This document shows, piece by piece, positions 1-64,000 of a stretch of DNA of 64,000 bases. Both the position numbers and the translations under genes were made by a program. The notes beneath the pieces were generated by a model. That model ran no database searches and was not told the origin of the DNA. It saw only the letters and a program-made list of their open reading frames with translations. Source of the stretch: Mycobacterium mantenii (GTDB lineage: Bacteria; Actinomycetota; Actinomycetes; Mycobacteriales; Mycobacteriaceae). Where the stretch lies: positions 248,001 to 312,000 of the forward strand of contig NZ_AP022590.1 of assembly GCF_010731775.1 (NCBI RefSeq). The letters are read 5' to 3'. The first letter of the stretch is position 1. Each line of letters opens with the position of its first letter.

Positions 1-303
1 TGGATCAATGTTTGTTCTGCCTTGACTGCTGCTTCTGTTGGCATGCTGCAGCTTTCCGGAGCCGGGCTGGGGCTCCTGCGCCGCCGGAGTCGACCGTCGG
101 CCCACTTGCGCAGCGCTATTTTTTGGGTCTACTCCCGCTATCGTGCGTTGTCAACGGTTCGCCGTTACTCGCTAGTAGTCACGTGTTGTATAGCATCGAA
201 AACGCATGTAGCGCCTGGGTGATTCGCCGCGTCCGGCCCGACCACCGCCGCGGTGGCCGTCTTGCAAATGCTTCGCAGGAGGGGGGTCCGCGTCGCGCGC
301 CGT
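1..303. other. Gene-free stretch downstream of hypB
   Basis: I see no convincing gene here. The short open frames have no recognisable product and no ribosome-binding site. Two small inverted repeats are visible: a five-base stem closed by a TTCG tetraloop at 153-166, and CCACCG / CGGTGG with a three-base loop at 242-256. The second lies just past the hypB stop on the minus strand and could end that transcript, although no T-run follows. The stretch at 110-235 is more AT-rich than the genes and may hold a promoter for something left of the window. Confidence 0.4.
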
Positions 304-1101
304 TCAGGCCCCCTCCGCGGCGAAGCGCCGCAGCCAGCCGAACCAAGCGCCCATGCCGTCCCCGGTGCGGGCGCTCAGCGGCAGAATCGTCGCCGCCGAA
401 TTGACCTTGCGCACGTGCGCGATGTACGTGTCGACGTCCACGTCGAGGTGCGGCACCAGGTCAATCTTGTTCAGCAGCACCACATCCACCGACCGGAACA
501 TCACCGGATACTTCAGGGGCTTGTCCTCGCCCTCGGTCACCGAATACACCATGGCCTTGGCGTGCTCGCCGACGTCGAACTCCGCCGGGCAGACCAGGTT
601 GCCGACGTTCTCGATGACCACCAGGTTCAGTGCGGAAAGGTCGAGTCCGGGCAGTGCGCGGTTGACCATCGGAGCATCGAGATGGCACTCGCCGCCAAAC
701 CCATTGCTGGTGTTGAGCAGTGACACCTGGGCGCCCCGGCCGCTGAGCTTGGCCGCGTCCAGGTCGGTGGCGATGTCGCCCTCGATCACCCCGATCGCCA
801 GCTCGCCGGCGAGTTCGTCGAGCGTGGCCTGCAGGATGGTGGTCTTGCCCGATCCCGGAGAGCTCATCAGGTTGAGGGTGCGCACGCCGTTGCTCTCGAA
901 CGCCGCCCGATTGGCGTCGGCGAGCAGATCGTTCTCGGCGAAGATCGCCTCTAGCACGTCGATGCGCTGACTGCCGGTCTGATAGCTGCTGTGATCGCCG
1001 TGCCCGTGCTCGTGCTCGTGCTCGTGCTCGTGCGGAGGGTGATCGTGCTCGTGGGCGTGCACGGTTCCGTCGTCGTGCCGATGAAATCTACCCATCATCA
1101 A
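304..1101 (-). CDS. hypB: Hydrogenase nickel-incorporation GTPase HypB
   Basis: HypB (265 residues) is the GTPase that, with HypA, delivers nickel to the large subunit of [NiFe]-hydrogenase. The N-terminus carries a His-rich nickel-binding stretch (residues 7-37, alternating His-Glu). A P-loop SSPGSGKTT lies at about 80-88, a Cys-His pair in GECHLDAP in the middle, and NKID for guanine recognition. It is 22 bases downstream of hypA on the same strand, and nicT lies upstream of both, so the three probably form a nickel operon. No hydrogenase structural genes are in the window. Two extra Met codons precede MGRF, so the exact start is uncertain by one or two residues. Confidence 0.95.
   Translation of the reverse strand: MMMGRFHRHDDGTVHAHEHDHPPHEHEHEHEHGHGDHSSYQTGSQRIDVLEAIFAENDLLADANRAAFESNGVRTLNLMSSPGSGKTTILQATLDELAGELAIGVIEGDIATDLDAAKLSGRGAQVSLLNTSNGFGGECHLDAPMVNRALPGLDLSALNLVVIENVGNLVCPAEFDVGEHAKAMVYSVTEGEDKPLKYPVMFRSVDVVLLNKIDLVPHLDVDVDTYIAHVRKVNSAATILPLSARTGDGMGAWFGWLRRFAAEGA
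1000..1035 (-). repeat. Hexanucleotide microsatellite inside hypB
   Basis: Four perfect GTGCTC units (1006-1029) flanked by one-base or two-base variants. It encodes the alternating His-Glu run of HypB. A gain or loss of a unit keeps the frame and changes the number of His ligands. Confidence 0.8.
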
Positions 1102-1123
1102 CGCCTTTCACGAGACATCTCTT

Positions 1124-1459
1124 TCACGAGACATCCAGGGACGTCACCAAGAATTCGTTGCCGCGCAGCACCTCGACGTCCGAACTGTCGCATTGCGGAC
1201 ACCAGATCGACCACGGCGAGGTGATTTCCGATTGCCCACCGCAGGCGCGGCACCTGACTTCGGCGCCGACGCACTCGAGTTCCAGTTCGGCGTCCGGCAT
1301 GTCCTCGGCGTCGCGGACCAGTGTCCAGCAGAAGGACAGCGACTCCGGCACCACCTGACGAAGGGCACCGACCCGCACCCGCACCACGTCGACGTGCCGG
1401 CCGTCGGCGTGATTCTTGACGACACCGGCGATCGCTTCGCACAGCGACAGCTCGTGCAT
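1124..1459 (-). CDS. hypA: Hydrogenase maturation nickel metallochaperone HypA
   Basis: HypA (111 residues, the usual family length) binds nickel through its N-terminal MHE motif, which is present, and zinc through two Cys pairs, here CRAC and CPQC at about 71-91. It partners HypB in [NiFe]-hydrogenase maturation. It lies 102 bases downstream of nicT and 22 bases upstream of hypB on the same strand. The last codons are duplicated: a 15-base sequence containing the stop region (1121-1135) is repeated immediately downstream at 1105-1119. Confidence 0.95.
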   Translation of the reverse strand: MHELSLCEAIAGVVKNHADGRHVDVVRVRVGALRQVVPESLSFCWTLVRDAEDMPDAELELECVGAEVRCRACGGQSEITSPWSIWCPQCDSSDVEVLRGNEFLVTSLDVS

Positions 1460-1561
1460 CGCCGATCACCTGCGATCCGCGGGCAGGGCGCGAGCCAGGG
1501 AGCCCATGAGCACTGTTCTACACCCGAACGGCGGTCAGCGTCGGCCTCTAGCCGTTTCGGC

Positions 1562-2674
1562 TTACGACGTCCACTTGTCTTCGATGCGCCCGTAGCGCCA
1601 GACGAGCAGGGCCACCGCCCACGTGACGACGAACATGCCGACGATCACGTAGCCGATCGCGTTGAGGTCCAGCCCGCCGATCCAGCGCCAGAACGCGCCC
1701 CGCCAACCGAACTGGTCGGCGAACAGGACGAGGAGTTCGATACTGCCGATCACCCACGCGACCGCCACCGACAGCGCGGTGATGGTGATGTTGTAGTAGA
1801 TCTTGCGCACCGGATTGGAAAAGGCCCAGCCGTAGGCGAAATTCATGAACGAGCCGTCGATGGTGTCGAGCAGGCACATGCCGGCGGTGAACAGCACCGG
1901 CAGGCACATGATGGCGTACCAGGGCAGCCCGGCCGCGGCGCTGGTGCCCGCCAGCACCAGCAGCGCGATCTCGGTGGCGGTGTCGAAGCCGAGCCCGAAC
2001 AGCAACCCGACGGGATAGCAGTGCCACGACTTGGTGATCGACTTGGTGAAGCGCCCGAGCAGCCGGCTCATCAGCGCCCGGTTGTCGAGGTGACGCTCGA
2101 GCTCGGCTGCGTCGGTTTCGGGATCGTATTCGCCCCGGCGCAGCCGCGCGAAGACGCGAAGTATGCCGATCAGGACGATGACGTTGATTAAGGCGATGGC
2201 ATAGAGGAACACGCCCGAGACGCCGGCCCCGATCAGGCCGGTGTAGCGGTGCAGCGCCGAGGAGTCGTCGCTGACCGGGCCGACGACCGTCTTCACCCCG
2301 CACGCCAGCAACACCGCCAGCCCGAACACCACCGAGGAATGGCCCAGCGAAAAGAAGAAGCCGACGGCCATCGGGCGCTGCCCGTCGTTCATCAGCTTGC
2401 GGGTGGTGTTGTCGATGGCGGCGATATGGTCGGCGTCGAAAGCGTGGCGCATGCCCAGGGTGTAGGCCGTCAAACCGATACCGACGCCAAAAGCCTTGCC
2501 GCCCAAGCTGTATTGCGCCGGCGCCACCAAAATGATCATGGTGAACCAGCCCAGCAGGTGCAGCGCGACGATCACCGCCAGCATCGCTGCCAGTCGCCAC
2601 CACTCCGCCCGCGTCAGGGTGCCAAGAAACCTGGTCGGCCGTGAGGGCCGCCAGTCGATCTCGGAATTGGCCAC
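1562..2674 (-). CDS. nicT: NiCoT-family nickel/cobalt permease
   Basis: A high-affinity Ni(II)/Co(II) permease of the inner membrane (370 residues). The family signature RHAFDADHIAAIDN is present in the second membrane segment, and about eight hydrophobic segments follow. I chose the GTG at 2674 because a strong GGAAGGA lies just upstream and the length agrees with the M. tuberculosis protein (about 372 residues, from memory). A longer frame to 2983 would run through the regulatory region. It is divergent from the Fur-family gene at 2831 and co-directional with hypA and hypB, which suggests nickel uptake for hydrogenase under Nur control. Confidence 0.93.
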   Translation of the reverse strand: MANSEIDWRPSRPTRFLGTLTRAEWWRLAAMLAVIVALHLLGWFTMIILVAPAQYSLGGKAFGVGIGLTAYTLGMRHAFDADHIAAIDNTTRKLMNDGQRPMAVGFFFSLGHSSVVFGLAVLLACGVKTVVGPVSDDSSALHRYTGLIGAGVSGVFLYAIALINVIVLIGILRVFARLRRGEYDPETDAAELERHLDNRALMSRLLGRFTKSITKSWHCYPVGLLFGLGFDTATEIALLVLAGTSAAAGLPWYAIMCLPVLFTAGMCLLDTIDGSFMNFAYGWAFSNPVRKIYYNITITALSVAVAWVIGSIELLVLFADQFGWRGAFWRWIGGLDLNAIGYVIVGMFVVTWAVALLVWRYGRIEDKWTS

Positions 2675-2750
2675 TGGGTCCTTCCGGCGCGTCCTTGCGG
2701 TATCGGGCTGAGAGCAACCGGCATGACTGTAGATTCCCCGGCTCGCCAGA

Positions 2751-2765
2751 TGCAAGCGAGTTGCA
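2751..2765. promoter_or_regulatory. Nur-type operator (nickel-responsive Fur box)
   Basis: TGCAA-N5-TTGCA, a perfect inverted repeat. It equals the Nur-box consensus (tGCaa-N5-ttGCA) described for the nickel-specific Fur protein Nur of Streptomyces. It sits in the 156-base divergent region between nicT (start 2674) and the Fur-family gene (start 2831), where it could control both. Assignment rests on sequence match and context. Confidence 0.7.
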
Positions 2766-2830
2766 GGATCGCGGGGCCCCGATCGGGCCGAGGGCTGGCG
2801 ATCCCGCCGCTGCGGCGCGACACTGAACCG

Positions 2831-3322
2831 GTGACGCCCAAGCCGTCGGCACCGGATGCGTCGGTCACCGAGAGGATCGGCGAAATTTTGCGCGCCCGCG
2901 GGCTGCGCCGGATGTCGTCGCGGATCCAGGTGCTGGCCGTGCTGGAGCCCGTCGACGGTCACCTGCCGGTCGCCGAGATCCACCAGCGGTTACGGGATTG
3001 CATTCCGCCCGGTGCCCATGCGCCCGACGTGGCGACCGTCTACCGCACGGTCACCACCCTGGTCGATCAGGGCGTGCTGCACGCGCTGACGCTCAGCGGC
3101 GGCGTGACGACCTACGGGCTGGCCACCGCGCCGCATCACCACGCGGTATGCATCAAGTGCGGCACCATCATCGAAGTGCCCGCCCGGCGATTGAGTTCGG
3201 CGCTCGAACACGCGATGGCGGGCAGTTCCTTTGCGCTGTCGGAGGCCGCCGGGCTGACGCTGCACGGCCTGTGCCCGCAGTGCCAAGACGGCAAGCCCGA
3301 CGCTCGGCCGCGCCGGCGCTGA
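2831..3322 (+). CDS. Fur-family regulator, probable nickel sensor Nur
   Basis: A 163-residue Fur-family repressor: winged-helix DNA-binding half (DVATVYRTVTTLVDQG is the recognition region), then a metal-binding half with HHHAVC, CIKC and CPQC. The two CxxC pairs are the structural zinc site. Start: I took the GTG at 2831 because an upstream in-frame ATG at 2723 would put the Nur box inside the coding region. It is divergent from nicT and has a perfect Nur box upstream, so a nickel-responsive (Nur) role is more likely than iron (FurA) or zinc (Zur), but this is inference. The ribosome-binding site is weak. It is convergent with mtr, two bases apart. Confidence 0.85.
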   Translation: MTPKPSAPDASVTERIGEILRARGLRRMSSRIQVLAVLEPVDGHLPVAEIHQRLRDCIPPGAHAPDVATVYRTVTTLVDQGVLHALTLSGGVTTYGLATAPHHHAVCIKCGTIIEVPARRLSSALEHAMAGSSFALSEAAGLTLHGLCPQCQDGKPDARPRRR

Positions 3323-3324
3323 GC

Positions 3325-4704
3325 TCAGCGCAGACCCAGCAGCGCGTTCTCCACCACCTCGGGCAGTGCCGGATGGATCCAGTACTGGCCGCGGGCCATT
3401 TGGTGCGCGGTCAGCCCGAAACTCATCGCCTGGATCAACGGCTGAATGATCGACGAGGCCTGATGGCCCATGATGTGCGCACCCAGCAGGCGCCCGGTAC
3501 CGCGATCGGCGATGAGCTTCACGATCCCGGTGGTGTCCTCCATCGCCCAGCCGTAAGCGACGTCGCCGTAGTCCTGGATCTTCGTCGAAATCTTGAAACC
3601 CTGTGCGATGGCTTCATTTTCGGTCAACCCGACGCAGGCGATCTGGGGATCGGTGAACACCGCCGACGGCACGTAGCGATGGTCGGTGACGGCCATCGCG
3701 CCGGTGTCGTCCCAGTCGCACAGCAGGTTGTGCTGCACGACGCGCGCCTCGTGGTTGGCGACGTGCTTGAGCTGATACGGCGACGAGACGTCGCCGAGGG
3801 CGAAAACCCCACGCGCCGTGGTTCGCTGAAACTGGTCCACGGCCACCAGACCGTCCTCGACGGCGACACCGGCCTGCTCGAGGTCGAGTTGATCGGCGTT
3901 GGAGACCCGCCCGGTCGCCACCAGCAGCGCGTCGGCCTCGATGGTGTGGCCGTCGTCGAGTTGCACCGCGACGCCCGAACCGCGGTTCTCGGCGCCCACC
4001 ACGTTGCGGTGGGTGTGCAGCTCCCATTTGCTCGAGGCGATGCGGGTGAAGCGCTTGCACAGGACGTCATCGCAATGCCGCAGCAACGCGGAGCCGCGGA
4101 CTACCAGGGTCACCCGCGAGCCCAGCGAGGAGAAGATGTGGGCGAATTCGGCCGACACGAAACCGCCCCCGACGATCACCAGATGCTCCGGTAACTCGGC
4201 GATCCGCATGATCGTGTCGCTGGTGAAGTAGCGGGCGCCGCACTCGAGGATCGCCGGCGGCACCACCGCCCGCGCCCCCGCGGCGATCACCACCTGGTCG
4301 GCGGTGAACTCGTCGCCGGCCTCGGTGCGCAGCAGGTAGCGCCCGTCGGGCTGCACGGGACCGAACCGGGTGTGCTGCTTGTACACGTCGATGTTGGGTG
4401 CGGAGCTCCGATAGTCCTCACCGCCGACCCCGATCGGATCGATGCGCCCGAAGACGCGCGAGACGATGTCGTCCCAGCGCACCCGGTCGATGCGCGCGTC
4501 GATGCCGAAGCGCGCCGCATCCCGGATGGTCTGGGCGACCTCGGCAGCGTAGACGAACATCTTGGTGGGGATGCAGCCGACGTTCAGGCACGTACCACCG
4601 AAGGTGCCCTGTTCGCAGATCGCCACCCGCTTTTCGGCGAAGCGGTCATCGAGAATGCTGTTGCCCGAACCGGTTCCGATGATCGCGACGTCGTAAGTCT
4701 CCAA
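3325..4704 (-). CDS. mtr: Mycothione reductase
   Basis: A flavoprotein disulfide reductase (459 residues, the same length as the M. tuberculosis enzyme) that reduces mycothiol disulfide with NADPH. The N-terminal FAD fold reads [10 protein letters not shown]. The redox-active disulfide motif [13 protein letters not shown] follows, then the NAD(P) fold [11 protein letters not shown]. The C-terminal dimer domain ends with the catalytic HPALPEV. I chose the TTG at 4704 (LETYDVAI) because GAAAGGGG precedes it and the FAD fold begins directly after. It lies four bases behind the alpha/beta hydrolase and is probably co-transcribed. Confidence 0.96.
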
Positions 4705-4708
4705 GCCG

Positions 4709-5785
4709 TCACCCCTTTCGCAGCGATGCCGAGGCGTCGTTGTCGGCGCGCAGGTAGCCGTCGAGCCAGAGATCCAGCTGCCCATAGGCGGTTTTGCGCG
4801 GCCCCTGCAGAGACAAGAACACGTCGTGTTTGGCGTCGGCCACCGGAACCACGGTGCTGCGGTTGCCGACACAGCCGGCCCAGCGGGCGATCTGGGTGAC
4901 GTCGAGAACCGCATCACCGCACTGCATGGACGCGGAATCGGTGCTTTCGTGCACGCTGTGATCCGATCGCAGGATCAGATTCGGCACGCCGACGTCGAGA
5001 CCGCGATGCAGCCGGGCCTGGCCGCGGCGGACGGCGTGCAGCCAGCCAAAGGTGATGGGGAAGCCGCCGACGGGTTTCCACTGCAGGTCGTAGTCGAATT
5101 CGCCGCCGTAGTCGCGGTGCAACGTGGTGCCGTAACCGCGCTCACCCGGGGACCGGGCCACGCCCTTGGACCGCACTCGAGACAGGCCGGCGATCAGCGC
5201 CACTGTCGCCGTGTGCCGCAAAATGGGCGGGCCGGGCAGCTCCAGAAACGGGCTGTTGAGCACCAGTCCGCCAATGCCGGCGTGCGCGGCCGCGTTTCGC
5301 CGGCGCAATCGGTCCAGCCACAACGACACGATGAGCCCGCCCGCGGAATGCCCGTACATCAGCACCTTCCCCGGATTGCCGGGCCGGCCGTCGGCCGTGT
5401 GCGCCCTGATGACGGCCAGCGCGTGATCGAGTTCGGTCTCGTAGTTCCTGAGGTCGGTGATGAAGTGCGGCGTCTGGCCGCCGCGCCGCGACCGGCCGCA
5501 CTTGTGCAGGTCCAGCGCATAGAAGGTGAAGCCGCGAGCCGCGAAATGGTCGGCGAGCTCGGTGTGGAAAAAGTAGTCGGTATAGCCGTGCACCGCCAGC
5601 ACCGCGTGCCCGGCCGGCGCCGCCCCGCGGCCCGGCCGTCCCGGTTCGGGTCCGCGTCGGATCAGGGTCGCGACGATGTCGCCCTCACCGGCCGGATCGG
5701 GGCCGAGCGCGAGGGTGCGCTGCCAATAACCGGGAAGGACATCGGGCACCCAGCCGGTCACTCCGCCGGTCACCCTGCCAGTCAC
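4709..5785 (-). CDS. Alpha/beta hydrolase (serine esterase type)
   Basis: A 358-residue cytoplasmic alpha/beta hydrolase with [10 protein letters not shown] (oxyanion region), nucleophile elbow YGHSAGG at about 162-168 and a likely acid/His near SDHS and AKHDV toward the C-terminus. It resembles monoglyceride-lipase/lysophospholipase-like proteins; the substrate is unknown. From memory the same gene stands before mtr in M. tuberculosis (Rv2854). The GTG start begins a run of near-identical VTG codons, so one of several in-frame GTGs may be used. It is divergent from mqo. Confidence 0.88.
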
Positions 5786-5896
5786 GAGGCCAGCTTAGAG
5801 CTTTTGCTGGCCACGGGGCGCCGCACGTCGTTCGCGGCCACTTTGCCTCGGGATAACCTGGGGATCGGCCGAGTCGAGGGAAGGACCAACACGCCG

Positions 5897-7384
5897 GTGT
5901 CATCGCTAGCCAGAACCACGCGGACGGACGTCGTGCTGGTGGGCGCGGGCATCATGAGCGCGACGCTGGGAGCGTTGCTGCGCCGGTTGCAGCCGGATTG
6001 GTCGATGACTTTCGTGGAGCGCCTGGACGCCGTCGCCGCCGAGAGCAGCAGCCCCTGGAACAACGCGGGCACCGGGCATTCGGCGCTGTGCGAGCTGAAC
6101 TACACGCCGCAGCGCCCCGACGGCTCGATCGACATCGGCAAAGCGGTGCGCATCAACGAGCAATTCCAGGTGACCCGCCAGTTCTGGGCCCACGCCGTCG
6201 AGAACGGCATCCTGACCGATCGGCGCTTCCTCACCGCGATCCCGCACGCGAGCTTCGTGCGCGGCGCGCAGCGCGTCGACTATCTGCGTCGCCGGCAACG
6301 GGCGCTGGCGTCCAATCCGCTGTTCGCAGGCATCGAATTGATCGACGACCACGACGAGTTCGCCCGCCGGTTACCGTTCATGGCGGCCAACCGCGACTTC
6401 TCCGAACCGACGGCGCTCAACTGGGCCGCCCATGGCACCGATGTCGACTTCGGTGCCCTGTCGCGACAGCTCATCGGATTCTGCGTGCGCGGCGGCGCGG
6501 CGGTCCTGTTCGGCCACGAGGTGCGCAACCTGTCCCGCCAGTCCGACGGCAGCTGGACGCTGTCGATCCGCAACCGGCGCACCGGCGAAAAGCGCAGTCT
6601 GAACGCCAAATTCGTCTTCGTCGGGGCCGGCGGTGATGCGCTGCCGCTGTTGCAGAAGTCCGGCATCGGCGAGGTCAGGGGTTTCGCGGGATTCCCGATC
6701 GGCGGCCGGTTCCTGCGCGCACGCAACCCGGCGCTCACCGCCGCCCACCGGGCCAAGGTGTACGGCGTTCCCGCACCGGGCGCCCCGCCGCTGGGTGCGC
6801 TGCATCTGGACCTGCGCTACGTCAACGGCAGACCGTGGCTGGTTTTCGGCCCGTACGCCGGCTGGTCACCGAAGTTCTTGAAACACGGGCATTTCACCGA
6901 TCTGTTCCGCTCGGTGAAACCGGACAACCTGGCGTCGCTGCTCGGGGTGGGCGTCACGCAGCTTACGCTGCTCAGATATCTGGTCGGCCAGTTGCGGCTC
7001 TCCGGGCCGGATCGGATCCGCGTGCTGCGCGAATTCGCCCCCACCGCGGTGGGTTCGGACTGGGAGCTGACGGTGGCCGGCCAGCGTGTGCAGGTGATCC
7101 GGCGGGACAAACGCAAAGGCGGGGTGCTCGACTTCGACACCACCGTGGTGGGGGCCGCCGACGGAAGCATCGCCGGGCTGCTCGGCGGCTCCCCGGGAGC
7201 TTCGACGGCGGTGCCGATCATGCTCGGCGTACTGGAACGCTGCTTTGCCAACCGCTTTCAATCGTGGCTGCCCGCGCTCAAGGAGATGGTTCCGTCGCTG
7301 GGGACCACGCTGTCGGATGAGCCCGCGCTGTACGACGAGGTTTTTTCATGGGGAACGAAGGTGCTGGGGTTGGGCGTGTCATGA
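5897..7384 (+). CDS. mqo: Malate:quinone oxidoreductase
   Basis: A membrane-peripheral FAD enzyme (495 residues) that oxidises L-malate to oxaloacetate and passes electrons to the quinone pool. FAD fold: [17 protein letters not shown] near residue 11. Conserved blocks [23 protein letters not shown] and [11 protein letters not shown] match the family. The GTG at 5897 is preceded by GGGAAGGA and begins just before the FAD fold. In M. tuberculosis a PE_PGRS gene lies next to mqo (from memory); none is here. The stop codon overlaps the start of the MIRU reading frame. Confidence 0.96.
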
Positions 7385-7515
7385 CCGGCACCGACGAGGA
7401 AGCGAAGCGCAGGCATGAGGTGGGGGCACCTCCCGCTTGCGGAGGAGGAGCGCCGCAATTGAGCCGCGCCGACGACGATGCAGAGCGAAGCGATGAGGAG
7501 GAGCGCCGCAATTGA
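7381..7515 (+). repeat. MIRU-type repeat with a coupling mini-ORF
   Basis: An in-frame 44-codon reading frame ([11 protein letters not shown]... to ...[14 protein letters not shown]) starts in an ATGA overlap with the mqo stop and ends in a TTGA overlap with the start of the next gene. This is the hallmark of mycobacterial interspersed repetitive units as described for senX3-regX3. The 3' part holds the conserved core GATGCAGAGCGAAGCGATGA followed by GGAGGAG, which serves as the ribosome-binding site of the next gene. A 17-base piece is duplicated (7445-7461 and 7499-7515), and GAGGTG-GGGG-CACCTC forms a hairpin at 7419-7434. Confidence 0.8.
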
Positions 7516-7982
7516 GTGAAGCACTGCGACGTATTTGGGCCAAAGACCTTGATGCCCAGACGCTTTACGAGCTACTCAAGTTGAGGGTGGAGGTGTTCGT
7601 CGTCGAACAGGCGATCCCGTACCCGGAGCTCGACGGGCGGGACCTGCTCGCCGAGACCCGGCACTTCTGGCTGGAAACGCCGGACGGCGAGGTGATCTGC
7701 ACGCTGCGGTTGATGGAGGAGCACGCCGGGGGCCAGAAGGTGTTCCGGATCGGGCGGTTGTGCACCAAGCGCGCCGCGCGCGGCCAGGGCCACACCACCC
7801 GGCTGCTGCGCGCGGCGTTGGCCGAGGTGGGCGACTACCCGTGCCGGATCAACGCGCAGACCTATCTGGCCGACATGTACGCCCAGCACGGATTCGTCCG
7901 CGACGGAGACGATTTCCTTGACGACGGCGTTCCGCACGTGCCCATGCTGCGGCCCGGTTCGGGTTTGGCGGTGAAGCCGTGA
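7512..7982 (+). CDS. GNAT-family N-acetyltransferase (ElaA-like)
   Basis: A 156-residue GNAT of the ElaA type. The N-terminus [16 protein letters not shown] is typical of ElaA, and the acetyl-CoA loop is [17 protein letters not shown] at about 92-108. The substrate is unknown. Start: TTG at 7512, overlapping the TGA of the MIRU frame and supplied with GGAGGAG by the repeat. Its last bases form a GTGA overlap with the chelatase gene, so the two are translationally coupled. Confidence 0.88.
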
Positions 7983-9826
7983 AGCCCTACCCGTTCAGCG
8001 CGATCGTCGGCCACGACCGGCTGCGCCTGGCCCTACTGCTGTGCGCCGTGCGTCCGGAGATCGGCGGCGCGCTCATCCGCGGCGAGAAGGGCACCGCCAA
8101 GTCGACGGCCGTGCGCGGCCTTGCGGCGTTGCTGTCCGACGCCACCGGCAGCGACGCCGGCCTGGTCGAAATGCCGCTCGGCGCAACCGAAGACCGGGTG
8201 ATCGGCTCGCTGGACCTGCAGCGGGTGCTGCGCGACGGCGAGCACGCGTTCTCGCCGGGCCTGCTGGCCCGCGCGCACGGTGGTGTGCTGTATGTCGACG
8301 AGGTCAACCTGCTGCACGATCACCTCGTCGATGTGCTGCTCGACGCCGCAGCGATGGGCCGGGTGCACATCGAACGCGATGGCATCTCGCATTCGCACGA
8401 GGCCCGGTTCGTGTTGATCGGCACCATGAATCCCGAAGAGGGCGAACTGCGTCCGCAGCTGCTGGACCGGTTCGGGCTCACCGTCGACGTGCACGCATCG
8501 CGCGACGTCGAGGTGCGGGTGCAGGTCATCCGGCAGCGGATGGCCTACGAGGCCGACCCGGACGGTTTCGCCGAGCGCTATGCCGACGCCGATGCCGAGC
8601 TGGCCCGGCGCATCGCCGCGGCGCGCGAGCTCGTCGATGATGTGGCCCTACCGGACAACGAATTACGGCGCATCGCGGCGCTGTGTGCGGCGTTCGACGT
8701 CGACGGCATGCGCGCCGACCTGGTGGTGGCCCGCACCGCCGTCGCGCACGCCGCTTGGCGCGGCGCGCCCAGCGTCGAGGAAGAGGACATCCGGGTGGCC
8801 GCCGAGCTGGCCTTGCCGCACCGGCGCCGCCGCGATCCGTTCGACGACCCGGGCATCGACCGCGACCAGCTGGACGAAGCCCTGGCGCAGGCGGGGTCCG
8901 ACCAGGAGGCGGACCCCGATCCCGACCCACCCGGCGGCGGTCAGTCCACCGATACCGAACAGGATGCACCACAACAGAACTCATCGGAAAGCGGCGGCCC
9001 ACAGCGGCCGAAGACCAGACCCAGCGCACCGCCGTCGAAGACCTTCCAAACCCGCGCGCTACGGGTCCCGGGTGTCGGGGAGGGGGCACCGGGACGGCGG
9101 TCGCGGGCCCGCAACGCCAGCGGCAGCGTCATCGCCGCCACCGACGCGGACGACACGAGTTGCGGAGGGCACGGACTGCACCTGTTCGCCACCCTGCTAA
9201 CGGCCGCCGAGCGCGCCGGCGCCGGGCCGTTGCGCCCCCGGCCCGACGATGTGCGCCGTGCCGTGCGCGAGGGGCGCGAAGGCAACCTGGTGATCTTCGT
9301 CGTCGACGCGTCGGGTTCGATGGCCGCACGCGATCGTATGGCTGCGGTCAGCGGCGCCACGCTGTCCCTGCTGCGTGACGCTTATCAGCGCCGCGACAAG
9401 GTTGCGGTGATCACCTTCCGTCAACACCAGGCGCGGCTGTTGTTGCCGCCGACGTCGTCGGCGCATATCGCCGGACGGCGATTGGCCCGGTTCGATACCG
9501 GCGGCAAGACCCCACTGGCCGAAGGCCTGCTGGCCGCGCGTGAACTGATCGTGCGGGAGAAGGCGCGTGACCGGGCGCGGCGTGCCCTGGTGGTGGTCTT
9601 GACCGACGGCCGGGCCACCGCCGGCCCGGATCCGTTGGGCCGCACCAGAACCGCTGCGGCCCGGTTGGTCGCCGAAGGTGCCGCCGCGGTGGTCGTCGAC
9701 TGCGAGACGTCCTTTGTACGGCTGGGCCTCGCCGGGCAACTCGCCCGCCAGCTCGGCGCTCCGGCCATCCGGCTCGAGCAGCTGCACGCGGATTCCCTGA
9801 CGCGTGCGGTGCGCGACGCGGCCTGA
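7979..9826 (+). CDS. Fused I/D-type metal chelatase ATPase
   Basis: A 615-residue fusion of a magnesium-chelatase-I-type AAA+ domain and a D-type von Willebrand A domain. Walker A is GEKGTAKST (about 36-44), Walker [13 protein letters not shown] (about 103), followed by an acidic/Pro/Gln-rich linker (about 290-350) and the MIDAS motif [10 protein letters not shown] at about 443. Mycobacteria make no chlorophyll. With cobO, cobB and cysG immediately downstream it probably acts as the ATPase (CobS/CobT-like) for cobalt insertion by CobN, which is encoded elsewhere. This role is inferred from context. Orthologue of Rv2850c from memory. Confidence 0.92.
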
Positions 9827-9845
9827 GCGGAAAGGACAAGAGCTG

Positions 9846-10460
9846 ATGCCACAAGGCGTTCCACTGCAAGTCCCCGATGACGGCCTGACCACGCGGGCGC
9901 GCCGCCACACGCCTGTGCTGGCCGTGCACACCGGCGCCGGCAAGGGAAAGTCCACGGCCGCATTCGGAATGGCGTTGCGGGCCTGGAATGCCGGGCTGTC
10001 GGTCGCGGTGTTCCAGTTCGTCAAAAGTGCCAAGTGGAAGGTGGGCGAGGAGGCGGTCTTCGCCCAGCTGGGTCAGGTACACGACCAGCACCAGATCGGC
10101 GGACCCGTCGAATGGCACAAGATGGGTGCGGGCTGGTCCTGGACCCGCAAGGCGGGCAACGAGGTTGATCACGCGGCGGCAGCGGCCGACGGCTGGGCGG
10201 AGATCGCACGCCGGCTGGCCGATCGCCGTCACGACTTCTATGTGCTGGACGAGTTCACCTACCCCCTGAAGTGGGGCTGGGTCGACGTCGACGAGGTGGT
10301 GGAGGTGTTGACGGCCCGACCCGGTCACCAGCACGTGGTCATCACCGGGCGCGACGCCCCGCAGCGCCTGATCGACGCGGCCGACCTGGTGACCGAGATG
10401 GCCAAGGTCAAGCATCCGATGGACGCCGGGCGTAAGGGCCAGAAGGGCATCGAATGGTGA
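9846..10460 (+). CDS. cobO: Cob(I)yrinic acid a,c-diamide adenosyltransferase
   Basis: CobO (204 residues) transfers the adenosyl group of ATP to cob(I)yrinic acid a,c-diamide or cobinamide. The P-loop is HTGAGKGKSTAAFGMA near residue 30; WSWTRK and FYVLDEFTYPLKWGW are family blocks. ATG at 9846 with GGAAAGGA upstream. It overlaps cobB by a few bases, so the two are coupled. Confidence 0.96.
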   Translation: MPQGVPLQVPDDGLTTRARRHTPVLAVHTGAGKGKSTAAFGMALRAWNAGLSVAVFQFVKSAKWKVGEEAVFAQLGQVHDQHQIGGPVEWHKMGAGWSWTRKAGNEVDHAAAAADGWAEIARRLADRRHDFYVLDEFTYPLKWGWVDVDEVVEVLTARPGHQHVVITGRDAPQRLIDAADLVTEMAKVKHPMDAGRKGQKGIEW

Positions 10461-11854
10461 GTGTTCCCGCGGTGGTCATCGCCGCTCCCGCGTCGGGCAG
10501 CGGAAAGACCACGGTGGCAACGGGTTTGATCGGTGCCCTGCGGCGGGCGGGGCGCACCGTGGCGCCGTTCAAGGTCGGCCCGGACTTCATCGATCCCGGC
10601 TACCACGGTCTGGCCGCCGGGCGTCCCGGCCGCAACCTCGACCCGGTGTTGGTGGGGGAGGGCCTGATCGGACCGCTGTACGCCCACGGCGCGCGTGGCG
10701 CGGACATCGCCGTGGTCGAAGGGGTGATGGGGCTGTTCGACGGCCGGATCGGGCCCGCCGCCGCGACCCCCGCGCCGGGATCGACCGCCCACGTCGCGGG
10801 CCTGCTGGGTGCGCCTGTCGTCCTGGTCGTCGATGCTCGCGGGCAAGGCCAGAGCATCGCCGCACTGCTGCACGGCTTTTCGACCTTCGACACCGCGACC
10901 CGCGTCGGCGGCGTGATCCTGAACCAGGTCGGGTCGGCCCGGCATGAGCAGGTGCTGCGGCAGGCCTGCGAGCAGGCCGGTGTCCCGGTGCTGGGCGCCA
11001 TTCCGCGCACCGCCGAATTAGAGCTGCCGTCAAGGCATTTGGGTCTGGTCACCGCGGTGGAGTACGGGCAGCGGGCGCGGCTCGCGGTCCAGGCGATGAC
11101 CGCTTTGGTCGCTCGCCACGTCGATTTGGCGGCGGTCGTCGCGGTCGCTGGAGGCCGGGCCGCGCAGCCGCCCTGGGATCCCGTTGCGGCAGTGGGGCAG
11201 ACGCCCGGGGGGAGCGCCACCGTGGCGGTGGCGGCCGGGAAGGCGTTCAGTTTCGGCTACGCGGAACACGCGGAGCTGCTGGCGGCCGCCGGCGCCGACG
11301 TCGTCGAATTCGATCCGCTCATGGACGCGTTGCCCGACGGCACCGACGCGGTGCTGCTGCCCGGCGGCTTTCCCGAACAGTTCACAGCGGAGCTGTCGGC
11401 CAACGACATCGTGCGCCGGCAGATCAACGAACTGGCCGCCGCGGGGGCACCGATCCACGCCGAGTGCGCCGGGCTGATCTATCTGGTCTCCGAGCTCGAC
11501 GGCCACCCGATGTGCGGTGTGCTGGCGGGGGAGGCGCGGTTCACCTCGCACCTGACCCTGGCGTACCGCGATGCCGTCGCCGTCGCCGACTCGTCGATGT
11601 ATACCGCCGGCCAGCGGACGGTGGGGCATGAATTCCACCGCACCACAGTCACATTCAACGACGACTATCAGCCCGCATGGATGTACCAGGTCCACGACGC
11701 GCACCGCAACGACGGCCCCATGCGTGACGGCGCCGTGCACGCCGGTGTGCACGCGTCGTATCTGCACACCCATCCGGCCGCCGCGCCGGAGGCCGTGGCG
11801 CGGTTCGTCGCACACGCGGGCGCCCGGCTCCGCCGCGCCGGCGATCGCCACTAG
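10454..11854 (+). CDS. cobB: Cobyrinic acid a,c-diamide synthase
   Basis: An ATP- and glutamine-dependent amidase (466 residues) for the a and c side chains of the corrin ring. The ATP-binding N-domain has APASGSGKTTVATGL; the C-terminal class I glutamine amidotransferase has the nucleophilic Cys in AECAGLIYL and His in ASYLHTH. Start is ATG 10454 or GTG 10457; the latter gives a classic GTGA overlap with cobO. Its TAG stop lies inside the -10 box proposed for cysG. Confidence 0.95.
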   Translation: MVSVPAVVIAAPASGSGKTTVATGLIGALRRAGRTVAPFKVGPDFIDPGYHGLAAGRPGRNLDPVLVGEGLIGPLYAHGARGADIAVVEGVMGLFDGRIGPAAATPAPGSTAHVAGLLGAPVVLVVDARGQGQSIAALLHGFSTFDTATRVGGVILNQVGSARHEQVLRQACEQAGVPVLGAIPRTAELELPSRHLGLVTAVEYGQRARLAVQAMTALVARHVDLAAVVAVAGGRAAQPPWDPVAAVGQTPGGSATVAVAAGKAFSFGYAEHAELLAAAGADVVEFDPLMDALPDGTDAVLLPGGFPEQFTAELSANDIVRRQINELAAAGAPIHAECAGLIYLVSELDGHPMCGVLAGEARFTSHLTLAYRDAVAVADSSMYTAGQRTVGHEFHRTTVTFNDDYQPAWMYQVHDAHRNDGPMRDGAVHAGVHASYLHTHPAAAPEAVARFVAHAGARLRRAGDRH

Positions 11855-11857
11855 GCT
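11852..11857 (+). promoter_or_regulatory. -10 box for a leaderless cysG transcript
   Basis: TAGGCT ends six bases before the GTG of cysG, the spacing expected if transcription starts on the start codon. Leaderless mRNAs are common in mycobacteria. No ribosome-binding site is visible before that GTG. Confidence 0.5.
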
Positions 11858-11863
11858 TGCCGG

Positions 11864-13069
11864 GTGACCGAGAGCGCCTACCTCGTTGGGCTGCGGCTGA
11901 CCGGCAAAAAGGTCGTCGTGGTCGGCGGCGGCACCGTTGCCCAGCGCCGGCTGCCCCTGCTCATCGCCAGCGGCGCCGACGTCCACGTCATCTCCCGCAG
12001 CGCCACCAGGTCCGTCGAGGCGATGACGGGAATCACCCTGGCATTGCGCGCATACCGCGACGGCGACCTCGACGGAGCCTGGTACGCGATCGCGGCCACC
12101 GATGACCCCGAGGTGAACGCTGCCGTGGTCGCCGAGGCCGAAAGCCGCCGCATCTTCTGCGTCCGGGCCGACATCGCCGTCGAGGGGACCGCAGTAACAC
12201 CAGCGTCTTTCGACTACGCGGGGCTGTCCGTCGGAGTCCTGGCCGGCGGCGAGCACCGACGGTCGGCGGCGATCCGCTCGGCCATCCGCGAGGCGCTGCA
12301 GACCGGGCTCATCACGCCCGACAGCCCGGTGAGCTCCGACGTCGTCAAGGGCGGCGTCGCGCTGGTCGGCGGCGGCCCCGGTGACCCCGAACTGATCACC
12401 GTGCGCGGCCGCCGCCTGCTGGCCCAGGCCGATGTCGTGGTCGCCGACCGACTCGCACCGCCGGAACTGCTGGCCGAGTTGCCCCCGCACGTCGAAGTCA
12501 TCGATGCCGCCAAGATCCCCTACGGGAGGGCCATGGCCCAGGACGCGATCAACGGCGTCATGATCGAGCGCGCCCGCTCCGGCAGCTTCGTGGTGCGCCT
12601 CAAAGGCGGAGACCCCTTCGTGTTCGCCCGCGGTTACGAGGAGGTGCTGGCGTGCGTCGAGGCCGGCATCCCGGTGACGGTGGTGCCAGGTGTGACAAGT
12701 GCCATAGGAGTGCCGGCTTTGGCGGGCGTTCCCGTCACTCATCGGGCCATAAATCACGAGTTCGTGGTGGTCAGCGGCCATCTCCCACCCGGTCATCCCG
12801 AATCGTTAGTAAATTGGGATGCTCTGGCCGCGATGTCAGGCACGATTGTTTTGCTGATGGCCGTCGAACGCATCGAACTTTTCGCCGAGGCCCTCCTCAG
12901 AGGGGGTCGACCTGCGGATACGCCGGTATTGGTCGTTCAGCATGGAACGACCGCAGCCCAACACACTTTGCGGGCCACCCTCGCCGACACGCCCGAAAAG
13001 ATCCGCGCCGAGGGTATCCGACCTCCCGCGATCATCGTGATCGGGGCTGTGGCAGCTTTCGGGCTTTAA
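11864..13069 (+). CDS. cysG: Siroheme synthase / uroporphyrinogen-III methyltransferase
   Basis: A 401-residue fusion. The N-terminal Rossmann domain (VVVVGGGTVAQRR, about 17-29) is the precorrin-2 dehydrogenase/ferrochelatase half. The C-terminal half (from about 164, LVGGGPGDPELITVRG) is the SAM-dependent uroporphyrinogen-III C-methyltransferase with VVRLKGGDPFVFARG. It feeds precorrin-2 to siroheme and cobalamin, in line with cobO and cobB upstream. Shorter than enterobacterial CysG (about 457), as in other mycobacteria. A leaderless start is likely. Confidence 0.94.
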   Translation: MTESAYLVGLRLTGKKVVVVGGGTVAQRRLPLLIASGADVHVISRSATRSVEAMTGITLALRAYRDGDLDGAWYAIAATDDPEVNAAVVAEAESRRIFCVRADIAVEGTAVTPASFDYAGLSVGVLAGGEHRRSAAIRSAIREALQTGLITPDSPVSSDVVKGGVALVGGGPGDPELITVRGRRLLAQADVVVADRLAPPELLAELPPHVEVIDAAKIPYGRAMAQDAINGVMIERARSGSFVVRLKGGDPFVFARGYEEVLACVEAGIPVTVVPGVTSAIGVPALAGVPVTHRAINHEFVVVSGHLPPGHPESLVNWDALAAMSGTIVLLMAVERIELFAEALLRGGRPADTPVLVVQHGTTAAQHTLRATLADTPEKIRAEGIRPPAIIVIGAVAAFGL

Positions 13070-13102
13070 ACGGTTCTTAAGATTACTGTAAGGTAACCCT
13101 TT

Positions 13103-14695
13103 ATGACGGCTCTCAACGATGCAGAGCGCGCGGTGCAGAAACTGGCCTCGGCGCGCCCCGATCGTCCGGCCCCGGTGAGCGCTGCGCTCCCGGCGGAGAC
13201 CGCCTCCAAGCGCATCAGCAAGTACTACCCGGCGTGGCTGCCCTCTCGACGCTTCATCGCGGCCGTTATCGCCATCGGTGGTATGCAGCTGCTCGCGACG
13301 ATGGACAGCACCGTCGCCATCGTCGCGCTCCCCAAGATCCAAAACGAGCTCAGCCTGTCCGACGCCGGGCGCAGCTGGGTGATCACCGCCTACGTGCTCA
13401 CCTTCGGCGGCCTGATGCTGCTGGGCGGCCGCCTCGGCGACACCATCGGGCGCAAACGCACCTTCATCGTCGGTGTCGCGCTGTTCACCATCTCGTCGGT
13501 GCTGTGCGCGGTCGCCTGGGACGAGGCGACCATGGTCATCGCGCGGCTGTCCCAGGGCGTCGGGTCGGCCATCGCGTCGCCGACCGGCCTGGCTCTGGTG
13601 GCGACCACCTTCCCCAAGGGACCGGCGCGTAACTTCGCCACGGCGGTATTCGCCGCGATGACGGCGATCGGCTCGGTGATGGGCCTGGTGGTGGGCGGAG
13701 CGCTCACCGAGGTGTCGTGGCGGCTGGCGTTCCTGGTGAACGTGCCGATCGGCCTGGTGATGATGTACCTGGCCCGCACCGCGCTGCGCGAGACCAACCG
13801 CGAGCGGATGAAGCTCGACGCCACCGGGGCCATGCTGGCCACCCTGACTTGCACCGCGGCCGTGTTCGCCTTCTCGATGGGGCCGGAGAAGGGCTGGATG
13901 TCGATCACCACCATCGGATCGGGCGTGGTCGCGATGGGTGCCGCGCTGGCCTTCATCATCGTGGAGCGCACCGCCGAGAATCCCGTCGTCCCGTTCGACC
14001 TGTTCCGTGACCGCAACCGGCTGGTCACCTTCATGGCAATCTTCCTGGCCGGCGGACTCATGTTCAGCCTGACCGTGTGCATCGGCCTGTACGTGCAGGA
14101 CATCCTCGGGTACAGCGCGCTGCGCGCCGGTGTCGGCTTCATCCCGTTCGTCATCGCGATGGGAATCGGTCTCGGCGTTTCCTCGCAGCTGGTGTCGCGG
14201 TTCTCGCCGCGGGTACTGACCATCGGCGGCGGCATCCTGCTGTTCTGGGCGATGCTGTACGGCTGGCAGTTCATGCACCGCGGGGTCGCCTACTTCCCCA
14301 ACCTGGTGCTGCCCATCGTGGTCGGCGGGATCGGCATCGGCATGGCCGTCGTTCCCCTGACGCTGTCGGCCATCGCCGGCGTGGGCTTCGATCAGATCGG
14401 CCCGGTCTCGGCGGTCACGCTGATGCTGCAGAGCCTGGGTGGGCCGCTAGTGCTGGCCGTCATCCAGGCGGTGATCACTTCGCGAACCCTGTATCTGGGC
14501 GGCACCACCGGCCCGGTGAAATTCATGAGTGACGCGCAGTTGGGCGCGCTGGACCACGGCTACACGTACGGGCTGTTGTGGGTGGCCGGCGTGGCCGTCA
14601 TCGTCGGCGGCGCGGCGCTGTTGATTGGCTACACGCCCGACCAGGTTGCGCACGCGCAAGAGGTCAAGGAAGCGATGGACGCCGGGGAGCTGTAG
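13103..14695 (+). CDS. efpA: EfpA-type major facilitator drug exporter
   Basis: An inner-membrane MFS transporter of the DHA2 (14-helix) group, 530 residues. The cytoplasmic N-tail (about 50 residues) precedes the first helix. MFS motif A is GGRLGDTIGRKR, and the DHA2-type antiporter motif is GSVMGLVVGGAL. EfpA is an isoniazid-inducible, essential efflux/lipid-transport protein in M. tuberculosis (family knowledge). The short upstream region is AT-rich (TTAAGATTACTG at 13077-13088), with AAGGTAA as ribosome-binding site. Confidence 0.94.
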   Translation: MTALNDAERAVQKLASARPDRPAPVSAALPAETASKRISKYYPAWLPSRRFIAAVIAIGGMQLLATMDSTVAIVALPKIQNELSLSDAGRSWVITAYVLTFGGLMLLGGRLGDTIGRKRTFIVGVALFTISSVLCAVAWDEATMVIARLSQGVGSAIASPTGLALVATTFPKGPARNFATAVFAAMTAIGSVMGLVVGGALTEVSWRLAFLVNVPIGLVMMYLARTALRETNRERMKLDATGAMLATLTCTAAVFAFSMGPEKGWMSITTIGSGVVAMGAALAFIIVERTAENPVVPFDLFRDRNRLVTFMAIFLAGGLMFSLTVCIGLYVQDILGYSALRAGVGFIPFVIAMGIGLGVSSQLVSRFSPRVLTIGGGILLFWAMLYGWQFMHRGVAYFPNLVLPIVVGGIGIGMAVVPLTLSAIAGVGFDQIGPVSAVTLMLQSLGGPLVLAVIQAVITSRTLYLGGTTGPVKFMSDAQLGALDHGYTYGLLWVAGVAVIVGGAALLIGYTPDQVAHAQEVKEAMDAGEL

Positions 14696-14810
14696 CTCAC
14701 CGGGTTTCGTTCCGCACGCGTGCCGGGCCAAGGACCAAGTGGTGCTCGCCGGATCCGGTAGCGCCGGCGATATCAACATCCTGAAGCCTCGCATGGCCGC
14801 TGGCGCTGGC

Positions 14811-14844
14811 GCTCACCGCTGGGCCCTTGCGCTCACCGCTGGGC
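14811..14844. repeat. Two-copy 20-base direct repeat upstream of proS
   Basis: GCTCACCGCTGGGC occurs at 14811-14824 and 14831-14844, a 20-base period, in the 189-base gap between efpA and proS. Confidence 0.6.
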
Positions 14845-14870
14845 TTGGCGTCGCTGCTTACCCGACAAGT

Positions 14871-14876
14871 TAGGCT
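14871..14876 (+). promoter_or_regulatory. -10 box upstream of proS
   Basis: TAGGCT ends eight bases before the proS GTG, consistent with a leaderless or nearly leaderless transcript. No clear ribosome-binding site is present. Confidence 0.45.
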
Positions 14877-14884
14877 GGCCCGCT

Positions 14885-16642
14885 GTGATCACCCGGATGT
14901 CCCAATTGTTCTTGCGCACCTTGCGCGACGATCCCGCCGACGCCGAAGTCCCCAGCCACAAGCTGCTGATCCGGGCCGGCTACATCCGGCCCGTCGCGCC
15001 CGGGCTGTACAGCTGGCTGCCGCTGGGCTTGCGGGTACTGCGCAACATTGAGCGCATCGTCCGCGAGGAAATGAACGCCATTGGCGGGCAAGAGATCTTG
15101 TTCCCCGCCTTGCTGCCGCGCGCACCGTACGAGACGACCAACCGCTGGACCGAGTACGGCGACGGCGTCTTTCGGCTGAAGGACCGGCGCGGCAACGACT
15201 ACCTGCTGGGCCCCACGCACGAAGAGCTGTTCACCCTGACGGTCAAGGGCGAATACAGCTCTTACAAAGACTTTCCGGTCCTGCTGTTCCAGATTCAGAA
15301 CAAATACCGCGACGAGGCCCGGCCCCGCGCCGGGATCCTGCGGGTCCGGGAGTTCGTGATGAAGGACTCCTATTCGTTCGACATCGACGAGGCCGGGCTC
15401 AAGGCCGCCTATCACGCGCATCGGGAGGCCTATCAACGCATCTTCTCGCGTCTACAGGTGCGTTACGTCATCGTCTCCGCGGTGTCGGGCGCCATGGGCG
15501 GCAGCGCCTCCGAGGAGTTCCTGGCCGAGAGCGCGGTCGGTGAGGACACCTTCGTGCGGTGCCTGGAGTCCGGCTACGCGGCCAACGTCGAGGCCGTCGT
15601 CACCGCCCGCCCGGAGGCCCAACCCATCGACGGGCTGCCCGAGGCCGTGGTGCACGACACCGGCGATACCCCGACCATCGTCACTTTGGTCGACTGGGCC
15701 AACCAGGCGAACCTCGGCCGCACGGTCACCGCGGCCGACACGTTGAAGAACGTTCTGCTCAAGGTGCGCCAGCCCGGCGGGGACTGGGAGCTGTTGGCCA
15801 TCGGGTTACCGGGCGACCGCGAGGTCGATGACAAAAGGCTGGGCGCGGCGCTGGAACCGGCCGAATACGCGATGCTCGATGACGCCGACTTCGCCAAGTA
15901 CCCCTTCCTGGTGAAGGGATACATCGGCCCGAAAGCATTGCAGGACAACGGTGTCCGCTACCTGGTCGATCCGCGGGTGGTGGACGGCACCAGATGGATC
16001 ACCGGGGCCGACGAGCCCGGCCGGCACGTCGTCGGCCTGGTGGCCGGCCGGGATTTCACGGCCGACGGCACCATCGAGGCCGCCGAGGTGCGCGACGGTG
16101 ACCCCTCACCGGATGGCGCGGGCCCGCTGGTCTCGGCGCGCGGCATCGAGGTCGCCCACATCTTCCAGTTGGGCCGCAAGTACACCGACGCCTTCACCGT
16201 CGATGTGCTCGGCGAGGACGGCAAGCCGGTCCGCCTGACCATGGGCTCCTACGGCCTCGGGGTGTCGCGGATGGTGGCCGTCATCGCCGAACAACACCAC
16301 GACGAGCTCGGGTTGCGCTGGCCGTCGGCGGTCGCGCCGTTCGACGTGCACCTGGTGATCGCCAACAAAGACGCGGAGGCCCGCACCGGAGCCACCGACC
16401 TGGCCGCCGAGCTGGACCGGTTGGGCGTCGAGGTGCTGCTCGACGACCGCCAGGCCTCACCCGGGGTGAAGTTCAAGGACGCCGAGCTGCTCGGCGTGCC
16501 CTGGATCGTCGTGGTGGGCCGGGGCTGGGCCGACGGCATGGTGGAGCTGCGCGACCGCTTCGGCGGCCAAACCCGCGAATTGGCGACCGGGCCGTCGCTG
16601 GCCACCGATATCGCCGCGGCCCTGCGCGACCAGCAGCGCTAG
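14885..16642 (+). CDS. proS: Prolyl-tRNA synthetase
   Basis: A class II synthetase of the bacterial type (585 residues) with an inserted editing domain. Motif 1 region: [24 protein letters not shown]. Motif 2: [20 protein letters not shown]. The editing insertion spans roughly 225-400, and motif 3 [17 protein letters not shown] is followed by the anticodon-binding domain. Convergent with the DUF4439 gene and overlapping it by four bases. Confidence 0.97.
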
Positions 16643-17085
16643 TCGTTGCCGCCGGGGAAGCTCGTCGTGATCGGCCAGGCGCCCAGCACGCGACTCCACC
16701 GGGCGGCCATGACCGCGCTCTGCACCAACGCCGTCGCGGCGAACGCGCGGTCCGCGCCAGTCTCCGCGTGCTCGGCGACCACGCGCCAGGCCCCCGCGCC
16801 GTCGTTCTCCATCCGCGCGGCCAGCCGCGCGGCGTCGGCCGGGCCGCCGACCACCATGGGCAGCTGGTAGCCGGCCGCGGCGATCGGCGCGGTCACTTTG
16901 CGGGCGTTCAACATCGCGATGACGTCGTCGCGGCGCTGGCGGTGTTGGGCGAGGGCCTCCACCACCATGTCGTTCACGCTGGGCGGTGACAGCGCGGACA
17001 CGATGCCGTAGCCGTAGATCGTCGAATGCTCGATGGCCAGCGCGTCGCACAGGGCCGTGTTGTCGGCGTCCTTACCGGAGGTCAT
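16639..17085 (-). CDS. DUF4439 ferritin-like protein
   Basis: A 148-residue all-helical protein. The motif [17 protein letters not shown] near the N-terminus and the helix [14 protein letters not shown] are typical of the ferritin-like DUF4439 family. Function unknown. Its start overlaps the end of the lipoprotein gene upstream by four bases, so the two form an operon (Rv2843/Rv2844 counterparts from memory). Confidence 0.8.
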
Positions 17086-17612
17086 ATCGACGGCCCCCCG
17101 GGCACCAGCGCAACCGTGTACGACGCCGTGCAGGACGCGGCGATCGAGGCGAGCAGCCCCGCCCGGTAGCCCGATTCCGTGCCCACCAGGCGACTCGCGC
17201 TGTCGGCCGAGGCGCGCAGCGCGTCGATCACGTCGGACACCGGCGGCGGGGGCGGTGGCGGCCCGGCCGGCCCGGCCTGGCTCGGGGTCGGCGTTTCGCT
17301 CGTGGGGGACGTGGCGAGCTTGCCGGCCGCGCGCGAAATCTCCGAGGACAACGCGCGGGCATGCGCGGCACGCTGGCTCGCCACCACCGTCAGCGCGGCG
17401 GCGACCTGCGGAGGGTTCCCGACGGCCGCCGCGGCGGCACCCGCCAGCGCGCTGTCGTGGCGGGCCTGATCCAACGGTCCCAGGAGTTGCTCGACGGCCG
17501 GGGGCTTGGGCGCGGACTTGCTGCAGGCGGAGACCACCGCCCCGAGCGCGACCAAAGCCACACCACCGGCGAGGACGTCTCGCCTGTTGACGAACGGAAC
17601 TGCGCTAGGCAC
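17082..17612 (-). CDS. Predicted secreted lipoprotein with twin-Arg signal
   Basis: A 176-residue protein with a twin-arginine signal ([16 protein letters not shown]) and a lipobox ending VVSAC at about residue 30, so it should be lipid-anchored on the outer face of the membrane. The rest is Ala-rich and helical with a Pro-rich spacer ([15 protein letters not shown]) before a ferritin-like helix pair resembling the downstream gene, with which it overlaps by four bases. Function unknown. Divergent from rimP. Confidence 0.8.
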
Positions 17613-17836
17613 AAGGACATCCTGCCATCGGCGCGAAGGCGGCCGAGATGCCAGGACGCGATCACGCCGTCAACCGCAATTCCTGGCGTATCGTGGATAG
17701 CTGGTTCTCGCAGAGGGCAACCACCGACAGCAACGGCACGGGTGCTCCTCTGCCGGGACGTCGGAAGTCGCCTGCGAAACCATCGGGGCGCCGACATCCG
17801 CCAGATGACCGGACAACTCAAGATGAGGAGCTCGCC

Positions 17837-18370
17837 GTGACCACCGGGCTACCGTCGCAGACGCAGGTGATCGAGCTACTCGGTGAAGAGTTTGCGCGCG
17901 CCGGATTCGAAATCGAAGACGTGGTCATCGACGCCCGGACCCGCCCACCGCGGATCATGGTGATCGCCGACGGCGACAACTCCCTCGACCTGGACACGGC
18001 GGCCGCGCTGTCCCGCTCGGCGTCGGCATTGCTCGACGGCGTGGACACCATTGCGGACCAGTACGTGCTCGAGGTCTCCTCGCCCGGCGTGGACCGCCCG
18101 CTGACCAGCGCGAAGCACTTCCGCCGGGCCCGCGGCCGCAGGGTCGACGTCGTCCTTTCGGACGGATCGACACTGACCGGTCGGGTTGGCGAGACGAACG
18201 ACGACTCGGTCGCGCTGGTGGTCCGCGCGGGCCGGGACTGGGCGGTGCGCGAGGTCTCGCTCGGTGACATCGTCAAAGCTGTTGTCCAGGTGGAGTTTTC
18301 GCCCCCTAACCAAGCGGAGCTGGAACTGGCGAGTATGGGTCAGGCCAAGAGGACGGAGGAGCGGCGCTGA
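17837..18370 (+). CDS. rimP: Ribosome maturation factor RimP
   Basis: A 177-residue 30S maturation factor acting before the uS19 step of 30S assembly. The N-terminal alpha/beta domain contains [14 protein letters not shown], the family signature. A C-terminal Sm-like domain follows. GTG at 17837 with GATGAGGAG upstream, which removes a non-conserved 63-residue extension. First gene of the nusA-infB operon; the stop overlaps the nusA ATG by one base. Confidence 0.94.
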
Positions 18371-19422
18371 TGAACATCGACATGGCCGCACTGCACGCCA
18401 TCGAGGTGGATCGGGGCATCTCGGTCAACGAGCTCCTCGAGACCATCAAGTCCGCGTTGCTCACCGCCTATCGGCACACCGAGGGTCACCAGAACGACGC
18501 GCGGATCGAGATCGACCGCAAGACGGGCGTCGTGCGGGTGATGGCCCGGGAGACCGACGAAGACGACAACGTCATCAGCGAATGGGACGACACCCCCGAG
18601 GGTTTCGGCCGCATCGCCGCCACCACCGCCCGCCAGGTCATGCTGCAGCGCTTCCGGGACGCGGAAAACGAGCGGACCTACGGCGAATTCTCCACCCGTG
18701 AGGGGGAGATCGTCGCGGGAGTGATCCAGCGCGACAGCCGGGCCAACGCACGCGGCCTGGTCGTGGTCCGGATGGGCACCGAGACGAAGGCCTCCGAGGG
18801 GGTGATCCCGGCGGCCGAGCAGGTCCCCGGCGAGAGCTACGAGCACGGCAACCGCGTGCGGTGCTACGTGATCGGGGTGACCCGCGGGGCCCGCGAGCCG
18901 CTGATCACCCTGTCCCGGACCCACCCCAACCTGGTCCGCAAGTTGTTCTCCCTGGAAGTCCCGGAGATCGCCGACGGGTCGGTCGAAATCGTCGCCGTGG
19001 CTCGGGAGGCCGGCCACCGATCCAAGATCGCGGTGAAGTCCAACCTGCCCGGCCTGAACGCCAAAGGCGCCTGCATCGGTCCGATGGGGCAGCGGGTCCG
19101 CAATGTGATGAGCGAGCTCTCCGGCGAGAAGATCGACATCATCGACTACGACGAGGACCCAGCCCGCTTCGTCGCCAACGCGCTGTCGCCGGCCAAGGTG
19201 GTATCGGTGTCGATCATCGATGCGGCCGCCCGCGCCGCCCGCGTGGTGGTGCCCGACTTTCAGCTGTCGCTGGCCATCGGCAAGGAGGGCCAGAACGCGC
19301 GGCTGGCCGCCCGGCTCACCGGCTGGCGCATCGACATCCGCGGGGACTCGCCCGGTTCCGGGGGGCCTTCGGAGAGCCAGTCCGAACACGGCGCCAACCA
19401 CGGAATGGCCCACGACCGCTAG
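18370..19422 (+). CDS. nusA: Transcription termination/antitermination factor NusA
   Basis: A 350-residue NusA: N-terminal RNA-polymerase-binding domain, S1 domain (about 130-200), then two KH domains, seen in [17 protein letters not shown] ([19 protein letters not shown]) and [17 protein letters not shown]. It lacks the acidic C-terminal repeats of E. coli NusA, as expected for actinobacteria. Coupled to rimP. Confidence 0.96.
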
Positions 19423-19483
19423 TCGGCGCGGCCGGCCGCCCCGGCACATCCTCGGGCGGTTCTGAGCATCGATTCGGTGACGC

Positions 19484-19489
19484 TAGACT
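19484..19489 (+). promoter_or_regulatory. -10 box for internal ylxR-infB promoter
   Basis: TAGACT ends five bases before the GTG at 19495, which is compatible with a leaderless transcript. It favours 19495 over the upstream in-frame start at 19477, which would place the -10 inside the gene. Confidence 0.45.
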
Positions 19490-19494
19490 TAGCC

Positions 19495-19854
19495 GTGATC
19501 CAGCGTGAGCCTTCGGCGATGGCGCACCGTCATACGGGTGGACCCGTACGGACGTGTGTCGGATGCCGAAAGCGAGAGTTGGCCGTCGAGCTGCTTCGAG
19601 TGGTGGCTGTGCCGGACGGGAACGGCGAATTCGCCGTGATCGTTGACACAGGCAATAGCCTGCCGGGGCGGGGTGCATGGCTGCACCCCGAGCCGCAGTG
19701 CGCGCAACAGGCAATCCGGCGGCGGGCTTTCACCAAAGCGCTGCGGATCGCCGGTTCACCGGACACATCCGCGGTGGTCGGGCACATAGAGTTCCTCAGT
19801 GCGCCCGATCGCCCGGCAACAGAACAGGTAGCAAAGAACATGAGCACACCGTGA
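19495..19854 (+). CDS. YlxR-family RNA-binding protein
   Basis: A YlxR/DUF448 protein (119 residues from the GTG at 19495). The family signature PVRTCVGCRKRE is at about 17-28, then GRGAWLHPEPQCAQQAIRRRAFTKALR. YlxR proteins lie between nusA and infB in many bacteria and bind RNA or nucleoid. The C-terminus beyond the domain is not conserved. Confidence 0.88.
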   Translation: MIQREPSAMAHRHTGGPVRTCVGCRKRELAVELLRVVAVPDGNGEFAVIVDTGNSLPGRGAWLHPEPQCAQQAIRRRAFTKALRIAGSPDTSAVVGHIEFLSAPDRPATEQVAKNMSTP

Positions 19855-19929
19855 AGTCCCGATGACAATGCGTCATAGCTAAACCCGAGGCGCGGCCCCA
19901 CGACTGTCGCCTCATAGACAGGAGATGTA

Positions 19930-22710
19930 GTGGCAGGTAAGGCCCGCGTACACGAGTTGGCTAAGGAACTCGGTGTCACCAGCAAGCAAGTTCTCGCCCG
20001 GCTGAATGAACAGGGCGAATTCGTAAAATCCGCATCGTCGACGGTTGAAGCGCCGGTGGCTCGCCGGCTGCGCGAGTCCTTCGGGGGCGGCAAGCCCGCA
20101 CCCCAGAAGGCGGCCGCGAAGCCCGCCGCAAGAGGGGAGGCCAAGGCACCCGCCAAGGCCGACGGCAGCTCGCTCGACCAGGCCCTCGACAACGCCATCG
20201 GCGGCGCGGGCGGCAACGGCGAAGCGGTGGCGACGCCCGCCAAGCCCGCCGCCCCCCCGGCCTCCGCCGCCCCGCCCACCGAGGCTCCGGCCCGTCCCGG
20301 CCCGGCTCCCGCCCAGCCGGCCGCGCCCGCTCCCGGGCAGCCGAAGGCCCCCGCGCCCGGTCAGCCGCCCGGCCAGGCGCCGCACCCCGGCATGACGCCG
20401 GGCCCGCGTCCGGGCCCGATGCCCAAGCCCCGCGCCCCGCGCGTCGGCAACAACCCGTTTTCGTCGGCGCAACCCGTCGACCGGCCGATCCCGCGACCGC
20501 AGGCGCCCCGTCCCGGAGCGCCCCGGCCGGGTGCGCCGCGGCCCGGCGGCGCTTCGCCGGGCAACATGCCGCCTCGGCCCGGTGGTGCCGGTGGGCAGGG
20601 CCGCCCGGCCCGGCCCGGCGCCCCGCGTCCGGGCGGTGGCCGTCCCGGCGGTCCCGGCGGTCCCGGCGGTCGTGACGGCGGCGGCGGCAATTACCGCGGC
20701 GGCGGTGGCGGCGGAGTCGGCGCCCCGCCCGGGGGTGGCGGCGGTTTCCGTGGCCGCCCCGGTGGTGGCGGCCGTCCGGGCCAGCGCGGCGGTGCCGCCG
20801 GCGCGTTCGGCCGTCCCGGTGGTGCGCCGCGACGCGGCCGCAAGTCGAAGCGGGCGAAACGCGCCGAATACGAGAACATGCAGGCGCCCGTCGTCGGCGG
20901 TGTGCGGTTGCCGCACGGCAACGGCGAGACGATCCGGCTGGCCCGCGGCGCGTCGCTGAGCGACTTCGCCGACAAGATCAACGCCAACCCGGCCTCGCTG
21001 GTGCAGGCGCTGTTCAACCTCGGCGAGATGGTCACGGCCACTCAGTCGGTCGGCGACGAGACGCTCGAGCTGCTGGGCAGCGAGATGAACTACGTCGTCC
21101 AGGTCGTCAGCCCCGAGGACGAGGACCGCGAGCTGCTGGAGTCGTTCGATCTGACCTACGGCGAGGACGAGGGCGGCGAGGAAGACCTGCAGACCCGGCC
21201 GCCGGTGGTGACCGTGATGGGTCACGTCGACCACGGTAAGACCCGACTGCTGGACACCATCCGGAATGCCAGCGTCCGCGAGGCCGAGGCCGGCGGCATC
21301 ACCCAGCACATCGGTGCCTACCAGGTGACCGTCGAGCACGACGGTGTCGAACGGCCGATCACCTTCATCGACACCCCGGGTCACGAGGCGTTCACCGCCA
21401 TGCGTGCCCGTGGTGCCAAGGCCACCGACATCGCGATCCTGGTGGTGGCGGCCGATGACGGCGTCATGCCGCAGACGGTGGAGGCCATCAACCACGCTCA
21501 GGCGGCCGACGTGCCGATTGTGGTGGCGGTCAACAAGATTGACGTCGAGGGTGCCGACCCGGCCAAGATCCGCGGGCAGCTCACCGAATACGGTTTGGTG
21601 GCCGAGGATTTCGGTGGCGACACCATGTTCGTCGACATCTCCGCCAAGCAGGGCACCAACATCGAGCAGCTGCTCGAGGCGGTGCTGCTGACCGCTGACG
21701 CGGCCCTGGACCTGCGGGCCAACCCCGACATGGAAGCCCAGGGTGTGGCGATCGAGGCGCACCTGGACCGTGGTCGCGGACCGGTCGCCACCGTCCTGGT
21801 GCAGCGCGGCACGCTGCGCGTCGGCGACTCGGTGGTGGCGGGCGACGCCTACGGCCGGGTTCGCCGCATGGTCGACGAGCACGGCGACGACGTCGAGGAG
21901 GCGCTGCCGTCGCGGCCGGTGCAGGTCATCGGTTTCACCTCGGTGCCCGGTGCCGGGGACAACCTGCTCGTGGTCGACGAGGACCGCATCGCCCGTCAGA
22001 TCGCCGACAAGCGCAGCGCGCGCAAGCGCAACGCGCTGGCGGCGCGTACCCGCAAGCGGATCAGCCTGGAGGACCTGGACTCGGCGCTGAAGGAAACCAG
22101 CCAGCTGAACCTGATCCTCAAGGGCGACAACGCCGGTACGGTCGAGGCGCTGGAAGAGGCCCTGATGGGCATCGAGATCGACGACGAGGTGGCGCTGCGC
22201 GTCATCGACCGCGGTGTCGGTGGCATCACCGAAACCAACGTCAACCTGGCGTCGGCCTCGGACGCGGTGATCATCGGCTTCAACGTGCGTGCCGAAGGCA
22301 AGGCCACCGAGCTGGCCAACCGCGAGGGCGTGGAGATCCGCTACTACTCGGTGATCTACCAGGCGATCGACGAGATCGAGAAGGCCCTGCGCGGCATGCT
22401 CAAGCCGATCTACGAGGAGAACACGCTGGGTCGCGCCGAGATCCGGGCGATCTTCCGGTCCTCCAAGGTCGGGATCATCGCCGGCTGCATGATCAGCAGC
22501 GGCATCGTGCGCCGCAACGCCAAGGCGCGGTTGCTGCGGGACAACATCGTGGTCACCGAGAACCTCTCGATCACCTCGCTGCGACGGGAGAAGGACGACG
22601 TGACCGAGGTCCGCGAGGGCTTCGAGTGCGGTATGACGCTGGGGTACTCCGACCTCAAGGAAGGCGACATCATCGAGTCCTACGAGTTGGTCCAGAAGGA
22701 GCGCACCTGA
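19930..22710 (+). CDS. infB: Translation initiation factor IF-2
   Basis: IF-2 (926 residues) brings initiator tRNA to the 30S subunit. The N-terminal IF2N motif ([20 protein letters not shown]) is followed by a very long Ala/Pro/Gly/Arg-rich region (about 45-300) with PGAPRPGA- and GGPGG-type repeats. A second IF2N and the G domain follow: [20 protein letters not shown]. Domains II to IV follow. GTG at 19930 with AGGAGA upstream. Confidence 0.97.
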
Positions 22711-22904
22711 CCACGGCCGCCGAGGCAGAACGAACTGATGCGGAGGCGGTGAATCGACCACCGCCGACCAGGCAGAACGAACTGATGCGGAGGCGGTGAA
22801 TCGACCACCGCCGACGATGCAGAACAAAGTGATGAGGAGGAGGCGGTGAATCGACCACCGCCGACGATGCAGAACAAAGTGATGAGGAGGAGGCGGTGAA
22901 TCGA
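22711..22904 (+). repeat. Four-copy tandem repeat carrying ribosome-binding sites
   Basis: Four head-to-tail units fill the entire infB-rbfA gap: 22711-22757 and 22758-22804 (47 bases each), 22805-22854 and 22855-22904 (50 bases each; the last two are identical). Every unit ends in a purine-rich GGAGG stretch followed by CGGTGAATCGA. The 50-base units contain GATGCAGAACAAAGTGATGA + GGAGGAG, nearly the same as the MIRU core at 7476-7502. The last unit supplies the rbfA ribosome-binding site. Likely variable in copy number between strains. Confidence 0.9.
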
Positions 22905-22905
22905 T

Positions 22906-24376
<1,471 letters not shown>

Positions 24377-24418
24377 TGGCGAGCGCGGCGGAGGCGGGTG
24401 TAGTGGGTCGCCACCATC
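24377..24418 (+). repeat. Dispersed intergenic repeat, copy A
   Basis: Starts on the base after the nrnA stop. TGGCGA and TCGCCA form its arms and it ends GGGTCGCCACCATC. It is similar along its whole length to 36121-36166, which also starts just after an operon-ending gene. Confidence 0.7.
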
Positions 24419-24431
24419 TGGACTAGAACGC

Positions 24432-25013
24432 CTAGAACGCCCAGCTTCCCGAGCGCTGCACGACGAATCCGTGGTCGCCACTGGTGGCGTCCAGGCAGGC
24501 GACGAGGTTATCGGCGCCGACCGCGCACGTGACGTTGAGGTAGGTCAACTTCTGACCCGACCCCAGCAATTTGCCGCCGGCCGGCAGCGTCGGCTGGTTC
24601 CCGTCGCATCCGCTGTAGGACATGCGGCTCAATTGGTAGCCGGGTCCCTTGAAATCCACCGAACCGACCACGCAGTCGCCCGGTCGTGAACGCCCCCCGG
24701 GAATGGGGACGTCATCCATTCCCGGCATGTCGCCCTTGCACTTGATGTCCTGCGACGGCTGCGGCGCGGGCGCCGGGCCGCCGTAGAAATCGCAGACCAG
24801 GGCGGGACCGGCGGAGAAACTGATCCGCGGCGAGCTTCCCGGCGTGCCCGTGCTGACGTAGCCGTCGGCCGGGACCGCGGTGAACGCGTCGAGGTTGGGA
24901 AATCCCGGCGGCGGCAGCGCCGCGGCGTGCGGCGCGGACACCGCGATCGCCGAGGCCGTCGCCAGCGTCAGGCCGCCGAGCATCCTCAAGGTGACACCGA
25001 CGACCGCACGCAT
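24432..25013 (-). CDS. Predicted secreted protein of unknown function
   Basis: A 193-residue exported protein. The N-terminal signal peptide (about 1-32, ending SAPHAAA) is followed by a Pro-rich, Cys-containing domain (VCDFYGG, IKCKGD, GDCVVG, SGCDGN, VTCAVG, ACLDAT). The spread of single Cys residues suggests disulfides. I do not recognise the family. The ATG at 25013 places the signal sequence at the N-terminus; a longer frame to 25283 antisense to the crotonase end is not convincing. Confidence 0.75.
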   Translation of the reverse strand: MRAVVGVTLRMLGGLTLATASAIAVSAPHAAALPPPGFPNLDAFTAVPADGYVSTGTPGSSPRISFSAGPALVCDFYGGPAPAPQPSQDIKCKGDMPGMDDVPIPGGRSRPGDCVVGSVDFKGPGYQLSRMSYSGCDGNQPTLPAGGKLLGSGQKLTYLNVTCAVGADNLVACLDATSGDHGFVVQRSGSWAF

Positions 25014-25071
25014 CAGCTGATCGTATGGCGTGGGTAGGCCCGGCGGGAACGAACCGGTGCGAATTGCCCGG

Positions 25072-25821
25072 TCAGCGCACCTGCGAGCGCCCGCGTTGCA
25101 GCACGGCCTCCCGGTTGGCGGCGATGTCATCGCCGCTGGTCCGGAATTGCCGGGCCGCCGTCGCCTCCTGCCACAGTCCCGCGCTGGTCTGCGCGTCGTC
25201 GATGCGGTGATACGACGCCAGCAGCGCCCGCACCGCGTCCTGGTTGTTCCCGACGATCGACGCCGCCACCCCGCGGGCGGCACCCAGCAGCTGGTCGTGC
25301 GGCACCACCTCGGTCACCAGCCCGGCGCGCAGCGCGTCGGCGGCGGACAGGTAATCGCCGGTCATGCTCATGCGCCGGGCCAGGCCGACTCCCACCTTCT
25401 GCGGCAACCGCACGCTCAGGCCCCAGGTGGGCAGCAGGCCCACCCGGGCGTGCGTGTCGGCGAACCGGGCGTTCTCGGAGGCGATCAGGATGTCGCAGTA
25501 CAGCGCCAGCTCCAGCCCCCCGGTCACCGCGGCCCCGTTGATCGCGCCGATCACCGGCTTGGTCAGCGCCGGCCACCGCGGCGAGATGTCCGGAAGCGCC
25601 GAGGAGCCACCCAGTTCCTTGAGATCAAGCCCCGCGCAGAACACCGGGTCGGCGCCGGTGACGATGATGACGTCGACGTCGTCGTCGGTTTCCGCGGCGG
25701 CGAGCGCCGAGAAAAAGCGGTCCCGCAGTGCCGAGGACAGCGCGTTGCGCGACTGCGGGCGGTTGAGGGTCAGGGTGCGGACGCGCTCGTCGGTGTCGAT
25801 CAGCAGGATCTCGTCGGTCAT
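25072..25821 (-). CDS. echA16: Enoyl-CoA hydratase/isomerase (EchA16-like)
   Basis: A crotonase-fold protein (249 residues). Oxyanion-hole segments NRPQSRNALS and GADPVFCAGLDLKEL, then GAINGAAVTGGLELALYCDILIAS. LLPTWGLSVRLPQKVG occupies the position of the second catalytic Glu in hydratases; there a Gly/Leu stretch is seen, so classical hydratase activity is uncertain. Likely beta-oxidation or an isomerase role. From memory the counterpart is Rv2831. Confidence 0.9.
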   Translation of the reverse strand: MTDEILLIDTDERVRTLTLNRPQSRNALSSALRDRFFSALAAAETDDDVDVIIVTGADPVFCAGLDLKELGGSSALPDISPRWPALTKPVIGAINGAAVTGGLELALYCDILIASENARFADTHARVGLLPTWGLSVRLPQKVGVGLARRMSMTGDYLSAADALRAGLVTEVVPHDQLLGAARGVAASIVGNNQDAVRALLASYHRIDDAQTSAGLWQEATAARQFRTSGDDIAANREAVLQRGRSQVR

Positions 25822-25923
25822 GTGTTTCACCGTAGCCAGTCGCCCCCAACGACCGGTTGGCCGCCTTACGCCCGCCGGGCCGCCGACAAGCGGCGCCGCC
25901 GAGCAGCGCTTATCGTGGGAAAG

Positions 25924-26193
25924 ATGTGCCGGAATATCACCGAACTGCGCGGTCTGCAGCCAGCGGCCACCACCGAGGAAATCGCGGCGGCGGCCCGGCA
26001 GTATGTGCGCAAGGTCAGCGGCATCACCCACCTGTCGGCGAACAATGCCGAAGCCTTCGAGGCGGCCGTTGCCGAAGTCACCGAGGCGACGACGCGGTTG
26101 CTGGGTCAGCTGCCGCCGCGGCGCCAGCCGCCCAGGACGGTCCCGCCGTTGCGTCGGCCCGAGGTGATGGCGCGGATGGCGGGTGCGACATGA
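25924..26193 (+). CDS. DUF2277 family protein
   Basis: An 89-residue protein with the family opening MCRNITELRGLQPAAT and AARQYVRKVSGITHLSANNAEAFEAAV; the C-terminus is basic and Pro-rich. Function unknown. It ends in an ATGA overlap with the DUF1802 gene, so the two are coupled. Confidence 0.85.
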   Translation: MCRNITELRGLQPAATTEEIAAAARQYVRKVSGITHLSANNAEAFEAAVAEVTEATTRLLGQLPPRRQPPRTVPPLRRPEVMARMAGAT

Positions 26194-26750
26194 GCGTCAT
26201 TACGACGACGCCCGCGCTCAAGGAGTGGAGCGCCGCGGTGCACGCCCTGCTGGACGGTCGCCAGCGGGTGTTGCTGCGCAAGGGCGGCGTCGGGGAGAAG
26301 CGGTTCGAACTGGCCGCCAAAGAATTCCTGCTGTTCCCCACGGTCGCGCACAGCCACGCCGAGCGGGTGCGCGCCGAGCATCAAGACCTGCTGACACCCG
26401 CGGCGGCCGACAGCACCGACGAGGAGCTGGTGATCCGTGCCGCTGCGAAAGTTGTTGCGGCGGTGCCGGTTGAGCGGCCGGACGGCCTCTCGGCCATCGA
26501 GGACCTGCATATCTGGACCGCCGAGTCGGTGCGCGCCGACCGGCTCGACTTTCGTCCCAAGCACAAGCTAGCGGTGCTGGTGGTGTCGGTGATGCCGCTG
26601 GCCGAGCCGGTGCACCTGATCCGGACACCGGAGTTTGGCGGCTGCAAGAGCTGGGTGGAACTGCCGGTACAGGCCCCGTGCGCCGACCCCGTTCACGACG
26701 AAGCGGCGCTAGCCGCGACCGCCGCCCGGGTCCGCGACGCCGTTGGCTGA
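26190..26750 (+). CDS. DUF1802 family protein
   Basis: A 186-residue protein matching DUF1802: ALKEWSAAVHALLDGRQRVLLRKGGVGE at the start, FLLFPTVAHSHAERV, then a C-terminal domain. Function unknown. Coupled to the DUF2277 gene. Its end overlaps the convergent CocE-type hydrolase by 42 bases. Confidence 0.85.
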   Translation: MSVITTTPALKEWSAAVHALLDGRQRVLLRKGGVGEKRFELAAKEFLLFPTVAHSHAERVRAEHQDLLTPAAADSTDEELVIRAAAKVVAAVPVERPDGLSAIEDLHIWTAESVRADRLDFRPKHKLAVLVVSVMPLAEPVHLIRTPEFGGCKSWVELPVQAPCADPVHDEAALAATAARVRDAVG

Positions 26751-28427
26751 CAACTCGGCCGGGCCGACCGGCAACCGCAGCCGCGAGCGCCCGTAGCGCA
26801 CCGTGTGGGTGACCGGCGTCGGCCGCCGGCCGGTGAGCACCGGTTCGCCGGAGCCGAGGTTGTGCGCGTAGCGCGGAGACCAGCTGCCGGCGATCAGCAC
26901 CCGGATGTGTGAGCCGGCCCGGAAGCGGTGGGCGATGCCGTCGAGGTCGAGACGAACGATCTTCTCCGACTTGGGTTTTGCCGCGGTCCGCAACCGGCGG
27001 TACGTCTCGCTGACATTGCGTGACCGGCCGTTGGCGTCGACCTCGCTCACCCGCACGAACAGGTCCGCGTGCGGGTTGTCCGCGCCATGGGCGAGTTCGA
27101 CGACCGGGCTGCCGTAGACATACAGATCCTCGGTGAGTGTCGCGCTGGTGAAGGCCAGCACGTCGTCACGCGATGCGAGCCGGCTGTCGTCGCGGTAACC
27201 TCCGCTGGAGGACAGCAACGGGCCACCGATGGTGGGTGTCGGATCGGCCGGATCGTAACGAAATGTGGCCGGGCGCAAACCTTTCAGGGTGGGCGCGGTC
27301 TCACCAAGGTAGCCACCGGGGCGCAGGTACAGCGCGCGTTCGGTGGTGACGGGCGGCCAGTCGGGCAGGTTGCGCCAGCCCCCGCCGGTGACATAGACCC
27401 GCACCCGGCTGGGCCGGCGCGAAACGGCCGCCCCGCCCAGATGCGTGCCCAGCCAATCCAGTGCCTCCCGGGCGCAAGTGGAAAACCCCGTGGTGAGCAA
27501 CCGGGTGTGCGTCCAGGGGCCGACGGTGAGCGCGACGTCGATATCCCGGCCGCGCAGATGCGCGTACTGCTGCAGCGTCTGCCTGATGAAGATGTCCTGC
27601 CAGCCGCCCACCAACAGCACCGGCACCCGCACGCGGTCCAGGGCTTCGGTGCAGCGCAACGCATTCCAGAACGGATCGTCGGGTTCGCTGTGTTCGACCC
27701 AGGATTCGAACCACGGTGCACCGGTGCCGAGCAGCCCGCGCGCGGCGTCGCCCAGTGGCACCGAGGCCGCCGCCCGCGCCACCCTGCGGTGGGTCTGGAG
27801 CTGGCGCAGGGCGGCCCGGACCCGCACCGGGTCCTCCTGGTGCGCCACCATGTCGCTCCAGCCCAGGAAGTCGTTGACAGCGAATGTTCCTGTTCCCCAA
27901 GTTGATTCGTTGAAATCGTGCGGTCCGACCATGATGACGGCGGTGGCCAGTTCCGGCGGGGGATCCTGCAACAGGGCCCACTGGGTGAATCCGAGGTACG
28001 ACATTCCGACGGTCGCGAACCGGCCGGTGAACCATGGTTGTTCGCGCAGCCAGGCGACGGTGTCGGCGCCGTCGGCGACCTCGTTGGCCATCGGCTCGAA
28101 GACGCCGCCCGACCCGAATGTCCCGCGCACGCTTTGCAGTACGACGTGGTAGCCGCGCGCCGCGTACAACGCGCCGAAGATCAGCGTGAAGGGGAATGCG
28201 CGTCCGTAGGGGCTGCGGACCAGCAAGGTGCCGACGGCCGATGCGGTGGTAGGTGCATAGTGATCGGCCACCAGCGGCACCCCGTCGCGCATCGGCACGC
28301 GGACGCGCTCCACGGTGTAGTCGGTGATCGCCGGCGGGAGACCGAGCAGCCGGCCGGCGGCCTTGCCGCCCAGGTGTCGCAGGGTGTGCAGCGCCGGCTG
28401 GGCGGGTCGGATCGAGGTCGTGCTCAC
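26709..28427 (-). CDS. CocE/NonD-type X-Pro dipeptidyl-peptidase-like hydrolase
   Basis: A 572-residue serine hydrolase of the S15/CocE type. N-terminal alpha/beta domain with MRDGVPLVADHYAP, nucleophile GMSYLG at about 142-147, catalytic acid region LLVGGWQDIF and His in VGPWTH. A C-terminal jelly-roll domain (VSEVDANGRSRNVSETYRRLR) completes the architecture. Acts on amide or ester substrates not known here. From memory this is Rv2800. Confidence 0.9.
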   Translation of the reverse strand: MSTTSIRPAQPALHTLRHLGGKAAGRLLGLPPAITDYTVERVRVPMRDGVPLVADHYAPTTASAVGTLLVRSPYGRAFPFTLIFGALYAARGYHVVLQSVRGTFGSGGVFEPMANEVADGADTVAWLREQPWFTGRFATVGMSYLGFTQWALLQDPPPELATAVIMVGPHDFNESTWGTGTFAVNDFLGWSDMVAHQEDPVRVRAALRQLQTHRRVARAAASVPLGDAARGLLGTGAPWFESWVEHSEPDDPFWNALRCTEALDRVRVPVLLVGGWQDIFIRQTLQQYAHLRGRDIDVALTVGPWTHTRLLTTGFSTCAREALDWLGTHLGGAAVSRRPSRVRVYVTGGGWRNLPDWPPVTTERALYLRPGGYLGETAPTLKGLRPATFRYDPADPTPTIGGPLLSSSGGYRDDSRLASRDDVLAFTSATLTEDLYVYGSPVVELAHGADNPHADLFVRVSEVDANGRSRNVSETYRRLRTAAKPKSEKIVRLDLDGIAHRFRAGSHIRVLIAGSWSPRYAHNLGSGEPVLTGRRPTPVTHTVRYGRSRLRLPVGPAELSANGVADPGGGRG

Positions 28428-28478
28428 GGTCTCACATTAAGACCCGGCCGGCCGGCGGCGACTGCGCCCCGGCCGAAA

Positions 28479-29066
28479 TCAGAACTTGTAATACGGCGCG
28501 AGGTCGTTGGCGCGTTGCAGGTTGGTCTGCATGCAATCGACCTCGGGATTGGAGTACACGGTCGAGTAGTACAGCGCCTGCTGCAGCACGCCGTAGCTGG
28601 TCTTGAACACGACCATGCAGGAGTAGAACCAGTAGCTGTTGTGGTAGGTCGGCTTGAGCACCCAGTACTGCGCGGCGCGGTGACCCGCGATCGTCGTCTC
28701 GACGGCGTCGGCGGGCAGCGACTGATCGTAGGTGCGCCAGATGATCGGCTCGACGGCCACCTGATAGTTCCCGGCGTCGAAGTGGCAGCGCAACCCGTCT
28801 TCGTGTTCGGGCGGTGAGAAGCCCAGCCCGAGCCGCTGGATGACATCGAACGGAATGTCCTCGCACGCGTCGAATGGGCGCGGATCGGTGGTCGCCACGA
28901 TCGGGCTCTTCATGGTGGTTTCCATCGGCTGGGCGGTCGACCGCAGCTCGACGGACCGGTCGTCGCCACCCGGCGTGGCCGGGGCGGTCACCAAGCCCAC
29001 CGTGCCCCCGATGGCCGCTGTGAGCAGCGCACCCAGCGCTCCCATCAGACGAACATTGGCGAACAC
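28479..29066 (-). CDS. Exported or membrane-anchored protein (Rv2799-like)
   Basis: A 195-residue protein with an N-terminal hydrophobic segment (VRLMGALGALLTAAIGGTVGLVTAP) and a soluble domain of the mycobacterial DUF3558-like type: FDACEDIPFDVIQRLGLGF, LRCHFDAGNYQVAV, YSCMVVF. Conserved Cys residues probably pair outside the membrane. GTG at 29066 with GGGGGTG before it. Function unknown. Confidence 0.7.
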   Translation of the reverse strand: MFANVRLMGALGALLTAAIGGTVGLVTAPATPGGDDRSVELRSTAQPMETTMKSPIVATTDPRPFDACEDIPFDVIQRLGLGFSPPEHEDGLRCHFDAGNYQVAVEPIIWRTYDQSLPADAVETTIAGHRAAQYWVLKPTYHNSYWFYSCMVVFKTSYGVLQQALYYSTVYSNPEVDCMQTNLQRANDLAPYYKF

Positions 29067-29225
29067 GACACCCCCCTGACGCCTCAGCGGTCTTTTGGGG
29101 GAGTGTACAAGTCCCGCGCGCGACGTCACAGGCAAACCTGAACTTGTTCTAACTCACCCGCTCGCGGGCCGAAATGGCGCCCGCGAAAGGGGCTTGCCGC
29201 GGTCGGGTCGTTAGGGTGGTTAATC

Positions 29226-30203
29226 GTGGCTGGGCATAACTCGGGGCAGGGATCGACCAACAGTGGGCAACCGACACTGTGGGCGGTGTCCGACCTGCAC
29301 ACCGGGCATCTCGGCAACAAGCCGGTCACCGAGTCGCTGCATCCGTCGCATCCGGACGACTGGCTGATCGTCGCCGGCGATGTCGCCGAACGCACCGATG
29401 ACATTCGGTGGGCGCTTGACCTGCTGCGACGGCGCTTCGCCAAGGTGATCTGGGTGCCGGGCAACCACGAGCTGTGGACCACCACCCGCGACCCCGTGCA
29501 GGTCTTCGGCAAGGCGCGTTACGAGTACCTGGTCAACATGTGCGACGAGATGGGTGTCCTCACCCCCGAGCATCCGTTCCCGGTCTGGAACGAGCGCGGC
29601 GGTCCGGCGACGATCGTGCCGATGTTCCTGCTCTACGACTACAGCTTCTTGCCCGACGGCGCCACGAGCAAAGCCGAAGGCCTGACCATCGCGCGCGAGC
29701 GCAACGTGGTGGCCACCGACGAATTCCTGCTCTCCTCGGAGCCGTACCCCACCCGCGAGGCGTGGTGCCGCGAGCGCCTGGAGATCACCCGGGCCCGCCT
29801 CGAAGAGCTGGACTGGATGACACCGACAGTTCTGGTGAACCACTTCCCGTTGGTCCGCGACCCCTGCGACGCGCTGTTCTACCCCGAATTCTCGCTGTGG
29901 TGCGGAACCACCAAGACCGCCGACTGGCACACCCGCTACAACGCCGTCTGCTCGGTCTACGGTCACCTGCACATCCCGCGGACCACCTGGTATGACGACG
30001 TGCGCTTCGAAGAAGTGTCGGTTGGTTATCCGCGGGAGTGGCGTCGCCGCAAGCCGCCTCGCTGGCTGCGCCAGGTGCTGCCGGATCCGCAGTACGCGCC
30101 GGGGGAGCTCAACGACTTCGGCGGTCACTTCAAGATCACTCCCGAGATGGCGCGGCAGGCGGCGCAGTTCCGGGAACGGTTGCGGCAGCGGCAATCACGA
30201 TGA
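29226..30203 (+). CDS. pptH: Metallophosphoesterase PptH
   Basis: A 325-residue calcineurin-like phosphoesterase: SDLHTGHL, AGDVAERTDD, PGNHELW, VNHFPL and YGHLHIPRT bind the two metals. In M. tuberculosis the orthologue Rv2795c removes 4'-phosphopantetheine from carrier proteins and so opposes PptT; its loss gives resistance to PptT inhibition (published work). Here too it overlaps pptT by ATGA, so writer and eraser are translated together. Start GTG at 29226. Confidence 0.93.
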   Translation: MAGHNSGQGSTNSGQPTLWAVSDLHTGHLGNKPVTESLHPSHPDDWLIVAGDVAERTDDIRWALDLLRRRFAKVIWVPGNHELWTTTRDPVQVFGKARYEYLVNMCDEMGVLTPEHPFPVWNERGGPATIVPMFLLYDYSFLPDGATSKAEGLTIARERNVVATDEFLLSSEPYPTREAWCRERLEITRARLEELDWMTPTVLVNHFPLVRDPCDALFYPEFSLWCGTTKTADWHTRYNAVCSVYGHLHIPRTTWYDDVRFEEVSVGYPREWRRRKPPRWLRQVLPDPQYAPGELNDFGGHFKITPEMARQAAQFRERLRQRQSR

Positions 30204-30880
30204 CGGGGGACACACTGGTTTCCTCGGTGCTGCCGGTAACCGACGGCCTGGCCTACTCGGAGGTGTATTCCGATCCACCCGATCTTGCGCCGCTGCCCGA
30301 AGAGGAGCCGCTGATCGCCAGGTCGGTTGCCAAGCGCCGCAACGAGTTCATCACCGTCCGGCATTGCGCCCGGATCGCGCTGGGCGAGCTCGGCCTGCCG
30401 CCGGTGCCGATCCTCAAGGGCGAGAAGGGAGAACCCTGCTGGCCCGACGGCGTGGTGGGCAGCCTCACCCACTGCACCGGCTATCGGGGTGCGGTGGTGG
30501 GCCGCACCGGCGCGGTGCGCTCGGTGGGCATCGACGCCGAACCGCACGATGTGCTGCCCGACGGCGTGCTGAACGCGATCAGCCTGCCGGCCGAACGCAC
30601 CGAGATCCCGGCCAGCCTGTCGGGCGATCTGCATTGGGATCGAATCCTGTTCTGCGCCAAGGAGGCAACGTACAAGGCCTGGTTTCCGCTGACCAAAAGG
30701 TGGCTGGGTTTCGAGGACGCCCACATCGTGTTCGAGGCCGACGGACCCGGGGCGGCGACGGGCGGTTTCCTGTCGCGGATCCTGATCGATCCGCAAGCGC
30801 TGTCCGGGCCGCCGCTGATCGAGCTGCGGGGCCGCTGGTCGGTTGACCGTGGGCTGGTGTTGACCGCCATCGTGCTATGA
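30200..30880 (+). CDS. pptT: 4'-phosphopantetheinyl transferase PptT
   Basis: An Sfp-type transferase (226 residues, M. tuberculosis length 227) that activates the carrier domains of polyketide synthases and peptide synthetases for mycolate, virulence-lipid and mycobactin synthesis. Motifs: [24 protein letters not shown] and [18 protein letters not shown] at 30200 overlaps the pptH stop; its own stop overlaps truB. Confidence 0.96.
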
Positions 30881-31791
30881 GCCAAAGCCCCAGCGGCCCC
30901 GGCATAGTCGTCGTCGACAAGCCGGCCGGGATGACCAGTCACGACGTGGTCGGGCGGTGCCGCCGGATCTTTTCCACCCGCCGGGTGGGGCATGCGGGGA
31001 CGCTGGACCCGATGGCCACCGGCGTGCTGGTGATCGGCGTCGAGCGCGCCACCAAGATCCTCGGACTGCTGACCGCGACCGCCAAGTCGTACACGGCCAC
31101 CATCCGCTTGGGCCAGAGCACGTCCACTGACGACGCCGAGGGCGAACTGGTGCACAGCGTCTCGGCTCGGCACCTGACGAGCGACGAGATCGAATCCGCG
31201 GTGGGCGGCCTGCGCGGCCACATCGAACAGGTGCCGTCGACGGTCAGCGCCATCAAGGTGGACGGCAGGCGCGCCTACCGGCTGGCCCGCGAGGGGCAGG
31301 CCGTCGAGCTCAAGGCCCGCCCGGTGCGCATCGACCGGTTCGAGGTGTGCGAGATCCGGTCCCGATCCGGCGACGACGTCGTGGACGTCGATGTCGAGGT
31401 CGACTGCTCGTCGGGAACCTACATCCGCGCCCTGGCCCGTGATCTCGGCGCGGCCCTGGGGGTGGGCGGGCACCTGACGGCGTTGCGTCGCACCCGGGTG
31501 GGGCGATTCGGGCTCGACCAGGCCTACCTTCTCGACGACCTGGCCGAGCGGCCGCGGCTCAGTTACAGCCTGGACGAGGCCTGCCTGCTGATCTTCCCGC
31601 GCCGCGACCTGTCCGCCGAGGAGGCCGAGGCGACGGGCAACGGCCGGACCCTGACGCCGGCCGGCATCGACGGTGTCTACGCCGCCTGCGACCCCGACGG
31701 CCGGGTGATGGCGTTGCTGCGCGACGAGGGGTCGCGCACCAAGTCGGTGGTGGTGATCCGCCCGGCGACGCTGCAGTCCGAAACGGACTGA
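30877..31791 (+). CDS. truB: tRNA pseudouridine-55 synthase
   Basis: TruB (304 residues) forms pseudouridine at position 55 of tRNA. The catalytic Asp is in [16 protein letters not shown] (about 45). [10 protein letters not shown] and [15 protein letters not shown] are conserved blocks, with a C-terminal PUA-like domain. ATGA overlap with pptT. Confidence 0.96.
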
Positions 31792-31873
31792 GCGCTGTAA
31801 CCGCCCCGGCCGAACGGTTGGTTGGGCTAGGTTGCACACTGGGTTATCAAGGCGGTCTAGGGAAGGGGCTGAA

Positions 31874-33076
31874 ATGTCGAGCACAACGTCCAACAAGGTT
31901 TATGTCGTCGGCGTCGGCATGACGAAGTTCGAGAAGCCGGGCCGCCGCGAGGGCTGGGATTACCCCGACATGGCCCGGGAGTCGGGAACCAACGCCCTGG
32001 CCGACGCCGGCATCGAGTACGGCGAGGTGCAGCAGGGTTACGTCGGCTACGTCGCCGGTGATTCGACGTCCGGGCAGCGGGCGCTCTACGAGCTGGGCAT
32101 GACCGGCATCCCGGTCGTCAACGTCAACAACAACTGTTCCACCGGCTCGACGGCGCTCTTCCTGGCGGCGCAGGCCATCCGCGGCGGCATCGTCGACTGC
32201 GCGATCGCGCTCGGCTTCGAGAAGATGCAGCCCGGCTCGCTGGGCGGCGGCGCCCAGGACCGCGAATCGCCGATGGCCAAGCACGTCAAGGCGATGGCCG
32301 ACATCGACGAGTTCGCGATGCCCGTCGCGCCGTGGATGTTCGGCGCCGCCGGACGCGAGCACATGAAGCAATACGGCAGCACCGCAGAGCATTTCGCCAA
32401 GATCGGCTACAAGAACCACAAGCACTCGGTCAACAACCCCTTCGCGCAGTTCCAGGAGTCCTACACGCTCGACGACATCCTGGCGGCGCGGATGATTTCC
32501 GATCCGCTGACCAAGCTGCAGTGCTCGCCCACGTCGGACGGCTCGGGCGCGGCCATCCTGGCCTCGGAAAGCTTTGTCGACAGCCACGGGCTGGCCAGCC
32601 AGGCCGTGGAGATCGTCGGTCAGGCGATGACCACCGACTTCGCGTCGACGTTCGACGGCAGCGCGAAAAACCTCATCGGCTACGACATGAATGTCCAAGC
32701 CGCGCAACAGGTTTACGACCAGTCTGGGCTCGGTCCGGCCGACTTCCAGGTGATCGAACTGCACGACTGCTTCTCCGCCAACGAACTGCTGCTCTACGAG
32801 GCCCTCGGCTTGTGCGGGCCCGGTGAGGCGCCCAAGCTGATCGACGACAACGACACCACCTACGGCGGGCGCTGGGTGGTCAACCCGTCCGGCGGCCTGA
32901 TCTCCAAAGGGCATCCGCTGGGTGCGACCGGGCTGGCGCAGTGCGCGGAGCTGACCTGGCAGCTGCGCGGGACGGCCGACAAGCGTCAGGTCGACAACGT
33001 CAGCGCCGCACTGCAACACAACATCGGATTGGGTGGCGCCGCCGTCGTCACCGCCTATCAGCGCGCCGAGCGCTAA
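31874..33076 (+). CDS. ltp1: Thiolase-type lipid-transfer protein Ltp1
   Basis: A 400-residue SCP-x/thiolase-like protein. The nucleophilic Cys is in [16 protein letters not shown] at about 90, and [27 protein letters not shown] carry the other catalytic positions. The C-terminal SCP2 domain of animal SCP-x is absent. Expected role: thiolytic or aldol cleavage of sterol or fatty acyl-CoA side chains. ATG at 31874 with GGAAGGGG. fadE21 follows eight bases later. Confidence 0.93.
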
Positions 33077-33083
33077 GGCCGCC

Positions 33084-34352
33084 ATGATCGAGTGGTCCGA
33101 CACCGACCTGATGGTCCGGGACGCCGTTCGGCAGTTCGTCGACAAGGAGATCCGTCCGCACGTCGACGAACTGGAGACCGGCGAAATGTCGCCGTATCCG
33201 ATCGCGCGCAAGCTGTTCAGCCAGTTCGGCCTCGACGTGATGGCCGCCGAGTCGGTCAAGAAGATGCTGGACCGCGAGCGGGCCAAGCTGGACGGCGCCG
33301 CCGCGACCGAAGAGCGCGACGAAAAGCCTGATGAGTCAGGCGGTTTCGGTGGCGGCGCGCAGGGGTCGATGATCGCGGTGCTGGTGTCCGAAATCGCCCG
33401 GGTCAGCATCGGGCTGCTCAGCACCGCCTCGGTGAGCCTCGGCCTGGGCGCGGCGACCATCATGAGCCGCGGGACGCTGGCGCAGAAGGAGCGCTGGCTG
33501 CCCGGGCTGATGACGCTGGAAAAGATTGCGGCGTGGGCGATCACGGAGCCGGACTCCGGCTCGGATGCGTTCGGCGGCATGAAGACCTACGTCAAGCGCG
33601 ACGGGCAGGACTACATCCTCAACGGTCAGAAGACGTTCATCACCAACGGGCCCTGCGCCGACGTCCTGGTCGTGTACGCGAAGCTCGACGAGGGCGACGT
33701 GAGCCCGGACAAACAAGACAAGCGGAACCGGCCGGTGCTGGTCTTCGTGCTCGACGCGGGCATGCCGGGCCTCACGCAGGGCAAGCCGTTCAAGAAGATG
33801 GGCATGATGTCCTCGCCGACCGGCGAACTGTTCTTCGACAACGTGCGGCTGAGCCCGGACCGGCTGCTCGGCGAGAGCGAGCAGCCCGGCGACGGCGACG
33901 GCCGCGACAGCGCCCGCGCCAACTTTGCCGCCGAGCGGATCGGGATCGCGATGATGGCGCTGGGCATCATCGACGAATGCCACCGGCTGTGTGTGGACTA
34001 CGCCAAGAGCCGGACGTTGTGGGGCAAGAACATTGGGCAATTCCAGCTGATCCAGCTCAAGCTGGCCAAGATGGAGATCGCCCGGATGAACGTGCAGAAC
34101 ATGGTCTTTCACACCATCGAACGCCAGCAGGCCGGCAAACCGCTGACCCTGGCCGAGGCGTCGGCGATCAAGCTGTACTCGTCGGAGGCGGCCACCGACG
34201 TGGCGATGGAGGCCGTGCAGCTGTTCGGCGGCAACGGATACATGGCCGAGTACCGGGTGGAGCAGCTGGCCCGCGACGCCAAGTCGTTGATGATCTACGC
34301 GGGCAGCAACGAGGTTCAGGTCACCCACATCGCCAAGGGCCTGCTGACCTAG
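33084..34352 (+). CDS. fadE21: Acyl-CoA dehydrogenase (FadE21-like)
   Basis: A flavin-dependent acyl-CoA dehydrogenase (422 residues). WAITEPDSGSDAFGGMKT and GQKTFITNGPCADVLVVYA are FAD/substrate blocks; LFGGNGYMAEYRVEQLARDAKSLMIYAGSNEVQ is the C-terminal signature. There is an insertion at about 70-95 (Lys/Asp-rich, DGAAATEERDEKPDESGG). Probably co-transcribed with ltp1 for beta-oxidation. Convergent with sirR, four-base overlap. Confidence 0.93.
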   Translation: MIEWSDTDLMVRDAVRQFVDKEIRPHVDELETGEMSPYPIARKLFSQFGLDVMAAESVKKMLDRERAKLDGAAATEERDEKPDESGGFGGGAQGSMIAVLVSEIARVSIGLLSTASVSLGLGAATIMSRGTLAQKERWLPGLMTLEKIAAWAITEPDSGSDAFGGMKTYVKRDGQDYILNGQKTFITNGPCADVLVVYAKLDEGDVSPDKQDKRNRPVLVFVLDAGMPGLTQGKPFKKMGMMSSPTGELFFDNVRLSPDRLLGESEQPGDGDGRDSARANFAAERIGIAMMALGIIDECHRLCVDYAKSRTLWGKNIGQFQLIQLKLAKMEIARMNVQNMVFHTIERQQAGKPLTLAEASAIKLYSSEAATDVAMEAVQLFGGNGYMAEYRVEQLARDAKSLMIYAGSNEVQVTHIAKGLLT

Positions 34353-35041
34353 GCGACCACCCAGATCGCCCGGGCGGCGGGGCTGCCCAGCTCGACCGTC
34401 GTCTCCGCGCCGTCGCCGGAGTCGATGGCCACCGAGATCATGCCGGCGAATTCGCGCCGAGTCAGGACCCGCAGCCGGGAGTCGAGGTTGATCCCGACGT
34501 CCGTGAAGTAGCGCAGCATCTCGGGGTCGGAGTCGGAAATGCGCGCCACCGTCCCGGTGTCGCCGTCGTCGCACGCCCACAGCTGGCGGGCCGGCGGGGT
34601 GGGCACCTGCCCGTCCGAGGCCGGGATCGGGTCACCGTGCGGGTCGCGCTGCGGGAAGCCCAGCTTGGCGTCGATGCGGGCCACCAGGCGATCCGACACC
34701 GCGTGCTCGAGCACCTCGGCCTCGTCGTGCACCTCGTCCCAGGCGTAGCCGAGCTCGTTGACTAGGAAGGTCTCCAGCAGCCGATGCCGGCGCACCATCT
34801 CCAGCGCCGCCCGGCGCCCCGCCTCGGTCAGCGTCACCGCACCGTACTTTTCGTGATCGACCAGGCCCTGCTCGGCGAGTTTGCGGATGGACTCCGAGGC
34901 CGTGCTGGCCGACACCCCGATCTTCTCGGCCAGCATCTTGGTGCTGACCTTTTCCAGTGACCACTCCTGGGCGTTCCAGATGACCTTCAGGTAATCCTGG
35001 GCGACCGCGGTGATACCGCCACGCTCTTCGTCAGCCCTCAC
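34349..35041 (-). CDS. sirR: DtxR-family metal-dependent repressor SirR (MntR-like)
   Basis: A 230-residue DtxR-family repressor. Winged helix MLAEKIGVSASTASESIRKLAEQGLVDHEKYGAVTLT, dimer/metal domain RRHRLLETFLVNELGYAWDEVHDEAEVLEHAVSD and an SH3-like C-terminal domain from about 155. The pattern with E in EVHDEAE is typical of the Mn-responsive branch. The GTG at 35041 is preferred: the longer frame to 35089 would translate through the operator just upstream. Likely autoregulated, inferred from that site. Confidence 0.92.
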   Translation of the reverse strand: MRADEERGGITAVAQDYLKVIWNAQEWSLEKVSTKMLAEKIGVSASTASESIRKLAEQGLVDHEKYGAVTLTEAGRRAALEMVRRHRLLETFLVNELGYAWDEVHDEAEVLEHAVSDRLVARIDAKLGFPQRDPHGDPIPASDGQVPTPPARQLWACDDGDTGTVARISDSDPEMLRYFTDVGINLDSRLRVLTRREFAGMISVAIDSGDGAETTVELGSPAARAIWVVA

Positions 35042-35052
35042 ATCGAGCAAGT

Positions 35053-35071
35053 TTAGGCAACCCAAGCCTGA
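35053..35071. promoter_or_regulatory. DtxR/SirR-type operator
   Basis: TTAGGC-N7-GCCTGA, a 19-base near-palindrome with the half-sites and length of DtxR-family (IdeR/MntR) operators. It begins 12 bases upstream of the sirR start codon and lies 72 bases before ribF. Confidence 0.65.
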
Positions 35072-35129
35072 TCGTGTGCTCCTCGACACCCTCGCGCATG
35101 CGGACCTCCCGGCGGACCACTCGGCGCCG

Positions 35130-35135
35130 TAGGCT
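35130..35135 (+). promoter_or_regulatory. -10 box for a leaderless ribF transcript
   Basis: TAGGCT ends seven bases before the GTG at 35143, which lacks a ribosome-binding site. Confidence 0.5.
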
Positions 35136-35142
35136 TGCGGTC

Positions 35143-36114
35143 GTGCAGCGGTGGCGCGGCCAAGACGAGATACCCACGGACTGGGGCAGGTGTGTGCTCA
35201 CCATCGGTGTGTTCGATGGTGTGCACCGCGGCCACGCCGAGCTGATCGCGCATGCGGTGAAGGCGGCGCGGGCCCGCAACGTCCCGACGGTATTGATGAC
35301 GTTCGACCCGCATCCGATGGAAGTGGTCTACCCCGGCAGCCATCCCGCGCAGTTGACGACGCTGACCCGGCGCGCCGAGCTGGTCGAGGAGCTGGGCATC
35401 GACGTCTTCCTGGTGATGCCGTTCACCACCGATTTCATGAAACTCACGCCGGAGCGCTACGTGCACGAACTGCTGGTGGAGAACCTGCACGTGGTCGAGG
35501 TCGTGGTGGGGGAGAACTTCACCTTCGGCAAGAAGGCCAGCGGCAACGTCGAGACGCTGCGGCGCGCGGGGGACCGCTTCGGGTTCGCCGTGGAGTCGAT
35601 GTCGCTGCTGTCCGAGCACCACAGCAACGAGACCGTCACGTTCTCGTCCACCTACATCCGGTCCTGCGTGGACGCGGGTGACGTGGTGGCGGCCATGGAG
35701 GCCCTGGGCCGTCCCCATCGCGTCGAGGGCGTGGTGGTCCGGGGCGAGGGGCGGGGTATGGAGCTGGGGTTCCCGACCGCCAACGTGGCGCCGCCGATGT
35801 ATTCGGCCATCCCGGCCGACGGCGTCTATGCCGCCTGGTTCACGCTGCTCGGCCACGGACCGGTGACGGGCACCGTCGTTCCTGGCGAGCGCTACCAGGC
35901 CGCGGTGTCCGTCGGCACCAACCCGACGTTCTCCGGGCGCACGCGCACCGTCGAGGCCTTCGTCTTGGACACCACCGCCGACCTCTACGGCCAATACGTG
36001 GCGCTGGATTTCGTCGCGCGCATCCGGGGGCAACACAGGTTCGATTCGGTGAGGGAGCTGATCGACGCGATGGGCACGGACACCGACAAGGCGCGTCAGC
36101 TGCTCACCGACTGA
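35143..36114 (+). CDS. ribF: Bifunctional riboflavin kinase / FMN adenylyltransferase
   Basis: RibF (323 residues) makes FMN and FAD from riboflavin. N-terminal nucleotidyltransferase: IGVFDGVHRGHAELI and FSSTYIRSCVDAGD. C-terminal kinase: GMELGFPTANV and AAVSVGTNPTF. GTG at 35143 gives the right length; leaderless start probable. Followed by a dispersed repeat and rpsO. Confidence 0.96.
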   Translation: MQRWRGQDEIPTDWGRCVLTIGVFDGVHRGHAELIAHAVKAARARNVPTVLMTFDPHPMEVVYPGSHPAQLTTLTRRAELVEELGIDVFLVMPFTTDFMKLTPERYVHELLVENLHVVEVVVGENFTFGKKASGNVETLRRAGDRFGFAVESMSLLSEHHSNETVTFSSTYIRSCVDAGDVVAAMEALGRPHRVEGVVVRGEGRGMELGFPTANVAPPMYSAIPADGVYAAWFTLLGHGPVTGTVVPGERYQAAVSVGTNPTFSGRTRTVEAFVLDTTADLYGQYVALDFVARIRGQHRFDSVRELIDAMGTDTDKARQLLTD

Positions 36115-36120
36115 CTAGCT

Positions 36121-36166
36121 GTGATCGCAAGCGCGGCGTGACCGGGCACGGCGGGTCGCCACCATC
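36121..36166 (+). repeat. Dispersed intergenic repeat, copy B
   Basis: Related to 24377-24418: both contain GCGCGGCG and end GGGTCGCCACCATC. It begins six bases after the ribF stop. Confidence 0.65.
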
Positions 36167-36311
36167 GGCCGTAGTCCTAGCCGGGTCCGACGATTCTGGT
36201 CCGGTACCTTCCGGCTGCTAAACTCCCGGACGACATCGGCGCGTGCTGCGGTTCGCGGTGGCCGCGCCCTCAATAGTTACCTTTCGCGAACCGATTGATG
36301 GAGATAGTTTC

Positions 36312-36581
36312 GTGGCGCTGACAGCCGAGCAGAAAAAAGAAATCCTGGGCACTTACGGCCTGCATGGCACCGACACCGGTTCCCCCGAGGCGCAGGTCGC
36401 GCTGCTGACCAAGCGGATCGCTGACCTGACCGAGCACCTGAAGGTGCACAAGCACGACCACCACTCGCGGCGCGGGCTGCTGCTGCTGGTCGGACGCCGC
36501 CGGCGGCTGCTCAAGTACGTCGCGCAGATCGATGTCGAGCGGTACCGGTCGCTGGTCGAGCGGCTGGGCCTGCGTCGCTGA
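36312..36581 (+). CDS. rpsO: 30S ribosomal protein S15 (uS15)
   Basis: 89 residues, family length. [29 protein letters not shown] and [24 protein letters not shown] are diagnostic. GTG at 36312 with GGAGATAG upstream. A -10-like TAAACT lies at 36219-36224, giving a leader of about 80 bases. rpsO-pnp order is common in bacteria. Confidence 0.97.
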
Positions 36582-36947
36582 CGCACGCCTCATCGCGGCG
36601 TTGGCGGCCCCGCAAGTTCCGAGCGATATGGCGGGCGGAGGTCGCCCGTGTAGAGTAAGGACGTTCTGGGCCGGTTCGGCCCGAGCAAACGGTGCGGTCA
36701 CGCAGATCCGCGTGCGCCGTTCCAGCGTGTCACTACGCACGTTCGAGGGAGCAGCCAGTCTGCATCGGGCGGTCTTCGGTAGTGGCTGCCGGGCTCTCCG
36801 GATCTGGGGCAGGTCGGCCGCTTCGATCGATGGCCGTAGCCGTATTCAGACTCAGCGCCTCCCGCGGGTGACCCGCGGCCGTCAGGCCTGCGGTTCGCGC
36901 GTGGCCACGCGAAAAAGCTGAATACAAGAGAGGCCGTACGGACGTCT
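36582..36947 (+). other. Long rpsO-pnp intergenic region (pnp leader)
   Basis: 366 bases with no convincing gene; a 129-codon open frame at 36532-36921 overlaps the rpsO end, has no family likeness and reads like noise. TAGAGT at 36651-36656 could be a -10 for pnp. The 3' third holds three strong palindromes (entered separately). M. tuberculosis has lppU at this place, from memory; it is absent here. Confidence 0.5.
36862..36911 (+). promoter_or_regulatory. Cluster of palindromes in the pnp 5' leader
   Basis: Three adjacent inverted repeats: CCGCGGGT-g-ACCCGCGG (36862-36878), CAGGCCTG (36883-36890) and CGCGTGGCCACGCG (36898-36911), the last followed by an A-run. They lie about 37-86 bases before the pnp ATG. 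In E. coli a leader hairpin is the target of PNPase autoregulation through RNase III; a similar role here is only a suggestion. Confidence 0.5.
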
Positions 36948-39212
36948 ATGTCTGTCGCTGAAATTGAAGAGGGCGTGTTCGAGGCGACCGCCACTATCGA
37001 CAACGGGAGCTTCGGCACCCGCACCATCCGTTTCGAGGTCGGCCGGTTGGCCCAGCAGGCAGCTGGCGCCGTGGTCGCGTACCTCGACGACGAGAACATG
37101 CTGTTGTCGGCGACCACCGCCAGCAAGAGCCCCAAGGAGCACTTCGACTTCTTCCCGCTGACCGTCGATGTCGAGGAGCGGATGTATGCCGCCGGTCGCA
37201 TCCCCGGTTCGTTCTTCCGCCGGGAGGGCCGTCCGTCCACCGACGCGATCCTGACCTGCCGGCTCATCGACCGGCCGCTGCGCCCGTCGTTCGTCTCCGG
37301 GCTGCGCAACGAGATCCAGGTCGTGGTGACGATCCTGAGCCTGGACCCCAACGACCTGTACGACGTGCTGGCGATCAACGCCGCGTCGGCCTCCACCCAG
37401 CTGAGCGGCCTGCCGTTCTCCGGCCCCATCGGGGGCGTGCGGGTGGCGCTGATCGACGGCACCTGGGTTGCGTTCCCGACCGTCGAGCAGCTCGAGCGGG
37501 CCGTGTTCGACATGGTCGTGGCCGGCCGCAAGGTCGATGGTGACGTCGCCATCATGATGGTCGAGGCCGAGGCCACCGAAAACGTCATCGAGCTCGTCGA
37601 GGGCGGCGCCCAGGCGCCGACGGAAACCGTTGTGGCCGAAGGACTTGAGGCCGCCAAGCCGTTCATCGCGGCGCTGTGCACCGCGCAGGAGGAGCTGGCC
37701 GGGGCGGCCGCCAAGCCGACCGCTGACTACCCGACGTTCCCCGACTACCAGGAGGACGTGTACTACTCGGTGGCCTCGGTGGCCACCGACGAGCTGGCCA
37801 AGGCGCTGACCATCGGCAGCAAGGCCGAGCGCGACGCGCGCACCGACGAGCTCAAGGCCGAGGTGCTGGCGCGGCTCACGGGGGACTCTGGGACCTACGA
37901 GGGCCGCGAGAAGGAGGTCAGCGCCGCGTACCGGTCACTGACCAAGAAGCTGGTCCGCCAGCGCATCCTCACCGACCATTTCCGCATCGACGGCCGCGGC
38001 ATCACCGACATTCGCGCGTTGTCGGCCGAGGTCGCCGTGGTGCCGCGGGCGCACGGCAGCGCGCTGTTCCAGCGCGGTGAGACCCAGATCCTGGGTGTGA
38101 CCACGCTGGACATGGTCAAGATGGCCCAGCAGATCGACTCGCTGGGACCGGAAACCTCCAAGCGATACATGCACCACTACAACTTCCCGCCGTTCTCCAC
38201 CGGCGAGACCGGTCGCGTGGGTTCGCCCAAGCGGCGTGAGATCGGGCACGGCGCGCTCGCGGAGCGCGCCCTGATTCCGGTGCTGCCCGGCGTCGAGGAG
38301 TTCCCGTACGCCATCCGGCAGGTGTCCGAGGCGCTGGGCTCCAACGGCTCGACGTCGATGGGTTCGGTCTGCGCGTCCACCCTGTCGTTGCTGAACGCCG
38401 GTGTGCCGCTCAAGGCGCCGGTGGCCGGCATCGCGATGGGCCTGGTCTCCGACGACGTGGAGGTGGACGGCAAGACCGAGCGCCGCTTCGTCACCCTGAC
38501 CGACATCCTGGGCGCCGAGGACGCGTTCGGCGACATGGACTTCAAGTGCGCCGGTACCAAGGACTTCGTCACCGCGCTGCAGCTGGACACCAAGCTCGAC
38601 GGCATCCCGTCGCAGGTGCTGGCGGGCGCGCTGGCACAGGCCAAAGATGCGCGCGTGACGATCCTCGAGGTCATGGCCGAGGCCATCGACGCACCCGACG
38701 AGATGAGCCCCTACGCGCCGCGGGTGACCACCATCAAGGTTCCGGTCGACAAGATCGGTGAGGTGATCGGGCCCAAGGGCAAGGTGATCAACGCCATCAC
38801 CGAGGAGACCGGCGCGCAGATCTCCATCGAGGACGACGGCACCGTGTTCGTCGGCGCCACCGACGGACTGTCGGCGCAGGCCGCGATCGACCGGATCAAC
38901 GCCATCGCCAACCCGCAGCTGCCCACGGTCGGCGAGCGGTTCCTCGGAACCGTGGTCAAGACAACGGACTTCGGTGCGTTCGTGTCGCTGCTGCCCGGGC
39001 GTGACGGCCTGGTGCACATCTCCAAACTCGGTAGGGGCAAGCGGATCGCCAAGGTCGAAGACGTGGTGAACGTCGGCGACAAGCTGCGCGTCGAAATCGC
39101 CGACATCGACAAGCGCGGCAAGATCTCGCTGGTTCTGGTGGAGGAAGACAGCTCGGCTCCTGCCGATGCTCCGGCGGCCGCTCCTGCCGATGCCGCGACG
39201 GCGAGCAGCTGA
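36948..39212 (+). CDS. pnp: Polyribonucleotide nucleotidyltransferase (PNPase)
   Basis: A 3'-5' phosphorolytic exoribonuclease (754 residues; called gpsI in M. tuberculosis). Two RNase PH domains, the first with [18 protein letters not shown], the second with [24 protein letters not shown] domain ([16 protein letters not shown], about 600) and an S1 domain ([24 protein letters not shown]) follow, with an Ala/Pro tail. ATG at 36948 with GAGAGG upstream. It overlaps pepR by 23 bases. Confidence 0.97.
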
Positions 39213-40572
39213 CTCCTCGACCGGGACGCGTCCCGGTCGGGCCGGCGCGCTGCACCGGAGCACCGCCGATGAGGTGGAATCGGCACCCCAGGCCGCACTG
39301 CGGCGCACCACGCTGCCGGGCGGCCTGCGGGTGGTCACCGAGTACCTGCCCTCGGTGCGTTCCGCATCGGTGGGGGTCTGGGTCGGCGTCGGCTCGCGCG
39401 ACGAGGGTGCCACTGTCGCCGGCGCCGCGCACTTCCTCGAGCACCTGCTGTTCAAGTCGACCCCCAGCCGCACCGCGGTGGACATCGCACAGGCGATGGA
39501 CGCCGTCGGGGGAGAGCTGAACGCGTTCACCGCCAAGGAACACACCTGTTACTACGCGCATGTGCTGGACAGCGATCTGGCGCTGGCCGTCGACCTGGTC
39601 GCCGACGTGGTGCTCAACGGGCGCTGTGCGGCCGACGATGTTGAGCTGGAACGCGACGTCGTCCTCGAAGAGATCGCGATGCGCGACGACGACCCCGAGG
39701 ACGCACTCGGCGACATGTTCCTGAGCGCGCTCTTCGGTGAGCACCCGGTGGGCCGTCCGGTCATCGGCACCGCACGGTCGGTGGCGTCGATGACGCGAAA
39801 CCAGCTGCACTCGTTTCACGTCCGGCGCTACACGCCGGAGCGGATGGTGGTGGCGGTGGCCGGCAACGTCGACCACGACGAGGTGGTCGCGTTGGTGCGC
39901 GAGCACTTTGGGCCGCATCTGGTCCGCGGGCGCGACCCCATCGCGCCGCGCAAGGGTGCCGGACGGGTCAGCGGCCGCCCCGCTCTGTTGCTGGGCAACC
40001 GGGACGCCGAGCAGGCTCACGTGTCGTTGGGCGTCCGAACGCCCGGGCGCGGCTGGGAGCACCGCTGGGCGCTATCGGTGCTCAACACCGCGCTGGGCGG
40101 CGGCCTGAGCTCCCGGTTGTTCCAGCAGGTTCGAGAGCTGCGCGGGCTGGCCTATTCGGTGTACTCGACGGTGGACGTCTTCGCCGACAGCGGCGTGCTG
40201 TCCGTGTATGCCGCCTGCCAGCCCGAACGGTTTGCCGACGTGATGGCGGTGACCGGCGACGTGCTCGATTCGGTAGCCCGCGACGGCATCACCGAGTCGG
40301 AATGCCGCATCGCCAAGGGATCGCTGCGCGGCGGCCTGGTGCTCGGTCTGGAGGATTCCAGCTCGCGGATGAGCCGGCTCGGTCGGAGCGAGCTCAACTA
40401 CGGCAAACACCGCAGCATCGAGTACACCCTGCAGCAAATCGATCAGGTGACCGTCGAGGAGGTCAACGCGGTGGCCCGCCGGCTGCTCAACCAGCGCTAC
40501 GGTGCCGCGGTTCTGGGTCCCTACACCACCAAACGGTCACTGCCCCAACGACTTCGGGCGATGGTAAGTTAG
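39190..40572 (+). CDS. pepR: M16-family zinc peptidase PepR
   Basis: A 460-residue insulinase-like (M16) peptidase. The inverted zinc motif HFLEH with downstream [15 protein letters not shown], and the R/Y region [24 protein letters not shown], match the family. The ATG at 39190 (MPRRRAADS) agrees with the M. tuberculosis start; the extra N-terminal residues overlap the pnp end in another frame. Substrate unknown. The nitronate monooxygenase starts four bases on. Confidence 0.93.
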
Positions 40573-40576
40573 CCGA

Positions 40577-41602
40577 ATGGTACTGGGCTTCTGGGACATC
40601 ATGGTGCCCATCGTGGGTGCGCCCATGGCCGGCGGGCCCGGGACTCCGGCGTTGGCCGCGGCGGTGTCCAATGCGGGCGGGCTCGGTTTCGTCCCCGGCG
40701 GGCATCGCAGCGCCGAGCAGTTCGCCGAGGACATCGCCGCGGCGCGCAAGGCCACCACCGGCCCGCTCGGCGTGAACTTGTTTGTGCCCCAACCCAGCGT
40801 CGCCGACTGGGTGGCGCTGCACTACTACGCGGCAGAGCTCGAAGAGATTGCCGAGCACTACCAAGTGGAGGTCGGTCACCCGCAGCACGGCGACGACGAC
40901 GAGTGGGAACAGAAGCTTGAGGTGGTGGCCGACGTGCGGCCCGAGCTGGTGTCTTTCACTTTCGGCGTGCCACCGCCCGACGTGATCCGGCGGTTGGGCG
41001 CGCTGGGTCTGCTGGTGATGGTCACCGTGACATCGGCCTACGAGGCCGGGGTGGCCGTCGCGGCCGGCGCGGACAGCCTGGTGGTCCAGGGCCCCGCGGC
41101 CGGCGGGCACCGCGGCACCTTCGCTCCGGACATGGAACCCGCCAGCGAATCGCTGCACCAGCTGATCGACCGCATCCGCAACGCCCACGACGTCCCGATC
41201 ATTGCGGCGGGCGGACTGGGCACCGCCGACGAAGTCGGGGCCGTGCTGCGCAGGGGAGCGGTGGCGGCCCAGGTCGGCACCGCGCTACTGCTCGCCGACG
41301 AGGCGGGCACCAACTCGGCGTACCGGGTCGCCCTGAAAAACCCGCTGTTCGCCACCACCGTTGTGACACGGGCTTTCTCGGGTCGCTACGCGCGCGGTCT
41401 GGAAAACGACTTCACCCGCACGCTCGATCACGTCGCGCCGCTGGGCTATCCCGAGGTGAACCAGATGACCTCACCGATCCGGGAGGCGGCCGCCGCCATC
41501 GATGATCCCAACGGGATGCCACTATGGGCCGGGACGTCGTTCAAGCATGCCTGCGCGGGGCCCGCGGCCGACATCATCGCCAGTCTCGCGGCAACCAGTT
41601 AG
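40577..41602 (+). CDS. Nitronate monooxygenase / 2-nitropropane dioxygenase family
   Basis: A 341-residue FMN-binding TIM barrel. GAPMAGGPGTPALAAAVSNAGGLGFVPGG at the start, VQGPAAGGHRGTF with the catalytic His, and AAGGLGTADEVGAVLRRGAVAAQVGTALL for FMN phosphate. Probably detoxifies alkyl nitronates, but many members act on other substrates. Follows pepR closely; convergent with ald (15-base gap). Confidence 0.9.
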   Translation: MVLGFWDIMVPIVGAPMAGGPGTPALAAAVSNAGGLGFVPGGHRSAEQFAEDIAAARKATTGPLGVNLFVPQPSVADWVALHYYAAELEEIAEHYQVEVGHPQHGDDDEWEQKLEVVADVRPELVSFTFGVPPPDVIRRLGALGLLVMVTVTSAYEAGVAVAAGADSLVVQGPAAGGHRGTFAPDMEPASESLHQLIDRIRNAHDVPIIAAGGLGTADEVGAVLRRGAVAAQVGTALLLADEAGTNSAYRVALKNPLFATTVVTRAFSGRYARGLENDFTRTLDHVAPLGYPEVNQMTSPIREAAAAIDDPNGMPLWAGTSFKHACAGPAADIIASLAATS

Positions 41603-41617
41603 CCCCGCGAACACCGG

Positions 41618-42733
41618 TCAGCCCAGCAGGTCGGCCGGGTCGGCGAACGGCAGGCCGAGGTCGGTGGCCACCTGTTCGGACAGCAGCCTGCCGTCATGCG
41701 TCGAAAGGCCTTTGGCCAGAGCATGATCCGACCGGCACGCCGCCTGCCAGCCGCGGTCGGCCAGCGCCAGCACGTACGGCATGGTCGCGTTGGTCAGCGC
41801 CACCGTCGACGTCTTGGGCACCGCGCTGGGCATGTTCGCCACGCAGTAGAACACCGTGTCGTGCACCGCGAAGGTGGGGTCATCGTGCGTGGTCGGACGG
41901 GAGTCCTCGAGGCAGCCGCCCTGGTCGATCGAGATGTCGACCAGCACCGCACCCGATTTCATCTGTGAGACAAGGGAATTCGAGATCAATTTGGGCGCCT
42001 TGGCGCCGGGCAGCAACACCGCACCGATGACCAGGTCGGCGCGCTTGACGGCACCCTCGAGCTCGTACGCCGACGAGTAGCGGGTGCCGATGCGGCCGGC
42101 GAACTCGGCGTCGAGCAGCCGCAGCTTGGCGACGTTGACGTCGAAGACCATGACCGTCGCGCCCATGCCGCCCGTGACCCGGGCGGCGTTGTAGCCGGCC
42201 GTGCCCGCCCCGATCACCACGACGTCGGCGGGTTTGACGCCCGGCACGCCGCCCATCAGCACCCCGCGCCCGCCGTGGGTGCGCATCAGGTGATAGGCGC
42301 CCACCTGAGCGGACAGCCGGCCGGCGACCTCGCTCATCGGCGCCAGCAACGGCAGTGTGCCGTCGGCGGTTTGCACCGTCTCGTAGGCGATCGACGTCGT
42401 TCCGGACGCCAACAGCGCTTCGGTGCACGCGCGCGACGCGGCCAGATGCAGATAGGTGAACAGGATCTGGTTGCGCCGCAACAGGTCATACTCGGCCGGC
42501 ACCGGCTCTTTGACCTTGAGCAGCAGGTCGGCTTCGGCCCAGACCTGTTCGGCCGTATCGGCCAGCTGGGCGCCTGCGGCTTTGAACTCGGCATCGGGGA
42601 TCGCCGATCCTTCCCCGGCGCCGGCCTGCACGAGCACGTCATGGCCGCGGCGGGTCAGCTCGGCGACGCCGGCGGGGGTGATGGCCACCCGAAACTCATT
42701 GGTCTTGGTCTCGGTCGGTACGCCGACTCGCAT
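41618..42733 (-). CDS. ald: L-alanine dehydrogenase
   Basis: 371 residues, the same as the M. tuberculosis enzyme. It interconverts L-alanine and pyruvate/ammonia with NAD and also reduces glyoxylate. MRVGVPTETKTNEFRVAITP, LLLKVKEPVPAEY (catalytic Lys), FTYLHLAA (catalytic His) and the NAD fold VVIGAGTAGYNAARVTGGMGA are clear. In M. tuberculosis a divergent Lrp/AsnC regulator (AldR) adjoins ald; here the neighbour is an SRPBCC protein after only 90 bases. Confidence 0.97.
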   Translation of the reverse strand: MRVGVPTETKTNEFRVAITPAGVAELTRRGHDVLVQAGAGEGSAIPDAEFKAAGAQLADTAEQVWAEADLLLKVKEPVPAEYDLLRRNQILFTYLHLAASRACTEALLASGTTSIAYETVQTADGTLPLLAPMSEVAGRLSAQVGAYHLMRTHGGRGVLMGGVPGVKPADVVVIGAGTAGYNAARVTGGMGATVMVFDVNVAKLRLLDAEFAGRIGTRYSSAYELEGAVKRADLVIGAVLLPGAKAPKLISNSLVSQMKSGAVLVDISIDQGGCLEDSRPTTHDDPTFAVHDTVFYCVANMPSAVPKTSTVALTNATMPYVLALADRGWQAACRSDHALAKGLSTHDGRLLSEQVATDLGLPFADPADLLG

Positions 42734-42823
42734 GATCGCCCCTTGGTTGCCGGTTCACGTTCAAGTGTGAAGAAAGTTCGCGAGGGGCGCAAAAGCTTGG
42801 TGTTTGCTGGCTATGATCGGCCA

Positions 42824-43285
42824 ATGACCGACCCATCCGTGAAGGCCACCGTGCGGATCGACGCCCGGCCCGACGTGGTGTACCGGCTCATCACCGACCT
42901 GCCCACGCTGGCCGAGCTGGCCGAGGAGGCGGTGGCGATGGAGTGGCGCAAGGGCGACGCGGTGAGCCCGGGCGCGGTGTTCACCGGCCACAACAGGAGC
43001 GGCAGCCGGCGCTGGAGCACCAAGTGCACGGTCACCGACGCGGAACCGGGCCGTCGCTTCGCGTTCGACGTCAGCCACACGATGCTTCCGATCGCCCGCT
43101 GGCAATACGACATCGTCGCGGCCGACGGCGGGTGCGAGGTCACCGAAAGCACCTGGGACCGCAGACCCGGATGGTTCCGCAAGGTCGCCGGCAAGGCCAC
43201 CGGCGTCAGCGATCGGGCGGCCGCCAACACCGAGCACATCCGGCTCACCCTGCAGCGCCTCAAGCGGCGCGCCGAGACCGAGTAG
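42824..43285 (+). CDS. SRPBCC-fold (polyketide cyclase-like) protein
   Basis: A 153-residue START/SRPBCC small-ligand-binding protein: ATVRIDARPDVVYRLITDLPTLAELAEE at the N-terminus, GAVFTGHNRSGSRRWSTKCTVTDAEPGRRFAFDV in the core, long C-terminal helix. Ligand unknown. It heads a run of co-directional redox genes; the next gene begins 24 bases later. Confidence 0.85.
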   Translation: MTDPSVKATVRIDARPDVVYRLITDLPTLAELAEEAVAMEWRKGDAVSPGAVFTGHNRSGSRRWSTKCTVTDAEPGRRFAFDVSHTMLPIARWQYDIVAADGGCEVTESTWDRRPGWFRKVAGKATGVSDRAAANTEHIRLTLQRLKRRAETE

Positions 43286-43309
43286 CCCGACGACACCACG
43301 GAGTCCGAC

Positions 43310-44773
43310 ATGACGCGACGCGATCCCACCGTAGCCGTCATCGGAGCCGGCATGTCGGGACTGTGCGTCGCAATCGCCTTGCTGCGCAACGGGATTACCG
43401 ACGTCACCATCTACGAGAAGGCCGACGAGGTGGGCGGAACCTGGCGCGACAACACCTACCCGGGTCTGGTCTGTGACATCCCCTCGCGTGTCTACCAGTA
43501 CAGCTTCGCCAGGAACCCCAACTGGTCGCACCTGTTCTCACCCGGCGGCGAAATCCAGGCCTATTTTCGCGACATCGCCGACCGTTACGCGTTGCGGGAA
43601 CGGATCCGCTTCGGCACCGAGATCTGCCACGCGCGGTTCGACGACGGCCGCTGGGTGCTGCGTACCGACGCCGGAGAGGAACAGACGGTCGACTTTCTGA
43701 TCTCGGCCACCGGCGTGCTGCATCACCCGCGCATGCCATCGATCGCCGGATTGGATGACTTCGGCGGCAACGTGTTTCATTCGGCGCGCTGGGATCACAG
43801 CGTCGACGTTCGAGGCCGGCGCGTCGCGGTCGTCGGCAACGGGTCGACGGGCGTGCAGCTGGTGTGCGGTATGGCCGGGGTGGCCGGCCACGTCGCGCTG
43901 TTCCAGCGGACCGCGCAATGGGTGCTGCGCCTGGCGAACCCCCGCTACAGCGGCTTCACCGCGATTACCCGACGAAGGATGCCGTGGCTGGATGGGCTGG
44001 CCTACCGCCTCTACAGCCTCGGATTCGACTACTTCGCGGTCGGACTGACCAAGCCGGGCCTGCGCCGAAAGATCATGGCGGCGCTGTGCCGCGCCAGCCT
44101 CTGGGAAATCCGCGACCCCGAGTTGCGGCGGGCGTTGACTCCCGACTACACGCCGGCTTGCAAACGACTGGTGATGTCGAACGGTTTCTACCGGGCGATG
44201 CAGCGCGACGACGTCGAACTGGTCACGGAGGGCATCGATCATGTGGAACGGCGCGGCATCGTCACCGCCGACGGCGTCCTACACGAGGTGGACATCATCG
44301 TGCTCGCCACCGGATTCGACACGCACGCGTTCTTCCGGCCGATGGAGCTGATCGGCCGGGACGGCATTCGTGCCAACGACGTCTGGCGCGACGGGCCCCG
44401 GGCCTACCAAACCGTGGCGCTGTCCGGTTTTCCCAACTTCTTCATGATGCTGGGGCCGCACAGCCCGGTGGGAAACCTCGCGCTGACGACCGTGGCCGAG
44501 TCGCAGGCCGACCACATCGTGGGCTGGATCGAATGCTGGCGCCGCCGCGAATTCGACACGATCGAGCCGACCGCCGCGGCGACAGAGCGTTTCAACGCGA
44601 AGCTCCGCGCCGCGATGCCGGACACCGTGTGGACCACCGGCTGCAACAGCTGGTACCTCAACAAGGACGGCGTGCCCGAGGTGTGGCCCCTGACCCCCGC
44701 TGAACACCGCCGGATGCTCGCCAACCCCGAACCCGGCCAGTACGACCTGCGGCGGTACGTCGCGGCCGGTTGA
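43310..44773 (+). CDS. Flavin-containing Baeyer-Villiger-type monooxygenase
   Basis: A 487-residue class B flavoprotein monooxygenase. FAD fold VAVIGAGMSGLCVAIAL (residue 8 on), EVGGTWRDNTYPGLVCDIPS, the Baeyer-Villiger fingerprint FGGNVFHSARW (F-x-G-x3-H-x3-W), and the NADPH fold VAVVGNGSTGVQL. It probably inserts oxygen into a ketone (ester or lactone product) or oxidises a heteroatom. Related mycobacterial enzymes include EthA and its paralogues. Not expected here from the M. tuberculosis order. Confidence 0.92.
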   Translation: MTRRDPTVAVIGAGMSGLCVAIALLRNGITDVTIYEKADEVGGTWRDNTYPGLVCDIPSRVYQYSFARNPNWSHLFSPGGEIQAYFRDIADRYALRERIRFGTEICHARFDDGRWVLRTDAGEEQTVDFLISATGVLHHPRMPSIAGLDDFGGNVFHSARWDHSVDVRGRRVAVVGNGSTGVQLVCGMAGVAGHVALFQRTAQWVLRLANPRYSGFTAITRRRMPWLDGLAYRLYSLGFDYFAVGLTKPGLRRKIMAALCRASLWEIRDPELRRALTPDYTPACKRLVMSNGFYRAMQRDDVELVTEGIDHVERRGIVTADGVLHEVDIIVLATGFDTHAFFRPMELIGRDGIRANDVWRDGPRAYQTVALSGFPNFFMMLGPHSPVGNLALTTVAESQADHIVGWIECWRRREFDTIEPTAAATERFNAKLRAAMPDTVWTTGCNSWYLNKDGVPEVWPLTPAEHRRMLANPEPGQYDLRRYVAAG

Positions 44774-44859
44774 GCACGGCGGTTGAGGACGCCGGCCGGC
44801 GAAAGCGGCTGAGGACGCCCGCCAAAGAACCCAGTACCGGCGGTTTCGCATATCTGGGT

Positions 44860-44882
44860 CGCGTCCCTATACTTGGGACGCG
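44860..44882 (+). promoter_or_regulatory. Promoter with operator-like palindrome
   Basis: CGCGTCCC (44860-44867) and GGGACGCG (44875-44882) are perfect inverted arms around TATACTT, which contains the near-consensus -10 box TATACT (44868-44873). A start of transcription near 44880 would leave a leader of about 55 bases before the next gene. A regulator bound here would occlude the -10 box. The same 23 bases could also form an RNA hairpin. Confidence 0.55.
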
Positions 44883-44935
44883 CGACGTCCGCCGCACAGT
44901 GTGATCGAGGGCTAAACGCCGAGCTAGGGGGCACG

Positions 44936-45844
44936 ATGCTGACTGTCGATAACCAAGCGGCGGGTCCGCACGACGCCTCGCTGGACCACGAGCGACTGGT
45001 GCTCGAGGCCCGCGATGTGAACTTCGACTGGGCGCAGCTGCCGTTCCACTACGTGCCCGGTGAGCCGTTCACCACCCACGTCCTCAACGTGCTGCACCTG
45101 CTGCTGCCCGCCGGCGAAGAGTTCTTCGTCGAGGTGTTCAAGCAGACGCTGCCCCTGATCAAAGACGACCAGCTGCGGCTGGATGTCCAGGGCTTCATCG
45201 GCCAGGAGGCCGTGCATTCGCAGGCGCACGCCAACGTGCTCGCCCACTTCGCCGCGCGCGACATCGACCTGACCCCCTATACCGGCCAGATCAAGTGGCT
45301 GTTCGACAAGCTGCTCGGGCCCCGACCCGGCTGGAGCCCGCGCCGCCGGCAGAGCTGGCTCCTCGAGCAGGTTTGCATCGTCTCGGCCATCGAGCACTAC
45401 ACCGCCATCCTGGGAGAGTGGATCCTCGACTCGCCGGCCCACGACCGGATCGGCACCGACCCGGTGATGCTGGACATGCTGCGCTGGCACGGCGCCGAAG
45501 AGGTCGAACACAAGGCGGTGGCCTTCGACACCATGAAGCACCTGCAGGCCGGCTACTGGCGGCAGGCGCGCGCCCAGCTCGTCGTGACGCCCGCCATGCT
45601 GCTGTTGTGGATTCGCGGCGTGCGGTTCATGTACTCGCTGGATCCCCAGCTGCCGGCGCGCACCAAGCCGCGCTGGCGGGACTACTTCTCCGCGGCGCGC
45701 CGCGGTTTGGTGCCCGGGCCGCTGCGCTTCATCCGGGCGATCGGCGACTACTACCGGCCAGGCTTTCACCCCTCGCAGCTCGGCGGGGTGGGGCTGGCCG
45801 TCGACTACCTGGCCATCTCGCCCGCCGCGCGAGCCTCGCACTGA
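44936..45844 (+). CDS. PF10118-type protein with di-iron ligand pattern
   Basis: A 302-residue helical protein of the family annotated 'predicted metal-dependent hydrolase'. It shows the ferritin-like di-iron pattern: a Glu at 61/62 (GEEFFVEVF), E91-x2-H94 (QEAVHSQAH), E153 (AIEHY) and E189-x2-H192 (GAEEVEHKA). This matches carboxylate-bridged di-iron oxygenases rather than a hydrolase. Segment 213-230 (QLVVTPAMLLLWIRGV) may associate with membrane. A reductase with a [2Fe-2S] domain lies two genes on; from memory Rv2777c/Rv2776c form the same pair in M. tuberculosis. ATG at 44936 after AGGGGGCACG. Confidence 0.82.
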   Translation: MLTVDNQAAGPHDASLDHERLVLEARDVNFDWAQLPFHYVPGEPFTTHVLNVLHLLLPAGEEFFVEVFKQTLPLIKDDQLRLDVQGFIGQEAVHSQAHANVLAHFAARDIDLTPYTGQIKWLFDKLLGPRPGWSPRRRQSWLLEQVCIVSAIEHYTAILGEWILDSPAHDRIGTDPVMLDMLRWHGAEEVEHKAVAFDTMKHLQAGYWRQARAQLVVTPAMLLLWIRGVRFMYSLDPQLPARTKPRWRDYFSAARRGLVPGPLRFIRAIGDYYRPGFHPSQLGGVGLAVDYLAISPAARASH

Positions 45845-45848
45845 TCCG

Positions 45849-47633
45849 ATGACCATGACCTCGACCATGACCTCGACCATCATCGCCAGCGACGGCGTCA
45901 CACTGGCCGTACACCGGTACACCGACATCGACCCGGCGCGCCCAACCATCTTGGCAATTCACGGTTTTCCGGACAACCACCATGTCTGGGACGGCGTGGC
46001 CCAGGAGCTGGCCGGCCAGCCCTACAACGTCGTGGCCTACGACGTGCGGGGAGCCGGTGAATCCACCCGCCCCGCAAAGAGATCCGGATACCTCTTCCCG
46101 CAGCTGGTCTCCGACATCGCTGCGGTGATCGACAGTTTGGGCGTCGGGCGGGTGCACCTGCTGGCCCACGACTGGGGCTCGATTCAGGCGTGGGCGGCGG
46201 TCACCGACGACTCGGTGATGGGCAAAGTCGCATCTTTCACCTCGATCTCGGGCCCGCACCTGAACTATGCCGGCGCATTTATACGGTCGGCTCGCACGCC
46301 GCGGGCCGTGGCCCAGGTCATCAGGCAGCTCATTTCGTCGGGCTACATCGGCTTCTTCTTGTGCCCGATCGTGCCGGAACTGTCGTTCCGCTCCAGGATC
46401 GGCGTGAAAGTCGTTGAGGCCCTGGAACGCATCGGCCGGTCGAGCACCCGCAGCCAGCGCCACGACACCCTGCGTTCGGTCACCGACTATGTGCACGGGC
46501 TCAACCTGTACCGGCAGAACATGCCGGCCCCGATGGTGGCGCCGGGACGCCGGCTGCCCGAGACCACCGTGCCCGTCCAGACCGTGGTTCCGCGCCGGGA
46601 CATCTTCGTCACCCCCGCGCTGCAACGGTTCACCGGCGCAATTCCGTTCGGCGCCAGGGTGATTGAGATCGAGGGCGGCCACTGGGTGGTGACGTCGCGT
46701 CCCGATGTCATTGCCCGGCTGACCGTCGAGTGGGTCGACCGCAACGTCGGCGGCTCAGGCTCGGCCGAGCTGCGCAGCGTCGGCCCGGCCGAGGTTCGCG
46801 GCGAGCGGCGCGAGGTGCGCGGCAAACTCGCGCTGGTCACCGGGGCCGGCGCCGGAATCGGCCGGGCCACGGCGGTGGAGCTGGCCCGGCACGGCGCCCG
46901 CATGATCGTGCTCGCCGACCGTGATGTGGCCGCCACCAACGAAACCGCCGACGCCGTCCGCGCCGCCTGCGCCGAGGCCGCGGTATACCAGGTCGACGTC
47001 AGCGACGAGGGCGCCATGAACGCCTTCGCGGCGCAAGTGCGCAACGAGCACGGCGTGGTCGACATCCTGGTGAACAACGCCGGCATCGGGATGGCGGGCC
47101 GGTTCTTGGAGACGAGCTCGGCGAACTGGGAAGACATCATGGGCGTCAACGTCGGCGGTGTGATCTCGGGCAGCAGGGCGTTCGGCGCGCAGATGGTCGA
47201 GCGCGGCGAGGGCGGAACCATCATCAACGTGGCGTCGGCGTCGGCGTACCTGCCGTCGAAATCCATGGTCGCCTACAGCACGACGAAGGCGGCCGTGCTG
47301 GCGCTCAGCGAATCCCTGCGGGCCGACTTCGCCGACGAGGGCATCAGCGTCACGGCGGTGTGCCCAGGATTCGTCAACACCAACATCGCCAGGAACACGA
47401 TCTACGCCGGGATGAGCGCGGAGCATCAGGAGCGGGCGCGGGGAAAGGCCGATGCCGCCTACCGGCGCCGCAACTTCACCCCCGAAGCCACCGCCAAGGC
47501 GATCGTCAAGGCCGTCAGGACCGGTCCGGCCGTGTTGCCCATCGCCGCGGAGTCGCGGATCGGCTACGCGATGCGGCGCATCAGCCCGGGCATGATCCGG
47601 CTGTTCGCGCGGTTGGACATTCGGCAGACGTAG
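45849..47633 (+). CDS. Epoxide hydrolase / short-chain dehydrogenase fusion (EphD-like)
   Basis: A 594-residue two-domain enzyme. The N-terminal alpha/beta hydrolase (about 1-300) has HGFPDNHHVWD and the nucleophile HDWGS with Asp108, the epoxide-hydrolase choice of nucleophile. The C-terminal SDR (from about 322) has VTGAGAGIGRAT, NNAGIG and the catalytic YSTTK. M. tuberculosis EphD (Rv2214c) has the same architecture and acts on epoxy-mycolates (published), but lies elsewhere. Starts four bases after the di-iron gene and ends nine bases before the reductase. Three in-frame ATGs lie within the first 20 bases. Confidence 0.9.
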   Translation: MTMTSTMTSTIIASDGVTLAVHRYTDIDPARPTILAIHGFPDNHHVWDGVAQELAGQPYNVVAYDVRGAGESTRPAKRSGYLFPQLVSDIAAVIDSLGVGRVHLLAHDWGSIQAWAAVTDDSVMGKVASFTSISGPHLNYAGAFIRSARTPRAVAQVIRQLISSGYIGFFLCPIVPELSFRSRIGVKVVEALERIGRSSTRSQRHDTLRSVTDYVHGLNLYRQNMPAPMVAPGRRLPETTVPVQTVVPRRDIFVTPALQRFTGAIPFGARVIEIEGGHWVVTSRPDVIARLTVEWVDRNVGGSGSAELRSVGPAEVRGERREVRGKLALVTGAGAGIGRATAVELARHGARMIVLADRDVAATNETADAVRAACAEAAVYQVDVSDEGAMNAFAAQVRNEHGVVDILVNNAGIGMAGRFLETSSANWEDIMGVNVGGVISGSRAFGAQMVERGEGGTIINVASASAYLPSKSMVAYSTTKAAVLALSESLRADFADEGISVTAVCPGFVNTNIARNTIYAGMSAEHQERARGKADAAYRRRNFTPEATAKAIVKAVRTGPAVLPIAAESRIGYAMRRISPGMIRLFARLDIRQT

Positions 47634-47642
47634 GGGGCTTCG

Positions 47643-48731
47643 GTGCCGGAGAGCATGTGGGCCAGCAGGCCCGCCGACCTGTACGGACGGCGCGACCACG
47701 ACCGCTTTGGGTCGCTGCTGTGGGGCGTGCGGGCAGTGTTCGAGGGCTTCGCGGCGGTGTCGCGGTGGTCGCCCGCGCGGGTGAAGCCGGTGCAGCGCAA
47801 GCTGAGTGCGGTAGTGACCAAGCGCGAGCTCGCCGCGCCGGACGTCGTCGCGTTGACCCTGGCCGACCCCGCGGGTGGGTTGCTCCCGTCCTGGACGCCC
47901 GGCGGGCACATCGACGTCCTGTTGCCCTCCGGCCGGCGACGGCAGTACTCGTTGTGCGGTCCGCCCGGGCGGCGAACCGACTACCGCATCGCCGTCCGCC
48001 GGATCGCCGACGGCGGGGGCGGATCGATCGAGATGCATGAGGCTTTCGGCGTGGGCGACACGCTTTCATTCGAAGGTCCGCGCAACGCGTTCTACCTCGG
48101 CACCGCCGAGCGGGACGCGTTGTTCGTCATCGGAGGCATCGGGGTGACGCCCATCCTGCCGATGATACAGGCGGCCGCGCAGCGCGGAATCGATTGGCGC
48201 GCAATCTATACCGGCCGAAGCCGCGAGTACATGCCGCTGCTCGACGAGGTCGTGTTGGCGGGGCCGGACCGGGTGACGGTGTGGGCCGACGACGAGCACG
48301 GCCGCTTCGCCACCGTGGCGGAGCTGCTGGCCGGGGCGGGGCCGGCGACCGCTGTCTACGTGTGCGGGCCGAGCGCGATGCTCGAGGCCGTCCGCATCGC
48401 CCGCAACGAACATGCCGGTGCACCACTGCATTACGAGCGGTTCAGCCCGGCGCCCGTCGTCGACGGGGTTCCGTTCGAGTTGGAGCTCGCGCGATCGGGG
48501 CAGGTGCTCGCGATACCGGCGAATCGGACCGCACTGGACGTCATGCTCGATCGGGATCCGACGACGCCGTACTCGTGCCGGCAGGGATTCTGCGGGACGT
48601 GTAAGGTCAAAGTGCTTGCCGGGCAAGTGGATCACCGTAGCCGCGTCGCGGCGGGCTCGAGAGATATGCAGGACGGCATGCTGGTGTGTGTCTCGCGGGC
48701 CGTCGGTGAGCGAGTCGTCATCGACGCGTGA
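47643..48731 (+). CDS. FNR-type oxygenase reductase with [2Fe-2S] domain
   Basis: A 362-residue electron-transfer protein: flavin domain (RRQYSLCGPPG, about 99), NAD(P)H domain (GGIGVTPILPM, about 163; YVCGPSAML) and a C-terminal plant-type ferredoxin with C312-x4-C317-x2-C320-x28-C349. This is the architecture of phthalate dioxygenase reductase and KshB. Likely partner: the di-iron protein in the same operon, or the Rieske oxygenase at 49992. GTG start at 47643. Overlaps the convergent GNAT by 14 bases. Confidence 0.92.
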   Translation: MPESMWASRPADLYGRRDHDRFGSLLWGVRAVFEGFAAVSRWSPARVKPVQRKLSAVVTKRELAAPDVVALTLADPAGGLLPSWTPGGHIDVLLPSGRRRQYSLCGPPGRRTDYRIAVRRIADGGGGSIEMHEAFGVGDTLSFEGPRNAFYLGTAERDALFVIGGIGVTPILPMIQAAAQRGIDWRAIYTGRSREYMPLLDEVVLAGPDRVTVWADDEHGRFATVAELLAGAGPATAVYVCGPSAMLEAVRIARNEHAGAPLHYERFSPAPVVDGVPFELELARSGQVLAIPANRTALDVMLDRDPTTPYSCRQGFCGTCKVKVLAGQVDHRSRVAAGSRDMQDGMLVCVSRAVGERVVIDA

Positions 48732-49224
48732 GGCGGTAGCCCAGGTGGGGCACCTTGACGCCGGGCGCCGGCTCCCAATCCAGGGTGCGGCCGTCGAGGC
48801 GAAAGTCATTCTTCTCATAGAAGCTGCGCGCCACGCGATTGGCTTCCGCGCACCACAACACGACGTCACCGCCGGGTTCGGAGGTCAGGGCCTTGTCGAG
48901 CAGCAGGCGGCCGACGCCATGCCGTTGACTTGCCTGCGCGATGTAGAGAGCATCGAGTTCGAGTCGCTCGGCGTCATCCGGGTCCGGCCCGAAGATCGTC
49001 ATGCCGAGGAGCTGACCGCCGGCCTCGGCGACCCACATGCGCCACCCCGGGCGGCCGAGGTCGCGCGGATAGAGCAGCACGGCCCACCGCTTCGGCGAGG
49101 TCAGCGTGTCGAGTACGTCCGCGGGCAGTACGCCGGACCAGGATTGCCGCCAGACCGGATAGTGCATCGCGGCCACATCAGCGAAATCGGTGGGCGTGGC
49201 CTCGCGGATCGTGACGTCGGCCAT
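48718..49224 (-). CDS. GNAT-family N-acetyltransferase
   Basis: A 168-residue acetyltransferase; the acetyl-CoA binding motif is QASQRHGVGRLLLDKAL at about 113-129, and the C-terminal ARSFYEKNDFRLDGRT is typical of the family. Substrate unknown (Rv2775 counterpart from memory). Its start overlaps the TetR stop (TAATG), so the two are coupled. Confidence 0.88.
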   Translation of the reverse strand: MADVTIREATPTDFADVAAMHYPVWRQSWSGVLPADVLDTLTSPKRWAVLLYPRDLGRPGWRMWVAEAGGQLLGMTIFGPDPDDAERLELDALYIAQASQRHGVGRLLLDKALTSEPGGDVVLWCAEANRVARSFYEKNDFRLDGRTLDWEPAPGVKVPHLGYRLTRR

Positions 49225-49874
49225 TACGGCCGGGACTGCTCGAGGTAGGCGGCCAGCGCGTTGGTCAGACCCCGGCGCGCCATGTCGAGGTCGGCGTAGG
49301 ACCCGAGTTGGCGTTCCGACACCAGGCCGCGCATCGCGCCGGGGATCAGGGCGGCCACCTCGCGAACCCGATCCGGGTCGACGGCCAAACCGGCGAACGC
49401 CTGCTGGCAGGTCTCCAGCCAGCTCTTGCCCCAGGAGAACAGCTCGGCGGCGGTGTGCGGGTAGAGCCGCTCGAGCTCGTCGGGATCACGCGGCAGCGCG
49501 GCCCGCAGATTTTCGATCGCACGCGAATCCGCCGACGCCAGGCCACGGTAGAGGGTCTCGATGATGGCGCCGACGCGCTCGCGCAGCGGCGCCTCCGCCG
49601 AGACGGGTGCCGACAGGGTGGAGAACGTCGCGGCGCGCCGCTCGGCGGTGCGGTGCAGGACCGCGGCCCAGAACCCGTCGGTGTCGCCGAACTGATACTG
49701 CACCGCGCCCCAGGTCGCGCCGATGTCCTTGGCGATGCGGTTGGCCGACACCGAGCCCGGCTCGCCGGAGGCCAGCGAGCGCAATGCCGCTTCGAGCATG
49801 CTTTCGCGAGTCGCATGGCCCCGCCGGTTCGGGCGCCGGCCCGCGACTCCTGGCGCGCCGCTCTGAGGGGTCAT
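49224..49874 (-). CDS. TetR-family transcriptional regulator
   Basis: A 216-residue TetR regulator. The N-terminal helix-turn-helix reads TRESMLEAALRSLASGEPGSVSANRIAKDIGATWGAVQYQFGD (about 22-64); the remaining helical domain binds an unknown ligand. Divergent from the Rieske oxygenase, which it probably controls through the inverted repeat at 49916-49933, inferred from position. Confidence 0.9.
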   Translation of the reverse strand: MTPQSGAPGVAGRRPNRRGHATRESMLEAALRSLASGEPGSVSANRIAKDIGATWGAVQYQFGDTDGFWAAVLHRTAERRAATFSTLSAPVSAEAPLRERVGAIIETLYRGLASADSRAIENLRAALPRDPDELERLYPHTAAELFSWGKSWLETCQQAFAGLAVDPDRVREVAALIPGAMRGLVSERQLGSYADLDMARRGLTNALAAYLEQSRP

Positions 49875-49915
49875 TCGCCGATCCTATCCACAGCCGACGG
49901 CCCGGACACGGGTTT

Positions 49916-49957
49916 TCATAGAGGGTACTTTGATTTTGTTGCGGCGCGGCCTATCAT
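49916..49957 (+). promoter_or_regulatory. Rieske oxygenase promoter with inverted repeat
   Basis: -35 TTGATT (49930-49935), 16-base spacer, -10 TATCAT (49952-49957). An imperfect inverted repeat TCATAG-N6-CTTTGA (49916-49933) overlaps the -35 element, a plausible site for the divergent TetR protein. Confidence 0.5.
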
Positions 49958-49978
49958 TCGTACGCGAGGGAGGGCAGC

Positions 49979-49999
49979 ATGGCAGGGCTCGATGGCTAA
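49979..49999 (+). other. Six-codon upstream ORF overlapping the Rieske start
   Basis: ATG-GCA-GGG-CTC-GAT-GGC-TAA. The strong GGGAGGG sits four bases before this ATG, whereas it is 17 bases from the Rieske ATG at 49992. The uORF stop lies just beyond that ATG, which would allow coupled re-initiation. Confidence 0.45.
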
Positions 50000-51002
50000 G
50001 CCACCGTTGTCGATGAAACCGACCGGCTGGTTCCAGGTCGCCTGGTCCGACGAGATCGGCGTCGGCGACGTGCACAAAATGAAGTACTTCGACCAGGAGA
50101 TGGTCGCCTGGCGCGCCGAATCCGGCGAGCTCACGGTCATGAACGCCTACTGCGAGCACCTGGGCGCGCACCTGGGGTACGGCGGCAAGGTCGTCGGCGA
50201 GGTGTTGCAGTGCCCGTTCCACGGGTGGCAGTGGAGTCGGGAAGGCCGCAACGTCTGCATCCCGTACCAGGACCGGCCCAACCGTGGCCGCCGCATTCGC
50301 ACCTACCCGGTGGTGGAGCGCAACGCGTCGGTGTACATCTGGCACGACCTGGACCGTCGCGAGCCCTACTTCGACGCGCCGGACGTGTTCGCCGCGTTCG
50401 ACGACGGCAGCAGCGCCGACGACTACTACCCGCAGCAGCGGCTGTACCGCGAGACCCTGGAACTGCACCCGCAATACGTACTGGAGAACGGGGTGGACTT
50501 CGCGCACTTCAAGTACGTGCACAACACCCCGATCGTGCCCGTGTTCACCCGGCACGACTTCGCCGAGCCGGTGTCCTACGTCGACTTCACCATCACCTTC
50601 GAGGGCGATGATGGGCAGAAGATCGAGGACGTCAACAGCGGCGTGCAGGCCATCAACGGCGGTCTGGGCATCGCCGTGACCAAGAGCTGGGGCATGATCG
50701 ACAACCGCACCATCTCGGCGATCACGCCCGTCGACGAGTCCACCTCCGACGTGCGCTTCATGGTCTACATCGGCCGGACGCCGCACAAAGATCCCGTCGC
50801 GGGCCTCGAAAAAGCTCGAGCCAAGGCCGACGAATTCGGGCGCGAGGTGATCCGCCAGTTCGAGCAGGACATCGAGATCTGGTGCCATCAGCGCTATTCG
50901 GATCCACCCGCGCTGGCCACCGACGAGTACGAAGGCTTCACCGCAATTCGCCAGTGGGCCAAGCAGTTCTATCCCGACGCGTTCGCATCGCAGGAAGGCT
51001 AA
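49992..51002 (+). CDS. Rieske non-heme iron oxygenase, large-subunit type
   Basis: A 336-residue Rieske oxygenase. [2Fe-2S] ligands C54-x-H56 and C74-x2-H77 (YCEHLGAHLG, CPFHGWQW); mononuclear iron ligands H172 and H177 with D169 nearby (NGVDFAHFKYVH). Resembles KshA/steroid or aromatic hydroxylases; the substrate is not deducible. Needs an external reductase; the FNR-[2Fe-2S] protein at 47643 is the nearest candidate. Followed six bases later by a DapB-like dehydrogenase. Confidence 0.92.
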   Translation: MAKPPLSMKPTGWFQVAWSDEIGVGDVHKMKYFDQEMVAWRAESGELTVMNAYCEHLGAHLGYGGKVVGEVLQCPFHGWQWSREGRNVCIPYQDRPNRGRRIRTYPVVERNASVYIWHDLDRREPYFDAPDVFAAFDDGSSADDYYPQQRLYRETLELHPQYVLENGVDFAHFKYVHNTPIVPVFTRHDFAEPVSYVDFTITFEGDDGQKIEDVNSGVQAINGGLGIAVTKSWGMIDNRTISAITPVDESTSDVRFMVYIGRTPHKDPVAGLEKARAKADEFGREVIRQFEQDIEIWCHQRYSDPPALATDEYEGFTAIRQWAKQFYPDAFASQEG

Positions 51003-51008
51003 AAGGCA

Positions 51009-52091
51009 ATGAGTACAGCACCGGTTCGCGTCTTTCAGGTCGGGAGCGGCAACGTCGGCTCGGAGATGATCAGGCGGATCGTCACCCAGCCGGACATCGA
51101 ACTGATTGGCGTGCACTGCTATTCGCCGGAGAAGGTCGGCAAGGACACCGGAGAGTTCGCCGGCCTGGCGCCCAACGGGGTGGCGTTCACCGGGACGATC
51201 GAGGAGATCATCGCCGCCAAGCCGGACGTGCTGACGTTCCACGGCGTGTTCCCCGACGAGGACCTCTACGTCAAAGTGCTTGAGGCGGGCATCAATATCG
51301 TCACCACCGCCGACTGGATCACCGGCTGGCACCGCGACAAGAACCACCCGCACCCGTCGGGCAAGCCGGTGACCCGGCTGTTGGCCGAGGCGTGCGAGAA
51401 GGGCGGCGCGACGTTCTACGGCACCGGGATGAACCCGGGGCTGAACCAGATCCTGGGCGTGGTGTGCTCGGCCGACGTCGCCGACATCGAGAACGTCACC
51501 ACCATCGAATCGGTCGACGTGTCGTGCCACCATTCCAAGGACACCTGGATCGAGGTGGGTTACGGCCAGCCGGTCGGCGACCCCGAAATCCCCTCGAAGC
51601 TCGAGAAGTACACCCGCGTGTTCGCCGACAGTGTGTACATGATGGCCGACTGCTTCGACCTGCCGCTCGACGAAGTCAAGTTCAGCTATGAGCTGGGCGC
51701 GTGCACCAAGGACGTCGACCTGGGCTGGTACACGCTGCCCAAGGGTTCGCTGGGCGGCAACTACATCAAGTACCAGGGCATGGTCGACGGCGTGCCGCGG
51801 GTCGAGACACACCTGGAATGGCAGATGACCCCGCACACCGATCCCAGCTGGAACATCAAGGGCTGCTACATCACTCAGATCAAGGGCGACCCCTGCATCT
51901 ACAACAAGCACATGATCTTCCCCAAGCCCGGCGTCGACCTGTCCAACCCGGACAACTTCGCCTCCATCGGCATGACCGTCACCGGCATGCCCGCGCTGGC
52001 GTCGATCAAGTCGGTGGTCGCTGCGCCGCCGGGGCTCATCACCAGCGCCGACCTGCCGCTGCGGGGATTCGCCGGGCGGTTCAAGAAGTAG
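51009..52091 (+). CDS. DapB-like NAD(P)-dependent dehydrogenase
   Basis: A 360-residue protein with an N-terminal Rossmann fold VFQVGSGNVGSEMIRRI and a C-terminal domain related to amino-acid dehydrogenases of the 2,4-diaminopentanoate dehydrogenase/dihydrodipicolinate reductase group (GTGMNPGLNQILGVVCS, CHHSKDTW). Actual DapB is at 54388, so this is a different enzyme. Paralogues are frequent next to lipid/steroid genes in mycobacteria. Its coupling to the Rieske oxygenase suggests it oxidises or reduces the hydroxylated product. Confidence 0.82.
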   Translation: MSTAPVRVFQVGSGNVGSEMIRRIVTQPDIELIGVHCYSPEKVGKDTGEFAGLAPNGVAFTGTIEEIIAAKPDVLTFHGVFPDEDLYVKVLEAGINIVTTADWITGWHRDKNHPHPSGKPVTRLLAEACEKGGATFYGTGMNPGLNQILGVVCSADVADIENVTTIESVDVSCHHSKDTWIEVGYGQPVGDPEIPSKLEKYTRVFADSVYMMADCFDLPLDEVKFSYELGACTKDVDLGWYTLPKGSLGGNYIKYQGMVDGVPRVETHLEWQMTPHTDPSWNIKGCYITQIKGDPCIYNKHMIFPKPGVDLSNPDNFASIGMTVTGMPALASIKSVVAAPPGLITSADLPLRGFAGRFKK

Positions 52092-52427
52092 ACCGGTCAT
52101 GGCGAGTTATTTGCCGCGCTCCGCGGTCTAGCCGCGGGGGCGTATCCACTCGGTGCCGCCGCTAGCGGTTTTCTTGTCCGGCACTGCCGACCGCCCACTC
52201 ATCGAGATGACGCACCTCGCTCCGATAGCCGAGTGTGTCACAGGCCGGGTGGCCGCGGTCATGTGAATTGATGTATCGGTTGTATACGTTCAGCAAAAGT
52301 GGTTGCGCCGGACCTGGCACCGATATATCAAAGACGTTTGGCGCGGCGCGTCTGACGCGCCCAGAACGCCGTTCACGGGTAAGGAACTCATGCGCGGTGA
52401 GCCGGAGCGCTGACTCCGCCGGCGGAC
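52092..52427. other. Gene-free stretch with several hairpins
   Basis: 336 bases with no convincing gene. CCGCGG-tctag-CCGCGG (52121-52137) and a terminator-like hairpin (52155-52175) follow the plus-strand operon. GGCGCG-tctga-CGCGCC (52345-52361) follows the minus-strand islet and may end it. An AT-rich patch at 52261-52300 contains ATGTATCGG and GTATAC. Confidence 0.5.
52155..52175 (+). terminator. Candidate intrinsic terminator after the Rieske operon
   Basis: GCCGC-CGCTA-GCGGT stem-loop followed directly by TTTCTT. Short stem but with a real T-tract, which is unusual in this GC-rich genome. Confidence 0.45.
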
Positions 52428-52790
52428 TTACGTGAACGATTTCCCACCGCTCGACTGCGCAGGGGGACGGCGGTCCATCGCCGCACTTTCTGCCATTTGC
52501 CGTAGCCGCTGAGCTATGCAGCGGTCTTCTTGTGCGTACTTGCGGTGTTGAGCCGCGTGTTGCCGATATTCATCCCTACGATGTTCGTTCTGTCCGGCTG
52601 CTTCTTCGTATGCCTTGGCAGCTCGGTCGTGACCATCTGCGGATGCGACCAAGCTGTCGGCCGCAGATCGCTGGGCTGCCTGCGCTGCTCGCCGCGCTTG
52701 CTCCGCTCGTTGACCGGCGCGAGATGCTTCCTCGACGAGCGATTGGGGATCACCCCATTCGGTCTCGGCGGGGTTATCGTTCTCAGACAT
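52428..52790 (-). CDS. Hypothetical Ala/Gln/Arg-rich helical protein
   Basis: 120 residues; acidic N-terminus (MSENDNPAETEWGDPQ) then a long predicted helix rich in Ala, Arg, Gln and His (RAGQRAEQARRAAQAAQRSAA..., EEAAGQNEHRRDEYRQHAAQHRKYAQEDR), and a basic tail. Probably a coiled coil or nucleic-acid-associated helix. Family not recognised. Last gene of the minus-strand islet. Confidence 0.65.
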   Translation of the reverse strand: MSENDNPAETEWGDPQSLVEEASRAGQRAEQARRAAQAAQRSAADSLVASADGHDRAAKAYEEAAGQNEHRRDEYRQHAAQHRKYAQEDRCIAQRLRQMAESAAMDRRPPAQSSGGKSFT

Positions 52791-52929
52791 AGCGGGCGCC
52801 TTTGGTTGACAGTCGGATTGACTCTAGCGGCGCACGGGGAATGATCGGTTCTTCCGTTTCGGCCGCGGGCTTTACAGGTTGCGGGCCACGTGCCAGTACG
52901 AGACATACCTGAAGTCGGCTTAGGTGGCA

Positions 52930-53346
52930 TCAGGGGAGCTGGGATCGCTCATCGGTGTTATGACGTTCGCTTTCAGCCATTTCACGACGGATGTCGGCCT
53001 CTTCGCGCCCAGCACTGGCTCGTGCGCGTTCCTCGCTGTCTTCGGCGCGCTGCAGTCGCTTGCGTTCACGCTCGGCGTCGGTCCCCTCGCGTTTGTCTGC
53101 GCGCATTTCTCGTTGGTTTGCCGCCTGCTCGCGGTGGTTGGCGATGCTTTCCCGCTCGGAAGCAATCCGTTCTCGCTCATCTGCGAAACACTCGTGTCGT
53201 GTCAGCTCGACCTCCCGTCGCGCCAGAGCCCGCTTGCGCTCATCAAGCTCCGCCGCCCGCCGATCAAGTTGCTCTGCGCGACGATCCAGCTCACTAGCCT
53301 TTTCGGCATCGTGCTCAGCTCCCACGACTTCCCGCCAACGCTTCAC
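52930..53346 (-). CDS. Heptad-repeat coiled-coil protein (3' part)
   Basis: 138 residues, almost entirely consecutive heptads: LDRRAEQ, LDRRAAE, LDERKRA, LARREVE ... ASERESI, ANHREQA, ANQREMR, about 16 units with Arg and Glu at fixed places. Expected to be one continuous charged helix. The GTG start at 53346 lacks a ribosome-binding site and lies inside the end of the upstream frame, so this may be the 3' half of one gene with 53315-53614. Function unknown. Confidence 0.55.
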   Translation of the reverse strand: MKRWREVVGAEHDAEKASELDRRAEQLDRRAAELDERKRALARREVELTRHECFADERERIASERESIANHREQAANQREMRADKREGTDAERERKRLQRAEDSEERARASAGREEADIRREMAESERHNTDERSQLP

Positions 53347-53614
53347 GGCGATCAGCGACAGTGGCTCGCAACGCGCGATTGCGCGCCAGGCGCTCCACTC
53401 CTTCGGTCAGTTTCTCTCGCCTAGCCGTGAGCCTCTCTCGCTCACGCGCAAGATGTTCGCGCACAGCCGTAATGCCCTCGCGCTCGGCGGCGATCCCTTC
53501 GGGCTCAAATGCAACGCTCTTACGTTCCCGTGCGGTGCAGATGACCGGCTTGTTCACGGCACGCAAACAGGCGCTTCGATCACGCTGTCCTCCCGAACCG
53601 ACCTTGATCGGCAC
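53315..53614 (-). CDS. Coiled-coil protein (5' part, possible frameshift)
   Basis: 99 residues. A short N-terminal head (MPIKVGSGGQRDRSACLRAVNK) then heptads in the same style as the next frame: AAEREGI, TAVREHL, ARERERL, TARREKL, TEGVERL. The next frame lies one base forward (+1), and the two overlap by 32 bases; skipping one base would give one protein of about 230 residues. Starts four bases after the zinc-ribbon gene (GTG). Confidence 0.5.
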   Translation of the reverse strand: MPIKVGSGGQRDRSACLRAVNKPVICTARERKSVAFEPEGIAAEREGITAVREHLARERERLTARREKLTEGVERLARNRALRATVADRREALAGSRGS

Positions 53615-53617
53615 CGG

Positions 53618-53827
53618 CTAGCGATCGCCGAAGTCATATTTGTGCAGGCCGTCGTCGTGGCCCTTGCACTTCAGGTTGGTACACCGCCGCCGTGGCGGCG
53701 ACGAAACCTGCATCTGGTGCTTCTCGCCGTCCCAATGCGTTAATCCGATGGTGTAGAGCTCGGTATCGTCGCCGCAGATCGGGCACTTATGGCCGGGGTC
53801 GCGTTCGATAATCGGTTCGATTGCCAT
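53618..53827 (-). CDS. Small zinc-ribbon-like protein
   Basis: 69 residues with two Cys pairs: CPIC at about 12-15 and CTNLKC at about 48-53, spaced like a zinc ribbon around LYTIGLTHWDGEKHQMQV. Function unknown. First gene of the minus-strand islet, divergent from dodecin. The ATG at 53827 is favoured over the longer frame to 53893. Confidence 0.6.
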   Translation of the reverse strand: MAIEPIIERDPGHKCPICGDDTELYTIGLTHWDGEKHQMQVSSPPRRRCTNLKCKGHDDGLHKYDFGDR

Positions 53828-53977
53828 GAATCTTGAGGCTAGAGGTTCGTGCGCTGTAGAGACTGTGGCCAAAAGACCCACAGCACCGGGCATTTCGTCC
53901 CTACCTGCTGTGGTCGCGCCGCAATTAGATGGTCATCGTCCCTGGTCATCAATCCACATCGATTCCGGGAGGTCATC

Positions 53978-54187
53978 ATGGCAGGAGGCACCGTCGCTCG
54001 CGTCACCGAGATCAGCGCGAGGTCCGACACCAGTTTCGAAGATGCGGTGAAGACTGGCATTGCTCGGGCCGAACAGACGCTGCGTGGTGTCAGGTCGGCT
54101 TGGATCAAGGAACAGGTGGTGGATGTGGAAAACGGGGGGATTGTCGCTTACCGCGTCAACATGCTGGTCACATTCGTCCTGGAATAG
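53978..54187 (+). CDS. Dodecin-type flavin-binding protein
   Basis: 69 residues, dodecin length. VARVTEISARSDTSFEDAVKTGIARAEQTLRGVRSAWIKEQ and the closing beta-strand YRVNMLVTFVLE are diagnostic. Dodecins form hollow dodecamers that store FMN/riboflavin and CoA. The GGGAGGT upstream supports the ATG at 53978. The Trp that sandwiches flavin is visible in SAWIKEQ. Stands alone between the islet and dapB. Confidence 0.9.
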   Translation: MAGGTVARVTEISARSDTSFEDAVKTGIARAEQTLRGVRSAWIKEQVVDVENGGIVAYRVNMLVTFVLE

Positions 54188-54315
54188 CAGCGACAATGAA
54201 CCGCGGTTGCTGGTTGCCGTCCAGGGCGGCGGCCACCTCAGCCGGAATCTCGATCGCATACACGTTCGAATAATATGGCGGACCACTCGCCCGTGGCCAC
54301 GCGAAAGCCTCCACC

Positions 54316-55125
<810 letters not shown>

Positions 55126-55154
55126 GCTGAACCTGCAATGACCCTCGATCTGCC

Positions 55155-55622
55155 ATGACGAAAGCGCTGCGCACCCAACTGCTCGTCGCCTTCATGTGCG
55201 TCGCGCTGTTGGTGTACTTCGTGCTGTTGGGGCGCGTGGCCGTCGCGATGATCGGCTCCGGACGCGCCGCCGCCGTCGGCCTCGGACTCGCGGTGTTGGT
55301 CCTGCCCGTGATCGGGCTGTGGGCGATGATCGCCACCTTGCGCGCCGGATTCGCGCACCAGAAGCTGGCCCGGCTGATCGCTGCCGACGGGATGGAACTG
55401 GACACCAGCGCGCTGCCGCGCCGGCCGTCGGGCCGCATCCAGCGCGACGCGGCCGACGAACTGTTCGCCACGGTGCGCACCGAAGTGCAGGACCACCCCG
55501 ACGATTGGCGGCGCTGGTACCGACTGGCCCGTGCCTACGACTACGCGGGGGATCGCCGCCGCGCCCGCGAGGCCATGAAGACCGCCTTGGACTTACACCG
55601 AGACCTGCAGAGGCGCCCATGA
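55155..55622 (+). CDS. Small membrane protein with TPR-like tail (Rv2772c-like)
   Basis: 155 residues. Two membrane segments (LLVAFMCVALLVYFVLLG and AVGLGLAVLVLPVIGLWAMIATL), then a soluble tail with one TPR-like helix pair ([32 protein letters not shown]). Function unknown. Ends in an ATGA overlap with the flavodoxin-like gene; dapB is 29 bases upstream. Confidence 0.82.
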   Translation: MTKALRTQLLVAFMCVALLVYFVLLGRVAVAMIGSGRAAAVGLGLAVLVLPVIGLWAMIATLRAGFAHQKLARLIAADGMELDTSALPRRPSGRIQRDAADELFATVRTEVQDHPDDWRRWYRLARAYDYAGDRRRAREAMKTALDLHRDLQRRP

Positions 55623-56074
55623 GCAAGACGCTGCTGATCGTGCACCACACGCCGTCGCCGCACACCCACGAGATGTTCGAGGCGGTGGTCTCCGGCGCCA
55701 CCGATCCCGACATCGAGGGCGTGGAGGTGCTGCGACGCCCGGCGCTGACGGTCTCGCCGGCGGAGATGCTGGCCGCCGACGGGTACCTGCTGGGCAGCAC
55801 CGCGAACCTCGGCTACATCTCGGGCGCGCTCAAGCACGCGTTCGACTGCGCCTACTACCAACTGCTCGACTCCACTCGCGGGCGACCGTTCGGGCTTTAC
55901 CTGCACGGCAACGAGGGCACCGAGGGTGCCGAGCGTGCCGTCGACACCATCACCACCGGGCTGGGGTGGACGAAAGCCGCAGCGACCGTGGTGGTTTCGG
56001 GCAAACCCGGTAAGGACGAGTTACAAGCGTGCTGGGAGCTCGGGGCGACCGTCGCCGCCCAGCTGATGGAGTGA
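55619..56074 (+). CDS. Flavodoxin-fold NAD(P)H oxidoreductase-like protein
   Basis: 151 residues with a flavodoxin fold: TLLIVHHTPSPHTHEMFEAV is the FMN phosphate loop region, DGYLLGSTANLGYISGALKHAFD and LYLHGNEGTEGAERAVDTI are typical of the NADPH-dependent FMN reductase group. Coupled to the membrane protein upstream. Rv2771c counterpart from memory. Confidence 0.85.
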   Translation: MSKTLLIVHHTPSPHTHEMFEAVVSGATDPDIEGVEVLRRPALTVSPAEMLAADGYLLGSTANLGYISGALKHAFDCAYYQLLDSTRGRPFGLYLHGNEGTEGAERAVDTITTGLGWTKAAATVVVSGKPGKDELQACWELGATVAAQLME

Positions 56075-56081
56075 CGCCCGC

Positions 56082-56924
56082 CTAGGTGTGGGTCAGCCTG
56101 AAGGCGTCGGCCGGTTGGGCCAGCGCCAGCGCCGAGCTGGTGCCGAGCGGTCCGTGCCGATCGAACAGGGTCGCGGCGCCGGTGGCGACCCCGGCCGTGG
56201 CGTAGTGGCTCTGGGCGGCGAGTCCAAGGAATTCGCCGTCGGGCAGCCGGGTCGCGGTGACGGTGTAGTCGGCGTTGATGTAGCGCAATCCGCGGGTGCC
56301 CCAATGGGTGAGCGAACTGGTGATGTCACCGACGAACGCCAGGCGGGTGAACGGCGTGAGCGGGTGGCCGTGCACCATCGGGCGAAACAGCCGGGCCCAG
56401 GCGAACTTCTGGGAGTGGGTCTGTTCCCATTCGCCGGCGGCAATGCCGGGACTGCCTTCCGACGTGGCGCCGTACCCCCAGATGAGAAACGGCATCTCCG
56501 CCGTAAAGCCGTCCGAGGACGTCGGGAGCGGCGGCATCTGCGCGGGGGACGACCATACCTGCCCGTCGGGATGATCACCGCGGCGCAGGAACAGCGCGCT
56601 GGCCCGCGCGACGACCGTGCCGTTCTGGACCAGGTTGCCGTCGACCAGCTTGATGCGCCGGCCCTCGCGCTGCACCGAGGTCTGGATCTGCACCGGCTCC
56701 ATCAGGGCCGGGCGCAACAGGTCCACCGTGAAGCGGGCGGGCTGCAGGTCCGGATCGATGCCGGATTGCTCTATGCCCCAACCCAACAGGCCCCCGACGA
56801 TCTGGCCGCCCATCGCCGCGCCCCACGGCCCCTGCGTGATCTTGCCCGGAACATAGGAGTCGCCGTCTACAGTGAAAAACGCCTCGGGCATGATGGCGGG
56901 ATCCTCGATCGTCACCGCTATCAC
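56082..56924 (-). CDS. Acyl-CoA thioesterase-like double hotdog protein
   Basis: 280 residues, two hotdog domains in the TesB/thioesterase-superfamily style: AAMGGQIVGGLLGWGIEQ and ARFTVDLLRPALMEPVQIQTSVQREGRRIKLVDG in the first, ADYTVTATRLPDGEFLGLAAQSHYATAGVATGAATLFD in the second. Divergent from the acyl-CoA synthetase, 29 bases apart. Probably hydrolyses acyl-CoA. Confidence 0.82.
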   Translation of the reverse strand: MIAVTIEDPAIMPEAFFTVDGDSYVPGKITQGPWGAAMGGQIVGGLLGWGIEQSGIDPDLQPARFTVDLLRPALMEPVQIQTSVQREGRRIKLVDGNLVQNGTVVARASALFLRRGDHPDGQVWSSPAQMPPLPTSSDGFTAEMPFLIWGYGATSEGSPGIAAGEWEQTHSQKFAWARLFRPMVHGHPLTPFTRLAFVGDITSSLTHWGTRGLRYINADYTVTATRLPDGEFLGLAAQSHYATAGVATGAATLFDRHGPLGTSSALALAQPADAFRLTHT

Positions 56925-56953
56925 GATAGGACACCGGATAGTAAGGACCGGGC

Positions 56954-58489
56954 ATGCCTCCAGTGATTAGAATTCCGCGCGGCCACAACCCGTTCCCGGT
57001 GACCGGCGTGTCCCAGGGCCGCGACGGCATCCCGCGCTATGACGAGCTGCCCGCCACCCTGCTGGACATGCTCGCCGAACAGGTCGACGCCCGTCCGGAC
57101 GCGGAAGCTCTGGTTGAGCTGGGAGCCGGCCGGCTCACCTACCGGCAGCTGTGGGACCGCGCCGCACGGGTGGCCGGCGGGCTGCGCGACGCCGGCCTGC
57201 AACCCGGTGACCGGGTGGCGGTGCGCAAGCACGCGGGGATCGACTGGGCGCTGGCGTTCTGGGGCACCGTGATGGCCGGTGGCGTTGCGGTGGCGGTCAA
57301 TACGCGATCGGCGCAACCGGAGGTCGAATTCGTTCTGTCCGACTCCGGCGCGCGGGTCGACCTGGCGCCGGATTCGCCGCTGCCCGACGGGCGGCCGTAC
57401 GTCACCGAGCAACTCGGCGCCGCCGACACGGCCGCCCTGTTCTACACCTCGGGCACCACCGGCCACCCCAAGGGCGTGCCCACCACGCACGAGGCATTCC
57501 TGACCAACACCGAGAACGCGATCCGCTGTCTGCAGCAGCCGCGGGATCTCGGAGAGGCGATGCGCACCCTCATCTCGGTTCCGCTGTTCCACGTGACCGG
57601 TTGCAACACACAGCTTCTGGCCGCGTCCCGGCTCGGGGGAGCATCGGTGATCATGCCCGCACTCAACCTGGACACGTTGCTCGCCGCGCTCACCGCCGAG
57701 CGGATCTCGGTCATGGTCACGGTCCCGGCGATCTACTCGCTGTTGTTGCGGTACAGCGGGTTTGCCGCGGTCGATGTGTCGAACGTGCGCTGGGTGGGCT
57801 ACGGCGGGGCGCCGATCGCCCCATCGCTGGTGCGGTCGGTGAAGGACGCGTTCCCGCACGCCACGGTGTTCAACGGCTACGGCATGACCGAGACGGCGTC
57901 GCTGATGACCGTGCTTCCCGACCGCGAGGCCGTCGAGCACGCCGACTCCGTCGGTTACGCGGTGCCGTCGGTCGACCTGGGTCTGATCCCGTTCGGTAGC
58001 GACGAGCAAGGCGTCGGTGAGTTGGTGGTGCGCGGCGCCAACGTGACCGCCGGGTACTGGAACCGGCCGGAGGTGACCGCGGCCACCATCGTGGACGGCT
58101 GGCTGCACACCGGTGACGTGGTGCGCGTCGACGACGCGGGCCGGGTGCACATCGTCGATCGGCTCAAGGACATCATCAACCGCGGTGGCGAGAACGTCTC
58201 CAGCGTCGAGGTGGAGGCCGTGCTGCTGGCGGCGCCTCACGTCGCGGACGCCTGCGTGCTGGCCGTTCCCGACGACGTCATGGGTGAGAAGGTGGGTGCG
58301 GTGTTGTTCGGCAGTGACGACGAGATCAACGTGCCGGCGGTGCTCGACCACTGCCGCAGCCAGCTGGCCGACTTCAAAGTGCCGCAATATGTCACGGTGG
58401 TCGCTGACGCACTGCCGCGCAACGCCGGCGGCAAGCTGCTCAAGGCCAGGCTGCGCGAGCAGGTCCGGTGGGGCGAGCCGCTGCGATGA
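56954..58489 (+). CDS. Acyl-CoA synthetase (class I adenylate-forming)
   Basis: A 511-residue FadD-type enzyme that activates a carboxylic acid as acyl-AMP and acyl-CoA. The AMP motif FYTSGTTGHPKGVPTTHEAF is at about 160, YGMTETASLM at about 310, the hinge VDRLKDIINRGGENVSS, and the catalytic Lys in NAGGKLLKARL near the C-terminus. Acid substrate unknown. Its stop overlaps the start of the carboxylase (ATGA), so activation and carboxylation are coupled. Confidence 0.93.
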   Translation: MPPVIRIPRGHNPFPVTGVSQGRDGIPRYDELPATLLDMLAEQVDARPDAEALVELGAGRLTYRQLWDRAARVAGGLRDAGLQPGDRVAVRKHAGIDWALAFWGTVMAGGVAVAVNTRSAQPEVEFVLSDSGARVDLAPDSPLPDGRPYVTEQLGAADTAALFYTSGTTGHPKGVPTTHEAFLTNTENAIRCLQQPRDLGEAMRTLISVPLFHVTGCNTQLLAASRLGGASVIMPALNLDTLLAALTAERISVMVTVPAIYSLLLRYSGFAAVDVSNVRWVGYGGAPIAPSLVRSVKDAFPHATVFNGYGMTETASLMTVLPDREAVEHADSVGYAVPSVDLGLIPFGSDEQGVGELVVRGANVTAGYWNRPEVTAATIVDGWLHTGDVVRVDDAGRVHIVDRLKDIINRGGENVSSVEVEAVLLAAPHVADACVLAVPDDVMGEKVGAVLFGSDDEINVPAVLDHCRSQLADFKVPQYVTVVADALPRNAGGKLLKARLREQVRWGEPLR

Positions 58490-61400
58490 GCGCGAGCCTG
58501 CTGGTCGCCAACCGCGGCGAGATCGCCCTTCGAATCATCCGCACCGCAACCGAATTGGGCATACGAACGATCGCGGTCTACGCCGAAGACGATGCGGACA
58601 GCCCGCATGTGCACGCGGCCGACGAGGCTATCGGGCTGCCGGGCACCGGCCCGCGGGCCTACCTCGACCAGGCCTCCGTGCTGGCAACGGCCAAAAGCTC
58701 CGGCGCCGATCTGGTTCACCCCGGTTACGGCTTCCTCAGCGAGAACGCCGAATTCGCTCGCGCCTGCGCGGCTGGCGGCCACAGCTTCGTGGGTCCCGAC
58801 CCCGGGGTGATCGAGTTGCTCGGCAATAAGACGGCGGCCCGCGGCGCCGCGATCACCGCCGGGGTTGCGGTGCTGCCCGCCACCGATGGACCGAGCAGCA
58901 TCGAGGACGTCAAGGAGTTCTTTGCGGCACACGGCGCCATCATGATCAAGGCCCTGGCCGGCGGCGGCGGGCGAGGAATGCGCAAGGTGCACAGCGCCGA
59001 TCAGATCGACGAGGCCTACCAGCGCTGTGCCGCCGAAGCGCGGCTGGGCTTCGGTGATTCCGCGCTGTTCGCCGAGGCGCTGCTCACTGACGCCCGCCAC
59101 ATCGAGGTCCAGGTCGTGGCCGCACCGGCCGGGCACCAAACACACGCGCACGCGGTCGGCGACCGCGACTGCAGCATCCAGCGACGGTATCAGAAGCTGG
59201 TCGAAATCAGCCCCGCCCAAGGGATTTCGGATGGCCTGCGCCGGGCCCTGCACCAGGCGGCGGTGCGGTTGTGCGCCCGGGTGGGACTGCGCGGGCTGGC
59301 CACCGTCGAATTCCTGGTTACCGGAGAGGAATTCGTCTTCCTCGAGGTCAACCCGCGAATCCAGGTCGAGCACACCGTCACCGAGGAAACCACCGGGCTC
59401 GACCTGGTGGCCGTCCAGCTGGCCATCGCCGGCGGCGCATCCATTTACCAGCTGGGGCTGGCATCCGGAATCGCCTCCGACGGCATGGAAGTCATCGGCG
59501 AGCCGGCCGCGCGCCGCGGCATCGCGATTCAGCTCAGGGTCAACATGGAGACCTTTGGGCCCGACTTCGCCGTCGTGCCCTCCGCGGGCACGCTCACGGT
59601 GTTCTCCCCGCCCAGCGGCCCCGGCGTGCGCGTCGACACCTATGGCCGGGCGGGACTGGTGATCAGCCCCCAGTACGACTCGCTGCTGGCGAAGGTCATC
59701 GCGCATGTGCACGGGTCGTCGTGGCAGGCGGCGGTGCGCAAGGCGCGCACCGCTTTGGCCGAGTTCAGCATCAAGGGCGTCTCGACGAACATCGAATTCC
59801 TGCGCGAGCTGTTGTCCGACGACCGGGTCGAGTCCGGTTGGGTGAGCACCGGTTTCCTCGATGAGCGGCTTCCCGAGTTGGCCCGGGCGGCGCTGTCTCA
59901 CCAGCAAGAGCCACGGACGGCGGCGGTCGAGCTCTATCCGGGCGAGGATGCGCTGCGCGCGCAGCTGGCTGGCACCGTGGTCGAGGTCGCGCCCGAGGGC
60001 GCCGAGTACGCAGCGGGCGGCCAACTGGTGGTCCTGGAAGCGATGAAGATGCAGCACGTGCTCGTCGCGCCGGACGCGCTGCGGACCGTCCGGATTCTGG
60101 TGACGCCCGGGCAGGTGGTCGGGACCGGGGATCCGTTGCTGGTCTTCGTTCGCACGGCGGCGGCCGGTGACGGCGAGTCCGTTCTGGCCGCAACGGATCT
60201 CGACCGACCGCGGGCCGATCTCGACGAGGTGATGCACCGGCATTCCCTGACCCTCGACGAGGGCCGCGAGGCCGCGGTTGCCAAGCGGCACAAGCAAAAT
60301 CGCCGCACCGCGCGGGAGAATATCGACGATCTCGTCGATCCCGGCAGCTTCGTCGAATACGGCGCGCTGGCGATCGCGGCGCAGCGCAGCCGTCGCTCGG
60401 AAGAGGACTTGATCGCCAACACGCCCGCCGATGGACTGGTCGCCGGCCTGGCCGCCATCGGCGCGGACCGGTTCGGCCGGGCCGCGGCGCAGGCCGTCGT
60501 GGTGTCCTACGACTACACCGTGCTGGCGGGTACGCAGGGCATGCGCAACCACGCCAAGACCGACCGGGTGTTCGATCTGGCCGCGCGAAAACGGTTGCCC
60601 GTGGTGCTGTTCGCCGAGGGCGGCGGGGGCCGGCCGGGGGACACCGACGTCGGCGGCGCCGCCGGGCTGGACGTCCCGACCTTCCGGATGCTGGCCGGAC
60701 TGAGCGGGGAAGTGCCGCTGGTGTCGGTGGTCTCGGGGCGTTGCTTCGCCGGCAACGCCGCGCTGGCCGGCGTGTGCGACGTCATCATCGCGACACCGGA
60801 CGCCAACATCGGGATGGGCGGGCCGGCGATGATCGAGGGCGGCGGGCTGGGCGCCTACCCGCCGGAGGCGATCGGGCCGATCGGGGTGCAGCGGCGCAAC
60901 GGCGTGGTCAGCCTTATCGCCCGGGACGAGGCGCACGCGGTCGCACTAGCTAAGCAATACCTGTCGTACTTCCAGGGCGCCCTGAGCGACTGGACGGCGC
61001 CCGACCCGCGGCTGGCCCGGCATGTGGTGCCGCAGAACAGGTTACGCGCCTACGATGTGCACCGTGCGATCGAGGCGATCGTCGACGTCGGCTCGGTGCT
61101 GGAGCTGCGGGGAGACTACGGCGTGGGGATCGTCACCGCGCTGGTGCGCGTCGAGGGAGTGCCATACGGGCTGATCGCCAACAGCACTCACCACCTCGGT
61201 GGCGCCATCGATGCCGAGGCGGCGGACAAGACCGGCGACTTCCTCGCCCTGTGCGAATCGTTTGGGCTGCCGGTGATCTCGCTGTGTGACACCCCGGGCT
61301 TCATGGTCGGGCCGGACGCGGAGAAGGAAGCGGCGGTCCGCCGCTTCGGCCGGATGTTCGTGCTCGGCGCGCGGCTGACGGTGCCGCTGGGAATGATCAT

Positions 61401-61710
61401 CCTGCGCAAGGGTTATGGGCTCGGCGCGATGGCGATGGCCGGCGGTTCGTTCCACGCGCCCCACTTCACCGTGGCCTGGCCGACTGGAGAGATCGGCGGC
61501 ATGGGTCTGGAAGGCGCTGTGCGCCTGGGGTACAGCAAGGAGCTGGCCGCCGTCGACGATCCCGCCGAACGGCAACGCCTGTTTGATCGCTTGGTGGCCA
61601 AAGCCTACGAGCACGGCAAGGCGCTACGTGCCGCCACCACGTTCGAACTGGACGACGTCATCGACCCGGCAGCCTCCCGGGCCTGGATCACCAGGCTCTC
61701 GGGAGGCTGA
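58486..61710 (+). CDS. Single-chain long-chain acyl-CoA carboxylase
   Basis: A 1074-residue fusion of all carboxylase parts: biotin carboxylase (LLVANRGEIALRIIRTA; KALAGGGGRGMRKV; EVNPRIQVEHTVTEE), biotin carrier with EAMKMQHVL (biotinylated Lys521), and carboxyltransferase (about 570-1074: NRRTARENIDDLVDPGSF, HHLGGAIDAEAADKTGDFL, DTPGFMVGPDAEKE). This matches the multidomain enzyme structurally described from M. avium subsp. paratuberculosis, which accepts long-chain acyl-CoA. ATG at 58486 overlaps the synthetase stop. Confidence 0.95.
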   Translation: MSASLLVANRGEIALRIIRTATELGIRTIAVYAEDDADSPHVHAADEAIGLPGTGPRAYLDQASVLATAKSSGADLVHPGYGFLSENAEFARACAAGGHSFVGPDPGVIELLGNKTAARGAAITAGVAVLPATDGPSSIEDVKEFFAAHGAIMIKALAGGGGRGMRKVHSADQIDEAYQRCAAEARLGFGDSALFAEALLTDARHIEVQVVAAPAGHQTHAHAVGDRDCSIQRRYQKLVEISPAQGISDGLRRALHQAAVRLCARVGLRGLATVEFLVTGEEFVFLEVNPRIQVEHTVTEETTGLDLVAVQLAIAGGASIYQLGLASGIASDGMEVIGEPAARRGIAIQLRVNMETFGPDFAVVPSAGTLTVFSPPSGPGVRVDTYGRAGLVISPQYDSLLAKVIAHVHGSSWQAAVRKARTALAEFSIKGVSTNIEFLRELLSDDRVESGWVSTGFLDERLPELARAALSHQQEPRTAAVELYPGEDALRAQLAGTVVEVAPEGAEYAAGGQLVVLEAMKMQHVLVAPDALRTVRILVTPGQVVGTGDPLLVFVRTAAAGDGESVLAATDLDRPRADLDEVMHRHSLTLDEGREAAVAKRHKQNRRTARENIDDLVDPGSFVEYGALAIAAQRSRRSEEDLIANTPADGLVAGLAAIGADRFGRAAAQAVVVSYDYTVLAGTQGMRNHAKTDRVFDLAARKRLPVVLFAEGGGGRPGDTDVGGAAGLDVPTFRMLAGLSGEVPLVSVVSGRCFAGNAALAGVCDVIIATPDANIGMGGPAMIEGGGLGAYPPEAIGPIGVQRRNGVVSLIARDEAHAVALAKQYLSYFQGALSDWTAPDPRLARHVVPQNRLRAYDVHRAIEAIVDVGSVLELRGDYGVGIVTALVRVEGVPYGLIANSTHHLGGAIDAEAADKTGDFLALCESFGLPVISLCDTPGFMVGPDAEKEAAVRRFGRMFVLGARLTVPLGMIILRKGYGLGAMAMAGGSFHAPHFTVAWPTGEIGGMGLEGAVRLGYSKELAAVDDPAERQRLFDRLVAKAYEHGKALRAATTFELDDVIDPAASRAWITRLSGG

Positions 61711-61722
61711 CGGGTCGGACGA

Positions 61723-62073
61723 TCAGGCGTGGCCGGAACCGCAACCGACGCCGGGCAGACATCCGGTACCGCCGGGGATGCCACCCGGTCCCGCGTTCTG
61801 TCCGCCGGAGCCGCAGCCGACGCCCGGGACGCAGCCCTGGCCGCCCGGGCCGCCGCCGGGACCGTTGAACTGGCCGCCCGAGCCGCAGTTTCCGTTGGCG
61901 TCGCAGCCGCCGCCGCCCGGGTCGTCTTTGAAGGTGATGTGGGTGGGGGCGGGGGAGTTGGCGGCTGGTCCGGCGACATACATGTCAGCGGCGGCGGCGG
62001 GGGCGGCGGCGATGGCCGCAGCGACAGCACCGGCAACAACCAGCGGTTTCATGAGTGTCAATTTCGATAACAT
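61723..62073 (-). CDS. Small secreted Gly-rich protein with Cys repeat
   Basis: 116 residues. Signal peptide (KPLVVAGAVAAAIAAAPAAAA, about 9-29), a linker, then two exact-length 24-residue repeats, each beginning GSGGQ and ending PGVGC, preceded by a shorter Cys unit (CDANGNC). Start: ATG at 62073, 11 bases after GGAGGTGG; a longer frame from 62097 lacks a ribosome-binding site. Function unknown. It lies on the opposite strand inside the acyl-CoA cluster. Confidence 0.75.
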   Translation of the reverse strand: MLSKLTLMKPLVVAGAVAAAIAAAPAAAADMYVAGPAANSPAPTHITFKDDPGGGGCDANGNCGSGGQFNGPGGGPGGQGCVPGVGCGSGGQNAGPGGIPGGTGCLPGVGCGSGHA

Positions 62074-62185
62074 GCGCGTGGCATACCACCTCCACATGTG
62101 TCCAAAACATCGCGAATAAAATTCGACAGCAAACGAAGTCTCCGCTGCCCGCGGTGGCTCTCACCGCGACGGAAGGCCCGCATCC

Positions 62186-62968
62186 ATGACCTCACAAGAT
62201 CTGACCGGCCGCACCGCGATCATCATCGGTGCATCGCGTGGAATCGGGCTTGCGATCGCCCAGCAGCTGGCGGCCGCCGGGGCCAATGTGGTGCTCACCG
62301 CGCGTAAGCAGGAGGCAGCCGACGAGGCCGCCGCCCAGGTGGGAAAGCAGGCCCTCGGTGTCGGTGCCCACGCGGTCGACGAGGACGCGGCGCGGCGCTG
62401 CATCGAGCTCACGCTGGAGCGATTCGGCGGCATCGACATCCTGGTCAACAATGCCGGAACCAACCCGGCCTACGGACAGCTGATCGACCAGGATCACGCG
62501 CGGTTCACCAAGATCTTCGACGTCAACCTGTGGGCTCCGCTGCTGTGGACCTCGCTCGTCGTCAAGTCCTGGATGGGTGAACACGGCGGGACGATCGTCA
62601 ACACGGCTTCGATCGGCGGCATTCACCAATCGCCGGCGATGGGCATGTACAACGCCACCAAGGCCGCGCTGATCCACGTCACCAAGCAACTGGCACTGGA
62701 ACTTTCGCCCCGCGTCAGGGTCAACGCGATATGCCCGGGTGTAGTACGCACCCGGCTGGCCGAGGCGCTATGGAAGGACCACGAGGACTCACTCGCGTCG
62801 TCGATCGCGCTCGGGCGCATCGGGGAGCCGATCGACGTGGCCGCGGCGGTCGCCTTTTTGGTGTCCGACGCGGCCAGCTGGATCACTGGCGAGACCATGG
62901 TGATCGACGGTGGATTGCTGCTCGGCGCCGCACAGGGATTCCAGTCCGCGCCGGGCGGCGGGCAATGA
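62186..62968 (+). CDS. Short-chain dehydrogenase/reductase (FabG-like)
   Basis: A 260-residue classical SDR: IIIGASRGIGLAIAQQL, NNAGTNPAYG, catalytic Ser in TASIGG and YNATK, then CPGVVRTRLAE. Probably a 3-hydroxyacyl-CoA dehydrogenase or 3-oxoacyl reductase. Ends in an ATGA overlap with the acyl-CoA dehydrogenase. Confidence 0.92.
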   Translation: MTSQDLTGRTAIIIGASRGIGLAIAQQLAAAGANVVLTARKQEAADEAAAQVGKQALGVGAHAVDEDAARRCIELTLERFGGIDILVNNAGTNPAYGQLIDQDHARFTKIFDVNLWAPLLWTSLVVKSWMGEHGGTIVNTASIGGIHQSPAMGMYNATKAALIHVTKQLALELSPRVRVNAICPGVVRTRLAEALWKDHEDSLASSIALGRIGEPIDVAAAVAFLVSDAASWITGETMVIDGGLLLGAAQGFQSAPGGGQ

Positions 62969-64000
62969 CCGCCGTTGACACCGCCGACCTGGACGCGCGG
63001 GTGCAGGCACTGCTCGACGAGCACGATCCGGCGACCAGCAGCCCGCGGGATTTCCTTGGCGCGCAATACGATGCGGGCCTGGCCTGGGTGCATCTGCCGC
63101 GCGGTTTCGGCGGACTGGATCTGCCGCGCACCGCGCAGGAGCGCGTCGACGCAAAGCTGGCCGCCGCCGGTGCGCCGGTGGGAGGCACGCCGAAGAACTA
63201 CATCGGCATGGGCATGGCGGCGCCGACGATCGCGGCGTTCGGCACCGACGAGCAGAAGCGAAAGTTCCTGCGCCCGTTGTTCACCGGCGAGCAGATCTAC
63301 TGTCAGCTGTTCAGCGAACCCGGCGCGGGATCGGACCTGGCCGGGGTGGCCACGCGGGCGGTCCGCGACGGCGACGATTGGATCGTCAACGGGCAAAAGG
63401 TGTGGACGTCGCAGGCGCAGCACGCGCAGATGGCCATCCTGGTCGCGCGGACCGATCCGACGGTGCCCAAACACTATGGTCTGACTTATTTTCTGTGCGA
63501 CATGACGCAACCCGGTGTCGAGATCCGGCCGTTGCGCCAGATCACCGGCGAGGCGGAATTCAACGAGGTGTTCCTCACCGACGTCTGGGTGCCCGATGCG
63601 AATCGGCTCGGCCCGGAGGGTGGCGGCTGGCGCGTCGCGACCACCACCCTCAACAACGAGCGGGTCGCGATCGGTTCCCGCGCGGGTGCGCCGCGGGAAG
63701 GTGGTCACATCGGCAAGGTCGCCGACGCCTGGCGCGACGACCCGGCGCTGCGCAACCCTGCGATGCACGACCAGCTGATGCGGCTGTGGGTGGAGGCGGA
63801 GGTCCTTCGGCTCGCCGGCGAACGGCTGCGGCAACAGGCCGCCACCGGTCAGCCCGGCCCCGAGGGTGCCGGCATGAAGGTGGCGTTCGCCAAGCTGGCA
63901 CAAGCGATTTCGGGCTTCGAGATCGAGCTGCACGGCGAAGCGGGGCTGCTCTACGACGACTGGACCATGCGCAGGCCCGAGACGGTCGACCTGGTCGGTC
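62965..64000 (+). CDS. Acyl-CoA dehydrogenase, cut by the window end
   Basis: About 345 residues are visible, still open at 64000. GFGGLDLPRTAQERV at the N-terminus, FSEPGAGSDLAGVATRAVRDGDDWIVNGQKVWTSQAQHAQ for FAD and substrate, LTDVWVPDANRLGPEGGGW, and a C-terminal helical segment LMRLWVEAEVLRLAGERLRQ. A FadE-type flavoprotein of the actinobacterial branch used for sterol and fatty acyl chains. ATG at 62965 overlaps the SDR stop. Confidence 0.92.
   Translation, partial: MTAVDTADLDARVQALLDEHDPATSSPRDFLGAQYDAGLAWVHLPRGFGGLDLPRTAQERVDAKLAAAGAPVGGTPKNYIGMGMAAPTIAAFGTDEQKRKFLRPLFTGEQIYCQLFSEPGAGSDLAGVATRAVRDGDDWIVNGQKVWTSQAQHAQMAILVARTDPTVPKHYGLTYFLCDMTQPGVEIRPLRQITGEAEFNEVFLTDVWVPDANRLGPEGGGWRVATTTLNNERVAIGSRAGAPREGGHIGKVADAWRDDPALRNPAMHDQLMRLWVEAEVLRLAGERLRQQAATGQPGPEGAGMKVAFAKLAQAISGFEIELHGEAGLLYDDWTMRRPETVDLVG

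Follow-up and report, generated by a model that had tools for sequence, protein, structure and literature searches.

Epoxide hydrolases act through an aspartate nucleophile, a histidine, an HGxP motif and two cap tyrosines, and in the EphD type (NF004514), which we take to be represented in Mycobacterium tuberculosis by Rv2214c, the hydrolase is fused to a short-chain dehydrogenase/reductase (SDR). The desaturase-reductase pair DesA3/Rv3230c is presumably an example of a dimetal enzyme acting on lipids that has an FNR-[2Fe-2S] reductase encoded beside it. The roles of the EH and SDR parts of EphD-type proteins are called still to be determined in an excerpt of a published account (PMC7998700). 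As for the PF10118 family, no functional study was found in the open-licence literature, in which COG3687, pfam10118, Metal_hydrol and IPR016516 were not found either, nor was 'metal-dependent hydrolase' in combination with Rv2777c or with ferredoxin reductase, Mycobacterium and diiron. The content found there for Rv2776c/Rv2777c consisted, in the available portions of the sources, of expression data and a mutation table, and wax-ester mycolate combined with Baeyer-Villiger enzyme led only to work on alkane growth.

In the window, i.e. the whole 64,000-nucleotide stretch analysed here, a PF10118 gene encoding a predicted ferritin-like dimetal oxygenase of 302 aa (gene 1, 44936-45844), an epoxide hydrolase/SDR fusion of EphD architecture (gene 2, 45849-47633) and a gene for a PDR/VanB-type flavin-[2Fe-2S] reductase of 362 aa (gene 3, 47643-48731) follow one another on the forward strand. 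The first-pass annotation had described this trio, with gaps of 4 and 9 nt, and had read it as an oxygenase, a hydrolase-dehydrogenase and a reductase working together; genes, strands and gaps are all as it stated, and we regard its observation as confirmed and its interpretation as supported. We estimate a probability of about 0.6 that a di-iron oxygenase and its dedicated reductase epoxidise a lipid-like alkene and that the hydrolase half of gene 2 opens the epoxide.

A promoter-like block on the same strand (TTCGCA-17-TATACT, 44830-44881) lies ahead of the trio and contains the palindrome GCGTCCC-N7-GGGACGC (44861-44881). Wherever the aligned loci extend over the block and its TATACTT, both are largely kept (the piece of L089 is too short for this), and the palindrome is intact in the window only, with L067 differing by one base. 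As a regulon operator it gave no clear signal in the source genome, with 9 palindromic places versus 5 for the reversed pattern. Also 5' of the trio and on the forward strand are two genes recognised by profile matches, one for an SRPBCC (Polyketide_cyc2) lipid-binding-fold protein (42824-43285), which is also found upstream in several mycobacterial loci, and one for an FMO-like, Baeyer-Villiger-type monooxygenase (43310-44773), an optional partner. The fingerprint of Baeyer-Villiger monooxygenases, FxGxxxHxxxW(P/D), is present in the translation of the latter as FGGNVFHSARWD.

PF10118 is the sole hmmscan match of gene 1 at E<=0.01 (247.5 bits, cut-off 33.2); no NCBIfam model matched it, and a search of the PDB by sequence returned no match for gene 1 or for the A2 profile up to E 10. 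The predicted structure (pLDDT 87) contains a helical bundle of the ferritin-like dimetal carboxylate oxygenase type, and its best Foldseek matches are ferritin-like dimetal proteins, i.e. ribonucleotide reductase R2, R2lox, AurF and CmlI. In this model, the proposed ligands are located on four core helices, in line with the four-helix bundle that had been named beforehand as a test, and they succeed one another in the order Glu/ExxH/Glu/ExxH (E61, E91/H94, E153, E189/H192). All of the residues first listed as ligands (E61, E62, E91, H94, E153, E189, H192) are present in gene 1, and their predicted conservation across PF10118 holds in 80/80 loci and in 12/12 diverse members, except at position 62. 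As Glu62 occurs in only 29 of the 80 loci and E61 in all of them, the earlier assignment to E61/62 can be narrowed to E61. Two further histidines, H98 and H185, are invariant though absent from the earlier list, and the latter is a third histidine within a conserved HxxEExxH motif (H185-E188-E189-H192). The candidate metal ligands are thus E61, E91, H94, E153, H185, E189 and H192, and the other invariant residues are Q90, H98 and E188. Judging by the model, gene 1 most likely encodes a ferritin-like dimetal, most likely di-iron (or Mn/Fe), oxygenase rather than a hydrolase.

Gene 1 has the HxxEExxH motif, with the third histidine in the last core helix, in common with the PF11583 proteins (AurF family) of the genus; however, it shows no clear profile relation to the ferritin-like N-oxygenases AurF and CmlI (hhalign probability 2.9%, from shallow alignments) and no PF11583 match by hmmscan at E<=0.01. 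Moreover, AurF and CmlI have EExxH where gene 1 has QExxH, and the linkage of gene 1 to reductase and epoxide hydrolase genes sets it apart from them as well. Its identity to R2lox and to class I ribonucleotide reductase R2 amounts to 6-17% in structural alignments, and it differs from both in the third histidine of the last helix and in the linked reductase. DesA3 is a membrane desaturase, unlike gene 1. At 13813-16383 of locus L024 there is what looks to us like a DesA3/Rv3230c-type pair, whose reductase shares 29% identity with gene 3 across the aligned region. In the excerpt available, CylC-type halogenases such as NocO are characterized by QExxH and HxxDExxH (PMC12101540); gene 1 shares the former and has HxxEExxH in place of the latter, but most PF10118 loci are without sign of a halogenase context and contain an epoxide hydrolase partner instead.

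Gene 2 scores 755.7 bits against NF004514/PRK05855 (cut-off 455). Its epoxide hydrolase half (residues 1-310; D108, Y166, Y221, D251, H278) carries the complete signature, i.e. D108, H278, HGxP at H38-P41 and the cap tyrosines Y166 and Y221, and its SDR half (residues about 319-594) contains TGAGAGIG and YSTTK, which bears out the earlier description as an Asp-nucleophile epoxide hydrolase fused to an SDR. A haloalkane dehalogenase is ruled out by the presence of both cap tyrosines. In the search of solved structures, the paralogous hydrolase of locus L021 was aligned to 5ng7. The source genome encodes a further EphD-like copy (C1:1900899), a separate fusion that is 38% identical to gene 2 and has the same catalytic residues, with no PF10118 gene within the 13 kb examined (L183).

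Gene 3 matches Fer2 and NAD_binding_1 above their cut-offs and FAD_binding_6 below its own, and aligns with 2pia over residues 58-361 (176.7 bits). Its motifs RQYSL, GGIGVTP and C312-x4-C317-x2-C320...C349, which we take to mark the flavin, NAD and [2Fe-2S] sites, respectively, follow the class IA layout of PDR/VanB. The domain matches, the 2pia alignment and the four cysteines agree with the reductase with a C-terminal [2Fe-2S] domain proposed at the outset.

The neighbourhood survey for FNR-[2Fe-2S] partners suggested earlier found this reductase beside nearly all close relatives of gene 1: of 80 related loci, 77 have it after the PF10118 gene. Two of the three others (L084, L135) are on contigs that end within 1.7 kb, and only L089 is truly without it. 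The source genome has just 7 reductase-like matches at E<=1e-3 in 6.19 Mb, therefore this adjacency is far beyond chance. Among the 65 best reductase matches in 60 genomes of the genus, 64 follow a PF10118 gene; the reductase comes directly after it in M. simulans (L087) and M. ostraviense (L091), and Rv2777c-Rv2776c of M. tuberculosis is presumably another such pair. The source genome itself carries a second PF10118/hydrolase/reductase set. Among close relatives this linkage is genuine, and distant PF10118 genes are partly without this reductase: it is missing from 4 of 6 plasmid loci (from 75 plasmid records matching PF10118), and in one mycobacterial clade an FAD-type reductase stands in its place beside PF10118. 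In a survey of the phylum, in which few relevant genera were sampled, PF10118 was found at E<=1e-10 in 6 of 119 genomes, and a second protein search (A1) indicated no wider spread among the 120 matches listed.

Close relatives of gene 1 thus travel with the reductase and often with an epoxide hydrolase, for which reason the epoxide opened by the neighbouring enzyme is probably a product of gene 1. It is also possible, if rather unlikely, that the oxygenase-reductase pair carries out hydroxylation, desaturation or another C-H oxidation, and that the hydrolase has another metabolite of that pathway as its substrate. The hydrolase is absent from 25 of the 80 loci, all of which have the reductase, and all 21 of the 37-39% homologues found in the genus are accompanied by the reductase, none of them by an adjoining hydrolase match at E<=1e-60, a threshold at which weaker matches are lost. 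Desaturases are also among the Foldseek matches, and on an Acinetobacter plasmid the PF10118 gene stands beside a P450, a ferredoxin and an FAD reductase. However, the other 55 loci have a linked hydrolase that carries the two cap tyrosines, in three gene orders; within the 60 genomes, every one of the 29 hydrolase matches comes after a PF10118 gene; and a Burkholderia replicon keeps the two together with this reductase absent within 6 kb.

The motifs shared with CylC-type enzymes and with the AurF-family proteins of the genus could point instead to a dimetal halogenase or an N-oxygenase, possibly with a carrier-bound substrate. The second operon is preceded by the gene for a presumably FAAL-type protein (AMP-binding and NAD_binding_4 domains), and the FAAL NocL is named together with the halogenase NocO in the excerpt cited (PMC12101540). 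Nevertheless, this is highly unlikely, considering the lack of a clear profile relationship, the occurrence of a FAAL-type gene in only 10 of the 80 loci, and the two tyrosines found in 55/55 linked hydrolases, which make these unlike a dehalogenase partner. PDR-type reductases are known to serve Rieske oxygenases, a KshA-like example of which is encoded at 49905-51002, and 2 of 6 more distant reductase relatives adjoin a Rieske gene. We give very little credence, though, to the view that gene 3 mainly serves this enzyme and stands beside PF10118 incidentally, as a Rieske gene occurs within 7.5 kb in 11 of the 80 loci, against 77 with the PF10118-reductase pair, and two genomes (G017, G058) keep the Rieske gene without the reductase here, both holding a second complete set elsewhere. 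That PF10118 proteins are true metal-dependent hydrolases, as their Pfam and source names imply, and as might follow from the placing of the group among candidate proteases by correlation in part of another source (PMC8960859), is scarcely credible, given a fold and ligands of dimetal oxygenases and given that NAD(P)H reductases of two unrelated kinds are often paired with them.

Our preferred explanation, epoxidation followed by hydrolysis, builds on the observed conserved residues and operon linkage and on the predicted fold, from which we infer the metal, the electron transfer, the epoxide as product, the later steps and the substrate class. As the dedicated reductase of gene 1, gene 3 would transfer electrons to it from NAD(P)H via flavin and the [2Fe-2S] cluster. 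Gene 1 would insert a single oxygen atom into a lipid-like substrate, most likely at a C=C bond, and the resulting epoxide would be converted to a diol by the hydrolase half of gene 2 with its Asp nucleophile. The SDR half could turn a hydroxyl into a ketone, which could become an ester at loci that also encode the Baeyer-Villiger enzyme.

More tentatively, PF10118 might constitute an unrecognised family of di-iron epoxidases supplying epoxides to EphD-type hydrolase-dehydrogenases, with a route from alkene through epoxide, diol and ketone to ester encoded side by side at this locus; we consider this broader view doubtful, but, if true, it could explain an EphD-type activity leading from epoxy- to keto- and wax-ester-type lipids. 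For mycolates themselves, it is weakened by the occurrence of the oxygenase-hydrolase pair in Streptomyces, Saccharopolyspora and Burkholderia, which, to our knowledge, make no mycolates. The trio would provide enzymes for oxidising alkenes, along with what is likely to be their native electron donor, and the PF10118 oxygenase is a candidate source of epoxides for EphD-type enzymes. Should our reading be correct, a family now named hydrolases, whose members number in the thousands (3532 protein clusters at E<=0.001), would consist of oxygenases, and many genomes would gain a testable oxygenase-reductase-epoxide hydrolase pathway.

The three genes of the candidate operon all lie on the forward strand. 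Gene 1 (44936-45844; 302 aa) scores 247.5 bits against PF10118; gene 2 (45849-47633; 594 aa) combines alpha/beta-hydrolase and SDR domains and matches the EphD-type fusion model NF004514/PRK05855 at 755.7 bits; gene 3 (47643-48731; 362 aa) has an NAD and a Fer2 domain, with a flavin domain matching below threshold, and phthalate dioxygenase reductase 2pia aligns with its residues 58-361. Intergenic gaps are 4 nt (genes 1 and 2) and 9 nt (genes 2 and 3), and the three genes are arranged as the first-pass annotation describes. The nearest named proteins to those of this 6.19-Mb genome come from Mycobacterium. A block before gene 1 (44826-44881; GTACCGGCGGTTTCGCATATC and TATACTT) is largely kept in related loci and includes a match resembling a promoter; the trio may therefore be driven by a promoter of its own, apart from the Baeyer-Villiger gene.

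Ten residues of gene 1 (E61, Q90, E91, H94, H98, E153, H185, E188, E189 and H192) are invariant in all 80 related PF10118 loci, a conservation partly built in, as these loci were retrieved by two peptide patterns spanning parts of two of the ligand helices. The same ten are invariant in an alignment of 12 diverse members, retrieved through protein or HMM searches and as low as 21% in identity, and QExxH and HxxEExxH were present in all six plasmid-borne relatives read (found by tblastn). Conservation across PF10118, which had been named as a check, is borne out in the members aligned or read. The six-ligand set proposed earlier (E61/62, E91, H94, E153, E189, H192) stood only in part: E61 and the five others are invariant, but position 62 is variable (Arg in 43 loci, Glu in 29, Asp in 6, Gln and Gly in one each). 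HxxEExxH is also present in AurF-family proteins of the genus, which, together with the conserved third histidine, points to an AurF-like site with three histidines as the likelier ligand set. QExxH has been reported as a motif of CylC-type halogenases (PMC12101540). Gene 1 may thus work like the AurF family (PF11583), although it is not filed there, as profile comparison gave no clear homology between PF10118 and PF11583 (2.9%, shallow alignments).

The usual label of gene 1, metal-dependent hydrolase, has to be weighed against its reductase partners. Among 60 genomes of the genus, 68 PF10118 genes were found at E<=1e-60. A PDR/VanB-type reductase lies within 3 kb downstream of 31 of the 33 genes with 74-100% identity and directly after all 21 with 37-39% identity; the two close genes without one (G017:C24, G058:C56) belong to genomes that each have a second complete set. 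Only one of the 14 genes of the 40-45% class has this reductase. Of the other 13, 12 (11 of the 12 fetched, plus L022 of the own genome) are followed instead, at a distance of about 190 bp, by an FAD Pyr_redox_2 gene; the remaining one, L149, lacks both types. At L022 (8628-11060) the FAD ferredoxin-reductase-type gene replaces the PDR type in this PF10118 clade, and the pair also occurs in 11 of 12 other genomes checked.

The reverse survey of the 60 genomes gave 108 reductase matches at E<=1e-40. The pairing suggested by the first-pass annotation was upheld: 64 of the 65 best matches (E<=3.1e-77) follow a PF10118 gene, 53 by survey linkage, the ten others read and L162 directly, and the remaining one (G059:C467) is a fragment, perhaps the second piece of a gene that a contig end has split. 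No PF10118 gene was found near the six weaker matches read (of 43 at E>=1e-75), two of which adjoin a Rieske gene. In the 80 named loci (mycobacteria, 11 other named genera and one unclassified Streptosporangiaceae bacterium) the reductase lies downstream in 77; L084 and L135 are cut off too soon to judge, and L089 has no such reductase. A swap of two unrelated reductase types between PF10118 clades is to be expected of an electron-consuming enzyme; a hydrolase does not predict it.

The hydrolase half of gene 2 shows HGxP, Asp108 (in HDWGS), cap Tyr166 and Tyr221, Asp251 and His278. The comparison covered 55 more sequences: a single open frame per locus for 53 of the 55 matching loci (L069 and L135 being left out for coverage), plus the own second and EphD-like copies. 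HGxP, Asp108, both tyrosines and the histidine are conserved in all 55; at the acid position 53 have Asp and two have Glu. This full signature identifies it as a predicted epoxide hydrolase. Of the 80 loci, 55 have such a hydrolase linked, stand-alone or SDR-fused; it follows the PF10118 gene in 43 of these and precedes it in the other 12. In the 50 non-mycobacterial loci it lies before in 12, after in 15, and is absent from 23. The 60 genomes gave 29 hydrolase matches at E<=1e-60, each of them immediately after a PF10118 gene. On a Burkholderia replicon (L209) a fusion directly precedes a 39% PF10118 gene, and no PDR/VanB-type reductase was found within 6 kb. Of the 17 linked fusions from outside the mycobacteria, seven give a better score with the separate EphD-like copy of the own genome than with gene 2, which indicates that the PF10118 linkage concerns EphD-type proteins broadly; no PF10118 gene was found in the 13 kb read around that copy. 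A Peptidase_M24 gene stands beside an EphD-like fusion or pair in nine of the 80 loci (L099, L102, L103, L108, L111, L112, L117, L129, L131) and two plasmid loci (L205 of Dietzia, L209); the Pfam assignment was checked in three, and the Dietzia and Burkholderia proteins are 51% identical.

A second own-genome set (C1:5918753-5921676) comprises PF10118, a reductase (77%) and a stand-alone hydrolase (69%) that has no SDR with it. Its operon (L021 5468-11680, C1:5915467-5921679) begins with a 1083-aa AMP-binding and NAD_binding_4 protein, by our reading FAAL-type, whose homologue precedes PF10118 in 10 of the 80 loci. Another own-genome locus (L024, 8867-9232) holds a 121-aa PF10118 frame that matches no more than the first third of the profile; this frame adjoins a P450-like gene and also hits Ferritin_2 weakly (E 0.0007). 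The Dietzia plasmid pDK313-58, typed as mobilizable, carries a complete set (L205, 893-5346) of EphD-like fusion, PF10118 and PDR/VanB reductase, then TetR, close to transposase and integrase genes. In M. lepraemurium (L069, 8913-13571) the fusion, reductase and Rieske genes are split over several short frames and look decayed, with the PF10118 frame intact.

The Baeyer-Villiger enzyme (43310-44773) is an optional partner. Homologues of at least 76% occur in nine of the 60 genomes (own included), in six directly before a PF10118 gene, and the gene precedes the pair in 11 of the 80 loci (seven mycobacterial, four Amycolatopsis with 36-38% homologues); a Rhodococcus plasmid and another genus of the family have a 37% homologue after the pair. 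Downstream of the trio, 49227-52091 encodes a KshA-like Rieske oxygenase and a dihydrodipicolinate-reductase-like protein, beside a divergent gene weakly resembling BetI-type repressors.

The predicted fold, the residues and the linkage rest on results; for the remaining steps we infer the following route as most likely. Electrons from NAD(P)H would pass through gene 3 and reduce the dimetal site of gene 1, which would convert an alkene to an epoxide; the hydrolase half of gene 2 would open it, the SDR half would oxidise the diol, and the Baeyer-Villiger enzyme would make an ester. The closest experimental footing comes from EphD. When M. smegmatis overproduced either EphD or MSMEG_4280, epoxymycolates fell and wax ester-derived dicarboxymycolates rose, and the same paper describes the roles of EphD's two domains as yet to be established (PMC7998700). 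The substrate need not be a mycolate: Streptomyces has the set too, and so does Burkholderia, there without the PDR/VanB-type reductase.

No functional study of PF10118, COG3687, related names or Rv2776c/Rv2777c was found in the open-licence papers searched. We read PF10118 as a probable dimetal oxygenase family whose fold type is already known, with a distinct motif set and a reproducible partnership with a reductase and an epoxide hydrolase.
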